NCBI GenBank assembly: GCA_027486345.1
Contig: JAIXPH010000028.1
Coordinates: forward strand, 1 to 64,000
Reading direction: 5' to 3'
Length of the DNA stretch: 64,000 nucleotides
Source: Paracoccaceae bacterium
GTDB taxonomy: Bacteria; Pseudomonadota; Alphaproteobacteria; Rhodobacterales; Rhodobacteraceae
Part shown: in pieces, positions 1 to 64,000 of the stretch
How positions within the stretch are numbered: the stretch's first letter is position 1
Layout of the letters: every line of letters starts with the position of its first letter
The notes under the pieces: model-generated
Database searches by the model: none
Seen by the model: only the letters and a program-made list of their open reading frames with translations
Told to the model about the DNA's origin: nothing
Translations under genes and position numbers: made by a program

Positions 1-179
1 ACTGGCGACGGGTCGCAACGCGATACGACCGGTGCCCGAAGGTCTTCCTGTCCGCCATCGCCCTCGCGGCAACTGTCATTTTCTGGCTATGAAGCGAGAA
101 CGAGTCCTGACCCTAAGGGTGGCTTTACCGCCCAGTGCTGATAGCCTTTCCCGATACGTATCAGATTCGGGGGTATGAA

Positions 180-2072
180 ATGCGGCGCTATTCTTCGGTC
201 CCGTTTTCGGATGTGGCGATCACCGGGGCCTTCTGGTCCGAACGCCTTGAGGTGGTGCTGACCCGCACCATCCCCAGCCAGCATAAGCAGCTCGAGAAAT
301 TCAACATGCTGCGGTCATTGAAGCTGCCCAAGCCTGTGCCGCCGACGACGATCCCCCCGCAAGCGACCGGTTTCACGACCGAGATTTTCTGGGACAGCGA
401 CATCGGCAAATGGGTCGAAGCCGCCGCCTACGCCTTGGCCCACCGCCGCGATGCAGCGATTGAGGCGCAGATTGAATCCATCGTCGATGATCTGGAACGC
501 GCCCAAGCCCCCGACGGATACCTCAACTGCTGGTATCTGGAACGCGAGCCTGAAAACCGCTGGACCAACCTGCGCGACAACCATGAGCTTTATAACGCAG
601 GCCACCTGCTGGAAGGCGCGGTCGCCTATTTCCGTGCGACGGGGCGGGACCGGATGCTGCGGGTGATGGAGCGCTACATGGACCATATCGCCAGCGTTTT
701 TGGCTGGGGTCTGGGGCAGAAGCGCGGCTATTGCGGGCATCAGGAGATTGAACTGGCGCTGGTCAAGGCCTTTCACGCCACGGGAAAACGCAAGTTTCTG
801 GACCTTGCCACCTATTTCATCGACGAACGCGGCGCGCAGCCGCATTACTTTGACCTTGAGGCGCAGGCGCGGGGCGAACCACCGGGCAAATTCCACCAAG
901 GCACGCATGAGTATTCGCAATCGCATCTGCCCGTGCGTGCACAGACCAAGGTGGTCGGTCACGCGGTGCGGGCGATGTACATGTATTCCGCCATGGCCGA
1001 TCTGGCGGCGGAGCATGGCGACGACAGCCTCAAGCGGACCTGTGAGGTGCTTTGGCAAGACGTCACCCGCACCCGGATGTATGTGACGGGCGGCTTTGGT
1101 CCGTCCGCCCGGAACGAAGGCTTCACCCAGGATTACGACCTGCCCAACGACACCGCCTATGCCGAAACCTGCGCCAGCGTGGCGATGGTGTTCTGGGCGG
1201 CGCGGATGCTGAACCTTGATCTTGACGGCCAATATGCCGATCTGCTGGAACTGGCCTTGTATAACAACGCCTTGGCCGGTTTGTCGAAAGACGGCGAGAC
1301 CTATTTCTACGACAACAAACTGGACAGTGATGGGTCACACCGCCGCTGGGACTGGCACCCGTGCCCCTGCTGCACGATGAATGTGGCGCGGCTTGTCGCC
1401 TCGGTCGGCGGGTATGTCTTTGGGGTCGCCGGGGATGAGGTGGCGCTGCACCTCTATGGTGGCGCATCCGCGCGGTTGGAGGTGGCGGGAACGGCGGTGC
1501 AGATCACCGAAACCTCGGCCTATCCGTGGGATGGTGCGATCCGGGTAACGGTCGATCCTGAAACGCCAACCGATTTCACCCTGTCCCTGCGTATCCCGTC
1601 GTGGTGTCAGGGCGCTTCGCTGGCCATCAACGGCACACCCGTGCCCTTGACGACCGAACGCGGTTACGCCCGCCTGCGCCGCGAATGGTGCGCCGGGGAT
1701 GTGGTCACGCTGGAGTTGCCAATGCCCGCCGAACGGCTTTACGCCCACCCGGACGTCAAGGCCGATGTGGGGCGTGTGGCATTGCGCCGGGGCCCCTTGG
1801 TCTATTGTCTGGAAGCGCAGGACCAACCCGCGCCCTTGCATCGTATCCGCCTGCCGCGCGATGCGGCGCTGACGGCGCGCTTTCGGGCGGACCTTTTGGG
1901 CGGGGTGGCAGTGGTTGAAGGCGTGGGCCGCGCGACATCCGACCAAGGATTTGCGGAAACCCTCTACCGCACCGAACCGCCGAAAGAGTCAGACGCCCCC
2001 CTGACCGCCGTGCCCTATTACATCTGGTGCAATCGCGGGCCAAATCCGATGCAGGTCTGGCTGCGGGAATGA
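180..2072 (+). CDS. GH127-family beta-L-arabinofuranosidase-like glycoside hydrolase
   Basis: Long ORF; GH127-like Cys cluster 'HPCPCCTMNVARLVASVGGYVF' and 'NDTAYAETCASVAMVFWAARML'; start chosen at MRRYSS. Confidence 0.85.
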   Translation: MRRYSSVPFSDVAITGAFWSERLEVVLTRTIPSQHKQLEKFNMLRSLKLPKPVPPTTIPPQATGFTTEIFWDSDIGKWVEAAAYALAHRRDAAIEAQIESIVDDLERAQAPDGYLNCWYLEREPENRWTNLRDNHELYNAGHLLEGAVAYFRATGRDRMLRVMERYMDHIASVFGWGLGQKRGYCGHQEIELALVKAFHATGKRKFLDLATYFIDERGAQPHYFDLEAQARGEPPGKFHQGTHEYSQSHLPVRAQTKVVGHAVRAMYMYSAMADLAAEHGDDSLKRTCEVLWQDVTRTRMYVTGGFGPSARNEGFTQDYDLPNDTAYAETCASVAMVFWAARMLNLDLDGQYADLLELALYNNALAGLSKDGETYFYDNKLDSDGSHRRWDWHPCPCCTMNVARLVASVGGYVFGVAGDEVALHLYGGASARLEVAGTAVQITETSAYPWDGAIRVTVDPETPTDFTLSLRIPSWCQGASLAINGTPVPLTTERGYARLRREWCAGDVVTLELPMPAERLYAHPDVKADVGRVALRRGPLVYCLEAQDQPAPLHRIRLPRDAALTARFRADLLGGVAVVEGVGRATSDQGFAETLYRTEPPKESDAPLTAVPYYIWCNRGPNPMQVWLRE

Positions 2073-2078
2073 CCGCAA

Positions 2079-2105
2079 CGGCGGGCGGTTCAACACCGCC
2101 CGCCG
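2079..2105. terminator. Bidirectional hairpin between convergent GH127 and GH51 genes
   Basis: Perfect 10-bp arms CGGCGGGCGG-ttcaaca-CCGCCCGCCG; no clear T tract. Confidence 0.55.
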
Positions 2106-2115
2106 CCGGGGAGGA

Positions 2116-3633
2116 TCAGGTCAGCGCGACGCGGATGACCTGATAGGAAAACGGCGGCAAGCCCAGCTTCAGCGCCCCATCCTCGACAATCGCGCCTGCG
2201 CCCTGCTTGGGGGCCACGTTCATCGGATTGACGGCGGTGTTCACGGCAAAGAGGTCCGGATGCGTGATCACCTGATGGTCAATCACCCGGCCTTGCGCGC
2301 CAAAGCCTTGCAGCGACAGGGACAGATCCAGCACCTCGGTCGGGTGGCGGTTGACGGCAAAGAAGCTGACCGTGCCGCCCTCTTCGTCATGCACGCCCGA
2401 GATATCCAGATAAGGCACATTATCTGCCACATCCGCATCATAGCCGGGGCAGGTGACGGCAAGGTTCAGCGCCGTGCCGCGCCCGAAGATCGAGGCGAAG
2501 TAATAGGGGTAATAGATCGTCTGCCGCCAGGCCGCGCCCATCGGATCGGTCATGATCGGCGCGATCACGTTCACCAACTGCGCGATGCAGGCGATTTTCA
2601 CGCTGTCCGAGCGGCGGATGAACGTGTTCAGGATGCAGCCAACCTGCAACACGTCCTCGAAGTTGTAGACATCCTCCAGCAGGCGCGGTGCGTGCGGCCA
2701 GCCCTCATTCCCGGCGAGGATCGCGCGGTCCTGCTCGTTGGAGTGATACCAGACGTTCCATTCATCAAAGCTGATATAGACCTGATGCTTGGAGCGTTTG
2801 TTCGCCTTGACCAGATTGATCGTCGAGGCGACCGTCTCGATGTAGCGGTCCAGCTTGTGGTTCAGCGCCAGATAGTTGCCCGGATGCTTGTTTCGGTTGG
2901 CGAAGTACATGTGCAGGCTGATGTGATCGACCGACTCATAGGTGTGTTCCAGCACGATCCGCTCCCATTCGGGATAGGTTTTCATGTCGGAGTTTGACGA
3001 CCCGCAAACGATCAGTTCCAGCGATTTGTCAAAGGCGCGCAGCGCCTTGGCGGTTTCATTCGCCAAACGCCCATACTCTTCGGCGGTCTTGTGGCCAACT
3101 TGCCACGGGCCGTCCATCTCATTGCCCAGACACCACAGGCGGCAGTCAAAGGGCTCGGCGCGGCCGTTCTTCTTGCGCAGATCGCCCCAATAGCTGCCCG
3201 TCGGTCCGTTCACATATTCAACGAAGTTCCGCGCCTCATCCAATCCGCGCGAGCCGAGGTTGATCGCCAGCATCATCTTGGTGCCGACGGTATCGCACCA
3301 ATCGGCGAATTCATGCACGCCCACCTGATTGGATTCAGAGGTGTGCCAAGCAAGGTCCAGCCGCACCGGGCGTTGGTCACGCGGGCCGACGCCATCTTCC
3401 CAGTTATAGGCCGAGACGAAGTTGCCGCCCGGATAGCGCACATAGGGAATGTTCAGGTCGCGCACCAACTGCGCCACGTCCCCACGCATGCCGTTCTTGT
3501 CGGCAGTCGGGTGGTCGGGTTCGTATATGCCCGTATAGATCGCGCGCCCAAGATGTTCGAGGAACGCGGAATACACCCGGTCATCGATCCGGGCGATGGT
3601 GTAGTCCTTGTGCGCAATGGCCGTCGCCTTCAT
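2116..3633 (-). CDS. GH51 alpha-L-arabinofuranosidase
   Basis: Motifs 'RYPGGNFVSAYNWEDGVGPRDQRP', 'WCLGNEMDGPWQVGHKTAEEYG', 'FDEWNVWY' typical of GH51; start at MKATAIAHKDYT. Confidence 0.9.
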   Translation of the reverse strand: MKATAIAHKDYTIARIDDRVYSAFLEHLGRAIYTGIYEPDHPTADKNGMRGDVAQLVRDLNIPYVRYPGGNFVSAYNWEDGVGPRDQRPVRLDLAWHTSESNQVGVHEFADWCDTVGTKMMLAINLGSRGLDEARNFVEYVNGPTGSYWGDLRKKNGRAEPFDCRLWCLGNEMDGPWQVGHKTAEEYGRLANETAKALRAFDKSLELIVCGSSNSDMKTYPEWERIVLEHTYESVDHISLHMYFANRNKHPGNYLALNHKLDRYIETVASTINLVKANKRSKHQVYISFDEWNVWYHSNEQDRAILAGNEGWPHAPRLLEDVYNFEDVLQVGCILNTFIRRSDSVKIACIAQLVNVIAPIMTDPMGAAWRQTIYYPYYFASIFGRGTALNLAVTCPGYDADVADNVPYLDISGVHDEEGGTVSFFAVNRHPTEVLDLSLSLQGFGAQGRVIDHQVITHPDLFAVNTAVNPMNVAPKQGAGAIVEDGALKLGLPPFSYQVIRVALT

Positions 3634-3680
3634 CTCGCGTCCCTCCCTGACGGTGCCGCCCGGTGTCTCAGGTGGCATAG

Positions 3681-3699
3681 ATATCTGGTTTACAGATAT
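3681..3699. promoter_or_regulatory. Inverted repeat upstream of GH51 gene, candidate operator
   Basis: ATATCTG-gttta-CAGATAT, perfect 7-bp arms, about 48 bp upstream of the GH51 start. Confidence 0.5.
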
Positions 3700-3746
3700 A
3701 CATCAGGAAAATGGGAATTGCGTCAAGGCCAAACGCGCGCCGACCG

Positions 3747-4676
3747 TCACCGATCCGTGGTCAGGCGCATGATGATGTCCTGATCATAGTTGCCGAACCC
3801 GCGCCCGAAGATGTTGATCCCCCCCGGATGCCGCGCGGAATCCTTGACCCCGATGCGAAAGCGGATCGACTTGTGCGCCCCGAGGTCGAGGTCCTTCAGC
3901 GACACGGGCGACATTTTCAGCCCGTCGACAAAGGTGCCCTCCTGCGTCACGCGCACCGATTTCAGCTTGCCATACTGGCTGCCCTTCAGCTTCCACCAAT
4001 CGGGGGTATAGACCCCGCGCTGGTCGCCGAAATCCCCGGGCGAGGTCCAGGTTCCGATGTCGATCTGGTTGATGGAAAAGGTGATATCCGACGGCCAATC
4101 CGCCGCTGTGCCGGGCACTTCCGACGACAGCTCCATCGAAAACTCAACCGCATTCACCTGTGTATTCAACAACTTGGTGTTGTTTGGGAACTTGTATTCC
4201 ACATAGCCGCGCGTGAACCAGATCAGCCCCGCCGTCATCCGCCCCGGATCGAGGAAGGTGTCCGGCACGTCCAGAAGCCCGATGATCCCGGCGGTCGAGC
4301 ACAGACCGCAGGGCGCCGTCACCTCGCAGCTTGTATACAGGCCCAAGGGCATCGCCACTTCGATCACATTGTCCTTGGTGGCGGTGTTGTCCTTCTTGAA
4401 CATCACCAACACCTCTTCGAACAAGGGGTGGCAGATCTTCTGATTGCCCTTCTTCGCGCGCTGGGTTTCGGTGCGGATCAGCCCCGCATCCTCCAGCGAT
4501 TGCACGTTTGCCGAGATGCTGGATTGTGGCATGTCCATCGCCGCCGCGACGGCGTTGACGTTCATCGGCCCCTGCTGGTGCAGCAGTTTCAGGATGCCGA
4601 CCCGCACCGGCGATGCCAAGGCTTTCAGGGTTTCGATCCCCTCTTCGGGATCAACAATCAGGAAGTTGCGGCTCAT
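3747..4676 (-). CDS. ArsR-type winged-helix regulator with large C-terminal domain
   Basis: N-terminal 'LKALASPVRVGILKLLHQQGPMNVNAVAAAMDMPQSSISANVQSLEDAGLI' HTH; about 200-aa C-terminal extension with 'SCEVTAPCGLCS'. Confidence 0.75.
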   Translation of the reverse strand: MSRNFLIVDPEEGIETLKALASPVRVGILKLLHQQGPMNVNAVAAAMDMPQSSISANVQSLEDAGLIRTETQRAKKGNQKICHPLFEEVLVMFKKDNTATKDNVIEVAMPLGLYTSCEVTAPCGLCSTAGIIGLLDVPDTFLDPGRMTAGLIWFTRGYVEYKFPNNTKLLNTQVNAVEFSMELSSEVPGTAADWPSDITFSINQIDIGTWTSPGDFGDQRGVYTPDWWKLKGSQYGKLKSVRVTQEGTFVDGLKMSPVSLKDLDLGAHKSIRFRIGVKDSARHPGGINIFGRGFGNYDQDIIMRLTTDR

Positions 4677-4754
4677 CCGGCGGCCTTTCGGTTCAATCCG
4701 CCATCTGTATCAGCTTTTCGGGTTTGGTCAAATCAGGTATGCGGCGGTGTGCCG

Positions 4755-5756
4755 TCACCCCCGTGGCGCTGTGATCGAGGCGCGTTCCACCAACTCGCAC
4801 TCCAGCTTCATCCGCAGCGGTGCGTTGCGGGCAGGGGACAGCAACCGGTCCACCGCCCAGCGGGCCATGTCGTCATGCGGCAAGACCATCGTGGTCAGCG
4901 GCGGTTGCAGCGTGGCCGCGATGTCGTCGTTGTCAAAGCCGATCACCGACAGGTCATCCGGCAGGCGCAAGCCAAGTTCCGCCGCTGCCTCATAGACCCC
5001 CAGCGCCACGCGGTCGTTGAAGCAGAAGATTGCCGTCGGCGGCTCCGCTTGCGTCAGCAGCGCAAGGGCCGAGGTCCGGCCTGATTCCGCCGTCCATGCC
5101 GGCGCGCCCATCAAAGCGGGATCAAAAGGCACATCGGCACTGGCAAGGGCGCGGCGATAGCCCAAGGCCCGGTCGCGCGCGGCCTCGCCCCAGGCCTCGC
5201 CGGGAATATGGGCGATGCGGCGATGCCCCGCGCGCAACAGGGCGTAGGTCGCGGTGAAACCCGCCAGCACATCCCCCGGCACGACATAGGGCAGCGTGCC
5301 GCGTGCCACATGACAGTTCAGCAGCACGGCGGGCAAACCGTCCAGCGCGGCCGGTGGCTGCACGGCGCGCGTCACGAGGCTGGCGTAGATCACCCCCGCC
5401 AGACGGGTCGCCCGCAGGCTGGCCAGTGCCGCCGTTTCAACCGCTGGATTGCCACCCGTGCAACAGACCAGCAAGAGCGCGCCATGGGCCGCCGCCTCCA
5501 GCCGCGCGCCTTCGATGAAGGGCGGGGCAAAGGGGGTGGTCACCACCTCGTCGATCAGCAGACCGATCACCGGTGCGCCACCCTGCTGGACCGATGCCTT
5601 GCGCGTATAGCCCAACTCGGCCGTCACCGCCTGCACCCGTGCCCGCGTCGATTCGGCGATGCGGGCATTGGCCACGCCGTTCAGCACCAGCGACACAGTC
5701 GCCTGCGATACCCCCGCCCTGCGGGCAATATCGGCCAAGGTCGCGCGTTTGGTCAT
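4755..5756 (-). CDS. LacI-family transcriptional regulator
   Basis: N-terminal 'ATLADIARRAGVSQATVSLVLNG' LacI HTH; 'LSVIGFDNDDIAATLQPPLTT' effector domain. Confidence 0.92.
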   Translation of the reverse strand: MTKRATLADIARRAGVSQATVSLVLNGVANARIAESTRARVQAVTAELGYTRKASVQQGGAPVIGLLIDEVVTTPFAPPFIEGARLEAAAHGALLLVCCTGGNPAVETAALASLRATRLAGVIYASLVTRAVQPPAALDGLPAVLLNCHVARGTLPYVVPGDVLAGFTATYALLRAGHRRIAHIPGEAWGEAARDRALGYRRALASADVPFDPALMGAPAWTAESGRTSALALLTQAEPPTAIFCFNDRVALGVYEAAAELGLRLPDDLSVIGFDNDDIAATLQPPLTTMVLPHDDMARWAVDRLLSPARNAPLRMKLECELVERASITAPRG

Positions 5757-5853
5757 CCGGTCCCGTCCAGTGCGAATCGTCTTAACGGATTAGACGTGAT
5801 CGACTACTTCTGCCAGTGATAAAAGTTTAGCAAAATCTTCAGCAGGGGCGATC

Positions 5854-8604
5854 ATGCAAGAGCAGACAGTGACCGGTGCGCGGCAAGGCATGTCCTTGGA
5901 CGGCGCATGGGATTTCCGGCACGAAGATGGTCCGTGGCGCGTCGCGACCGTGCCCGGGCCGTGGCAGGCGCAGTTCCCGGACCTGCGCCACAGCTCGGGC
6001 CGGGCGGTCTATCGCCGCCGCTTTTCGGTCCCGGATCACGCACCGGGCACGGAAATCGCCCTGCGATTCGGCGCGGTGTTCCACTTTGCCACCGTGCGCG
6101 TGAACGGGGTTGAGGTCGGGCGCAGCGACAACGGCTGGCTGCCGTTCGACTGTGTGATCCCCCCCGGCATCCTGCGGTCCGAGAATGTGGTGACCGTGAA
6201 CTGCCTGCTGCCAGATGGCGATCCGGCCACGAGTCCCGATGCGCCCTTTGCCGAAATCCCGCATGGCAAGCAAAGCTGGTATGGCCCCACCGGCGGCATC
6301 TGGCAAAGCGTGCGGCTTGAGTTGCGCCACCCTTGTCACCTGCAGCGCGCGGCGATCAGTGCCGATCCCTCGGGCCGTGTCGGGGTGACCCTGCATCTGC
6401 CGCAAGCGGCGGTCGGGGCCGATCTGCGCCTGACCGTGATTGATCCCACCGGCGCGCGGGTGCTGCATCACGACCTGAATGCCACCAGCACCACCACAAC
6501 CACCACCCTGACCCTCGACGCCCCGCGCCTCTGGGGGCCGGATCACCCGGACCTTTACCGTCTGCGCGTCGATATCCTGCGTGGCGCGGTGCTGGACCGG
6601 ACTGAGCACAGCTTTGGCTTCCGCAGCTTTGAGTCCCGCGACGGCCAGTTCTTCCTGAACGGCGAACCCTACTACATGCGGGCCGCGCTGGATCAGGATT
6701 ACTACCCTGAAGGCATCTGCACCCCGCCCTCGATGGCCTTCATCGAAGACCAGTTCCGCAAGGCGCGTGAGCTGGGCCTGAACATGCTGCGCACCCATAT
6801 CAAGATCCCCGACCCGCGCTATTACGACGCCGCAGACCGCATGGGCCTGCTGATCTGGACCGAAATCCCCAACGTCGCCACCTTCACCGATGCCTCGGCC
6901 GAGCGGATGAAAGCGACGATGGAAGGGATCATCGCCCGCGACGGCAACCATCCCAGCATCGTGATCTGGACCCTGATCAACGAGGATTGGGGCACGCGCC
7001 TGTGTGAAGACCCTGCGCATCGGGCTTGGCTGGCGGCCACCTATGACTGGCTGAAACAGCGCGATCCGGGGCGGCTGGTGGTGGACAACTCCCCCTGCCA
7101 CGGCAATTTCCATGTGAAAACCGATATCGACGACTTCCACTATTACCGCTCCGTCCCCGAACGGCGGGCGGAGTGGGATGCCCTGACGGCGGAATTTGCG
7201 GGCCGCGCGGATTGGACATTTTCGCCCTTTGGCGATGGGCAACGGCGCGGCGATGAACCCTTGGTCGTGTCGGAATTCGGTGTCTGGGGTCTGCCCCACC
7301 CCGATCAGGTCACACTCAGCGGGGCAGAGCCATGGTGGATGGAAACCGGCGCATCATGGGGCGATGGCGCAGCATATCCGCATGGCGTGCAGGACCGCTT
7401 CGCCCAGATGCAACTCGGTCGGGTGTTCGGCAGCTTTGATGGATTCGTTGCCGCCGTGCAGGGCTACCAATTCGCCAACCTGAAGTATGAGATCGAGTCG
7501 ATGCGCTCGCACGCCCCGATCCAGGGCTATGTCATCACCGAGTTTACCGATGTTCATTGGGAGTCTAACGGACTTCTCGATATGAACCGCAACCCCCGGT
7601 CGTTCCATGATGCCTTTGGCACGATCAACGCCGATGTGGTCATCGTGCCGCAAATTGCCCATTACGCGGGCTGGGCGGGAGAGATGTTTGACATCGGCCT
7701 TTCGGTCGCCACGGGGGGGCAGTCCTTGCCCGCCGCCGATCTGCATTGGACGCTGGAAGATGCCAGCGGGGTTTGCCCCGTGCCCGCGACGCCGGCCCTG
7801 TCCGTGGCCGGGACCGAGGGGATTCGCCTGCGACTGCCCGAACATGGCGCGAATCGGATGCTGGTGCTGGACCTCTGCCTGATGGCGGGCGGGCAGGTGC
7901 TGGCGACCAACCGCGTGGAGATCGCGCTTTACCACCGGCCCGCCGTGGCGGGGATGCCAACGGTGGGCAGCGCCGATCCGGCCTTGGCCGCCGATCTGGC
8001 GGCCTTGGGTCTGACGGTCCTGCCGCCGGAACAGGCCGAGGTGACTGTGACCCATTCGCTGGACGGAGGGGATATCGCCCGGATGCAGGCTGGGGAGAAA
8101 TACCTTGTGATTGCAGATGGTTCGGGTGGCCTGCGCCTGCGGACAGACACCCCGCCGCGCGACCAGCCCTTCATTCCCATCGTCGATGACATCCCCGGTC
8201 TGCCCATCAGCCAAGAGGGGCAGATGCCCAATATGGTGCTGCACGCCCGCCAAGGCACGATCTGGCGCGGCGACTGGATCGCCGGGTTTTCGTGGATCCG
8301 GCGTGCTGGTGTGTTTGCCGACATCCCCGGCGGGCCGCTTGTGGACCTGAGCTTTGACCGGGTGATTCCCCGCCACGTGCTGACAGGCTTCCGCACATGG
8401 GAATATGGCGGGCCGGTGCATGCGGGCTTGGTGGTTGGATGGTGCCAGAAACCCGCCGCGCTGATCGCAGAGCGCAGGGTGGGGCGCGGCCGTCTGGTCG
8501 TCACCACCTTCCGCCTCAGGGCAGAGCCTGCCGGAACCGACCCGGTCGCCACCACGCTGACGCACGCACTGCTGCGGCTGGCCTCGTCGGGCGGGGCGGT
8601 CTGA
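5854..8604 (+). CDS. GH2-family glycoside hydrolase
   Basis: 'SLDGAWDF', 'LNGEPYYMRAALDQDYYPEG', 'RTHIKIPDPRYYDAADRMGLLIWTEIPN', 'HPSIVIWTLINEDWG' GH2 signatures. Confidence 0.88.
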   Translation: MQEQTVTGARQGMSLDGAWDFRHEDGPWRVATVPGPWQAQFPDLRHSSGRAVYRRRFSVPDHAPGTEIALRFGAVFHFATVRVNGVEVGRSDNGWLPFDCVIPPGILRSENVVTVNCLLPDGDPATSPDAPFAEIPHGKQSWYGPTGGIWQSVRLELRHPCHLQRAAISADPSGRVGVTLHLPQAAVGADLRLTVIDPTGARVLHHDLNATSTTTTTTLTLDAPRLWGPDHPDLYRLRVDILRGAVLDRTEHSFGFRSFESRDGQFFLNGEPYYMRAALDQDYYPEGICTPPSMAFIEDQFRKARELGLNMLRTHIKIPDPRYYDAADRMGLLIWTEIPNVATFTDASAERMKATMEGIIARDGNHPSIVIWTLINEDWGTRLCEDPAHRAWLAATYDWLKQRDPGRLVVDNSPCHGNFHVKTDIDDFHYYRSVPERRAEWDALTAEFAGRADWTFSPFGDGQRRGDEPLVVSEFGVWGLPHPDQVTLSGAEPWWMETGASWGDGAAYPHGVQDRFAQMQLGRVFGSFDGFVAAVQGYQFANLKYEIESMRSHAPIQGYVITEFTDVHWESNGLLDMNRNPRSFHDAFGTINADVVIVPQIAHYAGWAGEMFDIGLSVATGGQSLPAADLHWTLEDASGVCPVPATPALSVAGTEGIRLRLPEHGANRMLVLDLCLMAGGQVLATNRVEIALYHRPAVAGMPTVGSADPALAADLAALGLTVLPPEQAEVTVTHSLDGGDIARMQAGEKYLVIADGSGGLRLRTDTPPRDQPFIPIVDDIPGLPISQEGQMPNMVLHARQGTIWRGDWIAGFSWIRRAGVFADIPGGPLVDLSFDRVIPRHVLTGFRTWEYGGPVHAGLVVGWCQKPAALIAERRVGRGRLVVTTFRLRAEPAGTDPVATTLTHALLRLASSGGAV

Positions 8605-8630
8605 TCCTGCGCTGTCACGGTATCGCACAA

Positions 8631-8682
8631 ACCGATACATATCTGAAAATCGGTTGACACAAGGGCGGCTCGCTCCTTAGGC
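8631..8682 (+). promoter_or_regulatory. Putative promoter/operator of ABC importer operon
   Basis: ACCGAT-N12-ATCGGT dyad abutting TTGACA (8654-8659), 17-nt spacer, weak -10 ttaggc; upstream of SBP gene. Confidence 0.4.
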
Positions 8683-8847
8683 TTCCATCCAAGCGGACGG
8701 ATTGCGACCCGTGGCAGGAGGAGGCTGCAGGTCGCGCGACAATCACCCGCCGACGAAGGACAGGCCCGGATGCGCCGCCGGGTCGCCACCGACAAATGAG
8801 GGCGCAACTGGGCCGCAAAGAAGGCCCGCGACATGGGAGGTCTAAGG

Positions 8848-10116
8848 ATGAATCGCCTGTTCAGTGCGGCCATTTTGGCTGCTGTATTTGCGGCTCCGAT
8901 GGCGATGGCCAAGGAGACGGTTGTGTGGTGGGACTTCCTCGGCGGCGGTGACGGCGTCCGGATGAAGAAGCTCATCGAAGACTTCAACGCCGCGCATGCC
9001 GACACCATCGAAATCCAGGCAACGACGCTGGATTGGGGCGTGCCCTTCTACACCAAGGTGCAAACCTCTGCCGCCGTGGGCGAAGGCCCCGACGTGATGA
9101 CCTATCACGCCTCGCGCATTCCGCTGGCCGTGAGCCAGAGCACCCTCAGCGAGATCACACCCGAAGACATGGCGGCGATGGGTCTCAGCGCGGACAGCTT
9201 TGCCAAGGAAACCTGGGACGCGGTCAACGTCGATGGCAAGCAATATGCCGTGCCCTTCGATACGCACCCGATCGTGCTCTATTACAACAAGGACAAGCTG
9301 GCCGAAGCCGGTCTGATCGGTGCCGATGGCCTGCCCACCGGGCTGGATGGCAAGGACAACTTCACCGCCGCGCTGCAAAAGCTGAAGGATGCGGGCAACG
9401 AATGGTCCATCGTGCAGGTGACCGCTGACGGCGGCTTTGCCTTCCGCACGATCTATTCGCTGCTCTGCCAGCAGAATGGCGTGATCGGCGGCGATGGCGC
9501 TTGGTTCCCGGATGACAACGCGGACAAACTGGCCAATGCCGTGCAGGTCATCGCGGATTGGGTCGGCGCAGGCTACAACCCCAGCTACACCGACTACCCG
9601 TCCACCGTGGCGCTGTTCACCAGCGGTGCGTCGCCCTTCATGATCAACGGCGTGTGGGAAGTCCCGACCATGGTTGACCTGCAAGCGCAGGGCAAACTGT
9701 TCAACTGGGGCGCCATCGAACTGCCCGTGCTGTTCGACAAGCCTTGCACCTATGCCGACAGCCATGCCTTTGCGATCCCGAACAATGCGGGCAAGCCTGC
9801 CACCCCGGAAAAGCATGCGGCCGTGCTTGAGGTGATCAAGTACATGTCCGACAACTCGCTCTTCTGGGCGACGGCGGGTCACGTTCCGGCCAACGTGGCT
9901 GTGACCGCGACCGACGAATACAAGGCGATGCAGCCGCAGGCGACCTATGCCAAGCTGACCGCCAATCAGGTGTTCGACCCCAAGTCGGTGCATGCCGGTG
10001 TAGCCTCTGCCCTGTTTGACTCCGCAGGCAACGCCTTTACCGCAGCGATCAACGGCGAAACCGACGCCGCGAGCGCTGTGGCGGAAATGAAAGCAACGAT
10101 GGACGCGCTGCAATAA
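8848..10116 (+). CDS. Sugar ABC transporter substrate-binding protein
   Basis: Signal peptide 'MNRLFSAAILAAVFAAPMAMA'; SBP family 1 pattern; SD GGGAGG upstream. Confidence 0.88.
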   Translation: MNRLFSAAILAAVFAAPMAMAKETVVWWDFLGGGDGVRMKKLIEDFNAAHADTIEIQATTLDWGVPFYTKVQTSAAVGEGPDVMTYHASRIPLAVSQSTLSEITPEDMAAMGLSADSFAKETWDAVNVDGKQYAVPFDTHPIVLYYNKDKLAEAGLIGADGLPTGLDGKDNFTAALQKLKDAGNEWSIVQVTADGGFAFRTIYSLLCQQNGVIGGDGAWFPDDNADKLANAVQVIADWVGAGYNPSYTDYPSTVALFTSGASPFMINGVWEVPTMVDLQAQGKLFNWGAIELPVLFDKPCTYADSHAFAIPNNAGKPATPEKHAAVLEVIKYMSDNSLFWATAGHVPANVAVTATDEYKAMQPQATYAKLTANQVFDPKSVHAGVASALFDSAGNAFTAAINGETDAASAVAEMKATMDALQ

Positions 10117-10127
10117 CGCATCCTCTC

Positions 10128-10155
10128 CGGCGGGCCTTGACCCCAAGGCCCGCCG
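10128..10155 (+). terminator. Intercistronic hairpin between SBP and permease genes
   Basis: Perfect 12-bp arms CGGCGGGCCTTG-accc-CAAGGCCCGCCG. Confidence 0.6.
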
Positions 10156-10191
10156 ATCCGCATCCGCCACTTCGCACCGGCCGGAGGCCAA

Positions 10192-11070
10192 ATGCTCAGG
10201 AACCGTCGCAGCGACCTTCTGGTCGCCTATCTGCTGACAGCGCCCTTCATCCTTGTCTACGCATGGCTGTTCGTCTGGCCCGTGGTGCAGATGGTGATGC
10301 TGACCTTCACCGACGCGCCACTGATCGGCGACGGCAAAGCGGTCGGCTTCGCCAATTACGAGCGGATGTTCAAGGACCCGATCTTTTTCAAGGCGATCTG
10401 GAACACCTCGTACTTCGTGCTCTTGACGGTGATCCCCGGCACGGCAGTCGCCCTTGGCATCGCGCTGATGGTGTCGCGCTTGGGCGGATGGCTGCAAAGC
10501 GCGGTGCTGGCGGCGTTTTTCCTGCCCTATATCCTGCCCGTCACCGTGGTCTATGTGATCTGGGACTGGCTGACCAACGTGCAATTCGGGATGCTGCAAA
10601 GCGTGCTGGAATGGGTCACGGGCCGTCCCGTCAACCTGTGGCGCGCGATCCCGTGGTTCATGCCCAGCGTCGCGGTGATCACGATCTGGTGGACCAACGG
10701 CTTTTCTATCCTGCTGTTTCTGGCCGGGCTAAGAAACATCCCCAAAGACCTCTATGAGGCCGCTGCCCTGGACGGCGCCACCCGCTGGCAAATGTTCAGC
10801 CGCATCACCTGGCCCTTGATCTGGCCGATCACGGTGCTGTGCCTGACGATCCAACTGATCCTGCAATTGAAGATCTTCGATCAGGTCTATCTCTTTGCCA
10901 CCGGTGGGCGCACGCAGGCGACGATGGTGCTGGTGCAGTATATTTACGAACAGGCGTTCCAAAAGAACGCCAGCGGCTATGCTGCAACCATTGCGCTGGC
11001 TTTGTTCGTGATCGTCGTTGTGTTCTCGGTCCTGCAATTCCAACTCCTTCGCATCCGGGGGCAGAAATGA
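10192..11070 (+). CDS. Sugar ABC transporter permease (MalF-like)
   Basis: Multiple TM; 'LYEAAALDGATRWQMFSRITWPLIWP' EAA loop. Confidence 0.9.
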   Translation: MLRNRRSDLLVAYLLTAPFILVYAWLFVWPVVQMVMLTFTDAPLIGDGKAVGFANYERMFKDPIFFKAIWNTSYFVLLTVIPGTAVALGIALMVSRLGGWLQSAVLAAFFLPYILPVTVVYVIWDWLTNVQFGMLQSVLEWVTGRPVNLWRAIPWFMPSVAVITIWWTNGFSILLFLAGLRNIPKDLYEAAALDGATRWQMFSRITWPLIWPITVLCLTIQLILQLKIFDQVYLFATGGRTQATMVLVQYIYEQAFQKNASGYAATIALALFVIVVVFSVLQFQLLRIRGQK

Positions 11071-11942
11071 GCACCGATCCCACCGCCCGCGACACCTCGC
11101 AATCCACGGCGCTGTCGCATCTGGCGCGCTCTCCCGCAGGGATACTGCTGACCCTGCTGACGCTGATCTGCGCCGCGATCTGGTTCTTTCCGATCTATTG
11201 GGCGCTGATCACCAGCCTGCGCAGCGATCAGGCGACGGTGCAGGAATTCGGGATGCTGCCGACCGAGCCGACGCTCAGCGGCTATATCTTCGCCATCGTC
11301 AATTCCGAATTGCCGATCTGGTATCTGAATTCCACCATCGTCTCGGTCAGCGTGACGGTGCTAGTGGTGTTCATGTCGGCCTGCACCGGCTTTGCCATCT
11401 CGCAACTGAACTTCCCGGGGCGGCGGGTGCTGTGGTGGACGATCCTTGCCAGCTTCATGGTCCCGATCACGGCCTTGATCGTGAACCATTTCATCATCAT
11501 CGCCGGGGTGGATCTTCTGAACACCCATATCGGGATGATCCTGCCGATGCTGCTCAGCCCCGTCACAGTCATCGTCTACAAGCAATTCTTTGACGGCCTG
11601 CCCAAGGAATTCCGTGAGGCTGCGGTGATGGACGGGGCCACTGAATTACAGGTCTTCCTGCGGGTGTTCCTGCCCATGAACTGGGGCGTGACCACCGCGC
11701 TGTCCATCATCACCTTCATCGGCGCGTGGAACAGTTTCCTGTGGCCGTTCCTCGTGGCGCAGGACGAAAAGATGATGACCGTCACCGTGGGCGTCTCTGC
11801 GGTGCAGGATGCGTATGGGGTCGCCTATGGCCGGGTTCTGGCGGGGGCGGTGCTGGCGTCGCTGCCCGTGGCGCTGGCCTATCTGTTCTTTCAACGCCGC
11901 GTCACGCAGGCGATCACTCTTTCTGCTGGGATCAAGGGATAG
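11067..11942 (+). CDS. Sugar ABC transporter permease (MalG-like)
   Basis: ATGA overlap with previous gene; 'FREAAVMDGATELQVFLRVFLPM' EAA loop. Confidence 0.9.
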   Translation: MSTDPTARDTSQSTALSHLARSPAGILLTLLTLICAAIWFFPIYWALITSLRSDQATVQEFGMLPTEPTLSGYIFAIVNSELPIWYLNSTIVSVSVTVLVVFMSACTGFAISQLNFPGRRVLWWTILASFMVPITALIVNHFIIIAGVDLLNTHIGMILPMLLSPVTVIVYKQFFDGLPKEFREAAVMDGATELQVFLRVFLPMNWGVTTALSIITFIGAWNSFLWPFLVAQDEKMMTVTVGVSAVQDAYGVAYGRVLAGAVLASLPVALAYLFFQRRVTQAITLSAGIKG

Positions 11943-11944
11943 TC

Positions 11945-13030
11945 ATGGCGTCTGTAGAGCTTTCTCAACTGACCAAGCGGTTCGGCGGGTTGGAGGTCAT
12001 CAGCGGGCTGAACCTGTCGGTCGAGGATGGGTCGTTCTGCGCCCTGCTTGGCCCCTCCGGCTTCGGCAAATCCACGCTTTTGCGGATGGTGGCGGGCTTG
12101 GAAACCGTGACCAGCGGCACCGTGCGCATTGGCGATCGGGATGTGACCAGCACGGAACCCAAAAGCCGCGGCGTGGCGATGGTGTTCCAATCCTACGCCC
12201 TGTATCCGCACCTGACCGTGGCCGAAAACATCGCCTTCAGCCTGTCCTTGGCCGGGGTGTCCAAGGCAAAGAAAACCGAACATGTCGCCCGCGTTGCCGC
12301 CATGCTGCGGTTGGAGCCGCTGCTAGAGCGCAAACCCGCCCAACTGTCCGGCGGTCAGCGCCAGCGCGTCGCCATCGGCCGCGCCTTGGTGCGCGACCCC
12401 TCGGTGTTCCTGTTCGACGAACCCTTGTCGAACCTTGATGCCCTGTTGCGTGTGCAGATGCGGCTGGAACTGGCAAAGCTGCACAATGATCTGAAAACCA
12501 CGATGATCTATGTCACCCACGACCAAGTCGAAGCCATGACCTTGGCCGACAAGATCGTGGTCTTGGACAAGGGCGTGATCTCTCAGGCCGGTAGCCCGTG
12601 GGAGTTGTACAACCGCCCCGCCAATCGCTTTGTCGCCGGCTTCATCGGCTCGCCGGGGATGAATTTCCTGAAAGGGCAGGCGCGGCACACGGGCGAGGGC
12701 GTCAGCGTCACCTTGCAAGGCGGCATCACCCTGACCCTCCCCCCCCGTGCGGTCGCCGCCTTTACCGGCGAACGCACCGTGGAAATCGGCATCCGCCCGG
12801 AACATGTCACGCTCGCCAGTGGTTCGGCGGCACAGATCAGCGGCAAGGCCTCTGTCGTGGAATACCTGGGCAACACATCCTTCGCCTATGTCGACACGCC
12901 GCAGGGGTCGATCATCGTGCAGGCCGACGGGGCCACCCGCATCAATGCGGGCGACACGGTCGGACTGTCCCTGACCACGGCAGAGGCCCATATCTTTGAC
13001 GACACCGGCCAAGCCTGGCCGCATCTCTGA
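11945..13030 (+). CDS. Sugar ABC transporter ATP-binding protein (UgpC/MalK-like)
   Basis: Walker A 'GPSGFGKST', '[33 protein letters not shown]', C-terminal TOBE-like region. Confidence 0.9.
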   Translation: MASVELSQLTKRFGGLEVISGLNLSVEDGSFCALLGPSGFGKSTLLRMVAGLETVTSGTVRIGDRDVTSTEPKSRGVAMVFQSYALYPHLTVAENIAFSLSLAGVSKAKKTEHVARVAAMLRLEPLLERKPAQLSGGQRQRVAIGRALVRDPSVFLFDEPLSNLDALLRVQMRLELAKLHNDLKTTMIYVTHDQVEAMTLADKIVVLDKGVISQAGSPWELYNRPANRFVAGFIGSPGMNFLKGQARHTGEGVSVTLQGGITLTLPPRAVAAFTGERTVEIGIRPEHVTLASGSAAQISGKASVVEYLGNTSFAYVDTPQGSIIVQADGATRINAGDTVGLSLTTAEAHIFDDTGQAWPHL

Positions 13031-13045
13031 CATCAGGACATTTCA

Positions 13046-14035
13046 ATGCAGTATCGTCGTCTCGGCAAATCCGGCCTTCAGGTCAGCGCCTTTTCCTTTG
13101 GCTCTTGGGTGACCTTTGCCAAACAGGTGGACATCGCCCCCGCCAAGGAAATGATGCAGGCCGCCTATGACGCGGGCATCAACTTCTTTGACAACGCCGA
13201 AGGCTATGAACAGGGCCGCTCTGAACTGGTCATGGGCCAAGCGATTGATGAGCTGGGGTGGAGCCGGGACAGCTATATCGTCTCCTCCAAAGTGTTCTGG
13301 GGCGGCACAAAACCCACCCAGCGCGGGCTGTCGGCCAAACATGTCACCGACGCCTGCCATGCCGCGCTGAAACGGCTGCGGGTCGATTATCTGGACCTTT
13401 ACTTCTGCCACCGCCCTGACGTGGACACCCCCATCGAAGAAACCGTCCGCGCGATGCACAACCTGATCACCCAAGGCAAGGTGCTGTATTGGGGCACCAG
13501 CGAATGGTCAGCGCAGCAGATCACCGAAGCCCATGCCATCGCCGCCCGTTGGGGCATGACCCCGCCAACGATGGAGCAGCCGCAATACAACCTGTTTGAA
13601 CGCCAGAAGGTCGAAGGCGATTACGCCCCGATCTATGACACCTTCGGTTTGGGGACGACAATATGGTCGCCGCTCGCCTCGGGCCTGCTGACGGGCAAGT
13701 ACAATGACGGCATCCCGCAAGATGCCCGCGCGGCGCTGCCGGGGTATGAGTGGCTACGTGACGCCTTCACCAGCGAACAGGGCCAATCCCGCATCGCCAA
13801 GGTACGCGACCTTGCCGCCCTGGCCGGACGCATCGGCATGCCACTGCACCACATGGCGCTGGCGTGGTGCCTGACCAATCCGCGCGTGTCCACGGTGATC
13901 CTTGGTGCCTCGCGCCTGTCGCAACTGACCGACAACCTTGCCGCGCTGGACCGGGTCGCCGACCTGACCCCCGACGTGCTGGCCGAGGTTGAGTCGATCA
14001 TGGCCAACAAGCCCGCCGCCCCGCAGCGGTTCTGA
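13046..14035 (+). CDS. Aldo/keto reductase (voltage-gated K+ channel beta-subunit-like)
   Basis: 'MQYRRLGKSGLQVSAFSFGSWVTF', 'GINFFDNAEGYEQGRSE', 'YWGTSEWSAQQI'. Confidence 0.9.
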   Translation: MQYRRLGKSGLQVSAFSFGSWVTFAKQVDIAPAKEMMQAAYDAGINFFDNAEGYEQGRSELVMGQAIDELGWSRDSYIVSSKVFWGGTKPTQRGLSAKHVTDACHAALKRLRVDYLDLYFCHRPDVDTPIEETVRAMHNLITQGKVLYWGTSEWSAQQITEAHAIAARWGMTPPTMEQPQYNLFERQKVEGDYAPIYDTFGLGTTIWSPLASGLLTGKYNDGIPQDARAALPGYEWLRDAFTSEQGQSRIAKVRDLAALAGRIGMPLHHMALAWCLTNPRVSTVILGASRLSQLTDNLAALDRVADLTPDVLAEVESIMANKPAAPQRF

Positions 14036-14778
14036 TGTTTCTGTCCCGCCTCCTTTGTCCCGATGGCCGCCCCGCGGTCATCCTTCGGCAGGGACGCGAG
14101 GCGGCGGTGCTGAAAACCACGCCCGACGATCCGGCCCTGTGGGTCGGGTCCGAAGACCGCTTGGCCGATGTGATCCTGCGGCGCGGTCTGGGCGATCCCG
14201 TCGATGTCGAGGAGCTTTCGGCGCAGGGGCGGCTCTTGCTGCCGGTCTGGGCCGGAGAGGCCGTGCATTTGCCCCTGACGGTGGGCGAGATGCCGTTGCC
14301 ACTGGTTCAGGTGCGTCCCGGCCATCCGGTCCAGACCGCGCCCGGCCTGACGTTCGAGGGCGGGATCGCCGCGCTGGTCAGAAGCGGCGATGGCGGGTCG
14401 GTCGTGGGATGGGTGCAGTTCCACCTTGTCACCAGCACCGCCTTGGGCCTGCGGCAACTGTCCTTCGGGCCGGAACTGGCCTTGGGCGATGACAACCCCG
14501 GTGGCGGTGGGACAGGCGTCTTGTCTGCCGCCGATGGCCGACACCGCAGCTTTCCCTTGCCCCAGACCGGCCAATGGGATGGCATGGCTGATCCCACCGC
14601 ACCCGCGGGAGCATTGGTGTTGCGGCGGATGTCACGTTGGCTGATCCGGCCTGCCCTTGCACAGGGGCACGTGTCGCTGGAAAGCTGTCATGGCGGTGTC
14701 GGCCTGCCGCTGCGGACCCCTTTGCTGGCGATGGACCAACCGGCCACGCCCGAGCAGGCGATGATCGGCCCCGCCTGA
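14035..14778 (+). CDS. Hypothetical protein; possibly divergent AraD1/FAH-like
   Basis: ORF overlapping AKR stop (TGATG); 'LRQLSFGPELALGD' resembles the SFGPEL segment of AraD1-like proteins. Confidence 0.5.
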   Translation: MFLSRLLCPDGRPAVILRQGREAAVLKTTPDDPALWVGSEDRLADVILRRGLGDPVDVEELSAQGRLLLPVWAGEAVHLPLTVGEMPLPLVQVRPGHPVQTAPGLTFEGGIAALVRSGDGGSVVGWVQFHLVTSTALGLRQLSFGPELALGDDNPGGGGTGVLSAADGRHRSFPLPQTGQWDGMADPTAPAGALVLRRMSRWLIRPALAQGHVSLESCHGGVGLPLRTPLLAMDQPATPEQAMIGPA

Positions 14779-14780
14779 CC

Positions 14781-15359
14781 TCAGGCGCGGCGTGCCAGCA
14801 ACTTCAGCCCCAGCCAGACGATCACCAGCGCGGTCACCAGCCCCAAAGTGTCTCCGATCAGGATCACCACGCCTTCGGACGTTTTCAGACCATAGCTCAA
14901 CCGCAGTGCCAGCAGGTTGAAGACCGACGCCGCAATGCCAAGGGCCACCAATGTCGGGGCCCGCAGGACCCCGACCCGCAACAGGGCCGCGCCGCCAAGG
15001 CTGCGACCGATGGCAAAGGCCAGTGGTGCGGCGATCAGGCTGGCGGCCGTTCCGAACAGGATATCCCTGTCAAAGGCGCGATCCCCTGCAAAATGCAGAT
15101 TGCACAGCAGGGCCCCCGGCAGCAGGAACAGGATCGACCGCCAGCCATAAAGCCAAGCCGCCAGCACGCGCACACCATGGGGCAGGAACAGAAAGCTCAT
15201 GATGGTGCTGGGAAACAGCGCCTGTTGCAGCGGCATCACCAAGGTCGCCGTCATGAAATAGGCCCAGATATAAAGCGCAGAGACCGCGACACAGGCAACC
15301 GCCTGCCGCGGCACGCGCGGGAGTGTCGTCAGTTTGCCGCCGTCACTCGGTCCGGTCAT
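14781..15359 (-). CDS. Multi-pass membrane protein, unknown function
   Basis: Hydrophobic ORF with several predicted TM segments; ends 2 nt from the convergent upstream gene. Confidence 0.6.
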   Translation of the reverse strand: MTGPSDGGKLTTLPRVPRQAVACVAVSALYIWAYFMTATLVMPLQQALFPSTIMSFLFLPHGVRVLAAWLYGWRSILFLLPGALLCNLHFAGDRAFDRDILFGTAASLIAAPLAFAIGRSLGGAALLRVGVLRAPTLVALGIAASVFNLLALRLSYGLKTSEGVVILIGDTLGLVTALVIVWLGLKLLARRA

Positions 15360-15618
15360 GGTCGGATTTCTGAACCCCAAGCTGGTCGCGACGGTCCAAC
15401 TCCATTTGGAACAGCGATTTCAGCGCGCGAATGGCCTGTGCCGCCTCCGCGTAATCTTCATCGGCGGAGCGATCGGCCGCGCCGTAACGCGGTCCGAACC
15501 ATTCGGTCAGCAAGACCCGGATTTTTGCGCTGTCCACGTTGGCCTTCCCACACCAGATGAGGGCATTGATACGACAGATGACTTGGGCATGATAGCCACA
15601 ACTTCGGCAGGGTCGCAA
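15343..15618 (-). CDS. Small hypothetical protein, start uncertain
   Basis: 91-aa ORF overlapping the start of the downstream membrane-protein gene on the same strand. Confidence 0.3.
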   Translation of the reverse strand: MRPCRSCGYHAQVICRINALIWCGKANVDSAKIRVLLTEWFGPRYGAADRSADEDYAEAAQAIRALKSLFQMELDRRDQLGVQKSDHDRTE

Positions 15619-15693
15619 AGACGTAAGTATCAGACTGTCCGATCATTTCGGCCAGATGCTGGCCCCCCGCCGGTTGGGTGGGGGGGCCGCCTC

Positions 15694-16761
<1,068 letters not shown>

Positions 16762-16764
16762 GAC

Positions 16765-17760
16765 CTACTCCGCCGCCTGTGCCAGTTGCTGCACCGTCAG
16801 ACGGCCATCCGCGCCCACGATCACAGGCTCTGGGTCCATGACATAGCCGCCGAACACATCCTTGCCGCCATCGGCAAAGCCCATGATCACCAGCCCCTGC
16901 GGCCCGTCGACAATCCGCGCGGCATAGCGGCGGCAGGGTTCGGCGCCGTCAAGGAACGGCCCCGGCGCAATGCGCCACGGCCCCCGCGGATGATCGGCCA
17001 TCAGGTAATGCGTGCCCGTCACCGGCATTTCCGGATTGTCGCGGCGGTATTGATCGGACCAGTGGACAGAGGCGGTGCAGAACAGGCAATACCAATGCTT
17101 GCCCACTTGGAACACCTGCGGCACCTCTAGCTGGCCAAAGCCGCCGTGGAACACCGGGGGCTGCAACTCCCACGTCACCAGATCGGCCGATGTGGCAAAC
17201 CCGATGGCCCCCCCAGCATTCGGTTCCGGCACGCCGGGAACGCGGGCGGTGAAATACATCAGCCACCCCTTGCCGTCCGGGTCCCGCATGACCCACGGAT
17301 CACGCATCGCGCGGTCGTGCCAATGGCCGATGGCGTGGTCTTTTTCATAGCAATCGGCATTCGGCCCGGTCAGGTCCAAGGCCAAGCCGTCGCCCACCCG
17401 CGTCCAGTTGTGCAGATCGGTCGATGTCGCATGCCCGACGCGCTGATAGAGCGACGCTTCGGACAGCGAAGTGCCGGTGTAGAACAGATGCCACAGCCCG
17501 GCATCATCCTGCACGACAGACCCCGTCCATGTCGTGCTATCATCCCAAGCCGCGCCATTGCGCTGCGGCTCGAACGTGGTGCCAAGGTCGGTCCAGTTGA
17601 CCAGATCCTTGGAGGTCGCATGGCGCTGCGTGGCCTTCAGGTGCCGCGCATCCGGGTCGATCAGCGATTTCGGCGCTTGCAGGAAATAGCCGTGATAGGT
17701 GTCGCCCTCCTTGGCGTACCAGCTATCCCAGAACCACAGGTCGGAATGTTTGAAGGACAT
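16765..17760 (-). CDS. Glycoside hydrolase of the GH43/GH32-like beta-propeller fold
   Basis: 'MSFKHSDLWFWDSWYAKEGDTYHGYFLQAP', 'HATSKDLVNWTDLGT', 'MRDPWVMRDPDGKGWLMYFTAR'. Confidence 0.7.
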   Translation of the reverse strand: MSFKHSDLWFWDSWYAKEGDTYHGYFLQAPKSLIDPDARHLKATQRHATSKDLVNWTDLGTTFEPQRNGAAWDDSTTWTGSVVQDDAGLWHLFYTGTSLSEASLYQRVGHATSTDLHNWTRVGDGLALDLTGPNADCYEKDHAIGHWHDRAMRDPWVMRDPDGKGWLMYFTARVPGVPEPNAGGAIGFATSADLVTWELQPPVFHGGFGQLEVPQVFQVGKHWYCLFCTASVHWSDQYRRDNPEMPVTGTHYLMADHPRGPWRIAPGPFLDGAEPCRRYAARIVDGPQGLVIMGFADGGKDVFGGYVMDPEPVIVGADGRLTVQQLAQAAE

Positions 17761-17771
17761 GATGCGACTCC

Positions 17772-18650
17772 TCAGCCCTTCACGCCGGTCGAGGCTATCG
17801 ACGCGATGAAGGCTTTTTGCAGGTAAAGATAAAAGGCAAGCACGGGGACGGTGATCAGGCTCAGGTAAGCCATCACCTCGCCCCATGCGACGTTGAGCTG
17901 GAAGAAGTATTGCAGGCCCACCATGACCGGGCGGTAGCCTTCCTCCTGCGTGACCATCAGCGGCCAGAGGTACTGGTTGTACATGACCAGAAATTTCAGG
18001 ATCGCCGCCGTGGCAAGGATCGGCCCGGACAGCGGCATGACGATGCGGCGGTAAATCTGGCCCCAGCTTGCGCCCTCGACCCGCGCGGCCTCGATCAACT
18101 CGCCGGGCAGGTCTTTGAAGTATTGTACGAACAGGAACACCGTCAGCCCATCGGCGATGAAGGGGATGATCTGGACGTGATAGCTGTTCAGCCAGCCCCA
18201 AGTGATCCCCTCGGTCCCGATCCAAGGTAGGTGCGCCACCATCAAGAGCATCGGAATGGCGATGGTTTCAAACGGCAGGATTAGCGTGGCCAGCAGGATC
18301 GACAGCAGAACACCGCGCCCCTTCCAGTTCACGAAGACAAAGGCAAACCCGGCGGCCGAGCAGATCAGCAGCGACAACAGCACCGTCACCCCGGTCACAA
18401 GCACCGAGTTGAACACGAACGTTGCCACCGGCGCGCGTTGGAAGGCGGCGGTGTAGTTGTTCAGGCTGATATCGCCCACCGGCAGGAAGGCGCGCAGATT
18501 GCCGGAATCCTGCAAGAGTTGCTGATCCGGCTTCAGGCTGGACATCACCATGAACACCAGCGGAAAGACAAAGATCACCGCGATCAGCCCCAGCACCGCA
18601 TAGCGGGTGGCCAGACGCAGGCCGCGATTGTCGGCGGAAATCAGGGCCAT
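17772..18650 (-). CDS. Sugar ABC transporter permease (MalG-like)
   Basis: TM-rich; 'LIEAARVEGASWGQIYRRIVMPLSGP' EAA loop. Confidence 0.9.
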   Translation of the reverse strand: MALISADNRGLRLATRYAVLGLIAVIFVFPLVFMVMSSLKPDQQLLQDSGNLRAFLPVGDISLNNYTAAFQRAPVATFVFNSVLVTGVTVLLSLLICSAAGFAFVFVNWKGRGVLLSILLATLILPFETIAIPMLLMVAHLPWIGTEGITWGWLNSYHVQIIPFIADGLTVFLFVQYFKDLPGELIEAARVEGASWGQIYRRIVMPLSGPILATAAILKFLVMYNQYLWPLMVTQEEGYRPVMVGLQYFFQLNVAWGEVMAYLSLITVPVLAFYLYLQKAFIASIASTGVKG

Positions 18651-19723
18651 CAGCTTTTCTCCCGTGTCAGCCAGCGTTGGATCAGCGAAATCGACAGCAC
18701 GATCACGAACAGGATCACCGAAATCGCCGACCCGCCCGAGATGTCCTGCTTGCCATAGCCGCGCTCAATCGCCTGAAAGACGATGGTCTGCGTGCTGTCC
18801 AGCGGCCCGCCATTCGTCATGACATCAATCTGCGCGAACAGGCCAAAGGCTTGCATCGTGATCACGATCAGGATCAGCACGGCGGTATTCCGCAGCCCCG
18901 GCCATGTGATGTAGCGAAACACCTGCCATTTGGACGCGCCCTCGATCGCCGCGGCCTCATAGAGCGTGGGCGAGATGGTTTGCAGCCCCGACAGCCAGAT
19001 CACCATATGGAACCCCACCGCCTGCCAAATCGACATGGCGATGATCGATCCCAGCGCGGTGGACGGATTGCCCAGCCAATCCACCGGCGGGATCAGGCCA
19101 AAGGAAATCGTGCCCAGAAGGTTGTTCAAAAGCCCCGATTGCCCGTCATAAATCAGCCGCCACAGCAGCGAGACGACGACAATCGACACCACAACCGGCA
19201 TGAAATAGATGGCGCGGAACACATTGATCCCGCGCAGGCGTTGGTTGATCAACAGCGCCAACCCCAGCGCCAAACCAGCCTGAACGGGGGCGACGACAAT
19301 CACGAAGATGAAGGTGTTCACAATCGCCTTCATGAACACGACATCGCGCGCCAGCACATAGGTCCGGCTGTCCCCGCCTGTGGAAAAGTTGAACCACTCC
19401 CGCATCCCCGCCAGATCGGGGCGGTCGGGATTGTTGCGCGTCAGGCTGCGCAGCGACGGATATTCCGGCGCGCCATCCTTCATCACCACGGCACCCGCCT
19501 CATCCCGCACAGGCTCCAGCGTCAGGGTGGTCACACCCAGCAGTTGGCGGTAATTCTCCAGCCCCGTGAACTCGGTCGGATTGGGCGACACCAGCCGTTG
19601 GTTGGTGAAGGAAAACCCGATCGCCAGAAAAAACGGCAGGATCACGAACCCCGCGATCAGCAGGACCGCAGGCCCGGCCATCAGCCAGCCCGTCCGGTTC
19701 GATACGGTGAACTTGGACGCCAT
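18650..19723 (-). CDS. Sugar ABC transporter permease (MalF-like)
   Basis: TM-rich; 'LYEAAAIEGASKWQVFRYITWPGLRN'; TGATG overlap with next gene. Confidence 0.9.
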   Translation of the reverse strand: MASKFTVSNRTGWLMAGPAVLLIAGFVILPFFLAIGFSFTNQRLVSPNPTEFTGLENYRQLLGVTTLTLEPVRDEAGAVVMKDGAPEYPSLRSLTRNNPDRPDLAGMREWFNFSTGGDSRTYVLARDVVFMKAIVNTFIFVIVVAPVQAGLALGLALLINQRLRGINVFRAIYFMPVVVSIVVVSLLWRLIYDGQSGLLNNLLGTISFGLIPPVDWLGNPSTALGSIIAMSIWQAVGFHMVIWLSGLQTISPTLYEAAAIEGASKWQVFRYITWPGLRNTAVLILIVITMQAFGLFAQIDVMTNGGPLDSTQTIVFQAIERGYGKQDISGGSAISVILFVIVLSISLIQRWLTREKS

Positions 19724-19779
19724 CGTCGCCTCGTTTCAAAGCGGTGAGAAGGGGCGGGCAGGGTTACCCCCACCCGCAT

Positions 19780-19823
19780 GGTTCCGGGAGGAACCCGGCC
19801 CCGGCAGTCACCCGCCGGGGCCG
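19780..19823 (-). terminator. Tandem intercistronic hairpins between SBP and permease genes
   Basis: GGTTCC-ggga-GGAACC (19780-19795), then CGGCCCCGGC-N8-GCCGGGGCCG (19796-19823). Confidence 0.55.
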
Positions 19824-19829
19824 ATCCGA

Positions 19830-21080
19830 TCAGTGGCCGTAGCCGCCGTTCTTTTCGATGTCGGCGTTGATCTCATCCGCCGCCGCATCCAGCGTTGCCG
19901 CAACATCAGTCCCATTGGCGATGTCGGCCAGCGCCTTTTCAAACACCTTGGCCTGCACGACGTAGCCCGGGGTCACCGGACGCACGAGCGCAGTCTTGGC
20001 CGAGTATTCGACGAACACCGACAGCGGGCCACCGGCCTTGTAGTTGTCCACCATTTCCGAAGCCGAAGGCGTCGCCGGGATCAGGCCGATCCCGTTCGAG
20101 AAGGCCGCCAGATACTTGTCCTGCAACGCAAACTCGATGAAGGCAGCCGCGCCCTGCGGGTTCTTTGACGTGGCCGACACACCAAACTGCCAGCTTGCCG
20201 CACCAATCTTCGGACCGGCACCCAGATCAGGCGCGGGCAGGAACACGGTGTCCGGGAAAGCCGCCAGCGCGCCAAGGGCCGCCCAGTTGCCGTTCCACGA
20301 GAAGGCATATTTGCCAGCCGCAAAGCCGCCGTCACGATCCGCCGGGTCTTGGGTCGCTTGTGCATAGCCGTTCTTGAACAGGCCCTGCCACCATTCGCCG
20401 AAGGCCAGCGCGGCATCGCCGTTCAAAGCGCCCTCAGCGGTCTTGTAGGTGCTGCGGTCCACGATGTCGCCACCGAAGGATTGCAGGAAGGGCGAGAAGG
20501 CATAGGGATACCATTCCCCGGTCCAGGCCATGCCCAGATCCAGCGGATACTCCCACTTGCCCGCCGCCTTGGCCGCATCCAGCGCCGCCATGAATTCGTC
20601 CTTGGTCCAGGGCGCGTCCACAGTCGGTTTGCGCAGGCCCAACTCATCCAGCGTGGATTGACGGGTCACCAGCGCGACGGCGGCATCCCACAGACCGATG
20701 GAATAGAGCTTGCCATCCCACACGCCCTTGGTGCCGGGCAGGAAGTTGGCAATCTTGGACTCGTCGATCACCAGCGGCTGCATGTAGCCCGCCCATGCCC
20801 AGTTCGGCATGTTCGGCCCGTCCACGTCCAGAATGTCGGGCAGGTTGCCTGCCAGCGCACCGGCCACGACCGAGTCATTATAGGCTGCTTGCGGGAAACT
20901 TTGCAGCTCGACCTTCCAGTCGCTCTGGCTGGCGTTGAAGTCGGTGATGACTTCATTGATCAGCTTGAGTTCGACTTCGTTGCCCGCGCCGTGATACCAC
21001 ATCGACAGCGTGGTCTGCGCCTGTGCGGCCGAAGCCCAGCACAGAATGGCGGCCGAAGCCGCGAGTTTGAAAACCTTCAT
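19830..21080 (-). CDS. Sugar ABC transporter substrate-binding protein
   Basis: Signal peptide 'MKVFKLAASAAILCWASAAQAQ'; SBP family 1 pattern. Confidence 0.9.
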   Translation of the reverse strand: MKVFKLAASAAILCWASAAQAQTTLSMWYHGAGNEVELKLINEVITDFNASQSDWKVELQSFPQAAYNDSVVAGALAGNLPDILDVDGPNMPNWAWAGYMQPLVIDESKIANFLPGTKGVWDGKLYSIGLWDAAVALVTRQSTLDELGLRKPTVDAPWTKDEFMAALDAAKAAGKWEYPLDLGMAWTGEWYPYAFSPFLQSFGGDIVDRSTYKTAEGALNGDAALAFGEWWQGLFKNGYAQATQDPADRDGGFAAGKYAFSWNGNWAALGALAAFPDTVFLPAPDLGAGPKIGAASWQFGVSATSKNPQGAAAFIEFALQDKYLAAFSNGIGLIPATPSASEMVDNYKAGGPLSVFVEYSAKTALVRPVTPGYVVQAKVFEKALADIANGTDVAATLDAAADEINADIEKNGGYGH

Positions 21081-22165
21081 CCCTTTTCCTCCCTCAGGGT
21101 TTTGAACGTCACGAGATTTGGTTTGCGGACCTCGTGAACCGAGGCGCGCCAGTGGACCGGGCCAGCCACAAGGACCGGTGCGGTGTCATTCCGGCCTTCG
21201 CCGGAAATCAGGGCCAAGAGACGCTCACCCGCGCGGGCGCCCATGGCGTTATAGGGCAGTTCCACCGTGGTCAGCGGCGGATAAAGGGTTTCGGCAATGG
21301 CGCGGTAATTGTCGAACCCGGCCACGCCCACCTCTTCGGGCATCTTGCGGCCCATGGACCGCAGGATGCCGTACACCATCATCGCCATCTGATCGTTGCC
21401 GCAGCAAATCACCGTCGGCGGAACATCCATGCGCAATATGCGGTCGATGGAATCCCACAGCAGGGGCGGTCCGATCTCTGGCTGGTCAAAATCCACATGC
21501 GCCAACAGGGCCGGGTCAAAGCCGATCCCCGCCTGCGCCAAGGCATCGCGGTAGCCTTGCGCGCGCAAGCGGCCCGCCACCATATCCGGTCGCAGCGACA
21601 GAAACGCGATCCGCCGATGCCCCGCCGCGATCAGGCGGCGGACAAGATCCTGTTGCAGCCGCCGGTCATCGGGCAGCACGGCAGGCGTGCCCACAGCGTC
21701 AAAGCAATTGGCCAGCAGCAGCGGCGTGTCATCCGGCACCTTGGGCAGCTTCACCTCTTGGTGGTATTCGGCGACATAGATCAGCCCCTCCACCCGGTGC
21801 GACAGGAAGGTGTCGATCAGATGCGGCACCCGGTCCTTGCGCCCGTTGGTATCGGCGATCATCACCGTCATGCCCGAGGATTCCAGCGCGCGTTGGATGC
21901 CTTGCACGATGAACAGGTCGGGCAGGCCTTGCTGCGTGCTGGGTTGGTTCTTGGTCGAAATCGCCCCGGTGATCAGCCCGACGATGCCGGACCTCTGCGC
22001 CCGCATCATCCGCGCCGCGTTTGAGCGCACATAGCCCAGATCGCGCATCGCGGCCTCAACCGACTCACGCGTCTTGTCGCCCACAGGACCGTCGCCGTTC
22101 AGCACACGGCTGACCGTTTTGGGCGACACGCCCGCAAGGCGCGCGACATCGTAGATCGTTGACAA
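21077..22165 (-). CDS. LacI-family regulator, likely TTG start
   Basis: 'LSTIYDVARLAGVSPKTVSRVLNG' HTH; TTG preceded by SD-like GGAGGGG; ATGA overlap with SBP. Confidence 0.88.
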   Translation of the reverse strand: MSTIYDVARLAGVSPKTVSRVLNGDGPVGDKTRESVEAAMRDLGYVRSNAARMMRAQRSGIVGLITGAISTKNQPSTQQGLPDLFIVQGIQRALESSGMTVMIADTNGRKDRVPHLIDTFLSHRVEGLIYVAEYHQEVKLPKVPDDTPLLLANCFDAVGTPAVLPDDRRLQQDLVRRLIAAGHRRIAFLSLRPDMVAGRLRAQGYRDALAQAGIGFDPALLAHVDFDQPEIGPPLLWDSIDRILRMDVPPTVICCGNDQMAMMVYGILRSMGRKMPEEVGVAGFDNYRAIAETLYPPLTTVELPYNAMGARAGERLLALISGEGRNDTAPVLVAGPVHWRASVHEVRKPNLVTFKTLREEKG

Positions 22166-22206
22166 CGTCCGCCCCTCCAAGCCCCAACCACGCCTTGTCC
22201 AGCGCG

Positions 22207-22236
22207 ATGACATCGGTGTCATGACATCGGTGTCAT
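22207..22236. promoter_or_regulatory. Two overlapping palindromic operators upstream of lacI-ABC operon
   Basis: ATGACATCGGTGTCATGACATCGGTGTCAT: two copies of ATGACA-TCGG-TGTCAT sharing two bases. Confidence 0.7.
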
Positions 22237-22381
22237 AAACCGGTCGATTCTGTCAAGCCGCGATTGCGCCGGGGCAAGGCCCCCTCCGAAAGCAGGAGGT
22301 GGCCATCTTTCGTCGCGTTGCATCCATCCCCCGCGCCCCGCATGACAGGCGGCGTGATACAAGCTGACCGGGAGTGTGGGC

Positions 22382-23200
22382 ATGCCAAGCGATTTCCTGA
22401 CGATGGAACGGCACGACGCAGACGGCCCCTTGCCCGGTGATGCCTTTGCCCGCTTGCGCGGCGGAGAACTCGACGTGCTGCGCGTCGATGGCGTCTTTGC
22501 CCCCGATCTTTGCGCCCGCATGGTCGCCGCCCTGGAAACCAACGCGCCGGGGTTCGAGGTGACCGAGTTTCCGGGTCCGTTCCGATCCTTTTTCTACGGA
22601 CGCAACCTGAACCTGAACGACCCCGATCTGGATGACTACTTTGCCGCCGCCGCCCGCTTTGACGGCGACCTGCACCGCTTTGGCGCAGGTTTGGGCGTCG
22701 ATCCCGTGGCGCGGATCACGGGGGTGCTCTCAGCCTTGGACGGCGGGCGCGCTGTCGCGGCGGCGCCTGGGCCAGAGGGCGCGAACCATTTCTTCACCAC
22801 CTTTCGCGGCCACCGCAACGGCGGCTACATCCCCCCGCATTTCGACAACGAACAGGGCCTGCGCCCCAGCTATCGCCATGTGGCCGAGGTGACGTCGGGC
22901 GATATCCTGTCCTTCGTGGTGACACTCGCCGAGGCTGAGGCAGGCGGTGTGCTCGAACTTTACGACCTGATCGCCGACCAAGGCCGGGGGATCGTCAACG
23001 ATGACGGCCTGTCCCGCCGTCCCGACCTGTCCACCTTGCGCTCACAAACCGTGCCGGTGCCCGCCGGGTCGATGCTGGTGGTGCAATCGGGGCGGCGTCT
23101 GCACCGCGTGCAGCCGGTGCAGGGTGAGCGCCTGCGCTGGACGATGTGCAGCTTCATGGCCCTGTCGCGCGACGGCCAACGGACCTTTGCCTGGGGATGA
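22382..23200 (+). CDS. 2-oxoglutarate/Fe(II)-dependent oxygenase-like protein
   Basis: HxD in 'GYIPPHFDNEQGLRPSYRH', distal 'SGRRLHRVQPVQGERLRWTMCSFMAL'. Confidence 0.7.
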   Translation: MPSDFLTMERHDADGPLPGDAFARLRGGELDVLRVDGVFAPDLCARMVAALETNAPGFEVTEFPGPFRSFFYGRNLNLNDPDLDDYFAAAARFDGDLHRFGAGLGVDPVARITGVLSALDGGRAVAAAPGPEGANHFFTTFRGHRNGGYIPPHFDNEQGLRPSYRHVAEVTSGDILSFVVTLAEAEAGGVLELYDLIADQGRGIVNDDGLSRRPDLSTLRSQTVPVPAGSMLVVQSGRRLHRVQPVQGERLRWTMCSFMALSRDGQRTFAWG

Positions 23201-23952
23201 TGGGCTATATCGACAGCCTGATCGACGCGCGCCGGGCGGGGCATGTCTCTGACCACATCCATCTTGGTCTGTTCGCGGGTCCCGCCCTGTCGCTTGAGGC
23301 TGCACAGGTTGCGATGGCCCGCCACCACATATCGGCACTTGACCTGTGCGATGCGCTGGATGTTGTGGATGTGGGCTGCGGCTTTGGCGGCACGCTGCGG
23401 ATGGTCGATAAGGATTTCTTAGGTAAGTTGACAGGTGTCAACATCGACCCCCGCCAGATCGCCCTCGCCCGCGAGGGCGCGTGGCGCAACCCCGTGGACT
23501 GGCTGACCTGCGACGCATCGGCCTTTTCCCAAGGCCGCAGCGGATGGGCCGACCGCATCCTGTCTCTTGAGGCGATGTTCCATTTCCCCGACCCCGCCGG
23601 GTTCTTCGCCACCTGCGCCAAGGCCCTGCGACCGGGGGGAAGGCTGGTCGTCAGCACCATCCTGCTGGATCGCAGCCCCTCTGCCCATGCCGTGGCCCAA
23701 GGCTTCGCCCCTTGGCCTGTCCCGGACATGACCTTGGACGATCTGACGGGGATGGCCACCCATGCCGGGTTTCAGGTGCAAGACATCCAGAACCTCGCCC
23801 CCCTGACCTTGCCGGGGTTTGACTGGATGTGCCCAGCCCCACCGCCCGAGATCACCGACCACCCCGTGATCGAACTCCGCCGCTTGTTCACCGCAGGTCA
23901 GGCGTCCTATCCGATGCTGGTGCTTCAGGCGGGCGGGAAGACCCAGAAGTAA
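23197..23952 (+). CDS. Class I SAM-dependent methyltransferase
   Basis: 'DVVDVGCGFGGTLRMV' motif I, 'LSLEAMFHFPDPAGFFATCAKALRPGGRLVVS', N-terminal 'HIHLGLF'; ATGA overlap with upstream gene. Confidence 0.88.
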   Translation: MMGYIDSLIDARRAGHVSDHIHLGLFAGPALSLEAAQVAMARHHISALDLCDALDVVDVGCGFGGTLRMVDKDFLGKLTGVNIDPRQIALAREGAWRNPVDWLTCDASAFSQGRSGWADRILSLEAMFHFPDPAGFFATCAKALRPGGRLVVSTILLDRSPSAHAVAQGFAPWPVPDMTLDDLTGMATHAGFQVQDIQNLAPLTLPGFDWMCPAPPPEITDHPVIELRRLFTAGQASYPMLVLQAGGKTQK

Positions 23953-25229
23953 TCCCCACTCGCCCCACCCGCTGCCGCCGCCTCATCGGTCAGGCGCTGG
24001 GCCATGCGGTCGATGCTGTCCCCCGGCCACCCCCGGCACGAGTGCATCTTCAGGCTGACGGGGTCATAGACCATCTCATCACTCGCTGGGGCACGTGCCA
24101 TCAGCGCCGAAGGCAGGACGGCGCAATGATAGACCCGCAGACCGGTCCCCAAAGCGCGGGCGCGCTCAAAACTGGTCAGGAAACGCTCCGGCGTATCCCC
24201 CGGCAGGCCCATGATGATTTCCGTGGTGACAGAGGCGATGGACCGCAGCGCCCCCAACAGCCCGCCCAGTCGCGCCGGATCAAACTTGCGCTCCACATGA
24301 CGCAAGACGGCATCGTCAAAGGATTGCAGCCCGATCCCGATATGCGGCGCACCGACGCCTTCCAGAAAGCGCAGATGGTCTTCGGTCAGGTTGCGGGGAT
24401 AGACCTCTGCGATCAGGGCGCGGTCCTTCAGAAAACCCGTCGCCGCCGCCGCATCCCGCACGGCGGCAAAGCCCGACGCGTTCAGGTTCAACCCCGCATC
24501 GGCCAAGAGCACCGCCCCCAGACCCAGACGCGCCATCGCGTCAAACTCGCCCGCGATACGATCCGCCGACAGCACGTTGCGGGGCGCTTCCATCACGCCC
24601 CATTCGCAGAAGGAGCAGGTGAAGGGGCAGCCGCGATATGTCTCCAGCAGACCAATCCCCCCTGCCGGGATCAGCCCTTGGCGGTAGGGGGACGCCAGAT
24701 CATCCATCACCGCCCGCGCCCCCGGCGCGCTTTGCCGCCAGACGCCATCGCGGCGCAGCGTCAGACCGCGGAGACGCGCCAAGGCGGCAGCGCTGCGGTC
24801 CGTCGCGGCGACGAGGGCGGGGAAAACGGACTCACCTTCGCCTTCGACCAAGACATCGCAGACAGCATCTAGTGCAGAAAAGGGTGCATGGCCCAGCATA
24901 TTGGGCCGTGCTGAGGGTCCGCCCATGACGATCAAGCGCGATGGATCATCCTGCGCCAGCAGCGTCATCACCTGCGCCAACTGCGGCAGAGACCAAAGAA
25001 ACGCCGACCCCGCCACGATGTCGGGATCATAAGCGGCAACCTCGGCCGCCACGGCCTCTGGCCCCCGCTCACGCTCATCCCAGATGCGCAGCTCCAGCCC
25101 GTCCAGACCCGCCGCCTGCACGGCAGCGGCCACCATGTACATCCCCATGTTCGGGATGAATGGCGGCAGCGCCGGATTGTCCGCCGGATACCACGCCAAA
25201 AGTGCGACGCGGCGGCACGTCCGTTTCAT
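23925..25229 (-). CDS. B12-binding-type radical SAM protein
   Basis: 'ETYRGCPFTCSFCEWG' CxxxCxxC; N-terminal B12-binding-like 'DPDIVAGSAFLWSLPQLAQV...IVMGGPSA'. Confidence 0.87.
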   Translation of the reverse strand: MKRTCRRVALLAWYPADNPALPPFIPNMGMYMVAAAVQAAGLDGLELRIWDERERGPEAVAAEVAAYDPDIVAGSAFLWSLPQLAQVMTLLAQDDPSRLIVMGGPSARPNMLGHAPFSALDAVCDVLVEGEGESVFPALVAATDRSAAALARLRGLTLRRDGVWRQSAPGARAVMDDLASPYRQGLIPAGGIGLLETYRGCPFTCSFCEWGVMEAPRNVLSADRIAGEFDAMARLGLGAVLLADAGLNLNASGFAAVRDAAAATGFLKDRALIAEVYPRNLTEDHLRFLEGVGAPHIGIGLQSFDDAVLRHVERKFDPARLGGLLGALRSIASVTTEIIMGLPGDTPERFLTSFERARALGTGLRVYHCAVLPSALMARAPASDEMVYDPVSLKMHSCRGWPGDSIDRMAQRLTDEAAAAGGASGDYFWVFPPA

Positions 25230-26530
25230 TTCCAGAAGGACCACCAGTATTCGCCGCCCTCACCTCCGCGCTTGGCGACGCGCTCGTTCAACTCGGCCCG
25301 CATCGCGGTCAGGTCATCGGCGGACCATGTCCGGTTGGAGATCATCGACATGTTGACCGGATCAAAGTTCAGATCCCACGTCGGGTCGGACCGGCTGAGC
25401 AGGGCATCGGGCAGAACAAGGCAATGATAGACCCTGACCGATGTGACCGGCAGCGACAGCGCGAAATCCAGCGTCTTGCGGAAGCCGTCGGGCGTGTCTT
25501 CGGGCAGGCCCATGATGATCTGGATTTCCAGACCCGCGACCTTGGACAACGCCTCCACCGCAGGGGCAAAGCGGCGCATGTCGAAGGGGCGGCTGTGCGC
25601 TTTGAGCACGCGTTCATCCATGCTTTGCAGGCCCACGCCCAGATAGGCGGTGCCGACCGAGGACAGGAATTCCAGATGCTCGGGCTTGGCCATTGTCGGG
25701 TAAATCTCGGCCCAGAACAGCGCCTCGGACAAGATGCCCGTCCGGGATTGGGCTTCGGACAGGTTGCGAAAGGCCTTGCCGTTCAGGTTCAACCCGGCAT
25801 CCAGCAGAAACACCGCCGGCGCCTTCAGCGCCTTGAAGGCGTGCAATTCCGCCTCGATATAGTCGGCAGAGAAGACGTCGCGCGCGGGGCGGGTCACGCC
25901 CCAAGCGCAGAAATTGCACGACAAGGGGCAGCCGCGATAGGTTTCCAGATAGGCCACATGCTCGGGCTGCATCAGCCCCATCTGATAGGGGGAGGGGATG
26001 TCGGCCATGTCGAAGCCGCCCAAGATGCCCGTCACCTGCCAGCCCGATCCGTCCGGCTTGCGGGTGTAAAGGCCCGGCGTTTCGGCCAGCGTGGTGCGGT
26101 CCAGCCGGGGCAGGGCCATCAATTGCTGGATCACAGCCTCGCCATCGCCTTCGCAGATCGCATCCACCACCTTGGATGGTCCCCGGAAATGCCAATGGTC
26201 AAAGGCATCGCGCCGCGCCGATGGGCCACCGAACAGGAACAAGGCCTCGGGCTGCTGGGCGCGGATGTCGGCGGCAAGTTGCAACAGCGACGTCATCGAC
26301 CAGACATAGACCGAAAATCCGACCAGATCGGGGCCGAAATCGAGGATGGCTTTCAGACCCGCTTCGGCCCCGGTCAGGCCGATGTCAAAGAAGCGCACCT
26401 CTGTGTCATGCGGATATTGGCCGGATTTTGCCGCCGCATGGACGCGGTGAATGCCATAGGAGGGCATCGGCAAAGGCATTTCATTGCCGTCGAAGGGCGG
26501 AGAAGAACACACCAGCGCCAGTTTCCGCAT
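25226..26530 (-). CDS. B12-binding-type radical SAM protein
   Basis: 'ETYRGCPLSCNFCAWG' CxxxCxxC; N-terminal 'GPDLVGFSVYVWSMTSLLQLA...FLFGGPSA'; ATGA overlap with next gene. Confidence 0.87.
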   Translation of the reverse strand: MRKLALVCSSPPFDGNEMPLPMPSYGIHRVHAAAKSGQYPHDTEVRFFDIGLTGAEAGLKAILDFGPDLVGFSVYVWSMTSLLQLAADIRAQQPEALFLFGGPSARRDAFDHWHFRGPSKVVDAICEGDGEAVIQQLMALPRLDRTTLAETPGLYTRKPDGSGWQVTGILGGFDMADIPSPYQMGLMQPEHVAYLETYRGCPLSCNFCAWGVTRPARDVFSADYIEAELHAFKALKAPAVFLLDAGLNLNGKAFRNLSEAQSRTGILSEALFWAEIYPTMAKPEHLEFLSSVGTAYLGVGLQSMDERVLKAHSRPFDMRRFAPAVEALSKVAGLEIQIIMGLPEDTPDGFRKTLDFALSLPVTSVRVYHCLVLPDALLSRSDPTWDLNFDPVNMSMISNRTWSADDLTAMRAELNERVAKRGGEGGEYWWSFWK

Positions 26531-26720
26531 CTTACCCCCTGCCCAGGACGCGCGCGCCGTGCTGCTCCACGCGTCTGGAATTGCCGCATTTCCGAGATCG
26601 CATTTAAGGGCCTGTGGAACATGGTGCCACCAACCCCATCCGATCGCGCGGGACACCCATTCGGATGCCTGCACCTGCCCACCCAAGTGCAAGAGCCATG
26701 CCGTATGGGGGCAGTCTGGG

Positions 26721-27620
26721 TCAGGTCGGGCGGGTTTGCGTCTGTGCCGCGCGCATGAGGACCAGCGCCTGAATGCCGTGGGTGGTGGCAAAAGCGGCGG
26801 CCTTCGGTCCCATCGCCATCAGGGCGGTCGCCATGGCGTCAGCCATCATGCAGGTCGGGGCCAGCACGGTGACAGAGGCCGGGGCATCCACCAGCGGCGC
26901 GCCGCGCTTGGGGTCCATGGTGTGCGAAAGCCGTGCCCCGCGCACGGTGACGAAGTGGCGGTAATCGCCGGATGTGGCAATCGCCCCGTCTGTCAGGGCA
27001 AAGATGGAATGCGCGGCGTCGGCAGTCGGGTCTTGCACCGCCACGGACCACGGGCTGCCATCCCGGCGCGGGCCAGTGGCGCGCAATTCGCCGTCAATCT
27101 CGCAAAGGGCGTGGGTCAGGCCCCTTGCAGTCAGGAGGTCTGCCAGACGGTCAACGGCATAGCCCTTAGCGATGCCGGACAGGTCCAAGGCCAATGGGGC
27201 CGTTGCGCGGGCGCAACCGTCGCCAAGTTCAAGCGCCCGCGTGGCGGGAACGCGAGGGGCAGCACTGGCGGCGCGGATGGCGGCAAGGCTGGGGGCGGTG
27301 TCGATGAACCCCCAAGCGCGCACCGCATCGCCAAGGTTCATCTCGAAGGCGCCGTCGGTCAGGTGGCTGACCTGCAAGCCCGTTTGCAGGACGAACAGCA
27401 GTTCGGGCGGCAGGGTGACCCATTCCCCCACAGGCGCGGCGTTCAGGCGCATCAGATCGCTGTCGGGGGTCCATGTGGACATCTGGCGGTCCACCAGATC
27501 GACCGTCGCCTGACAGTCGGCCTGCAATCCCGCGCTGTCCGTCACTGGCCCGTCGAGGGTGACTTGCCAGCGGGTGCCCATCGAGCGGCCTTCCAGCCGT
27601 TCAGTAACTGTCTTCGGCAT
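26721..27620 (-). CDS. apbE: FAD:protein FMN transferase (ApbE family)
   Basis: 'GRSMGTRWQVTL', 'LDLSGIAKGYAVDRLADLL', 'DGAIATSGDYRHF', 'LSHTMDPKRGAPL'. Confidence 0.92.
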   Translation of the reverse strand: MPKTVTERLEGRSMGTRWQVTLDGPVTDSAGLQADCQATVDLVDRQMSTWTPDSDLMRLNAAPVGEWVTLPPELLFVLQTGLQVSHLTDGAFEMNLGDAVRAWGFIDTAPSLAAIRAASAAPRVPATRALELGDGCARATAPLALDLSGIAKGYAVDRLADLLTARGLTHALCEIDGELRATGPRRDGSPWSVAVQDPTADAAHSIFALTDGAIATSGDYRHFVTVRGARLSHTMDPKRGAPLVDAPASVTVLAPTCMMADAMATALMAMGPKAAAFATTHGIQALVLMRAAQTQTRPT

Positions 27621-29808
27621 AGCGTCCCTCTGCCTTCAGGCTGCGCGGGGAAAGTCCCACGGGGGCAAGGATATCGGCCAGTGCCACCTGCACGCCTTGG
27701 GCCATCTCGCGCCCGCCGCAGACCATGATGCGCGCGCCGTGGGTGACCAGACCGCGCAACGCCTCGGCATCGTCGCGCAGGGCGTCTTGCACATGGCGGC
27801 GCGGGGCGGTGCTGCGCGAGAAGGCGCAGGTGAGGTGATCCAAGCGACCGTCCTTTTGCCAAGCGGTCAGTTCCTCGGCGTAAAGCAGATCGGTTTCCGC
27901 ACTTCGCGCGCCGAACCACAGATGGACGGGGCGGCGTGCGCCCTCGGTCCGCACAAAGCCTGCCAAGGGGCCGATCCCGGTGCCCGCGCCGATCAGGATC
28001 AGCGGTGCAGCGCTGCGGTCGGGCTGGAAGCCGGGGTTCGGGCGCAGGAAGGCGCTCACCTGCGCGCCGATGGGCAGCGAGAGCAGTTGGTTGGAGCAGA
28101 GGCCGCCGACATGTTGGCGCACGGCGATTTCGATGAATTTATCGCTGTGGCCGGAAGCGAGGGAATAGAACCGGGGCAGGGTCGATCCTTCCGGCAGGAT
28201 GCCGAGCAGGTCGCCGGGGGCGAAGCGGGCGAAGCCTTGGCCGGTGATGCGCTGCCACAGGGTCGATTGCGGCAGGGCAAAACGCAGGATCGCCACGGGC
28301 GCATCGGGTGAGGCGTAGTCGCGCCGTATGGTCAGGGTCAGAGCTTGGGTGCGGGGCGCTTGGGGTTGGTGGTTCAGGGTCAGCGCCACCCCCAGATGCG
28401 CGCCCAGATCGCGGCCCCAGCGGGCGAAATTCTGCGCCGACTGGCGGTCGATCCTGCCCAGCGGCAAGGGCATGGCCCAGCCTTTGGCCTGTGCTGTGTC
28501 GTGCAGCGTGGCGGCATAGCCGCAATAGACCGGGAAACCGCTGTCGCCGAAGCCGAGGAGGATCAGCTCCATCCCCTTGGGGACGTTCGCGGCGCGCAGC
28601 CGCTCCACCGCGCCTTTGGCGGATGAGGGCGCATCGCCATCGCCCCAAGTCGCGGCCATCACGATCAGCCGTTTGGCGCTGCGGTAACGGTCGGGGGAGA
28701 GGGTGGAGAGCGCGGCCAGATGCACGCTATGACCTGCCGTTTGCAGGGCCTGGGCAAGGGTGGTGGCAAAGCCCCATGTCGTGCCGCCCTCACTGGCGAC
28801 AAGGATCACCGTCTGGGCCTTGTCCGCTGCAACCATCCCCGCCAGACGCGGGCGGGATTGCCATGTCCGCCACCAGATCAGGCCGCCGGTGACGGCCAGC
28901 GCGGGAACCGTCGGCACCATCAGGCCAAGGATCAGGCCCCACAGCGCCGCGCCGTCGCCGGTGTGCAAAAGGTAAGCCCACTCCCACGCCGCCTGCCACG
29001 GGCCGTTGTCGGCCCAGACCAGCAGCGCGCCGTTGCCCGGATCGACATAGCCGCTGCCGGTGGAGGTGGTCACGGCAAAGGCGTCGGTCGGGTCGTCTGC
29101 CACAGGAAAGGTCAGGTCGCGCAGATCGGCCACGGGGATGGCTTGCAGCGCGGGCAGGTCTTGCGCAGGCAGGGCGGTCAGGCCGCTGACCGTGGCCGGA
29201 AAGGCGGGGTTTGCAGCATCGTCGGGGGTCAGCGAAAAGGTGGCCGCCACCATGAACAACCCCGTGAGGGACGAGATCAGCAGCCCCGCCACCGCCACCC
29301 GCGCCAGCAGCGTGTGCCAGCGGCCAGAGACTCCGCGCCGTTGGGGGGCGAACCAATGCCGCCAACCGCCCATGCGCCGCGCCACCAGCATCGCACCAGA
29401 GACCGCCATCAGCAGCATCATGGCGGCCCCTGCGGCGACGGTCCACCGACCCGCATCCTCCAGCAACAAGGCGCGGTGCAGGGATTTCAGCCAGCTTTCC
29501 ACCGCGCCCGCATCGGCGCTGCCCATGTCTGCCCCGGTCTGGGGATCAATCACCGCAGCACCCGGCGTGTCGCCGTCGAACCAATAGGCCGTGATCCGGC
29601 CTGATGGGGCGCGGCGGATTTGTTCCACCGCCGGATGCGCGGCCTGCACCACGGCGGCAAGCTCTGCCACGCTTTGCCCCGCCACCACCGCAGGCCGGGT
29701 CAACCGATCCAGCGCCGGAAACACCGACAGCGCGGCACCGCCGAGGGCGATGACGATCAGCAGGACAGCGGCCAGAAGGCCCGGCCAGCGGTGCAGGAAG
29801 CGAAGCAT
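27601..29808 (-). CDS. PepSY-TM / flavodoxin / FAD-NAD(P)H reductase fusion protein
   Basis: N-terminal PepSY-TM 'LHRWPGLLAAVLLIVIALGGAALS'; flavodoxin-like 'ILVASEGGTTWGFATTLAQAL'; CysJ/FNR-like 'RFYSLASG', 'IGAGTGIGPLAGFVR', 'WFGARSAETDLLYAEEL'. Confidence 0.88.
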   Translation of the reverse strand: MLRFLHRWPGLLAAVLLIVIALGGAALSVFPALDRLTRPAVVAGQSVAELAAVVQAAHPAVEQIRRAPSGRITAYWFDGDTPGAAVIDPQTGADMGSADAGAVESWLKSLHRALLLEDAGRWTVAAGAAMMLLMAVSGAMLVARRMGGWRHWFAPQRRGVSGRWHTLLARVAVAGLLISSLTGLFMVAATFSLTPDDAANPAFPATVSGLTALPAQDLPALQAIPVADLRDLTFPVADDPTDAFAVTTSTGSGYVDPGNGALLVWADNGPWQAAWEWAYLLHTGDGAALWGLILGLMVPTVPALAVTGGLIWWRTWQSRPRLAGMVAADKAQTVILVASEGGTTWGFATTLAQALQTAGHSVHLAALSTLSPDRYRSAKRLIVMAATWGDGDAPSSAKGAVERLRAANVPKGMELILLGFGDSGFPVYCGYAATLHDTAQAKGWAMPLPLGRIDRQSAQNFARWGRDLGAHLGVALTLNHQPQAPRTQALTLTIRRDYASPDAPVAILRFALPQSTLWQRITGQGFARFAPGDLLGILPEGSTLPRFYSLASGHSDKFIEIAVRQHVGGLCSNQLLSLPIGAQVSAFLRPNPGFQPDRSAAPLILIGAGTGIGPLAGFVRTEGARRPVHLWFGARSAETDLLYAEELTAWQKDGRLDHLTCAFSRSTAPRRHVQDALRDDAEALRGLVTHGARIMVCGGREMAQGVQVALADILAPVGLSPRSLKAEGRYAEDSY

Positions 29809-29818
29809 GGAAGTATCC

Positions 29819-30298
29819 TCAGAAGCCGTAGGTGAAATCGGCGATGTAGCGCCCGCCCGTCACGGCCTGACCTGCGCCAGCGGCGGTGAGGGGGACCGAG
29901 ATTTCGTTCGGACTGTCGCGCATATCCTCGACCGCGGCGTCGATGTGCAGGGTGTAACCCGCATCGAACAGCGCATCGGCAAGGTCCATGTCCAAGGTCA
30001 GTGACTGGCCCGCGCCGACACTCGCGCCGGTGATGCCATCAACCTGCGCGGGATCACTGCCGGTGAAGCGCGCCCAGTCGGACAGGTGGCGGTAGTATTT
30101 GGCCTTGCCCCCCGCCATCCACAGGCTGCCCGCATAGGCCCCGGCCGGATCGGTGACATAGACGGCGAGGTATGCCCCCCGCCCGCCATAGCTGTTCATG
30201 TTGACCGTCAGGGTGACGGGTTTGGCGAAGGCGAGGCCCGGCAGGACCAATGCGGTCGTCAGGGCAAGGGCGGCGAAAAGCGGCTTCATCGGTGTCAT
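29819..30298 (-). CDS. DUF2271-like secreted protein, putative flavinylation substrate
   Basis: Signal peptide 'MKPLFAALALTTALVLPGLAFA'; 'AYLAVYVTDPAGAYAGSLWMAGGKAKYYRHLSDWAR...DGITGASVGAGQ...YTLHIDAAVED'. Confidence 0.8.
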   Translation of the reverse strand: MTPMKPLFAALALTTALVLPGLAFAKPVTLTVNMNSYGGRGAYLAVYVTDPAGAYAGSLWMAGGKAKYYRHLSDWARFTGSDPAQVDGITGASVGAGQSLTLDMDLADALFDAGYTLHIDAAVEDMRDSPNEISVPLTAAGAGQAVTGGRYIADFTYGF

Positions 30299-30311
30299 GA
30301 GAGTCTCCTGT

Positions 30312-30641
30312 TCAGTTTGTACTGGCGGTGGGCGCTTTTCCGTCGCCGAAGAGGCCGTTTGCGGGGGGCGCGACCGTGCCCGCAGGGGCGGCATTGCCAC
30401 GGCCTGCGGTCGGGCAGTCCTCGTCCTCCTCGTCGCAGTCATCCTCGTCCGAGTCGTCGCCGCCAAAGGACAGCCAACCGCCGTCTTCGTCGTCCTCATC
30501 GTCGGACACTTGCATCAGGGATGCGCCGACATCCGCGATGGCGCGGGCATGGACGGCGGGCGCGGTGGGGGCCATCGGCGTCTGGGCCGAGGCGGCCATA
30601 GCGCTGCCCAGAAGGATCAAGGTCAGGGGAAGTTTCATCAT
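30312..30641 (-). CDS. Small secreted highly acidic protein
   Basis: Signal peptide 'MMKLPLTLILLGSAMAASAQ'; 'DDEDDEDGGWLSFGGDDSDEDDCDEEDEDC'. Confidence 0.65.
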   Translation of the reverse strand: MMKLPLTLILLGSAMAASAQTPMAPTAPAVHARAIADVGASLMQVSDDEDDEDGGWLSFGGDDSDEDDCDEEDEDCPTAGRGNAAPAGTVAPPANGLFGDGKAPTASTN

Positions 30642-30708
30642 GCACTCCTGCAAGACATGCGCCGCCCGCATTTGCGAAAGGGTGGCGCGGGGGGGAGAAG
30701 GGTTCGGG

Positions 30709-31059
30709 CTATTGGTCGTCACCGCCGTTTTCGGTGCCGTCATGATCGTCGCCGTGGCTGTCCTGATGGTCGCTGTCGTGACCGTCGCCTTCCTCCTCGA
30801 ACTCGATCTCTTGGATGTTCAGCGAGCCGGGGTTCAGCTTGGCCTCAATCGCGCGGCCTTGGGCGTCGGTGCCGATCACCTCATAGCAGCCGTCGTCGAT
30901 GCGGATGCGTCGGATGGTCCAGCCTTGGGCCTGAGCCACCGCCGCCACGGCGCTGCGCGGCTGCCAGTCGCGCATTGGAACGGAGCAATCATCGCCCGCC
31001 CATGCCGCCGGGGCGGCCAGCAGCGTGGCAAGGCCAAAGACCGTCAAAAACCTGTTCAT
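30709..31059 (-). CDS. Secreted PepSY-domain protein with His/Asp-rich tail
   Basis: Signal peptide 'MNRFLTVFGLATLLAAPAAWA'; PepSY-like 'GWTIRRIRIDDGCYEVIGTDAQGRAIEAKLNPGSLNI'; tail 'DGHDSDHQDSHGDDHDG'. Confidence 0.8.
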   Translation of the reverse strand: MNRFLTVFGLATLLAAPAAWAGDDCSVPMRDWQPRSAVAAVAQAQGWTIRRIRIDDGCYEVIGTDAQGRAIEAKLNPGSLNIQEIEFEEEGDGHDSDHQDSHGDDHDGTENGGDDQ

Positions 31060-31108
31060 CGGCCACACTCCGTTTGCGGACCCCTCATGTCAGCTTGTTT
31101 GCGCGCTG

Positions 31109-31164
31109 AACCTGACGGCTTCCTGAAGCACGGGGAAAAACCGCTTCAGGTTGGCGTCAGGTTG
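31109..31164. promoter_or_regulatory. Symmetric double direct-repeat operator in divergent promoter region
   Basis: AACCTGAC..CCTGAAGC..GCTTCAGG..GTCAGGTT nested dyads; each half holds TCAGG repeats at 11-bp spacing. Confidence 0.7.
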
Positions 31165-31219
31165 CCAGTGCATGAGGAAGGGGACAGGATGGACCGGCAA
31201 CGGGGCAAGCAGGGGCAGG

Positions 31220-31879
31220 ATGCGGATACTTCTGATCGAGGATGACCGGGTGATCGGCAGCGCGATCCGCGATCAGGTGGACAGCGAGGGCCATTCCGTC
31301 GATTGGGTGCAGCGGCTGAATGCGGCGGGTGATGCGCTGGCCGGGGCGCATTTCGACCTGATCCTGCTGGATCTGATGCTGCCGGATGGTCTGGGGATTG
31401 CGTTCCTGAAGGCGTTGCGCGCCAAGGGGCAGGTGGTGCCGGTCATCATCCTGACCGCGCTGGACCAGATTTCGGACCGGATTGCCGGGCTGAAGGCGGG
31501 GGCGGATGACTATCTGGTCAAACCCTTTGATCTGGATGAGCTTTCCGCCCGGATCGGCGCCGTGGCACGGCGCTATGGCGGCAATCCCAATCCGGTGCTG
31601 ACCTTGGGCGATCTGGACATCGACAGCGCCGCCCGCCGGATCACGCGCAAGGGCCGCGCCATCCCCCTGACTGCGCGGGAATGGGTGCTGTTCGAGACGT
31701 TCTTGCAGCATCCCGGCCAGCTTTATTCCAAACCGCAGCTTGAAGAGCGCCTCTATTCCTTTGACGCCGAGGTGGAGAGCAACACCATAGAAGTGCACAT
31801 CAGCCGCCTGCGCAAAAAGCTGGGCGCTGCGGTGATCGTCACCGAACGCGGGCTTGGCTACCGCCTGGGCGCGGCATGA
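31220..31879 (+). CDS. OmpR-family response regulator (QseB/PmrA-like)
   Basis: 'MRILLIEDD', 'DLILLDLMLPDG', 'GADDYLVKPFDLDEL', C-terminal 'QLEERLYSFDAEVESNTIEVHISRLRKKLG'. Confidence 0.93.
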   Translation: MRILLIEDDRVIGSAIRDQVDSEGHSVDWVQRLNAAGDALAGAHFDLILLDLMLPDGLGIAFLKALRAKGQVVPVIILTALDQISDRIAGLKAGADDYLVKPFDLDELSARIGAVARRYGGNPNPVLTLGDLDIDSAARRITRKGRAIPLTAREWVLFETFLQHPGQLYSKPQLEERLYSFDAEVESNTIEVHISRLRKKLGAAVIVTERGLGYRLGAA

Positions 31880-33216
31880 GGGGGCCCGCGTCGATCCGTC
31901 TGCGCACGGCCTTGGCGCTGTCGCTGCTGGTCACGGCGATCTGGCTGATGGCGGCACTGGCCACCTTCCGGCTGCTGACCGACGAGATGGATGAGGTCTT
32001 TGATTCCGCCCTGCAGGAAACCGGGCAGCGCATCCTGCAACTGGCCGTGGTCGATATCCTCAGCCGCGAGGAGGACGTGGCCGCCCAGCATCTGGCGGCG
32101 CTGGGCCCGCATGAGGAATACTTCACCTATGTCGTGCGGGATGCGGGGGGCCGGGTGCTCTTGGCGTCGCATCGCGCGGCGGTGGAGGAATTCCCGCTGC
32201 TGGACGGGCCGGGGTTTCAGCAAGACGGGGCGCATCGCTATTACCAAGAGGCAGCGGTGAGCGGATCGGTGGTGCTGACCATCGCCGAACCCGTGTCCCA
32301 TCGGCGCGAGGCGTCGCGTGAGGTGGCCTTGGCGCTGGGCTTGCCGCTGGTGTTGGTCTTGCCCCTGTCGATCATCGCCATCTTTTTCGGCCTGCGCTAT
32401 GGGCTCAAGCCGTTGGATATCTTGCGCCGTCAGGTGGCGGCGCGGGGGGCGGATGATCTGTCCCCCTTGGCCGACGCCGGATTGCCACAGGAACTGCGCC
32501 CCATCGCAGCGGGGATGAGCGCGCTTTTGGCGCGGCTGGAGCAATCCTTTCAAGCCGAACGCAGCTTTGCCGCCCATGCCGCGCATGAGTTGCGCACGCC
32601 CTTGGCCGGGGCGGTGATGCAGGTCCAACGCCTGCGCAAGGCCACGGCGGAGCCATCGACCGCCGCCAAGGCCGCCGAGGTTGAATCCGCGCTGAAACGC
32701 CTGTCGCACCTGTCGGAACGGCTGCTGCAACTGGCACGGGCCGAGGGCGCGCGCCTGACGCTGGCCGAGGCTGCCGATCTGCGCCCGGTATTGGATCTTG
32801 TGGCGGGGGATTTCACCCGGGCGGGGGCCGATCTGCGCCTGACCCTGCCTGATGCGCCGATCCTCAGCCAGATGGACCCGGACGCCGCCGCGATCATCGC
32901 GCGCAACCTGTTTGAAAACGCGCTGCGCCATGGCACCGGCCCGGTCACAGCGGCGTTGTCCCCGGATGGCTGGCTGGTGGTGGACAATGACGCGCCCGCC
33001 ATTCTGCCCGACCTGTTGGCGCAGCTGACGCGCCCCTTTGCGCGGGGCGGGCCGGGCGATGAGGGCGCGGGGCTTGGCCTTGCCATCGTGTCCCGCATTG
33101 CCGAACGTGCGGGGGCTGAAATGCGCCTGACCTCTCCGCTTCCCGGCCAGACCCGCGGCTTTCGCGCGGCGGTGCGGCTGATCCCCTTTCACAGTGACGA
33201 ACGGAACACCCCATGA
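31876..33216 (+). CDS. Sensor histidine kinase (QseC-like)
   Basis: 'SFAAHAAHELRTPLAGAVMQVQRL' H box, 'NLFENALRHG', 'GAGLGLAIV'; ATGA overlap with RR. Confidence 0.92.
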   Translation: MRGPASIRLRTALALSLLVTAIWLMAALATFRLLTDEMDEVFDSALQETGQRILQLAVVDILSREEDVAAQHLAALGPHEEYFTYVVRDAGGRVLLASHRAAVEEFPLLDGPGFQQDGAHRYYQEAAVSGSVVLTIAEPVSHRREASREVALALGLPLVLVLPLSIIAIFFGLRYGLKPLDILRRQVAARGADDLSPLADAGLPQELRPIAAGMSALLARLEQSFQAERSFAAHAAHELRTPLAGAVMQVQRLRKATAEPSTAAKAAEVESALKRLSHLSERLLQLARAEGARLTLAEAADLRPVLDLVAGDFTRAGADLRLTLPDAPILSQMDPDAAAIIARNLFENALRHGTGPVTAALSPDGWLVVDNDAPAILPDLLAQLTRPFARGGPGDEGAGLGLAIVSRIAERAGAEMRLTSPLPGQTRGFRAAVRLIPFHSDERNTP

Positions 33217-33920
33217 CCCTGTCCTATCAATCCGCGCATGAGGAAGTGCATTTCATCAACCGCTCTGGCTGGCTGCGCGCCGCCGTTCTGGGCGCGAATG
33301 ACGGGATTGTCTCCGTCTCGTCGTTGATCGTCGGGGTGGCGGCGGCGGACCCGTCGCCCGGCACGGTGCTGGTCGCCGGGATGGCGGGCTTGGCCGCGGG
33401 GGCCATGTCGATGGCGGCGGGGGAGTATGTCTCGGTCAGTTCGCAATCCGACATTGAACGCGCCGACATCGCCCGCGAGAAACAGGCACTGATCGACACG
33501 CCCGAGGCGGAGGAGGCCGAACTGGCCTCGATCTACGAATCCCGTGGCCTGTCCAAGGAAACCGCGGCGCTGGTGGCGCGGGAGTTGACGGCGAAGGACG
33601 CCCTGGGCGCGCATGTGCGGGATGAGTTGGGCCTGTCCGAAGTGCATGCCGCCAACCCGTTGCAGGCGGCGGCGGCCTCGGGCCTGACCTTCACCGTCGC
33701 GGCGGCACTGCCGGTCGCCGCCGCCGTGCTGGCCCCCGAGGGCCAGATCATCCCGACCGTGGTGGTGGCCACGCTGGTCTGTCTGGCCGGTCTGGGCGCA
33801 TTGGGTGCCAAGGCGGGCGGCGCGCCACTGGCCCCCGCCACGATGCGCGTGCTGTTCTGGGGTGCCGCCGCCATGGCCATCACAGCGGGTGTGGGGCGGA
33901 TTTTTGGTGTGAGTGTGTGA
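33213..33920 (+). CDS. VIT1/CCC1-family transporter
   Basis: 'GWLRAAVLGANDGIVSVSSLIVGVAAA', 'GMAGLAAGAMSMAAGEYVSVSSQSDIERADI'. Confidence 0.92.
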   Translation: MTLSYQSAHEEVHFINRSGWLRAAVLGANDGIVSVSSLIVGVAAADPSPGTVLVAGMAGLAAGAMSMAAGEYVSVSSQSDIERADIAREKQALIDTPEAEEAELASIYESRGLSKETAALVARELTAKDALGAHVRDELGLSEVHAANPLQAAAASGLTFTVAAALPVAAAVLAPEGQIIPTVVVATLVCLAGLGALGAKAGGAPLAPATMRVLFWGAAAMAITAGVGRIFGVSV

Positions 33921-33940
33921 GGGGGGGCGGACGCCGCCCG

Positions 33941-34546
33941 TCAGGCGGACAGAAGGTCGTCGAACATCACGGCCTGCTCCACACCCTTTCGGGCATCGGG
34001 CGCGCAGGGCTCGTAGGTCATGTCGATGTGCATCGCCGTGCCATAGGCACGGAACACCGCCGTCCAGCGGTGCAAGAAGCCGTTGTCCATGTTCAGGTCG
34101 ACATGGCGGTCACTGACTGCCGTGATGACGGCCACGTCGCCGCGCCGGGCTGACTTGAGGAAGTCGGTGTCGTGCAGGAAAAGCCGGGCTTCATCCACCA
34201 GATGGTCGGACAGTCGCCGGCTGCCCAGCGTGGCGAAGGTTGGCCATGCCGCGCGCAGCCCTTTGGACGCCGTGACCAAGCGCACGCCATCGAGGTCGAA
34301 CGACGCGCGCACCGCTGGAGAGCTTTGCATCGCCAGACGGTCAAGCTCCAGCCTTTGGCTGGCCGTGGCGGACATGGCATCGACCAGCCGCAGCATCAGA
34401 CGTCTGCCGGGCCGGTCCTTGCCGGTCTCCCAGTTCGAAATCACCGTCTGTGTCACGCCCAAGGTCTCTGCCAGAACAGCCTGCTTGATGCCGGAGGCCT
34501 TCCGCCAACCGGGCAACATTCGGCAGATGTCGGTTTCTTGAAACAT
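33941..34546 (-). CDS. XRE-family regulator with C-terminal ligand-binding-like domain
   Basis: HTH 'KQAVLAETLGVTQTVISNWETGKDRP'; C-terminal 'FLHRWTAVFRAYGT' shared with neighbouring paralogue. Confidence 0.8.
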   Translation of the reverse strand: MFQETDICRMLPGWRKASGIKQAVLAETLGVTQTVISNWETGKDRPGRRLMLRLVDAMSATASQRLELDRLAMQSSPAVRASFDLDGVRLVTASKGLRAAWPTFATLGSRRLSDHLVDEARLFLHDTDFLKSARRGDVAVITAVSDRHVDLNMDNGFLHRWTAVFRAYGTAMHIDMTYEPCAPDARKGVEQAVMFDDLLSA

Positions 34547-34662
34547 GTTGGCGCTTTCTTCCTGTCACCCCCGCCCTTAGCACGGGATCGACAGTCGGTC
34601 GCCGGGGCAAAGGTCTGGGTCGGCACTGCAAAAGCGTACGCGATCCGGATCAGCGCCGGGCC

Positions 34663-35271
34663 TCAGGTCAAGGGATGGAGCTGATCGAAGTAAACCATCT
34701 CCATCACGCCGACCTGATCTTCCGGCGCAGCCCGCTCATAGGTCAATTCAGCCACAAGGACCCTGCCAAAGGCGCGGAACATGGCGGTCCAGCGGTGCCG
34801 AAAGGCCGGGTCCGTCTCCAGAGTCAGGTGCCGATCCGCGACACCGGACACTGAAAGAAGCCGCCCCTGGCGCACGTCGCGGACGAAGACGGTATCCTCC
34901 ATCAGATGCTTGGCTTCATGGGTAAGGTGGTTGAGGAATGACGTGCCGGTGAGGGCGCAGAAATTCGGCCAGACCGAGACAAGACCCATGGACGCGCAGA
35001 TCAGCCGCACCCCGGAAAAGTCGAACAGAGCGCACATGCTGCGGCTTTGGGTCACCATCAGCTTGGCCAAGGCGAGGTTTTCTGCGGCATCAAGACGCAT
35101 CATCTCCATCAGCCTTTGGGTCATCGGCCGGGAGGGAAGCCCTTCGCCGCGTTCCCAGCGGGCAAGGGTTTGTTCCGGGACATCCAGCGCCACAGCAACA
35201 TCACGCCGCGCAATGCCGTTGCGGCGGCGCCATTCGGCCAGATCGTGGATGCCAGTGGGGAAATAAGTCAT
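34663..35271 (-). CDS. XRE-family regulator, paralogue of upstream-coordinate neighbour
   Basis: HTH 'RRDVAVALDVPEQTLARWERGEGLPSRP'; C-terminal 'FRHRWTAMFRAFGR'. Confidence 0.8.
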   Translation of the reverse strand: MTYFPTGIHDLAEWRRRNGIARRDVAVALDVPEQTLARWERGEGLPSRPMTQRLMEMMRLDAAENLALAKLMVTQSRSMCALFDFSGVRLICASMGLVSVWPNFCALTGTSFLNHLTHEAKHLMEDTVFVRDVRQGRLLSVSGVADRHLTLETDPAFRHRWTAMFRAFGRVLVAELTYERAAPEDQVGVMEMVYFDQLHPLT

Positions 35272-35288
35272 CAGTCCATACACTTACA

Positions 35289-35326
35289 ATAAAACGGGGG
35301 GAGGCAGAGGCACGCCCCCCCCCCCG
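35289..35326 (-). terminator. Intrinsic terminator of delta-60 repeat gene
   Basis: On minus strand: G11 run, loop cgtgcctctgcct, CCCCCC G TTTTATT. Confidence 0.65.
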
Positions 35327-35336
35327 GGCCGTCGGC

Positions 35337-36782
35337 TTATTGTGCCGTCAGCCGCAGAACGGCGATGTTCTTGCTGCCGTCTGTCGCGGTGGTGGTGCCT
35401 GCAACGACGATCAGCTTGTCGCCCTGCACGGCCACGCCGGTCGCCATATCATCGCCATCCCCAAGCGAGATGTTGACGATCCCGTTTTCGGTGCCGTCAT
35501 CCGCGGTGCCAAAGCCCTGGTCCAGCGCGCCTGCCGCATCATAGCGGGCAACGGCGATGTTGGTGCTGTCGCCTTCCTGATGGTAACCCGCCACAACAAT
35601 GCTGCCATTGTCTTGGACCGCCACGCCGGTGGCAAAGTCATTGCCTTCGCCCAGCGAGGTAGAGACAAAGCCGTTCGGGGTGCCATCTTCCGACACGCCG
35701 AATGCGTCATCCGGGGTGCCATCCGCGTTCAGACGGGCCACGATGAAGTTCGACGATCCATCCGCCGACACGCTGTCACCGGCCACAACGATCTTGCCAT
35801 CGGCCTGCAGCGCCAGATCGCGCGCGACATCATTGCCGTCACCCAGCGAGATGTTGACAAAGCCTTCCGGCGTGCCGTCATCGCCCGATGCGCCAAAGGT
35901 GGCATCCGGTACGCCCGATGCGTCATAGCGCGCGACCAGCATGTTGGACGATCCGTCTTCGGCGACACGGGACCCGGCGACGACGATCTTGCCATCCGCA
36001 TCCAGCGCCACAGCGTTGGCGGTGTCATTGCCTTCGCCCAGCGAGGTGGCGACAAAGCCGTTCGGGGTGCCGTCTTCGGACTGGCCAAAGCTTTCGTCCA
36101 CGCTGCCATCGGCGTTCAGGCGCGCGACGATGATGTTGGTCGATCCGTCCGCAACCACGCTGTCGCCGACAACAACGATCTTGCCATCGGCCTGAATGGC
36201 CACGTCGCGGGCCACGTCATTGCCGTCGCCGAGCGAGATGTTAACGATACCATTAGCGGTGCCATCATCGGCGGTGCCAAACCCTTCGTCCAGCGTGCCA
36301 TCAGCGTTGACGCGCAGAACGACCATGTTGGTCGATGCGCCCTCTTCGTGATAGCCCGCCACGACAACCTTGCCATCGGCCTGTGCCGCGATGGCGGTGC
36401 CGAAGTCATTGCCGTCACCCAGCGAGATATTCACCACGCCATTCGGGGTGCCATCGTCTTCGCCAACGCCAAAGCCCGCGTCAAACGCGCCCTCTGCCGT
36501 GTAGCGCACGATGACGATGTCATTGCTTTCGCCATTGTGACGGTTGCCCACCACCATGACCGTGCCATCCGCGCCAACGGACAGGTCTTCGCCCACATCA
36601 TCGCCATTGCCCAGCGAGGTGGCGACAACGCCTGCCGGGGTGCCATCTTCCTCGCCCGCGCCGAACGATGCGTCCAACTCGCCTGCGCCGCCCGCAGCCC
36701 ACGCGATGCTGGCGATCAGGGCGAGTGCCGAGACCGTGCCCAGACCGATGGCTTTCTGGCCAATCTTGGTTTCAAACTTCAT
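35337..36782 (-). CDS. Secreted delta-60-type repeat protein, predicted beta-propeller
   Basis: Signal peptide then seven units of about 62 aa of type 'DGTPNGxVxxSLGxGNDxaxxvalqaDGKIVVAGxxxxxxGSxNxxVARxnAdGxxDxxFG'. Confidence 0.88.
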   Translation of the reverse strand: MKFETKIGQKAIGLGTVSALALIASIAWAAGGAGELDASFGAGEEDGTPAGVVATSLGNGDDVGEDLSVGADGTVMVVGNRHNGESNDIVIVRYTAEGAFDAGFGVGEDDGTPNGVVNISLGDGNDFGTAIAAQADGKVVVAGYHEEGASTNMVVLRVNADGTLDEGFGTADDGTANGIVNISLGDGNDVARDVAIQADGKIVVVGDSVVADGSTNIIVARLNADGSVDESFGQSEDGTPNGFVATSLGEGNDTANAVALDADGKIVVAGSRVAEDGSSNMLVARYDASGVPDATFGASGDDGTPEGFVNISLGDGNDVARDLALQADGKIVVAGDSVSADGSSNFIVARLNADGTPDDAFGVSEDGTPNGFVSTSLGEGNDFATGVAVQDNGSIVVAGYHQEGDSTNIAVARYDAAGALDQGFGTADDGTENGIVNISLGDGDDMATGVAVQGDKLIVVAGTTTATDGSKNIAVLRLTAQ

Positions 36783-36895
36783 GTCGATAATCCTCATGCC
36801 GATGGTCGACCGGCCAGCCGCCGTCATTGCCCGGCGATGCTTTCCCCGAGGCCAAGACGCGACGCTGCCCTGATCTGGTGGCAGGATAGGCGCAT

Positions 36896-36925
36896 GCCCC
36901 GTCTGGACAGAAGCGGGGCTTTATT
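36896..36925 (+). terminator. Terminator-like hairpin upstream of delta-60 gene
   Basis: GCCCCG-N12-CGGGGC followed by tttatt on plus strand. Confidence 0.4.
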
Positions 36926-37139
36926 GCGGGACAGGGTGCGATCAGGGGTGAAAGTCACGCAAAAACAGATGCTTGCATGTAATTTTTCCCGGTTGGAAAC
37001 CCTTTTTTATTGGCGCATGACGAGTCTGCGCACGCCGCGCAACCCAAGCGTGCAACGCGTCAATGGCGCAAGGCCCGACCACGGGCATGGCATGCCGCTG
37101 GCTGCGATGCCACATAGGTACGCGGACATTGAAGGGAGG

Positions 37140-37243
37140 GGTGAGAGGCTGGACAACGACCCAAGCGGGGCTCGTTACGGCTGCTTCCTTCCGGACCTGA
37201 CCGGGTTGGCGAGGCGCTCGCCCGCGCCAACCTCTCGGGGGGT
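37140..37243 (-). ncRNA. ffs: Bacterial small SRP RNA (4.5S-type)
   Basis: Minus strand contains GGTCAGGTCCGGAAGGAAGCAGCC; flanking GAGAGGTTGG pairs with CCAGCCTCTC at the ends. Confidence 0.93.
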
Positions 37244-37322
37244 GATATAGGGGGGCGGGGGTGGATTCGCAAGCGGATAGCGCGCGGTGCCTCCGGGGAC
37301 GCTCCTGCGCGTGGCTTGGGCC

Positions 37323-37949
37323 TCAGAGCAGCCCGGCCAGACGCGCGCCGGTCCAAAGGTCGGCGGCCAGATGGCGGGCAAACCGGCCATCGGTGCGCTG
37401 CACATCCGGGACCTGCACCACGACGCAGCCGGCACGGTGGGCGGCCTCGGCCCCGACATCGCTGTCTTCGAACACCAGACAGCGCGCCGGATCGACGCCG
37501 ATGCGTTCGGCGGCCAGAAGATAGGGGTCGGGCGCGGGCTTGGGCGCGGTGACATCGTCAAGGGTGATGATGGTGCGGAAATGCGGGGTCAGACCGGCGC
37601 GGTCCAGTTTCCAATGCGCGCCTGTGCGCCCGGTGGAGGTGACCAGCGCCATCGGTTGGCGGATCGCGCGCAGCAGGTCATGCGCGCCGGATTTCATCGG
37701 CACCCCGGCCTCCAGCCCCTGTTGAAAGCCGCGTTTCCATGCGGCGGAAAAACCTGCCTCATCCAGCCCCGGAAAGGCGGCGCGAATGATTTCGACCCCG
37801 GCCGGTTCGGCCTTGCCCACCAACTGGTGCATGAAGCTTTCTTCCACCGCATGGCCGAATTCGGCAAAGGCTTGCACGCCCGCCGTCATCGCCACGCTTT
37901 CGGTGTCGATCAGGGTGCCGTCGAGATCGAAGAATACCGCGTCGAACAT
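37323..37949 (-). CDS. HAD-superfamily phosphatase (beta-phosphoglucomutase/phosphoglycolate phosphatase-like)
   Basis: 'FDAVFFDLDGTLIDTESVA', 'VTSTGRTGAHWKLDRAGL', 'CLVFEDSDVGAEAAHRAGC'. Confidence 0.9.
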   Translation of the reverse strand: MFDAVFFDLDGTLIDTESVAMTAGVQAFAEFGHAVEESFMHQLVGKAEPAGVEIIRAAFPGLDEAGFSAAWKRGFQQGLEAGVPMKSGAHDLLRAIRQPMALVTSTGRTGAHWKLDRAGLTPHFRTIITLDDVTAPKPAPDPYLLAAERIGVDPARCLVFEDSDVGAEAAHRAGCVVVQVPDVQRTDGRFARHLAADLWTGARLAGLL

Positions 37950-37999
37950 GTCGCCCCGTTCTTGCTTGCCATCCTAGGGATGACCCCGCCCTTAGCGCA

Positions 38000-39901
38000 T
38001 CACAGCCGCAGGCGAAAGCGCAGGAATCCGTCGGGCGTCATCTCCATGGGCTCGGGGGGCGGGTCGGTCGGGGGGGCGGTGTCACGCGCGGCGGGGGAAG
38101 ACAGGAAGGTGACAGAGGTGCCGGGCATCGGCACGAAGCCCCAACCGCTGGCGGCGGGGGGCAGGGCGGTGCCCCGGGCGCGCAGATGCGCGGCCACCAC
38201 GTCGCGGACGGGGGTGCCGTCATCCAGCACCAGATTGCCGCGTTCGGTGCCCGCAAAGCCGGACCCGCCGTTGGATCGGTAGCCATTCGTCGCCACGATG
38301 AAGGAGTGCGCCGGGTTCAGCGGGGCCCCGCGCCATGTCAGGCCGGTGATGCGCTGTGCCTCCGGTGCGACCAGCCGGCCGCGTGTGTCAAAGCGCGCGG
38401 GCTGGGACAAGTCGATGCGGAAATCCAGACCGTGGATCAGGTCGAAGTTGAAGGCGGGAAAGTCCGGGTTGATCAGCGGCTGATCCGCTTCGCCGGGCAG
38501 GATGCGGTTGTACAGGCCCGCCGCCCGTTCCAGCCATAGGGCGATTTCCGCCCCTGTCAGGCGCAGCGCGGTCAGCGTGTTGGGATGGGGATAAAGGTCG
38601 AGCACATGGCGCAGCATCAGATCGCCCGCCGGAATGTCCACGTAGTACCCCGGCCCGCCGCGCCCCCCCGCCTTGAACGGAGCGACAGCCGAGAGGACGG
38701 GCAGGTGGCCCATGGGTCCCTCCCGCAGGGCGTCGGCCACATGGAGGCCTTGGGCAAGCGCCAGAAGCCGCAGCGCGGGGCTGGGGGCGACCAGCGCGAA
38801 ATGCGTGGTCATGGGATGGTCCACCCGCCCCAAGCGTCCGCGCACCCAGTCCAGCGTGCGCTGATGGGCGGCCAGAACCTCGGGCGCGGCGGGGGCGGCC
38901 CCGTCGGTATGCGCGGGTCGGGTGTCCACCCGATGCGACAGGACGCGCCATGCCGCCGTGTCGCCACGCTCCAGCAGCAGGTCGATCACGCCCAGCCTTG
39001 CGCCATAGGCCCCGGCCATGACGGCGGGCTTGCCGGCAAGGGTGCCACGGCGCGCATCCACGCCGTCTTGTGCCGGAAGTTCCGGCGCGGGAAAGACCTG
39101 ATGGGTATGGCCCATGACCACGGCATCCACGCCGGGCAGCGCGGCCAGGGCCAGCGCGGCGTTTTCCATTCCCGGCTCGGCAAGGCTTGGCCCGATCCCG
39201 GTATGGGCCAGCACCACGACAAGGTCCGCCCCCTCGGCCCGCAGGCGGGGCAGGGTGCGGCGCGCGGCGGTGAGGATATCCTCGATCCGCACCCGGCCTT
39301 CGAGATGCCCACGCTCCCACACGGCGGTTTGCGGCGGCAAGAAGCCCGTCACCCCGATCCGCAGGGGGTGAGGGTGTCCGGTCTCATCGATCAGCACGCG
39401 GTCCAGCAGCACCCATGGCGCGACAAGGTTCAGCGCCTCGGGTCGGTGGTTGGGCAGGTCACGTGGCGCGGCGGCGATGGCATTGGCGCTGACCACCGGA
39501 AAGGCCGCGGCGTCCACAGCCCGGATCAGATGCGGCAAGCCGTGACTGAAGTCGTGATTGCCCAGCGTGCCCGCGTCATAGCCCAAGGCATTCATCGCGA
39601 GGATCACCGGATTGACCGGGCTTTGCGCTGCCATCCCGTCCTGCGCCGCCAGATCGCCGAGCGCGCTGCCTTGCAGAAAATCGCCATTGTCGAACAGCAG
39701 GCAATTGGGCAATTCGGCCCGCGCGTCGGCGATGACACGGGCCAACGCGGCCATGCCGGTGCCCGGTGCCGGACAGTCCGTGGCATAATCCCACGGCAGG
39801 ACCTGCGCATGCAGATCGGTGGTGGACAACAGACGCAGGCGGAGCAGGACAGAGCGCCCCGGCCAGGGCAAGCCTTGTCGATCCTTGGAAACGTCTGCCA
39901 T
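38000..39901 (-). CDS. 5'-nucleotidase / 2',3'-cyclic-nucleotide 2'-phosphodiesterase family protein
   Basis: 'LLSTTDLHAQVLPWDYATD', 'LFDNGDFLQGS', 'LGNHDFSHGL', 'VMGHTHQVFP'. Confidence 0.87.
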   Translation of the reverse strand: MADVSKDRQGLPWPGRSVLLRLRLLSTTDLHAQVLPWDYATDCPAPGTGMAALARVIADARAELPNCLLFDNGDFLQGSALGDLAAQDGMAAQSPVNPVILAMNALGYDAGTLGNHDFSHGLPHLIRAVDAAAFPVVSANAIAAAPRDLPNHRPEALNLVAPWVLLDRVLIDETGHPHPLRIGVTGFLPPQTAVWERGHLEGRVRIEDILTAARRTLPRLRAEGADLVVVLAHTGIGPSLAEPGMENAALALAALPGVDAVVMGHTHQVFPAPELPAQDGVDARRGTLAGKPAVMAGAYGARLGVIDLLLERGDTAAWRVLSHRVDTRPAHTDGAAPAAPEVLAAHQRTLDWVRGRLGRVDHPMTTHFALVAPSPALRLLALAQGLHVADALREGPMGHLPVLSAVAPFKAGGRGGPGYYVDIPAGDLMLRHVLDLYPHPNTLTALRLTGAEIALWLERAAGLYNRILPGEADQPLINPDFPAFNFDLIHGLDFRIDLSQPARFDTRGRLVAPEAQRITGLTWRGAPLNPAHSFIVATNGYRSNGGSGFAGTERGNLVLDDGTPVRDVVAAHLRARGTALPPAASGWGFVPMPGTSVTFLSSPAARDTAPPTDPPPEPMEMTPDGFLRFRLRL

Positions 39902-40131
39902 CCATCACCCTTTGCATCGGGCCGGTGGCTGCATGGTCTGGCAGGTGTCATCAGGACACCCGCCGTTCGGCAAAGCTCTGCGGCCCGTTTCGCTTTGGCT
40001 AGCAGGTCGCGTCCGGTCTTGCAACCTGTGCGTGTGCGCGCTGTGACATGAGCCTTTGCAGCGCTGCCGTGCCATGCCACAAGGTCGCGGTCCGGCGCAC
40101 AGAGCCGTGGCGCAACGAGGGGAAGCGGGAC

Positions 40132-41091
40132 ATGCGTATCGCCGAGACGGTCACCTTTGGCGGCTCCGGTCTGGACCGCGCGGCACATCTGCGCGGCGAT
40201 GCGGCGGCGGTGGCAGCCTGTCTGGCGGCCGGACGGGTCTTGCCCCTGTGGCAGGGCAAGCCCTTGATGCGGGGCGCAGAGGATCTGGGCTGGCTGGCGG
40301 CGGGGCATGCGGTGCTGGCCGATGCGGTGGCCGCGCCGGTGTTTCTGGGGCTGGACGAAGCGGGCACGGGTCTTTTCGCGCAGGACGTCTCTGGCTGGCA
40401 GCCCGGTGCCGGGGTCGAGACGGTGCAGCCCGGTTTTCTGGACCCCACGGCGCAGCGCCATCCCGCGCTGACCGGGGAGTTCAGCTTTCAGGAATTGCGC
40501 GCGGTCATGGCGGCTCTGACGCCGCGCGCAGCGGAACTGGCGGCGACGGCGCGGGCGATCACGGGCTGGCACCGCAGCCACGGGTTCTGCGCGGCCTGCG
40601 GGGCCGCAAGTGTGGTGGCCAAGGCCGGATGGCAGCGCGATTGCCCGGCCTGCGGCACCTCGCATTTCCCGCGCACTGATCCGGTGGTCATCATGCTGAT
40701 CACCCATGGCAACCGGGTGCTGCTGGGGCGCAACGCCGCTTGGCCGCAGGGGATGTTTTCGTTGCTGGCGGGCTTCATCGAACCGGGTGAGACGATGGAG
40801 GCCGCCGTCCGCCGCGAGGTGTTCGAAGAGGCGGGCATCCGCGTCGGGCCGGTGCGCTATCTGGCCAGCCAGCCCTGGCCCTTCCCCGCTTCCTTGATGT
40901 TCGGCTGTGCCGGTGAGGCGCTGGATGACGCCATCACCATCGACCCCGAAGAGATCGAGGATGCCCGCTGGATCACCCGCGAAGAGATGCTGACCGTGAC
41001 GGCGGGGGTGCACCCCGAGATCAAACCTGCCCGCAAAGGGGCCATCGCGCATTTCCTGATTGCCAATTGGCTTGCCGACAGGCTGGATTGA
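40132..41091 (+). CDS. nudC: NADH/NAD+ pyrophosphatase (Nudix)
   Basis: Zn motif 'CAACGAASVVAKAGWQRDCPACG'; Nudix box 'GFIEPGETMEAAVRREVFEEAGI'. Confidence 0.9.
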   Translation: MRIAETVTFGGSGLDRAAHLRGDAAAVAACLAAGRVLPLWQGKPLMRGAEDLGWLAAGHAVLADAVAAPVFLGLDEAGTGLFAQDVSGWQPGAGVETVQPGFLDPTAQRHPALTGEFSFQELRAVMAALTPRAAELAATARAITGWHRSHGFCAACGAASVVAKAGWQRDCPACGTSHFPRTDPVVIMLITHGNRVLLGRNAAWPQGMFSLLAGFIEPGETMEAAVRREVFEEAGIRVGPVRYLASQPWPFPASLMFGCAGEALDDAITIDPEEIEDARWITREEMLTVTAGVHPEIKPARKGAIAHFLIANWLADRLD

Positions 41092-41149
41092 ACCCACATA
41101 ACAGCGTAAAGCAAAAAGTCGGAATGGTAGGCGTGTTGAAGGCAGGCAC

Positions 41150-41623
41150 ATGAAACTCAGCGGCAGGACCGATATTCAGGCCCCCGTGGAATTCGTCTTC
41201 GATGCGATTTCCGATTTTGATTTCTGGGAACGTGCCGCGCTGCGGCGCGGAGCGGAAGTCACCCGCACCGACAAACTGCGCCAGCCCGCCCCGGGGATGA
41301 GCTGGATGATCCGCTTTGGCTGGCGCGGGCGGGAACGTCAGAAGCATGTGGTGCTCAAGCAGCTTGACCGGCCAAACGCGGTGGCGGTCGATGGCGACAG
41401 CCCGTCGGTCGAAGGCGGGGCGACCTTGGAACTCGTGGCGTTGTCGGCCACGCGGGTGCGCATTCTCGTGCAGACCACGATCAAGCCGCGCACCCTTGCG
41501 GCGCGACTGTTTGTCCAATCGATGCGGCTGGCGCGCGGCAAGGTGGCGGCGCGCTATGACAAGAAGCTGCGCCAGATGGCCACGATCATCGAACAGCGCT
41601 ACGAAGAGTCGCGCCGGGGATAG
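41150..41623 (+). CDS. SRPBCC-family protein
   Basis: 'MKLSGRTDIQAPVEFVFDAISDFDFWERAALRRG' polyketide-cyclase/SRPBCC-like N-terminus. Confidence 0.75.
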   Translation: MKLSGRTDIQAPVEFVFDAISDFDFWERAALRRGAEVTRTDKLRQPAPGMSWMIRFGWRGRERQKHVVLKQLDRPNAVAVDGDSPSVEGGATLELVALSATRVRILVQTTIKPRTLAARLFVQSMRLARGKVAARYDKKLRQMATIIEQRYEESRRG

Positions 41624-41626
41624 GCC

Positions 41627-42469
41627 TCAGCGGCGGCGGTCCGACGGATAGACGCCCAGCATGTTCAGCTCGGTCGTGAAGTAGCGCAGCTCGTCCAATG
41701 CGCGGGCGACGTTGGCATCCTCGGGGTGGCCTTCGATGTCGGCGTAGAATTCCGTCGCCGTGAAGCTGCCGCCAACCATGTAGCTTTCCAGCTTGGTCAT
41801 GTTCACGCCATTGGTCGCAAAGCCGCCCAGCGCCTTGTAGAGCGCTGCCGGGATGTTGCGGACGCGGAAGGTGAAGGTGGTGATCATCTCGCCCGCGCCA
41901 CGGCGGGACTGGTCGGCCTCGCGGCTCATGACCAGAAAGCGGGTGGTGTTGTTGGCGTGATCCTCGATGTGGCGGGCGACCACGTCCAGCCCGTAGATCT
42001 GCGCGGCCAATTCGCTGGCCAGTGCGGCACGGGTCTTGTCCCCGGCCTCGGCCACCTCACGGGCGGCGCGGGCGTTGTCGGTGCTGACGCGGCCCTTGAT
42101 TCCATGCGCTTTCAGGAAACCCGCGCATTGCGGCAGGATGACCACGTGGCCATGCGCCTCGCGGATGTCCTCCAACCGTGCACCGGGCACGCCCAGAAGG
42201 TTGACATGGACCCGCACGAAGGCCTCATCCACGATGTGCAGACCGGCCTTCGGCAAGAGGCTGTGCACATCCGCAACCCGGCCATAGGTCGAATTCTCGA
42301 CGGCCAGCATGCCCAGATCGACCTCGCCCGCGCGGGTCATTTCAACAACATCTTCAAAGGTCTGGCAGGGAACGGCCTCATAGCCGGGGCGGGCTTGCGC
42401 GCAGGCTTGGTGGGAATAGGCGCCCAGTTCGCCCTGAAATGCGATCCGACCCTTGCTCTGCCCCGTCAT
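41627..42469 (-). CDS. pheA: Prephenate dehydratase
   Basis: 'IAFQGELGAYSHQA', 'NTTRFLVMS', ACT-like 'TFTFRVRNIPAALYKALGGFATNGVNMTKLES'. Confidence 0.92.
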   Translation of the reverse strand: MTGQSKGRIAFQGELGAYSHQACAQARPGYEAVPCQTFEDVVEMTRAGEVDLGMLAVENSTYGRVADVHSLLPKAGLHIVDEAFVRVHVNLLGVPGARLEDIREAHGHVVILPQCAGFLKAHGIKGRVSTDNARAAREVAEAGDKTRAALASELAAQIYGLDVVARHIEDHANNTTRFLVMSREADQSRRGAGEMITTFTFRVRNIPAALYKALGGFATNGVNMTKLESYMVGGSFTATEFYADIEGHPEDANVARALDELRYFTTELNMLGVYPSDRRR

Positions 42470-42593
42470 GCCGCGCCCCCGAAATTCCGACAAAAAGCCC
42501 CTGCGGGGCAATCGGTCGCGCTAGTACACCTTGAAACAGGTGGGGGGAAGCAGATAGATACCGCGCCAAAGAACGGCCAAAGGAAGGCGAGAC

Positions 42594-43118
42594 ATGTTCG
42601 ACACGATGACCATGACCAAGACGGTGGGGGCGGTTTGCGGCTCGCTTCTGGTGTTCCTGCTGGGCGGCTGGGCGGCAAGCTCTCTGTATCACGTCGGGGC
42701 GGAAGGCCATGGCGCGGAAGGTGAACTGACGCAGGCCTATTCCATCGACACCGGCGCCGAGGAAGCCCCCGCCGCCGAAGAAGAAGGGCCGGACTTCGCC
42801 ACCGTGCTGGCATCGGCCGATGCGGCCGCAGGCGAGAAGGTCTTTGCCAAGTGCAAATCCTGCCACCACATCGATGGCACCGACGCGACCGGCCCGCACC
42901 TGAACGGCGTGGTTGACCGTCAAAAGGCCGCCGCCGCCGGTTACGCCTATTCCGAAGCGCTGGCCGCGATGTCCGCTGATGCCTGGACCCCGGAAAACCT
43001 GAACGGCTTCCTCACCAGCCCCAAGAACTACATGCCGGGCACCAAGATGTCCTTCGCCGGTCTGCCGAAAGTCGAAGACCGCGCCAATGTGATCGCCTAT
43101 CTCGCGACGCTGAAATAA
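42594..43118 (+). CDS. Membrane-anchored c-type cytochrome (cyt c552/c_y-like)
   Basis: N-terminal TM anchor, acidic linker, '[23 protein letters not shown]', '[11 protein letters not shown]'. Confidence 0.92.
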
Positions 43119-43292
43119 CGGCACCTGCCTGTGGCAGCGCCCTGCGCCCGGTCCGAAAGGCCGGGCGTTTTGCTTTTGCGCGACGGTTTCACGCAATCGC
43201 AACTTGCCCTTGGCGATGCGGCGGCTAACCTGTCAGATCAGGCGAAGGCGGTGCGGGGCGAACCGCGCCCGAAGCGACAGGGGAAGAGTGGC

Positions 43293-45218
43293 ATGGCACG
43301 ACAGGGTAAGGCTTTGCGGCGCGGGGCGGTTGCAAGGGCACAGGACATGCGCCCGGTGCTGCACTGGATCGGCGCGACGGCCTTCGGGCTTGCGCTGGCG
43401 GGCTTTGCGACCGGTCTGCGCGCACAAGAGGTGACCGTCAGCCACGCCATCACCACCTTCGGCGATCCGCCGAAATATCCCGCGGATTTCCAGCATCTGG
43501 ATTACGTCAACCCCGACGCGCCCAAGGGCGGCGAGATTTCGCAATGGACCTTTGGCGGTTTTGACAGCCTGAACCCCTATTCGGTCGAAGGGCGCTCGGC
43601 GGCGCTGGCCTCGGCCCCGCTGGAGTCGATCCTGACCAGCACCGCGGATGAGATCGGCACCTCGTACTGCCTGCTGTGCGAGACGATGGAATATCCCACT
43701 GATCGGTCCTGGGTGATCTTCAACCTGCGGCCGGATGTCAAATTCTCGGACGGCACGCCGCTGACGGCCGATGATGTGCTGTTTTCCTATGAGACCTTTC
43801 TGGCCAAGGGTCTGACCGATTTCCGCACCATCCTTGCCGATCAGGTGGACAAGGCCGAAGTTCTGGGGCCGCTGAAGATCAAGTTCACCTTCAAGACCGG
43901 CATCCCGACGCGTGACCTGCCTGAGGCGGTGGGGGGTCTGCCGGTCCTGTCCAAGGCGGATTACACTGCCAAGGGGATGGACCTTGAGAAATCCTCGACC
44001 ACGCCCTTCCTTGGCTCCGGTCCCTATGTGTTCGACAGCGTGGACATGGGCCGGTCGATCACATGGAAGCGCAACCCGGACTATTGGGGCGAAGACCTGC
44101 CGATCAATCGCGGGCGGTCGAACTTCGACAAGATCACCTATGAGTATTACGGCGACTACGACGCCGCCTTCGAAGGCTTCAAGGGGGGCGACTACACCTT
44201 CCGTCAGGAAGCCTCGTCGATCACATGGGCCACGCGCTATGACTTTCCGGCGCTGGCCAATGGCTGGGTGAAGAAAGAGGAAATCCCGAACGGCGCCAAG
44301 GCCAATGGTCAGGCCTTCCTGTTCAACCTGCGGCGGGAAAAGTTTCAGGACCCGAAGGTGCGTCAGGCCATCGGGCTGATGTTCAACTTCGAATGGTCCA
44401 ACGCCACGCTGTTCTATGGCCTGTACAGCCGGATCAATTCGGTATGGGAAAACTCGTGGCTGGCCGCCGAGGGCGCACCCTCGCCCGAAGAGGCGGCGAT
44501 CCTGAAGCCCTTGGTCGATGAGGGGCTGTTGCCCGCCTCCATCCTGACGGATGAGGCGGTGATGGCGCCTTCGTCCGGGGAGCGGCAGTTGGACCGCAAC
44601 AATCTGCGCGCCGCTTCGGCCCTTCTGGATGAGGCGGGCTGGACCGTGGGCGATGACGGCCTGCGCCGCAATGCCAAGGGCGATACGCTGCGGGTGGAAT
44701 TCCTGAACGACAGCCCGACCTTTGACCGCGTGATCCTGCCCTTCATCGAAAACCTGAAGGCGCTGGGCGTTGATGCGATCCTGACCGGGGTGGACAATGC
44801 CCAGATGGAAAGCCGCACGCGCCCGCCAAGCTATGATTTCGATATCATCGTCGGCAATGCGCGGTCGGGCTACATCTCGGGGTCCGAGTTGATGCAGTTC
44901 TATGGCTCTGACACCGCCGATGTGTCGGCCTTCAACCTGATGGGCCTGAAATCCCCGGCGGCGGATCGGGTGATCCAGACGGTGATGGCGGCCAAGTCCA
45001 AGGATGAACTGACCGTGGCGACCAAGGCGCTGGACCGTGTGTTGCGGGCCGAACGCTTCTGGGTGCCGCAATGGTTCAAGGCCTCCAGCTGGGTGGCCTA
45101 TCTGGACATGTACGCCTACCCCGCAAACCTGCCGCCCTATGCGCTGGGCGAGTTGGATTTCTGGTGGTATGACGCGGCCAAGGCGGAAAAGCTGAAAGCG
45201 GCAGGCGCACTCAAGTGA
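43293..45218 (+). CDS. yejA: Extracellular solute-binding protein family 5, Yej-type
   Basis: 'DVKFSDGTPLTADDVLFSYETF', 'GSGPYVFDSVDMGRSITWKRNPDYWGEDLP', 'FEWSNATLFYGLYSR'; followed by Yej-like permeases. Confidence 0.85.
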   Translation: MARQGKALRRGAVARAQDMRPVLHWIGATAFGLALAGFATGLRAQEVTVSHAITTFGDPPKYPADFQHLDYVNPDAPKGGEISQWTFGGFDSLNPYSVEGRSAALASAPLESILTSTADEIGTSYCLLCETMEYPTDRSWVIFNLRPDVKFSDGTPLTADDVLFSYETFLAKGLTDFRTILADQVDKAEVLGPLKIKFTFKTGIPTRDLPEAVGGLPVLSKADYTAKGMDLEKSSTTPFLGSGPYVFDSVDMGRSITWKRNPDYWGEDLPINRGRSNFDKITYEYYGDYDAAFEGFKGGDYTFRQEASSITWATRYDFPALANGWVKKEEIPNGAKANGQAFLFNLRREKFQDPKVRQAIGLMFNFEWSNATLFYGLYSRINSVWENSWLAAEGAPSPEEAAILKPLVDEGLLPASILTDEAVMAPSSGERQLDRNNLRAASALLDEAGWTVGDDGLRRNAKGDTLRVEFLNDSPTFDRVILPFIENLKALGVDAILTGVDNAQMESRTRPPSYDFDIIVGNARSGYISGSELMQFYGSDTADVSAFNLMGLKSPAADRVIQTVMAAKSKDELTVATKALDRVLRAERFWVPQWFKASSWVAYLDMYAYPANLPPYALGELDFWWYDAAKAEKLKAAGALK

Positions 45219-45249
45219 ACATCCCCATGGCCGACCGGAGCCACGCCTG

Positions 45250-46401
45250 ATGGGCGCCTACATCCTGCGCAGGCTGCTGCTCATCATCCCGACGCTGTTC
45301 GGGATCATGGTGCTGAACTTTTTCCTGACCCAATTCGTCCCCGGCGGCCCCATCGAACAGGTGGCGGCGCGGCTGGAGGGCGACGGCGACTCGCTGCAAT
45401 CCATCGCGGGCAGCGGGGATGCCGCCGCGTCGGGACAACAGGAACAGGATCAGGGCTACATCGGCGCGCGCGGCCTGCCGCCCGAATTCCTCGCCAAGCT
45501 GGAGGTGCAGTTCGGCTTTGCCCGCATCGTCTGCGCCGAAGGCCACACCGGCACGCCGGACCTGAAAGACCCCGCCTGCACCAAGGAAACGATCCCGACG
45601 GTGGAACGGTTCCTCATCATGATGGGGAATTATCTGACCTTCGACTTCGGGCAGAGCTATTTCCGGTCGATCTCGGTCATGGACCTTGTGCTGGAAAAGA
45701 TGCCCGTGTCGATCACGCTGGGCCTGTGGTCCACGCTGATCGCCTATCTGATCTCGATCCCGATGGGAATCCGCAAGGCCGTGCGCGACGGTACGCCCTT
45801 TGACACATGGACATCGGGGGCCATCATCATCGGCTATGCCATCCCCGGATTCCTGTTCGCTATCCTGCTGCTGGTGCTGTTCGCGGGCGGGTCCTATTGG
45901 AAAATCTTCCCCCTGCGCGGCCTGACCTCTGAGAATTGGGAGGAGCTGAGCCTGTGGGGCAAGGCGGTGGATTACATCTGGCACATCACCTTGCCGGTGA
46001 TCGCCTCGACCATCTCCAGCTTTGCCACCTTGACCCTGCTGACCAAGAACAGCTTTCTGGACGAGATCAAGAAGCAATATGTCACCACCGCCCGCGCCAA
46101 GGGATTGGCGGAAAGCCGTGTGCTTTATGGCCATGTCTTCCGCAATGCGATGCTGATCGTGATCGCGGGGTTCCCGGCGCTCTTCGTGTCGGTGTTCTTT
46201 GGCGGGTCGGTCATCATCGAGACGGTGTTTTCGCTCGACGGTCTGGGCCAATTGGGTTTCCGCGCCGCTGTCGAACGGGATTACCCGGTGATCTTTGGCA
46301 CCTTGTTCTTCTTTGGCCTGATCGGCCTTGTGATGCAGTTGATTTCTGACCTGATGTACGTCTGGATCGACCCCCGCATCGATTTTGAGCGGAGGGGGTG
46401 A
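45250..46401 (+). CDS. yejB: Peptide ABC transporter permease (YejB-like)
   Basis: 'MGAYILRRLLLIIPTLFGIMVLNFFLTQFVPGGPIEQ'. Confidence 0.88.
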   Translation: MGAYILRRLLLIIPTLFGIMVLNFFLTQFVPGGPIEQVAARLEGDGDSLQSIAGSGDAAASGQQEQDQGYIGARGLPPEFLAKLEVQFGFARIVCAEGHTGTPDLKDPACTKETIPTVERFLIMMGNYLTFDFGQSYFRSISVMDLVLEKMPVSITLGLWSTLIAYLISIPMGIRKAVRDGTPFDTWTSGAIIIGYAIPGFLFAILLLVLFAGGSYWKIFPLRGLTSENWEELSLWGKAVDYIWHITLPVIASTISSFATLTLLTKNSFLDEIKKQYVTTARAKGLAESRVLYGHVFRNAMLIVIAGFPALFVSVFFGGSVIIETVFSLDGLGQLGFRAAVERDYPVIFGTLFFFGLIGLVMQLISDLMYVWIDPRIDFERRG

Positions 46402-46404
46402 GAG

Positions 46405-47514
46405 ATGGCCCTGTCGCCCCTGAACCAGCGCCGCTGGCGCAACTTCAAATCCAACCGCCGGGCCTATTGGTCGCTGGTGATCTTTTCGATCCTCTATGGC
46501 CTGTCGCTTTGTGCCGAGGTGGTGGCCAATGACAAGCCGCTGCTGGCGTCCTACAAGGGTGAGCTTCACGCGCCCTTCCTGTTCTTCTACCCCGAAACCG
46601 CCTTTGGCGGCGATTTCCGGACCGAGGCTGATTACCGCCAGCCCGAGGTGCAATGCCTGATCGTGGCGGCGGGGTCCGAGGCATGCTGGGATGATCCCGA
46701 AGGCGTCTTGGCCGAGGCCGAGACGAAGGCCACGGCGGGCGGAGAGGCGATCCAGCAGGGTTGGATTCTGTGGGCGCCGATCCCGTTTTCCTACAACACC
46801 ATCGTGGACAAGGGCGGTGCCGCCCCCGGTGCGCCGGATCAGATGAACTGGCTGGGCACCGACGACACCTCGCGCGATGTCTTGGCGCGGATCATCTACG
46901 GCTTCCGCCTGTCGGTCAGTTTCGCGCTGATCACCACGCTTCTGACATCCGTCATCGGCATCGCGGCAGGGGCGGTGCAGGGCTATTTCGGCGGGCTGGT
47001 GGACCTTGTGTTCCAGCGCATCATCGAACTCTGGGGCGCGACGCCAACGCTTTACGTCATCATCATCGTGGCGGCGATCTTCCAGATGAGTTTCTGGCTA
47101 CTGGTCATCCTGTCGGTGCTGTTCGGCTGGACGGCGCTGGTGGGCGTGGTGCGGGCCGAATTCCTGCGGGCGCGGAACTTCGAATATGTCCGCGCGGCGC
47201 GGGCCTTGGGCGTGCCCGACCGGGTGATCATGTATCGCCACGTGCTGCCCAATGCGATGGTGGCCACGCTGACCATGCTGCCCTTCCTGATCACCGGGGC
47301 CATCGCCTCGCTGGCCACGCTGGATTATCTGGGCTTCGGTCTGCCCGCCTCGGCCCCGTCCTTGGGGGAACTGACGCAGCAGGCCAAGCAGAACATCCAG
47401 GCCCCGTGGCTGGCGTTTTCGGCCTTTTTCACCTTTGCCCTGATGCTGTCGATGCTGGTCTTCATCTTCGAAGGCGTGCGCGATGCCTTTGACCCGCGAA
47501 AGACCTTCCGATGA
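46405..47514 (+). CDS. yejE: Peptide ABC transporter permease (YejE-like)
   Basis: 'LSPLNQRRWRNFKSNRRAYWSL', 'WLGTDDTSRDVLARIIYGFRLS'. Confidence 0.88.
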   Translation: MALSPLNQRRWRNFKSNRRAYWSLVIFSILYGLSLCAEVVANDKPLLASYKGELHAPFLFFYPETAFGGDFRTEADYRQPEVQCLIVAAGSEACWDDPEGVLAEAETKATAGGEAIQQGWILWAPIPFSYNTIVDKGGAAPGAPDQMNWLGTDDTSRDVLARIIYGFRLSVSFALITTLLTSVIGIAAGAVQGYFGGLVDLVFQRIIELWGATPTLYVIIIVAAIFQMSFWLLVILSVLFGWTALVGVVRAEFLRARNFEYVRAARALGVPDRVIMYRHVLPNAMVATLTMLPFLITGAIASLATLDYLGFGLPASAPSLGELTQQAKQNIQAPWLAFSAFFTFALMLSMLVFIFEGVRDAFDPRKTFR

Positions 47515-49109
47515 GCGACGCGGTTCTGACGGTCGATAACCTGTCCATCGCTTTCCGTCAGGACGGGGCCAGCCGCCCCGCCGTGCGCGGGGTCTCCTTT
47601 GCCGTCGGACGGGGGGAGACGGTGGCGCTGGTGGGCGAATCCGGGTCGGGCAAATCCGTGACCGCCCTGTCCACCGTGGGTCTTTTGCCCGACAGCGCCG
47701 AGGTGTCGGGGTCGATCCGTTACGGCGCGACCCAGATGGTGGGGGCGGCGGAAAGCGTGCTGCGCGGTATCCGGGGCAATGACATCAGTTTCATATTTCA
47801 GGAACCGATGACCAGCCTGAACCCCCTGCATACGATCGAACGGCAGTTGGGCGAAAGCCTTGCCCTGCATCAGGGGCTGAGCGGGGCCGCGGCGCGGGCG
47901 CGGATCATCGAGTTGTTGGGCAAGGTCGGCATCCGCGATGCCGAAAGCCGCCTGACCGCCTATCCGCATCAACTGTCCGGCGGGCAGCGCCAGCGGGTGA
48001 TGATTGCGATGGCGCTGGCCAACGGGCCGGAGTTGTTGATTGCGGATGAACCCACCACCGCGCTGGACGTGACGATTCAGGCGCAGATCCTTGACCTCTT
48101 GGCCGAGTTGAAGGCGCGCGAGAACCTGAGCCTTCTGTTCATCACTCATGATCTTGGCATCGTGCGCCGCATCGCGGACCGGGTCTGCGTGATGAAGGAT
48201 GGCGAGATCGTCGAACAAGGGCCTGCGGCGGAGGTGTTCTCCAATCCCCAGCACCCCTACACCCAGAAACTGCTGGCGGCCGAGGCGAAGGGATTGCCTG
48301 TCCCGGTCGCCGAAGCTGCCCCCGTGGTGGCGCAAACCCAGAACCTGCGGGTCTGGTTTCCGATCCATGCCGGGCTGTTGCGGCGGGTTGTCGGCCATGT
48401 GAAGGCGGTGAACGACGCAACCCTGACCGTCCGCGCGGGCGAAACGCTGGGGATCGTGGGCGAGAGCGGGTCTGGCAAGACCACGCTGGCGCTGGCGATC
48501 CTGCGGTTGATCCCGTCCGAAGGGCGGGTGGTCTTCCTTGGCCAGAACCTTGGCGAACGGCAGGGCAAGGCCCTGCGCGATCTGCGCCGCGACATGCAGG
48601 TGGTGTTCCAAGACCCCTTCGGCAGCCTCTCGCCCCGCATGACGGCGGCGGAGATCATCGCCGAAGGGCTGGGCGTGCATGGCGTTGAACCGGGCCGCAA
48701 CCGCCGCGACATGGTGGCCGAGATCATGGCCGAAGTGGGCTTGGACCCCGCGATGATGGACCGTTACCCGCATGAATTCTCGGGCGGGCAGCGCCAGCGC
48801 ATCGCCATCGCGCGGGCGATGATCTTGCGGCCCAAGTTGGTGGTGCTGGACGAACCCACATCGGCGCTGGACATGACGGTGCAGGTGCAGATCGTGGAGT
48901 TGCTCCGCGACTTGCAGCGCAAATGGGGGCTGGCCTATGTTTTCATCAGCCACGATTTGCGGGTGGTGCGAGCTTTGTCGCATAAGGTGATGGTGATGCG
49001 GAACGGTGACGTGGTTGAATCCGGCGCGGCAGAGGCGGTCTTTGCCAATCCCCAAAGCGACTATACCCGCACGCTGATGGCGGCAGCCTTCGGCGGGCCG
49101 GTGGCATGA
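47511..49109 (+). CDS. yejF: Tandem-ATPase peptide ABC transporter (YejF-like)
   Basis: Two Walker A motifs 'GESGSGKSV' and 'GESGSGKTT', two LSGGQ-type signatures. Confidence 0.9.
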
Positions 49110-50338
49110 AGATCCTTCTGATCCACCAGAACTTTCCCGGCCAGTTCCTGCACCTTGCCCCTGCCCTTGCCGCGCGCGGGCATGAGGTGCTGGCGCTGAC
49201 CGACAAGAACAACAATCGTACCGCTCCGGTGCCGGTGATGCGCTACGACCACAAGGCGCAGGTGGTGGACCCCGGCCAATGCCGCTTGGGGCGCAATTAC
49301 ACTCAGATGTCAGATCGCGGCGTCACGGTGGCCCGCGCCTGCCTGCGCTGGCGCGAGGACAAGGGCTATGTCCCCGACGTGATCTTCGGCCATTCGGGTT
49401 GGGGCGAGACGCTGTTCCTCAAAGAGGTCTGGCCCGAGGCGAAACTGCTGGTCTATGCCGAATTCTACTACAAGGGGCGGGGCGCGGATGTGGGCTTTGA
49501 CCCTGAGTTCTCGCCCCGCAGCTTTGATCAGGTCTTGATCGCGCAGGGGCGCACGGCGCATCTGGGGCAATCGCTGCTGCACGCCGATGCCGGGCTGTCG
49601 CCCACGGAATGGCAGGCCAGCACCTATCCACCCGCGCTGCGCCGGAACATCGAGGTGATCTTTGACGGCGTGGAAACGGAACGGTTGAAGCCCGACCCGC
49701 AAGCCTCTGTCACCCTGCCCGATGGCCGGGTGATCCGCGCCGGGGATGAGGTGCTGACCTTCGTCAACCGCAATCTGGAACCCTATCGCGGCTATCATAC
49801 CTTCATGCGGGCCTTGCCCGAGGTGATGGCGGCCAGGCCAAAGGCGCAGGTGGTGATCGTCGGCGGGGATGACGTCAGCTACGGCCAGCCGCCGAAAGAG
49901 GGCAAGTGGAAGGAAATCTTCCTGTCCGAGGTTCGGGACCGTCTGGACCTCAGCCGTGTGCATTTCATGGGCAAAGTGCCCTATCCGACCTTCGTCAGCC
50001 TGATGCAGGTCAGCCGGGTGCATGCCTATCTGACCTATCCCTTCGTGCTGTCATGGTCGATGATGGAATCGATGGGGACAGGGGCGCTGGTGGTGGGGTC
50101 CGACACCGCCCCGGTGCGCGAAGTGATCCGGCATGGCGAGAACGGGCTGCTGGTGGACTTCTTTGACGTCCCCGCATGGTCGCGCACCCTGACCGAGGCG
50201 TTGGCCCATCCCGAACGCTTCACCGCCCTGCGGCAGGCCGCGCGGAAAACGGTGCTGGAGCGGTATGACCTGAAATCGGTCTGCTTGCCGCGCATGGTGG
50301 ATTGGGTGGAAAGTTTCGGCCCGAAACAGGTGGCCTGA
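49106..50338 (+). CDS. Glycosyltransferase family 4-like protein
   Basis: '[28 protein letters not shown]', 'FVNRNLEPYRGYHTFMRALP', 'MGTGALVVGSDTAPVREVIRHGENGLLVDFFD'; ATGA overlap with yejF. Confidence 0.82.
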   Translation: MKILLIHQNFPGQFLHLAPALAARGHEVLALTDKNNNRTAPVPVMRYDHKAQVVDPGQCRLGRNYTQMSDRGVTVARACLRWREDKGYVPDVIFGHSGWGETLFLKEVWPEAKLLVYAEFYYKGRGADVGFDPEFSPRSFDQVLIAQGRTAHLGQSLLHADAGLSPTEWQASTYPPALRRNIEVIFDGVETERLKPDPQASVTLPDGRVIRAGDEVLTFVNRNLEPYRGYHTFMRALPEVMAARPKAQVVIVGGDDVSYGQPPKEGKWKEIFLSEVRDRLDLSRVHFMGKVPYPTFVSLMQVSRVHAYLTYPFVLSWSMMESMGTGALVVGSDTAPVREVIRHGENGLLVDFFDVPAWSRTLTEALAHPERFTALRQAARKTVLERYDLKSVCLPRMVDWVESFGPKQVA

Positions 50339-50399
50339 CGGTTTTCCTGCAAAGACCCCGGGCCCAGCCATCGGGCCTGACGTTTTGCAGGAAGACCGT
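50338..50399. terminator. Bidirectional hairpin between convergent glycosyltransferase and hemN
   Basis: ACGGttTTCCTGCAAA...TTTGCAGGAAgaCCGT with inner GGCCC/GGGCC arms. Confidence 0.6.
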
Positions 50400-50406
50400 G
50401 GGCTTG

Positions 50407-51762
50407 CTACACCGCCGCCGAATGCTGCGCCTTGGTCTGGTCATAGGCGTCAAAGGCCCGCGCCACCATCCGCGCCAAGGGTCGGCCCTGTGGCAGGATC
50501 AGGAAGGCCTCGTCCGTCACCGCGACCATGCCGGGGAAAGCCGCCGCCGCCGTGGCGAAGAGGTGATCCAGCCGGGATGGGCTGGTGCCATAGTCGCGCA
50601 GCAATTCGGCCCGCTCCACACGGAAATCGCACATCAGCGCCTCGATGATGCGGCCGCGCAGCAGGTCTTCACCGCTGAAGACATGCCCGCGATGGGTCGA
50701 GAAGCGCCCGTCCCGCACCGCCTTGGTGTGATCCGACGTGCCGCTTGCGTTCTGCGCGTACCCTTGCGGAAAGCGCGAGATGGACGACGCGCCAAGACCG
50801 ACCAGAACCGGCGCGGTATCGTCGGTGTAACCTTGGAAGTTGCGGCGCAGGGTGCCGTTGCGCGCGGCCACGGCCATGCCGTCTTCGGGTCGGGCGAAAT
50901 GGTCGATGCCGATCTCCTGATAGCCGTCCCATGTGAACAGATCGCGCGCGGTTTCGAACAGGCGCAGGCGCTCTTCGGGCGTGGGCATGGCGTCCGAGGG
51001 GATCATCTGCTGGCGGCGGCTCATCCACGGCACATGGGCATAGCCGTAAAGTGCCACCCGGTCGGGCGACAATGTCAGCAGTTTCTGCACCGAATCCGCG
51101 ATGCGGGCGCGGGTCTGGTGCGGCAGGCCATAAAGGATGTCGGCATTCAGGCTGCGCACGCCCCGGTCGCGGATCATGTCGGCGACCTGTTTGGTCAGCT
51201 CGTAACTCTGGTCGCGGCCGATGGTCTTTTGAATCTCGGGGTCGAAATCCTGCACCCCGATGGAGGCGCGGTTCATCCCGGCGGCGGCCAGTGCGTCAAG
51301 ACGGGCTGCGTCAATCTCGTTCGGGTCGATCTCGACCGAGAACTCCGCACCCTCGCCCATCGGCACGGCGTCAAAGATCGTGTCGGCCAGATCGCGCATC
51401 ATGTCGGCGGGCAAGAGCGTGGGCGTCCCGCCGCCCCAATGCAGGCGCGACAGTTTGACACCCGGCGCCAGCCGCGCCTTCAACAGCGCGATTTCCGCCT
51501 TCAGCGTCAAGGCATAGGCGCGGACGGGTTCCTCCGAGGAGGTGCCCTGCGTGCGACAGGCGCAGAACCAGCACAATCGCCGGCAAAACGGCACATGCAG
51601 GTACAGCGAGATGGAGGACCCCGCTGGGATCGCGCTGATCCAGTCGGAGAAAAGCCCGCTGTCCACTGACGCGCCGAACTGCGGGGCCGTGGGGTACGAA
51701 GTGTACCGAGGCACCCGCGCGTCAAAAAGACCGAGCCGCATGAGTTGCGATTCCTGTGTCAT
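50407..51762 (-). CDS. hemN: Oxygen-independent coproporphyrinogen III oxidase/dehydrogenase
   Basis: 'VPRYTSYPTAPQFG', 'YLHVPFCRRLCWFCACRT', 'HWGGGTPTLLPADMM'. Confidence 0.93.
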   Translation of the reverse strand: MTQESQLMRLGLFDARVPRYTSYPTAPQFGASVDSGLFSDWISAIPAGSSISLYLHVPFCRRLCWFCACRTQGTSSEEPVRAYALTLKAEIALLKARLAPGVKLSRLHWGGGTPTLLPADMMRDLADTIFDAVPMGEGAEFSVEIDPNEIDAARLDALAAAGMNRASIGVQDFDPEIQKTIGRDQSYELTKQVADMIRDRGVRSLNADILYGLPHQTRARIADSVQKLLTLSPDRVALYGYAHVPWMSRRQQMIPSDAMPTPEERLRLFETARDLFTWDGYQEIGIDHFARPEDGMAVAARNGTLRRNFQGYTDDTAPVLVGLGASSISRFPQGYAQNASGTSDHTKAVRDGRFSTHRGHVFSGEDLLRGRIIEALMCDFRVERAELLRDYGTSPSRLDHLFATAAAAFPGMVAVTDEAFLILPQGRPLARMVARAFDAYDQTKAQHSAAV

Positions 51763-51795
51763 CCCTATACCTTAGGCTGGATAGGGTTCTGCGCT

Positions 51796-51809
51796 TTGAC
51801 CTACATCAA
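51796..51809. promoter_or_regulatory. FNR box between hemN and fnrL
   Basis: TTGACctacATCAA. Confidence 0.8.
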
Positions 51810-51823
51810 ACTGAAAGACCATT

Positions 51824-52570
51824 ATGAACACTCCCGATGTCTTGAATGTCGGTCATGATTGCGGCGCTTGCCCCATCCGCCATAGGGCAGTCTGCGCCAG
51901 GTGCGAGGCGGATGAGCTGCAAAAGCTGGAACAGATCAAGTATTACCGCAGCTATCAGGCGGGACAGACGGTGATCTGGTCAGGCGACAAGATGGACTTC
52001 GTGGCCTCGGTCGTCACGGGGATCGCCACCCTGACCCAGACGATGGAGGACGGGCGTCGCCAGATGGTCGGCCTGTTGCTGCCGTCGGATTTCGTCGGGC
52101 GTCCGGGGCGGCAGGCGGCGGCCTATGATGTCACCGCCACCACCGATCTGGTGATGTGCTGTTTCCGCAAGAAGCCGTTCGAAGAGATGATGTCCAAGAC
52201 GCCGCATATCGCGCAGCGCCTGCTTGAGATGACGCTGGACGAACTCGACGCCGCACGGGAGTGGATGCTTTTGCTCGGGCGCAAGACGGCACGGGAAAAG
52301 ATCGCCTCGCTACTGGCGATCATCGCGCGGCGCGATGCCCATCTGAACCTGAAGGCGGCGCAGGGCAGCATCGTGTTTGACCTGCCGCTCACGCGGGAGG
52401 AGATGGCGGATTATCTGGGCCTGACCTTGGAAACCGTCAGCCGTCAGGTCTCGGCGCTCAAGCGCGATGGCGTCATCGCGCTGGAGGGCAAGCGCCACAT
52501 CGTCGTGCCGGATTTCGACCGTCTGCTGGAAGAGACGGGCGACGATTCCGACGGCGGGATGCTGGTCTGA
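51824..52570 (+). CDS. fnrL: FNR-type Fe-S transcriptional regulator (FnrL)
   Basis: N-terminal 'CGACPIRHRAVCARC', cNMP-binding fold, HTH 'TREEMADYLGLTLETVSRQVSALKRDGVI'. Confidence 0.93.
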   Translation: MNTPDVLNVGHDCGACPIRHRAVCARCEADELQKLEQIKYYRSYQAGQTVIWSGDKMDFVASVVTGIATLTQTMEDGRRQMVGLLLPSDFVGRPGRQAAAYDVTATTDLVMCCFRKKPFEEMMSKTPHIAQRLLEMTLDELDAAREWMLLLGRKTAREKIASLLAIIARRDAHLNLKAAQGSIVFDLPLTREEMADYLGLTLETVSRQVSALKRDGVIALEGKRHIVVPDFDRLLEETGDDSDGGMLV

Positions 52571-52610
52571 CGCTTGATCGGGGCCGCGCGACAGGCTATC
52601 GCTGCCGCCC

Positions 52611-52970
52611 ATGTCCATCCGGCCGCCCTTGATGTTCCGTCTTGCCCTGATGCTGGCGCTGAGCTTCGCGCTGGTCGGCGTCGGCTTTGCCCATCGCGTG
52701 CCGCATCCGGATGACGCCGGAAAGGTCGCATTCCTGATGGCAGGCGGCACCCTGGGCGATGTCTGCCATGATGGTGGCGACGACGGCGCGGCCAAGGGCG
52801 ATTGCCCCGCCTGTCACCTGCAAGCGGCCATGATGCTGCCGGACAGCACGCCGTCGATTCGCCAAGCCGATCTGGTCTTTGTGGCCAAGGTCGTCGCCCC
52901 CCGCGAAAGCCGCGCGGCGCGAAGGGTGCGGGACCCGGCACGGGGATTGCGCGCGCCACCTGTCGCCTGA
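52611..52970 (+). CDS. DUF2946-like small protein
   Basis: N-terminal hydrophobic segment and 'GDCPACHLQAAMMLP'. Confidence 0.55.
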   Translation: MSIRPPLMFRLALMLALSFALVGVGFAHRVPHPDDAGKVAFLMAGGTLGDVCHDGGDDGAAKGDCPACHLQAAMMLPDSTPSIRQADLVFVAKVVAPRESRAARRVRDPARGLRAPPVA

Positions 52971-53096
52971 CGCATCGCCGCGAGGCGGGCTCTCTTCGGC
53001 CCGTCTTGTCGCGGCCCTGACCGTCACGACAGGCCGGCAGGCGCAGCACAGGCCGCGCCCTGACCGGCTCCCCTGATCTTTTCCCATGAGACACCT

Positions 53097-54497
53097 ATGA
53101 CTGATCTTCCCCTTTCCGCCCCCGAGGCGGGCCGGATCAACCGGCTGTATTTCGCTGTCTGGCGCTGGCATTTCTACGCCGGGCTTTACGTCATCCCCTT
53201 CCTCTTGATGCTGGCGGTGACCGGGTTCTTCATGATGCTGCTGACCACCGTTGCCCCGGAATATGGTGACAGAATGGTCGTTCCCGCGGCCGATGTCGCC
53301 TTGCCCTTGGCCGACCAACAGGCCGCGGCGATGGCTGCCGTTCCGGGTGCGACTGGCATGGCCGAATACATCGCGCCCTACAGCGCGGCAAATCCCGCCC
53401 TGTTCAACGTGCAGGCCGTGGACAATGCAGTGATCGTCGCGCTCAACCCCTACACAGGTGAGGTATTGCGCCAGACCCCGGATGGCGGGACGTGGAACGT
53501 CTGGTTGGAAAAGATCCATGGCACGCTGCTGATCGGCGACCTTGGCGACCGGTTGGTCGAGATCGCCGCCTCGCTGGGGCTGCTTCTGGTGGCGACGGGC
53601 CTGTATCTCGTCTGGCCACGCGAGGCCGGAAGCCTGCGCGCGATGTTCGTGCCGCGTCTGGCGGCCAAAGGGCGGGCGTTGTGGAAATCGCTGCATCAGG
53701 TGGTGGGGACATGGATGTCGGTGATCCTCGTGCTGTTCCTGATTACGGGTCTGGCCTGGGCCGGGATCTGGGGAGAGCGTTTCGTGCAGGCGTGGAACAC
53801 CTTCCCGGCCGAGAAATACGGCGCGCCCCTGTCGGACAAGACCCATGCCAGCCTGAACGGCGCGGGCGAGAAAGAGGTTCCCTGGGGACTGGAACAGACA
53901 CCACTGCCCGCCTCAGGCTCCGCCGCCGGGATGGCGGTGCTGCCGCCCGGCACGGTGCTGGACCTGACGGCGATGGCCGGTCTGGCGCGCACGCTGGGTA
54001 TGGAAGGGCGGTTTCGTGTGAGTTTTCCGCAAGGCGAAACCGGGGTCTGGACCTTGGGTCAGAATTCCATGAGCTATGACAGCCCCGACCCGACCGCAGA
54101 CCGCACGGTGCATGTGGATCAGTACAGTGGCAAGGTGCTGGCCGATGTGCGCTATGCCGATTACGCGGTGGGGGCCAAGGCGATGGCCGTGGGCATCGCC
54201 CTGCATGAAGGCCAGATGGGCCTTTGGAATTTGCTGGTGAACGGGGTGTTCTGCCTTGGGGTGATCTTCACCTGTGTGTCGGGCGTGGTGCTGTGGTGGA
54301 AGCGCCGACCGGCTGGGGCATTCCGTCTGGCCGCGCCGCCGGTGCCCACCGGTGTGCCACTGGCGCGGGGCGTGGTGCTGATCGCGGTGGCGCTGTCGAT
54401 GCTTTTCCCGATGCTCGGGCTGACACTTCTGGCCGTTCTGGTGGTGGACCTGGTGCTTCTGTCGGCGGTGCCATCCTTGAAGCGGATTGTGGGCTGA
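53097..54497 (+). CDS. PepSY-associated TM protein
   Basis: 'FAVWRWHFYAGLYVIPFLLMLAVTGFFMM', 'SLHQVVGTWMSVILVLFLITGLAWAGIWG', four TM helices. Confidence 0.9.
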   Translation: MTDLPLSAPEAGRINRLYFAVWRWHFYAGLYVIPFLLMLAVTGFFMMLLTTVAPEYGDRMVVPAADVALPLADQQAAAMAAVPGATGMAEYIAPYSAANPALFNVQAVDNAVIVALNPYTGEVLRQTPDGGTWNVWLEKIHGTLLIGDLGDRLVEIAASLGLLLVATGLYLVWPREAGSLRAMFVPRLAAKGRALWKSLHQVVGTWMSVILVLFLITGLAWAGIWGERFVQAWNTFPAEKYGAPLSDKTHASLNGAGEKEVPWGLEQTPLPASGSAAGMAVLPPGTVLDLTAMAGLARTLGMEGRFRVSFPQGETGVWTLGQNSMSYDSPDPTADRTVHVDQYSGKVLADVRYADYAVGAKAMAVGIALHEGQMGLWNLLVNGVFCLGVIFTCVSGVVLWWKRRPAGAFRLAAPPVPTGVPLARGVVLIAVALSMLFPMLGLTLLAVLVVDLVLLSAVPSLKRIVG

Positions 54498-54519
54498 GGG
54501 GGCTGCCCCCTCACCCTGA

Positions 54520-54543
54520 CCCTCTCCCCCGTGGGGGAGAGGG
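54520..54543. terminator. Bidirectional hairpin between convergent PepSY and uspA genes
   Basis: CCCTCTCCCCC-gt-GGGGGAGAGGG perfect 11-bp arms. Confidence 0.65.
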
Positions 54544-54570
54544 GAGGCCCTGTCCTGACAAGGCGGTCGG

Positions 54571-55416
54571 TCAATGCGCGAGGAAGACCGGCACCTCGGC
54601 CTGTTCCAGCATGTTGCGCGTGGCCCCGCCGAGGATCGCCTCGCGGAAGCGGGAATGGCCGTAGGCCCCCATCACCAACAGGTCGGCATCCAGATCGCGC
54701 ACCTGCCGGGCAAGGACGTCCGACACGCGGGGTAGCGATTTGGCCAGAACCGACACTTCGGCCTTCACCCCGTGGCGGACCAGCATCTGGCAGAGCAGCC
54801 CGCCGGGATCGGACCGTTCCGGCCCATGGGCGGGCGGATCGATCACGGTGATGATCACGGCATCGGCCTGTTTCAGCAGCGGCAAGGCGCGGCGCGTGGC
54901 TGTCATCGCCTCGGCGCTCTGGTTCCAGGCCAGAACGATGCGGCGCGGACGGTCGGCGTCGCCCACGCCCGCATCGGGCACCACGACCACCGGGGCACGG
55001 CCGTCAAACATCGCCGCTTCGATCACGGCCTCTGCCTCGGCGCCCTGACCCTTGGCATAGGGGCGGGGCAGCACCACCAGATCGGCAAAGCGCGCGCGTT
55101 GGGCCACAAGTTCGGTCACGCTGCCCAGTTGCGCGACGACCGCCTCTATCGACCAGCGAAGGCTGGGGAACTGTTCGGTCAGGGCGGCCTTGCAGGCGGT
55201 TTCCACGGCGCGCGCGTCCTGTTCGCTGCGGTCGAGCGCGGCTTGCAGGACGACGGCCCCGGTTCCCACGTAGGAATAGCCCAGTTGCGTGCGGTCCACC
55301 CCGAGCGCGAGGACGTCCAGATGGGCGTCATGGGCCAGCGCAAGGCGGCTGGCGGCGGTGATCGTGGCCTCGGCCTGCGCGGCATCGGTCACGACGGTAA
55401 GCAGGGTCTTGAACAT
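54571..55416 (-). CDS. Universal stress protein (tandem UspA-like)
   Basis: 'MFKTLLTVVTDAAQAEATITAASRLALAHDAHLDVLALGV', C-terminal 'DADLLVMGAYGHSRFREAILGGATRNMLEQAEVPVFLAH'. Confidence 0.9.
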   Translation of the reverse strand: MFKTLLTVVTDAAQAEATITAASRLALAHDAHLDVLALGVDRTQLGYSYVGTGAVVLQAALDRSEQDARAVETACKAALTEQFPSLRWSIEAVVAQLGSVTELVAQRARFADLVVLPRPYAKGQGAEAEAVIEAAMFDGRAPVVVVPDAGVGDADRPRRIVLAWNQSAEAMTATRRALPLLKQADAVIITVIDPPAHGPERSDPGGLLCQMLVRHGVKAEVSVLAKSLPRVSDVLARQVRDLDADLLVMGAYGHSRFREAILGGATRNMLEQAEVPVFLAH

Positions 55417-55475
55417 GGCAGCGTCCTTTCGGCTGTGCATGCCCTGCATCATCCGCCCCTTCCGCGCGGGCTGCA

Positions 55476-55489
55476 TTGACCTCAATCAA
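55476..55489. promoter_or_regulatory. FNR box, uspA side
   Basis: TTGACctcaATCAA. Confidence 0.8.
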
Positions 55490-55530
55490 ACCGGGCCCCT
55501 CGTGGCGACTGCACGATCCCGTGACCGGTG

Positions 55531-55544
55531 TTGACATGGATCAA
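55531..55544. promoter_or_regulatory. FNR box, ccoN side
   Basis: TTGACatggATCAA. Confidence 0.85.
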
Positions 55545-55648
55545 GGCGGCATCGCCGCCCGTGCCGCAAAAGCGGACCAGTCGCAAAGCGCCCGCAGTCC
55601 CCGCGATTCCCGGGGGCCGCAGGACAAGAGACGAAGGGACATAAGACG

Positions 55649-57250
55649 ATGTGGGATTACGTGAAACTGGTTGTGCTGGGAGTGGTCGCCCTCTTTGGCG
55701 CCATCGCAGCCAACTACGCGCACGATTTGGCCTATCAGGTCAACGCGCTCGTGGTGATGCTGGCCGCCGGTGTGACGTTCCTCTGGACCATCCGCACGAT
55801 GGGAGAGCCGAGGACCGTCAACGCCAATGAATACATGGATGGCGTCGTGCGCGCCGGGGTGATCGCAACCTCTTTCTGGGGTGTTGTCGGGTTCCTCGTC
55901 GGCGTGGTGATCGCCTTCCAGCTTGCCTTTCCGGCGCTCAATCTGGGCAATGTGACCGAAGGCGTGCTGAACTTCGGGCGGCTGCGGCCCCTGCACACAA
56001 GTGCGGTGATCTTCGCCTTTGGCGGCAACGCGCTGATCATGAGCGCCTTCTACATCGTCCAGCGCACCTGCGCGACGCGGCTGTGGGGCGGCAATTTGGC
56101 GTGGTTCGTGTTCTGGGGCTGGCAGGTGATGATCGTGCTGGCTGCGACCTCCTATGTTCTGGGGGGCACGCAGGGCAAGGAATACGCCGAGACGGTGTGG
56201 TACATCGACTGGTGGATCGCCATCGTCTGGGTCGCCTTCCTGTTCGTGTTCATGGGCACGCTGATCAAGCGCAAGGAGCCCCACATCTACGTGGCGAACT
56301 GGTTCCTGCTGTCGATGATCCTGACCGTGGCGATGCTGCACATCGGCAACAACCTGCAAATCCCGGTGTCGATCTGGGGCTCGCTGTCGGTGCCGCTGTT
56401 TTCGGGCGTGCAGGATGCCATGGTGCAATGGTGGTATGGCCACAACGCCGTGGGCTTCTTCCTGACCGCCGGTTTCCTTGGCATGATGTATTATTTCGTG
56501 CCCAAGCAGGCCGAGCGTCCGGTCTACAGCTACAAGCTGTCGATCATCCACTTCTGGGCGCTGATCTTCCTTTATATCTGGGCCGGTCCGCACCACCTGC
56601 ATTACACCGCGCTGCCGGATTGGGCCGCGACGCTGGGCATGGTGTTTTCGGTGATGCTGTGGATGCCGTCCTGGGGTGGCATGATCAACGGGCTGATGAC
56701 GCTGTCGGGCGCCTGGGACAAGCTGCGCACCGATCCGATCATCCGCATGATGGTGGTGTCGATCGGCTTTTACGGCATGTCCACCTTTGAAGGTCCGATG
56801 ATGTCGATCAAGGCGGTCAACAGCCTGTCGCATTACACCGACTGGACCATCGGCCACGTGCACTCGGGTGCCCTTGGCTGGAACGGGATGATCACCTTTG
56901 GCGCGCTCTACTTCCTGACGCCGCGGCTGTGGAACCGCGATGGCCTCTATTCGCTGCGTCTGGTAAGCTGGCACTTCTGGCTCGCGACCATCGGGATCGT
57001 GCTCTACGCCTCGGCGATGTGGGTGACGGGGATCATGGAGGGCCTGATGTGGCGCGAAGTGGATGCCAACGGCTTCCTCGTGAACGCCTTTGCCGACACG
57101 GTGGCCGCGAAATACCCGATGTATGTGGTGCGCGGATTGGGTGGGGTGATGTTCCTCGCCGGGTCGCTCATCATGGTCTACAACCTTTGGATGACCGTCC
57201 GCGCCCAGCCTGAAAAGGCCGGGGCCGGTGCGGCTGTCCCTGCTGAATGA
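55649..57250 (+). CDS. ccoN: cbb3-type cytochrome c oxidase subunit I
   Basis: '[11 protein letters not shown]'-type core TM, '[61 protein letters not shown]'. Confidence 0.97.
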
Positions 57251-57265
57251 TCGGAGGCGGGGAAA

Positions 57266-57991
57266 ATGGCTTTTCTTGACAAGCACAAGGCAATCGAAAC
57301 CCACGCGACCTTGCTGATGGTCCTGTCGCTTCTGGTGGTGACCATCGGCGGGATCGTCCAGATCGTGCCGCTGTTCTATCTGGAGAACACGATCGAGAAC
57401 GTCGAAGGCGTGCGCCCCTATACACCCTTGGAGTTGGCGGGGCGCGACATCTACATCCGCGAGGGCTGCTACGTCTGCCACAGCCAGATGATCCGCCCCA
57501 TGCGGGACGAGGTCGAACGCTACGGCCATTACTCCTTGGCCGCGGAGTCGAAGTATGACCACCCGTTCCAATGGGGGTCCAAGCGCACCGGGCCGGATCT
57601 GGCGCGGGTGGGCGGCAAGTATTCCGACGCGTGGCATGTGGATCACCTGATGAACCCGCAGGCTGTCGTGCCGGAATCGGTGATGCCGAAGTACGACTTC
57701 CTGATGAACAACGTGATCGACGCCAAGTATATCGGCGATGAGATGGCGACGCATCGGATGGTCGGCGTTCCCTACACGGACGACATGATGGCCAATGCGG
57801 CGGCCGATTTTGCCGCGCAGGCCGATCCGAACAGCGACTATGCCGGTCTGCAAGAGCGCTATTCCAAGACCAACGTCTCCAACTTCGACGGTCAGGCCGA
57901 ATTGACCGAGATGGATGCGCTGGTGGCCTATCTGCAAGTCCTTGGCACGATGGTCGATTTCTCGACCTTCACGCCGGACGCGAGCCGGTAA
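57266..57991 (+). CDS. ccoO: cbb3-type cytochrome c oxidase subunit II
   Basis: '[26 protein letters not shown]', '[23 protein letters not shown]'. Confidence 0.97.
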
Positions 57992-58003
57992 GGGGGCAGG
58001 ATC

Positions 58004-58186
58004 ATGGAAACCTATACCCTGCTCCGCCACTTCGCCGACAGTTGGGCGCTTGTCCTGCTCACGGCAGTGTTTCTGGGGGTGATCGTCTGGGCCCTGCGCC
58101 CCGGCAGCCGCCCCCTGCATGACGAGGCCGCGCGGTCGATCTTCCGCGACGACACCAAACCGGCAGCCAGCCAGAAGGAGGCCTGA
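58004..58186 (+). CDS. ccoQ: cbb3-type oxidase subunit CcoQ
   Basis: Short single-TM protein between ccoO and ccoP. Confidence 0.9.
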   Translation: METYTLLRHFADSWALVLLTAVFLGVIVWALRPGSRPLHDEAARSIFRDDTKPAASQKEA

Positions 58187-58189
58187 GCC

Positions 58190-59071
58190 ATGTGCGCCAA
58201 GAAAGTGACCAAGGCCGCGCCCGGTCAGGTCAGCACGACCGGCCATGAATGGGACGGCATCGAAGAGTTGAACAACCCCCTGCCGCGTTGGTGGGTCTGG
58301 GTGTTCTACGCCACCATCGTCTGGGCCATCGGCTATACCATCGCCTATCCGGCATGGCCGCTGATCAAGGGGGCGACGCCCGGGCTTCTGGGATCATCGA
58401 CCCGTGCGGATGTGCAGGCCGAGATCGACAGCTTCGACGCCAAGAACGCCGACATCAAGGCCAAGCTGGTGGCGGCACCGCTGGATGCGATCACCACGAC
58501 GCCGGAACTGATGGCCTATGCCGAACCGGCCGGAGCCGCAGTGTTCCGCACCAATTGCGCGCAGTGCCATGGCGCGGGGGCGGCGGGTGTGGTCGGCAAG
58601 GGCTATCCGAACCTTCTGGACAATGACTGGCTGTGGGGCGGCACCATCGACGACATCCACACCACCATCACACATGGCATCCGCAACACTACCGATCCGG
58701 ACGCCCGCTATTCCGAGATGCCGAAATTCGGCGTGGACGGGTTGCTGGAACCGGCGCAGATCGAAGCGGTGGTGGAACATGTGCTGGCCATCTCGGGCCA
58801 GGACCATGACGCGGCGCTGGCGACCGAAGGCGCGACGGTGTTCGCCGAAAACTGCGTCGCCTGCCATGGCGAGGCCGGGCAGGGCGACCGCACCCAAGGG
58901 GCGCCGACGCTGACGGATGCGATCTGGCTCTATGGTGGGGATCGTGCCGCGATCAAGACCACGGTCACTTACGCCCGCTTCGGCGTGATGCCGCCTTGGA
59001 CGGGCCGACTGACCGAGGACGAAATCCGCTCGGTCGCCGCCTATGTCCATTCGCGCGGCGGCGGCGAGTGA
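58190..59071 (+). CDS. ccoP: cbb3-type oxidase diheme subunit III
   Basis: '[39 protein letters not shown]', heme motifs 'CAQCH' and 'CVACH'. Confidence 0.97.
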
Positions 59072-59170
59072 TCCCGGTGTTCCCGGTCGGGTCCGCCTGA
59101 CCGGGTTCGGTGCCGGCGCCCCACCTGTTCGCGCGTTTCCTGGGGGTGCCGGCACTTTCCTTAACGGCTT

Positions 59171-59191
59171 GGGGGGCGTTCGCCCCCCTTT
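59171..59191 (+). terminator. Hairpin after ccoNOQP
   Basis: GGGGGGCG-tt-CGCCCCCC followed by ttt. Confidence 0.65.
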
Positions 59192-59270
59192 CCATTTCCG
59201 TCCGGCGCTTGACCCCGGCGCTTGAAAGTCAGCCTAAAATTAGCTAAGTTGACTAACCTGTGAGGCTGCC

Positions 59271-59501
59271 ATGCAATACACCGTCCACACCGCTAAAACC
59301 CAATTGTCCAAACTGATAGAGGCCGCTTTGGCGGGCGAAGAGGTGGTGATCGCGCGCGGCTCTCGCCCGGCAGTGCGTCTGGTGCCCATCGCGCAATCGG
59401 GCTTCCGACTGGGACTGCTGGCGGGTCAGGTGGGAACGCCGCCTGATTTCCTTGCCCCCTTGTCGGAACAGGAACTGGAGGATTGGGAAGGACGGGAATG
59501 A
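59271..59501 (+). CDS. Phd/YefM-type antitoxin
   Basis: 'MQYTVHTAKTQLSKLIEAALAGEEVVIARGSRPAVRLVPI'. Confidence 0.9.
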   Translation: MQYTVHTAKTQLSKLIEAALAGEEVVIARGSRPAVRLVPIAQSGFRLGLLAGQVGTPPDFLAPLSEQELEDWEGRE

Positions 59502-59887
59502 CCACCCTTCTTCTCGATACGCACGCCTGGGTTTGGTCCCTGACCGCGCCAGAGTTGCTGTCCGCCCCTGCGCGTCGGGCGATTGGCTCAGTGGATGCGG
59601 TGATGGTCAGCCCGATCAGCTTTTTCGAGATTGGCCAGAAGGTACGCTTGGGCAAGTGGCCCGAGATGGAACCGCATGCGGCAAAGTTGCCCGACCTGCT
59701 TGCGGAACAGGGCGGTGTCGTGGCTCCCTTCACCCCGGCCATCGCGCTTCATGCCAGTTTGCGGACTTGGGCGCATCGCGATCCGTTCGACCGAATTCTC
59801 GCTTCGACCGCGGAACTGTCCGCCCTGACGCTTGTGACCCGCGATCCGATCTTTGTCGAGGTTCCGGAACTCCGCCGCCTTTGGTGA
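59498..59887 (+). CDS. PIN-domain toxin (VapC-like)
   Basis: 'TTLLLDTHAWVWSLTAPELL', 'HRDPFDRILASTAELSALTLVTRDPIF'; ATGA overlap with antitoxin. Confidence 0.9.
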   Translation: MTTLLLDTHAWVWSLTAPELLSAPARRAIGSVDAVMVSPISFFEIGQKVRLGKWPEMEPHAAKLPDLLAEQGGVVAPFTPAIALHASLRTWAHRDPFDRILASTAELSALTLVTRDPIFVEVPELRRLW

Positions 59888-59921
59888 CCCCCTGCGACAA
59901 AGCTGCATCGCGGATGATGGT

Positions 59922-59935
59922 TTGACATGCATCAA
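59922..59935. promoter_or_regulatory. FNR box upstream of ccoG
   Basis: TTGACatgcATCAA. Confidence 0.85.
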
Positions 59936-60000
59936 GGTGCGCGTCGCCGCATCGCCGCATACCGGGGTCAGAATTCAAAGCCAGAGACTCGGAGATTTCC

Positions 60001-61419
60001 GTGAGCAGCCCCGATACCCAACCGCCCAGCCTCTATGCCAAGCGCGAACCGATCTTTCCGCGCCGCGTGAAGGGCACCTTCCGCACGCTGAAATGGTGGA
60101 TCATGGCGGTGACGCTGGGCATCTACTACGTCACGCCGTGGATCAGGTGGGACCGGGGGCCGAACCTGCCGGATCAGGCCGTGCTGGTGGACCTTGCCAA
60201 CCGGCGCTTCTTTTTCTTCATGATCGAAATCTGGCCGCATGAATTCTATTTCGTGGCCGGGCTCTTGATCATGGCGGGGTTGGGGCTGTTCCTCTTCACC
60301 TCGGCCGCCGGGCGGGTCTGGTGCGGCTATGCCTGTCCGCAGACGGTCTGGACCGACCTTTACATCCTTGTGGAGCGTTGGGTCGAAGGCGACCGCAACG
60401 CCCGCATCCGCCTGCACCGGCAGGGTTGGGATGCCGAGAAAATCCGCAAGAACCTGACCAAATGGGCGATCTGGCTGTTGATCGGTTTGGCGACGGGCGG
60501 GGCGTGGATCTTCTACTTCACCGATGCGCCGACCCTGATGCGCGATCTGGTCACCCTAAACGCCCATCCCGTCGCTTACACCACGATGTTCATCCTGACC
60601 GCGACGACCTTTGCCTTTGGCGGTTTCGCGCGCGAGCAAATCTGCATCTACGCCTGCCCCTGGCCCCGGATTCAGGCCGCGATGATGGATGAGGATACCC
60701 TGACCATCGGCTATCGCGACTGGCGGGGCGAGCCGCGCGGCAAGCAGAACGTCGAGGGCAACGGCGATTGCATCGACTGCATGGCCTGTGTGAACGTCTG
60801 CCCGATGGGCATCGACATCCGCGATGGCCAGCAGATGGCCTGCATCACCTGCGGCCTGTGCATCGATGCCTGCAACGACATGATGGACAAGATCGGCAAG
60901 CCGCGCGACCTGATCGGCTATCTGGCGCTGACGGATGAAACCCGCGAACGGGCGGGCGCTTCGGCCAAATCGGTCTGGAGCCATGTCTTCCGCCCGCGCA
61001 CCATCCTTTACACCGTGCTTTGGGCGGGTGTCGGGATTGGGCTGGTGGTGGCGCTATTCCTGCGCTCTCCCATCGACATCAGCGTGACGCCGCAGCGCAA
61101 CCCGCTTTACGTCACGCTCAAGGATGGCACGATCCGCAACACCTATGACCTGCGCCTGCGCAACAAATCCGGGCAGGATGAGACCTATGTGATCACCCTG
61201 ACCTCTGAGGGCCGCTTTACCCTGCACCTTGAAGGTGCGACGGACACCCAAGTGACCGTCCCCGCCAATGAGACCTTGCAACAGCGCGTCTATATCGAGG
61301 CCGCGCCGGACAGTGAGGCCGCGCAAGAGGACAAGACCGACCTGCGGCTGTGGGTGTCCCGCGTGGGCGGAACGGAACGGGTCTCTCATGATACCGTCTT
61401 CAACGGAAAGGAGGACTGA
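60001..61419 (+). CDS. ccoG: cbb3 oxidase accessory ferredoxin-type protein CcoG/RdxA
   Basis: GTG start; 'CGYACPQTVWTDLYILVERWVEGDRNARI', 'CIDCMACVNVCPMGIDIRDGQQMACITCGLCIDACN'. Confidence 0.96.
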   Translation: MSSPDTQPPSLYAKREPIFPRRVKGTFRTLKWWIMAVTLGIYYVTPWIRWDRGPNLPDQAVLVDLANRRFFFFMIEIWPHEFYFVAGLLIMAGLGLFLFTSAAGRVWCGYACPQTVWTDLYILVERWVEGDRNARIRLHRQGWDAEKIRKNLTKWAIWLLIGLATGGAWIFYFTDAPTLMRDLVTLNAHPVAYTTMFILTATTFAFGGFAREQICIYACPWPRIQAAMMDEDTLTIGYRDWRGEPRGKQNVEGNGDCIDCMACVNVCPMGIDIRDGQQMACITCGLCIDACNDMMDKIGKPRDLIGYLALTDETRERAGASAKSVWSHVFRPRTILYTVLWAGVGIGLVVALFLRSPIDISVTPQRNPLYVTLKDGTIRNTYDLRLRNKSGQDETYVITLTSEGRFTLHLEGATDTQVTVPANETLQQRVYIEAAPDSEAAQEDKTDLRLWVSRVGGTERVSHDTVFNGKED

Positions 61420-61420
61420 G

Positions 61421-61873
61421 ATGGCCGAAATCACCGGACGTCAGGTTTTTGCCGTCACCGCCGGGGCCTTCGGCCTCATCATCGCGGTCAATCTGGTGAT
61501 GGCCTACAAGGCGATCAGCACCTTTCCGGGCATCGAGGTCGCGAATGGCTATGTTGCCAGTCAGGATTTCGACGCGCGCAAACAGGCGCAACTGGCCTTG
61601 GGGTGGCGACTGACCCACACCTATCACCCGGGCCATCTGGTTCTGGATTTCACCGACCGCGATGGCCTGCCTGCCGTGCTGTCCGATCTTGACGTTCTGG
61701 TGGGGCGCGCGACAGAGGCGAAGGATGATTTCACGCCGGTCTTCAACCGGATGTCGGGCGCGTTTGTGGCCGATGTGACCTTGCCGCGCGGCAAGTGGAT
61801 CGTCGTCGTCAATGCCAAGGCCCCGGATGGCACGCTGTTCAACCAGCGGCTTGATCTCTTGGTGCAGGAGTAG
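61421..61873 (+). CDS. ccoH: FixH/CcoH family protein
   Basis: 'ITGRQVFAVTAGAFGLIIAVNLVMAYKAISTFPGIEVANGYVASQDFD'. Confidence 0.93.
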   Translation: MAEITGRQVFAVTAGAFGLIIAVNLVMAYKAISTFPGIEVANGYVASQDFDARKQAQLALGWRLTHTYHPGHLVLDFTDRDGLPAVLSDLDVLVGRATEAKDDFTPVFNRMSGAFVADVTLPRGKWIVVVNAKAPDGTLFNQRLDLLVQE

Positions 61874-61877
61874 CGCC

Positions 61878-64000
61878 ATGAGTTTCGCCCCCCCGCTGGA
61901 GGACAGTGACCACGCCAGCCTGTCGGCCTGCCCGGCCTGCGTCGCCGCACCGTCCGCGATGGACATCGCGCGGCAGGCGGGGGCGGGGCACGCCCGGTTG
62001 ATGCTGTCCCTGCCTGCCGCCCATTGCGCGGCCTGCATCACCACGGTGGAGCATCGGCTGATGGCCGTGCCGGGGGTGGACAGCGCGCGGGTGAATCTGA
62101 CGATGAAGCGGGTGAGCGTCGAGGCCGCGCCAGACGTGACCGCCGACCATCTGATCGCTGCGCTGAAAGGCGTGGGATATGAGGCGCATGAGCTGGACCC
62201 CGGCCTTTTATCCGCGACCGAGACCGACCGTCAGGGGCGGGATCTCTTGATGCGGCTGGGCGTGGCGTTCTTTTCCATGATGAACGTCATGCTTCTGTCC
62301 GTCGCGGTCTGGTCCGGCGCGGATGATGCGACGCGCGATTTGTTCCACTGGATTTCTGCCGCCATCGCCCTGCCCACGGTGGTCTTTGTCGGGCAGCCGT
62401 TCTTCAAATCCGCTTGGGCCTCCTTGCGGGTGGGGCGCTTGGGGATGGATGTGCCGATTTCTCTGGCGCTGATCCTCGCCTCGTCGATTTCGCTGTTCGA
62501 GACGTGGATGGGTGGGCATCACGCCTATTTCGATGCCGCGGTGATGCTGTCCTTCTTTCTGCTTGCAGGGCGCTATCTGGACCACCGGACCCGCGCCGTG
62601 GCCCGCTCGGCGGCAGAGGAGTTGGCCGCGCTGGAGGTGCCGCGCGCCGTGGTGATCCGGGATGGGGCGGAAGTCATCCTGTCCATCACCGAGGTGCATG
62701 TGGGTGATCTCGTCCGCGTGCGCCCCGGCGGACGGATGCCGGTGGATGGCGTCGTGGTCGATGGCCAGTCCGAGGTGGACCGCAGCCTGCTGACGGGGGA
62801 AAGCCTGCCGGTCTTTGCCGGTCCGGGCACGCTGGTCAGCGCGGGAGAGGTCAACCTGACCGGCCCCCTGACCCTGCGTGTGACGGCGGCGGGCAAGGAC
62901 AGCAGTCTGCACCGCATGGCCGATCTGGTGGCCGTGGCGGAAAATGCGCGGACGACGTACAAGACCCTCGCCGAACGGGCAGCGCGGTTTTACTCCCCGC
63001 TGGTGCATCTTCTGTCCTTTTCCGCCTTTGGCTTTTGGCTGTGGCAGACCGGGGGCGATGTGCGCTTTGCCATCAACATCTCTGCCGCCGTGCTGATCAT
63101 CACCTGCCCCTGTGCGCTTGGGCTGGCGGTGCCTGCGGTGGTGACGGCGGCGAGCGGAAAGCTGTTTCGCAAGGGGCTCTTGATCAAGGATGGCACCGCG
63201 CTGGAACGTCTGGCCGAGGTGGATACGGTCGTTTTCGACAAGACCGGCACTCTGACGATGGGGGCCCCGCAGCCGACCAATCTGACCGATCATCCCGATC
63301 TGGCCATCGAGGTGGCGGCGGCTTTGGCGGGGGCCTCGTCGCATCCTTTGGCGCTGGCCTTGGCCGAAGCTGCCCGCGCGCGCGGCTTTCGTCCGGCGCG
63401 GGTCGAGGGCTTGCGCGAAGTGCCGGGCTATGGGGTCGAGGGGGTCTGGCGCGGCATGACCGTCCGCCTTGGCCGTGCGGAATGGTGTGGCGGGGCGGCC
63501 TTGCCGGTGACGGCGACCTATCTGTGCACCGGCGACGGCAGCCCGCGCGCCTTCACCTTTGCTGACCGTGTGCGTCCGGGGGCTGAAGCCGCGATTGCGG
63601 GGCTGAAAGCGCAAGGAAAACGGATCGTCTTGATTTCCGGCGATGCGGCGGGGGCAGTAGCGGATTTGGCGGGACGCTTGGGGATTGAAGATTGGACCGC
63701 CGGTGCTTTGCCCGCCGAAAAGGCCGCGCGAGTGGTGGCATTGTCGCAGGCGGGTCATCGCGTGCTGATGGTGGGTGACGGGCTGAACGACACGGCGGCA
63801 CTGGCGGCGGCACATGTGTCGATCTCTCCCGCCTCCGCCTTGGATGCGGCGCGGGTGGCGTCGGATATCGTGCTGTTGGGTCAGGATATGGCCCCGATTG
63901 CCGATGCAGCGCGGATCGCGCGCCAGACCTCGCGCCGGATCATCGAGAATTTCGTGATCTCGGGCGGATACAACGTGATCGCCGTGCCCTTGGCACTGAT
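61878..64000 (+). CDS. ccoI: Copper-translocating P-type ATPase CcoI/FixI, truncated at window end
   Basis: HMA-like 'AAHCAACITTVEHRL', 'CPCALGLAVPAVV', 'DKTGTLTMG', 'GDGLNDTAAL'; no stop before 64000. Confidence 0.95.
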   Translation, partial: MSFAPPLEDSDHASLSACPACVAAPSAMDIARQAGAGHARLMLSLPAAHCAACITTVEHRLMAVPGVDSARVNLTMKRVSVEAAPDVTADHLIAALKGVGYEAHELDPGLLSATETDRQGRDLLMRLGVAFFSMMNVMLLSVAVWSGADDATRDLFHWISAAIALPTVVFVGQPFFKSAWASLRVGRLGMDVPISLALILASSISLFETWMGGHHAYFDAAVMLSFFLLAGRYLDHRTRAVARSAAEELAALEVPRAVVIRDGAEVILSITEVHVGDLVRVRPGGRMPVDGVVVDGQSEVDRSLLTGESLPVFAGPGTLVSAGEVNLTGPLTLRVTAAGKDSSLHRMADLVAVAENARTTYKTLAERAARFYSPLVHLLSFSAFGFWLWQTGGDVRFAINISAAVLIITCPCALGLAVPAVVTAASGKLFRKGLLIKDGTALERLAEVDTVVFDKTGTLTMGAPQPTNLTDHPDLAIEVAAALAGASSHPLALALAEAARARGFRPARVEGLREVPGYGVEGVWRGMTVRLGRAEWCGGAALPVTATYLCTGDGSPRAFTFADRVRPGAEAAIAGLKAQGKRIVLISGDAAGAVADLAGRLGIEDWTAGALPAEKAARVVALSQAGHRVLMVGDGLNDTAALAAAHVSISPASALDAARVASDIVLLGQDMAPIADAARIARQTSRRIIENFVISGGYNVIAVPLAL

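Follow-up and report, generated by a model that had tools for sequence, protein, structure and literature searches.

Where does an exported protein receive its covalently bound FMN when the only flavin transferase at hand seems to stay in the cytoplasm? This question is raised by an operon of a Paracoccaceae bacterium (assembly GCA_027486345.1), in which the gene for the FAD:protein FMN transferase ApbE is linked to that of an exported DUF2271 protein. We analyzed positions 1 to 64,000 of contig JAIXPH010000028.1, here termed the window, along with the genome and related loci. The location of DUF2271 flavinylation is the point that matters: modification outside the cytoplasm, as described for exported flavinylated proteins, would require FAD to reach that side of the membrane, which is a problem in itself. 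A widespread system working in the opposite order, with flavin loading ahead of export, would avoid this problem and would mean that Sec carries chains with covalent FMN. The present genome, which pairs a single signal-less ApbE with a single exported target, makes the question directly testable.

The DUF2271 protein (159 aa; 29819..30298, minus strand) is encoded by a reading frame with an RBS-like AGGAGA before its start. It matches PF10029 over profile positions 3-134 of 136 (115.9 bits, cut-off 27.3; E=1.4e-33). This is its sole profile match; FMN_bind (PF04205) was not detected on it. A Sec-type signal peptide, MTPMKPLFAALALTTALVLPGLAFA, precedes the mature domain, and the same signal occurs on the orthologues. 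Within the peptide QVDGITGASVGAGQ, residues 87-93 read DGITGAS (minus strand, 30040-30020), with D87 encoded at 30038-30040 (GAT), T90 at 30029-30031 (ACC) and S93 at 30020-30022 (AGT). The heptapeptide fits the ApbE-substrate pattern D-x-x-[ST]-G-A-[ST], in which the acceptor stands last, here Ser93. Coordinates, peptide and the PF10029 match all agree with a first-pass annotation of this DNA, which had reported DGITGAS at 30020-30040 in a DUF2271-like protein. It had also placed apbE two genes downstream in the same apparent operon, where it indeed lies, sharing 20 bases with the intervening gene, and had named lack of conservation of the motif in orthologues as one outcome that would count against the call. 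The predicted structure of the DUF2271 protein (mean pLDDT 70, motif loop partly <50) was not used, and neither was a fold search, which returned no match below E=0.001; a sequence search for a solved structure of the protein found none.

In composition shuffles of the mature protein, D..[ST]GA[ST] arose in 0.5% and [ST]GA[ST] in 4.9% of cases. The first figure is by itself weak evidence, and the second, a chance of about 5% for the bare motif, is what favors regarding it as a structural coincidence in a protein that binds no flavin. By sequence comparison, conservation settles the motif as beyond chance. Orthologues keep it: [DNAS]GITGAS is present in 80/80 named loci with varied synonymous codons. 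We also compared two operon types in a wider set, one containing DUF2271 with a PepSY-reductase fusion, as here (47 loci), and one with a plain PepSY protein (21). The present type has [ST]-[GS]-A-[ST] at the equivalent place in 47/47 loci, with the motif Ala in 47/47, the Gly in 46/47 and Ser as the last residue in 46 (Thr in 1). Coincidence is further opposed by the linkage to apbE and by the published result on another DUF2271 protein (PMC8238504), and we give it almost no credence. The leading Asp is found in 21/21 loci of the plain PepSY type and in 16/47 of the present type, where Asn is commoner (17). It is thus absent in about two thirds of the orthologues, which on sequence grounds do not need it, whereas passages of a 2025 review call it strictly conserved and describe minor effects of an Asp-to-Ala exchange (PMC12052999). 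Among the DUF2271 proteins adjoining a plain PepSY_TM gene (L066-L104), the motif Ala is replaced by Pro in 10/21 (for example, DGVTGPT) and the Gly by Ser in 5/21, with the last Thr invariant.

Which motif residue would take the FMN can be judged from characterized substrates. According to the same review, FMN joins the C-terminal Thr/Ser of D-x-x-[ST]-G-A-[ST] (PMC12052999), and in Vibrio harveyi NqrC, with a motif region of Asp223-Thr229, it is attached to Thr229 (PMC4348036). Because known ApbE sites use the C-terminal residue of the motif, the predicted acceptor should be Ser93 (30020-30022) and not Thr90. The two operon types differ at position 7 (Thr in 21/21 loci of the plain PepSY type, Ser in 46/47 of the present type), whereas both allow T or S at position 4, a pattern in line with position 7 as acceptor. 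The first-pass annotation had named Thr90, the Thr of TGAS, and the invariance of T90 in the 80 closest named loci would suit that choice. With T or S at position 4 in the wider set, an acceptor-like pattern at position 7 and the use of the last residue at known sites (PMC12052999, PMC4348036), modification of Thr90 is extremely improbable.

Taken together, family membership, motif conservation, gene linkage and a published experiment on another DUF2271 argue that the protein very probably bears covalently attached FMN. In that experiment, reported in 2021, the DUF2271 protein of Amantichitinum ursilacus was flavinylated on co-expression with its ApbE, and a Thr-to-Ala exchange at the predicted site abolished the modification (PMC8238504). 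DUF2271 flavinylation has thus been known since 2021 and is settled in outline, and the core call made here is of a known kind; the proposal of DUF2271 as covalent-FMN carrier for the co-transcribed ApbE correctly applied an established rule and is supported apart from the residue named. One ApbE and one DUF2271 were found in the genome. We considered and rejected other ApbE substrates: no member of the known families FMN_bind, NqrB/RnfD or DUF3570 was found in the genome, and the PepSY fusion has no conserved [ST]GA[ST], which occurs in only 8/43 of its orthologues and at scattered positions. The motif is also absent from the PepSY_2, kinase, regulator and VIT1 proteins encoded nearby. The same observations weigh against an ApbE that serves a cytoplasmic target while DUF2271 stays unmodified in vivo. 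Such an arrangement has a model in the cytoplasmic Klebsiella ApbE, described as serving a cytoplasmic fumarate reductase (PMC12052999), but every close orthologue keeps the DUF2271 motif, and we consider it very unlikely here.

Between the DUF2271 gene and apbE lies a minus-strand gene (27601..29808) for a 735-aa fusion of PepSY_TM (PF03929, 5.8e-36), flavodoxin (PF00258, 7.9e-14) and FNR-type NAD(P)H reductase (PF00175, 2.5e-11) parts, with diflavin reductase matches in the PDB. In the aligned sequences, its residues His6, His111, His165 and His282 show complete or nearly complete conservation and are candidate haem ligands, and we propose the fusion as the trans-membrane electron donor. Upstream of DUF2271, the minus strand encodes a small exported acidic protein of no known family (30312..30638), which has homologues in the equivalent position in many genomes of the family, and a small exported PepSY_2 protein with a His/Asp-rich tail (30709..31068; PF13670, 2.7e-23). 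The former is very acidic and a possible cation binder. Divergently oriented on the plus strand are genes for an OmpR-type, PmrA/QseB-like response regulator (31220..31879), a QseC-like sensor histidine kinase with a 2CSK_N sensor region (31876..33216) and a VIT1/CCC1-family iron/manganese transporter (33213..33920; PF01988, 2.2e-64). The gene order two-component system, PepSY_2, DUF2271, PepSY-reductase and ApbE is kept in most relatives, the nearest named ones being Rhodobacteraceae. In most of them the PepSY_2 gene adjoins two-component genes, and its product probably acts together with the divergently encoded sensor kinase; VIT1 adjoins the same operon in some. A PF03929 protein in the cluster together with a signal peptide on the DUF2271 target are the features of a PepSY-like flavinylation system, and the gene neighborhood is consistent with a PepSY-type electron relay.

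Several further features of the neighborhood were recorded. The PepSY_2 protein divergent from regulator and kinase (30709-33216) resembles a DbfQRS module, the Pseudomonas aeruginosa counterpart of which is BqsRS, and metal-sensing control of the DUF2271 operon is possible. Two B12-binding radical SAM genes (23925-26791) share the strand of apbE and lie immediately downstream, and a repetitive DUF5122 beta-propeller protein is encoded at 35337-36827.

The operon ApbE (299 aa; 26721..27620, minus strand) is a clear member of its family (PF02424, 256 bits, 5.8e-76), with GIAKG, ATSGDYRH, SHTMDP and AD-ATA segments and an alignment to solved ApbEs in the PDB (1.1e-48). Unexpectedly, it has none of the N-terminal Sec, lipoprotein or Tat signals of a textbook exported ApbE, and this pairing of a signal-less ApbE with an exported target is the seemingly unreported point of the locus. 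Passages of flavinylation papers, including PMC8238504 and PMC12052999, do not discuss an exported protein served by an ApbE that lacks a signal. A hidden upstream start that would add a signal peptide was rejected: 13 residues separate the upstream stop from the fold, and the ATG at 27620 has an RBS-like sequence ahead of it. We likewise found no second, exported ApbE, and indeed no ApbE besides that of the operon in the genome (97.8% complete), although at ~98% completeness a second could be missing. At least four other genomes (G003, G064, G096 and G104) likewise yielded the operon ApbE alone.

The absence of a signal extends to the relatives. Called by a hydropathy rule with inspection rather than by SignalP, signal peptides were seen on 0/42 operon ApbEs of the present type and on 0/76 ApbEs of the named loci, a set that partly overlaps with the 42. 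The distance from upstream stop to fold in operon ApbEs is usually ~17 residues, which leaves no space for a signal whichever start is used. As controls, the same rule was positive for DUF2271 proteins in 79/84 and 79/80 cases and for response regulators in 1/38. Among ApbEs unlinked to DUF2271, of which many come from the same genomes, a signal is present in 65/67 cases by score and 67/67 by eye, with evident Tat signals on the two below score (L195 and L210); a 68th (L176), an operon-type ApbE at a contig end, was left out of the 67. Among the stand-alone ApbEs of the plain PepSY operon type, 19/24 are without signal and 5/24 are ambiguous by score and not signal-like by eye, while two DUF2271-ApbE fusions (L075 and L105) carry one. 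In the ApbE tree, each signal-less group forms one clade. Separate origins of the two groups were not upheld, as the AU test does not reject placing both in one clade (p-AU 0.949). The signal-less counts are therefore not independent, since absence of the signal amounts to one or two evolutionary events. Some DUF2271 genes, including L081, L083 and L089, have no nearby ApbE gene, with PepSY_TM present in these three; at least one genome with a DUF2271 lacking an adjacent ApbE (G454, of the L083 kind) encodes a signal-peptide ApbE elsewhere.

Since no ApbE other than the signal-less one was found in the genome, the DUF2271 precursor would be modified in the cytoplasm, and FMN loading of DUF2271 probably precedes its export. 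The route of export bears on this order. No credible Tat motif was found in 80 DUF2271 precursors, and Tat export was rejected, the three RR hits representing upstream in-frame starts. DUF2271 is, therefore, presumably unfolded during export. A seven-residue motif is described as sufficient for ApbE (PMC12052999), which makes the unfolded precursor a plausible substrate. The alternative is flavinylation in the periplasm, in the usual way, by an ApbE that gets there by an unrecognized route: the 2025 review places the action of ApbEs with exported substrates outside the cytoplasm (PMC12052999), and those fused to DUF2271 have signals. Against this, the stretch ahead of the ApbE fold is usually too short to hold a signal peptide, ApbE cannot ride along folded with a DUF2271 that has no Tat signal, and no second ApbE was found in the genome; periplasmic loading thus appears unlikely.

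Under the preferred order, ApbE would use cytoplasmic FAD to attach FMN to the unfolded DUF2271 precursor, which would then leave through Sec with FMN attached. We know of no precedent for FMN threaded through Sec. Cytoplasmic NAD(P)H would reduce the PepSY fusion at its FAD/FMN reductase portion, and electrons would traverse the membrane via the haems of the fusion to DUF2271, which would carry FMN as a phosphoester on Ser93 and pass them to a periplasmic acceptor. As an overall explanation, a trans-envelope electron relay with DUF2271 loaded by the ApbE of its own operon before Sec export is the reading we favor, with some reserve. That the acceptor is ferric iron, the likeliest candidate, is an even call. 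For an iron function of the operon, the VIT1 neighbor is circumstantial evidence; PepSY_TM/DUF2271/ApbE clusters have been tied to iron reduction (PMC8238504), and a related operon in Caulobacter is upregulated when iron uptake fails (PMC11870441). More generally, DUF2271 proteins could, with about equal chances of being right or wrong, be flavinylated in the cytoplasm by a dedicated signal-less ApbE branch and cross Sec flavin-loaded and unfolded, with no FAD export needed. Not every DUF2271 system need follow this order: the ApbE tested from A. ursilacus is described as 'signal peptide-truncated' (PMC8238504), and other systems may therefore use an exported ApbE.

Comparison with known systems places the locus among several partial matches. 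NosX and lipoprotein ApbEs share the enzyme family but carry Tat or lipoprotein signals, the same kinds as on other ApbEs in relatives of the present genome. The cytoplasmic ApbE of Klebsiella pneumoniae, as the review describes it, also has no signal peptide, but its fumarate reductase substrate stays in the cytoplasm, whereas here the substrate is exported. The A. ursilacus pair shares DUF2271; its flavinylation was determined experimentally and is here predicted from sequence, its acceptor is Thr, and its ApbE is described with the signal peptide removed for expression. DbfQRS-type modules (PMC12714742) likewise pair a sensor kinase and regulator with an adjacent small exported PepSY protein, a unit that is here joined to a flavinylation operon. 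Closest are the PepSY_TM/DUF2271/ApbE clusters described by Meheust et al. in 2021, including ones with NAD-binding domains and ones with VIT1 (PMC8238504). This PepSY-like flavinylation system has in common with the present locus a DUF2271 with [ST]GA[ST], ApbE, PepSY_TM, an NAD-binding subset and the association with VIT1. The main text of that study does not discuss the export state of the DUF2271-linked ApbE, which here lacks a signal, and the present locus is further distinguished by a predicted Ser acceptor, a leading Asp that orthologues can dispense with, and the two-component system and PepSY_2 protein encoded beside the operon.
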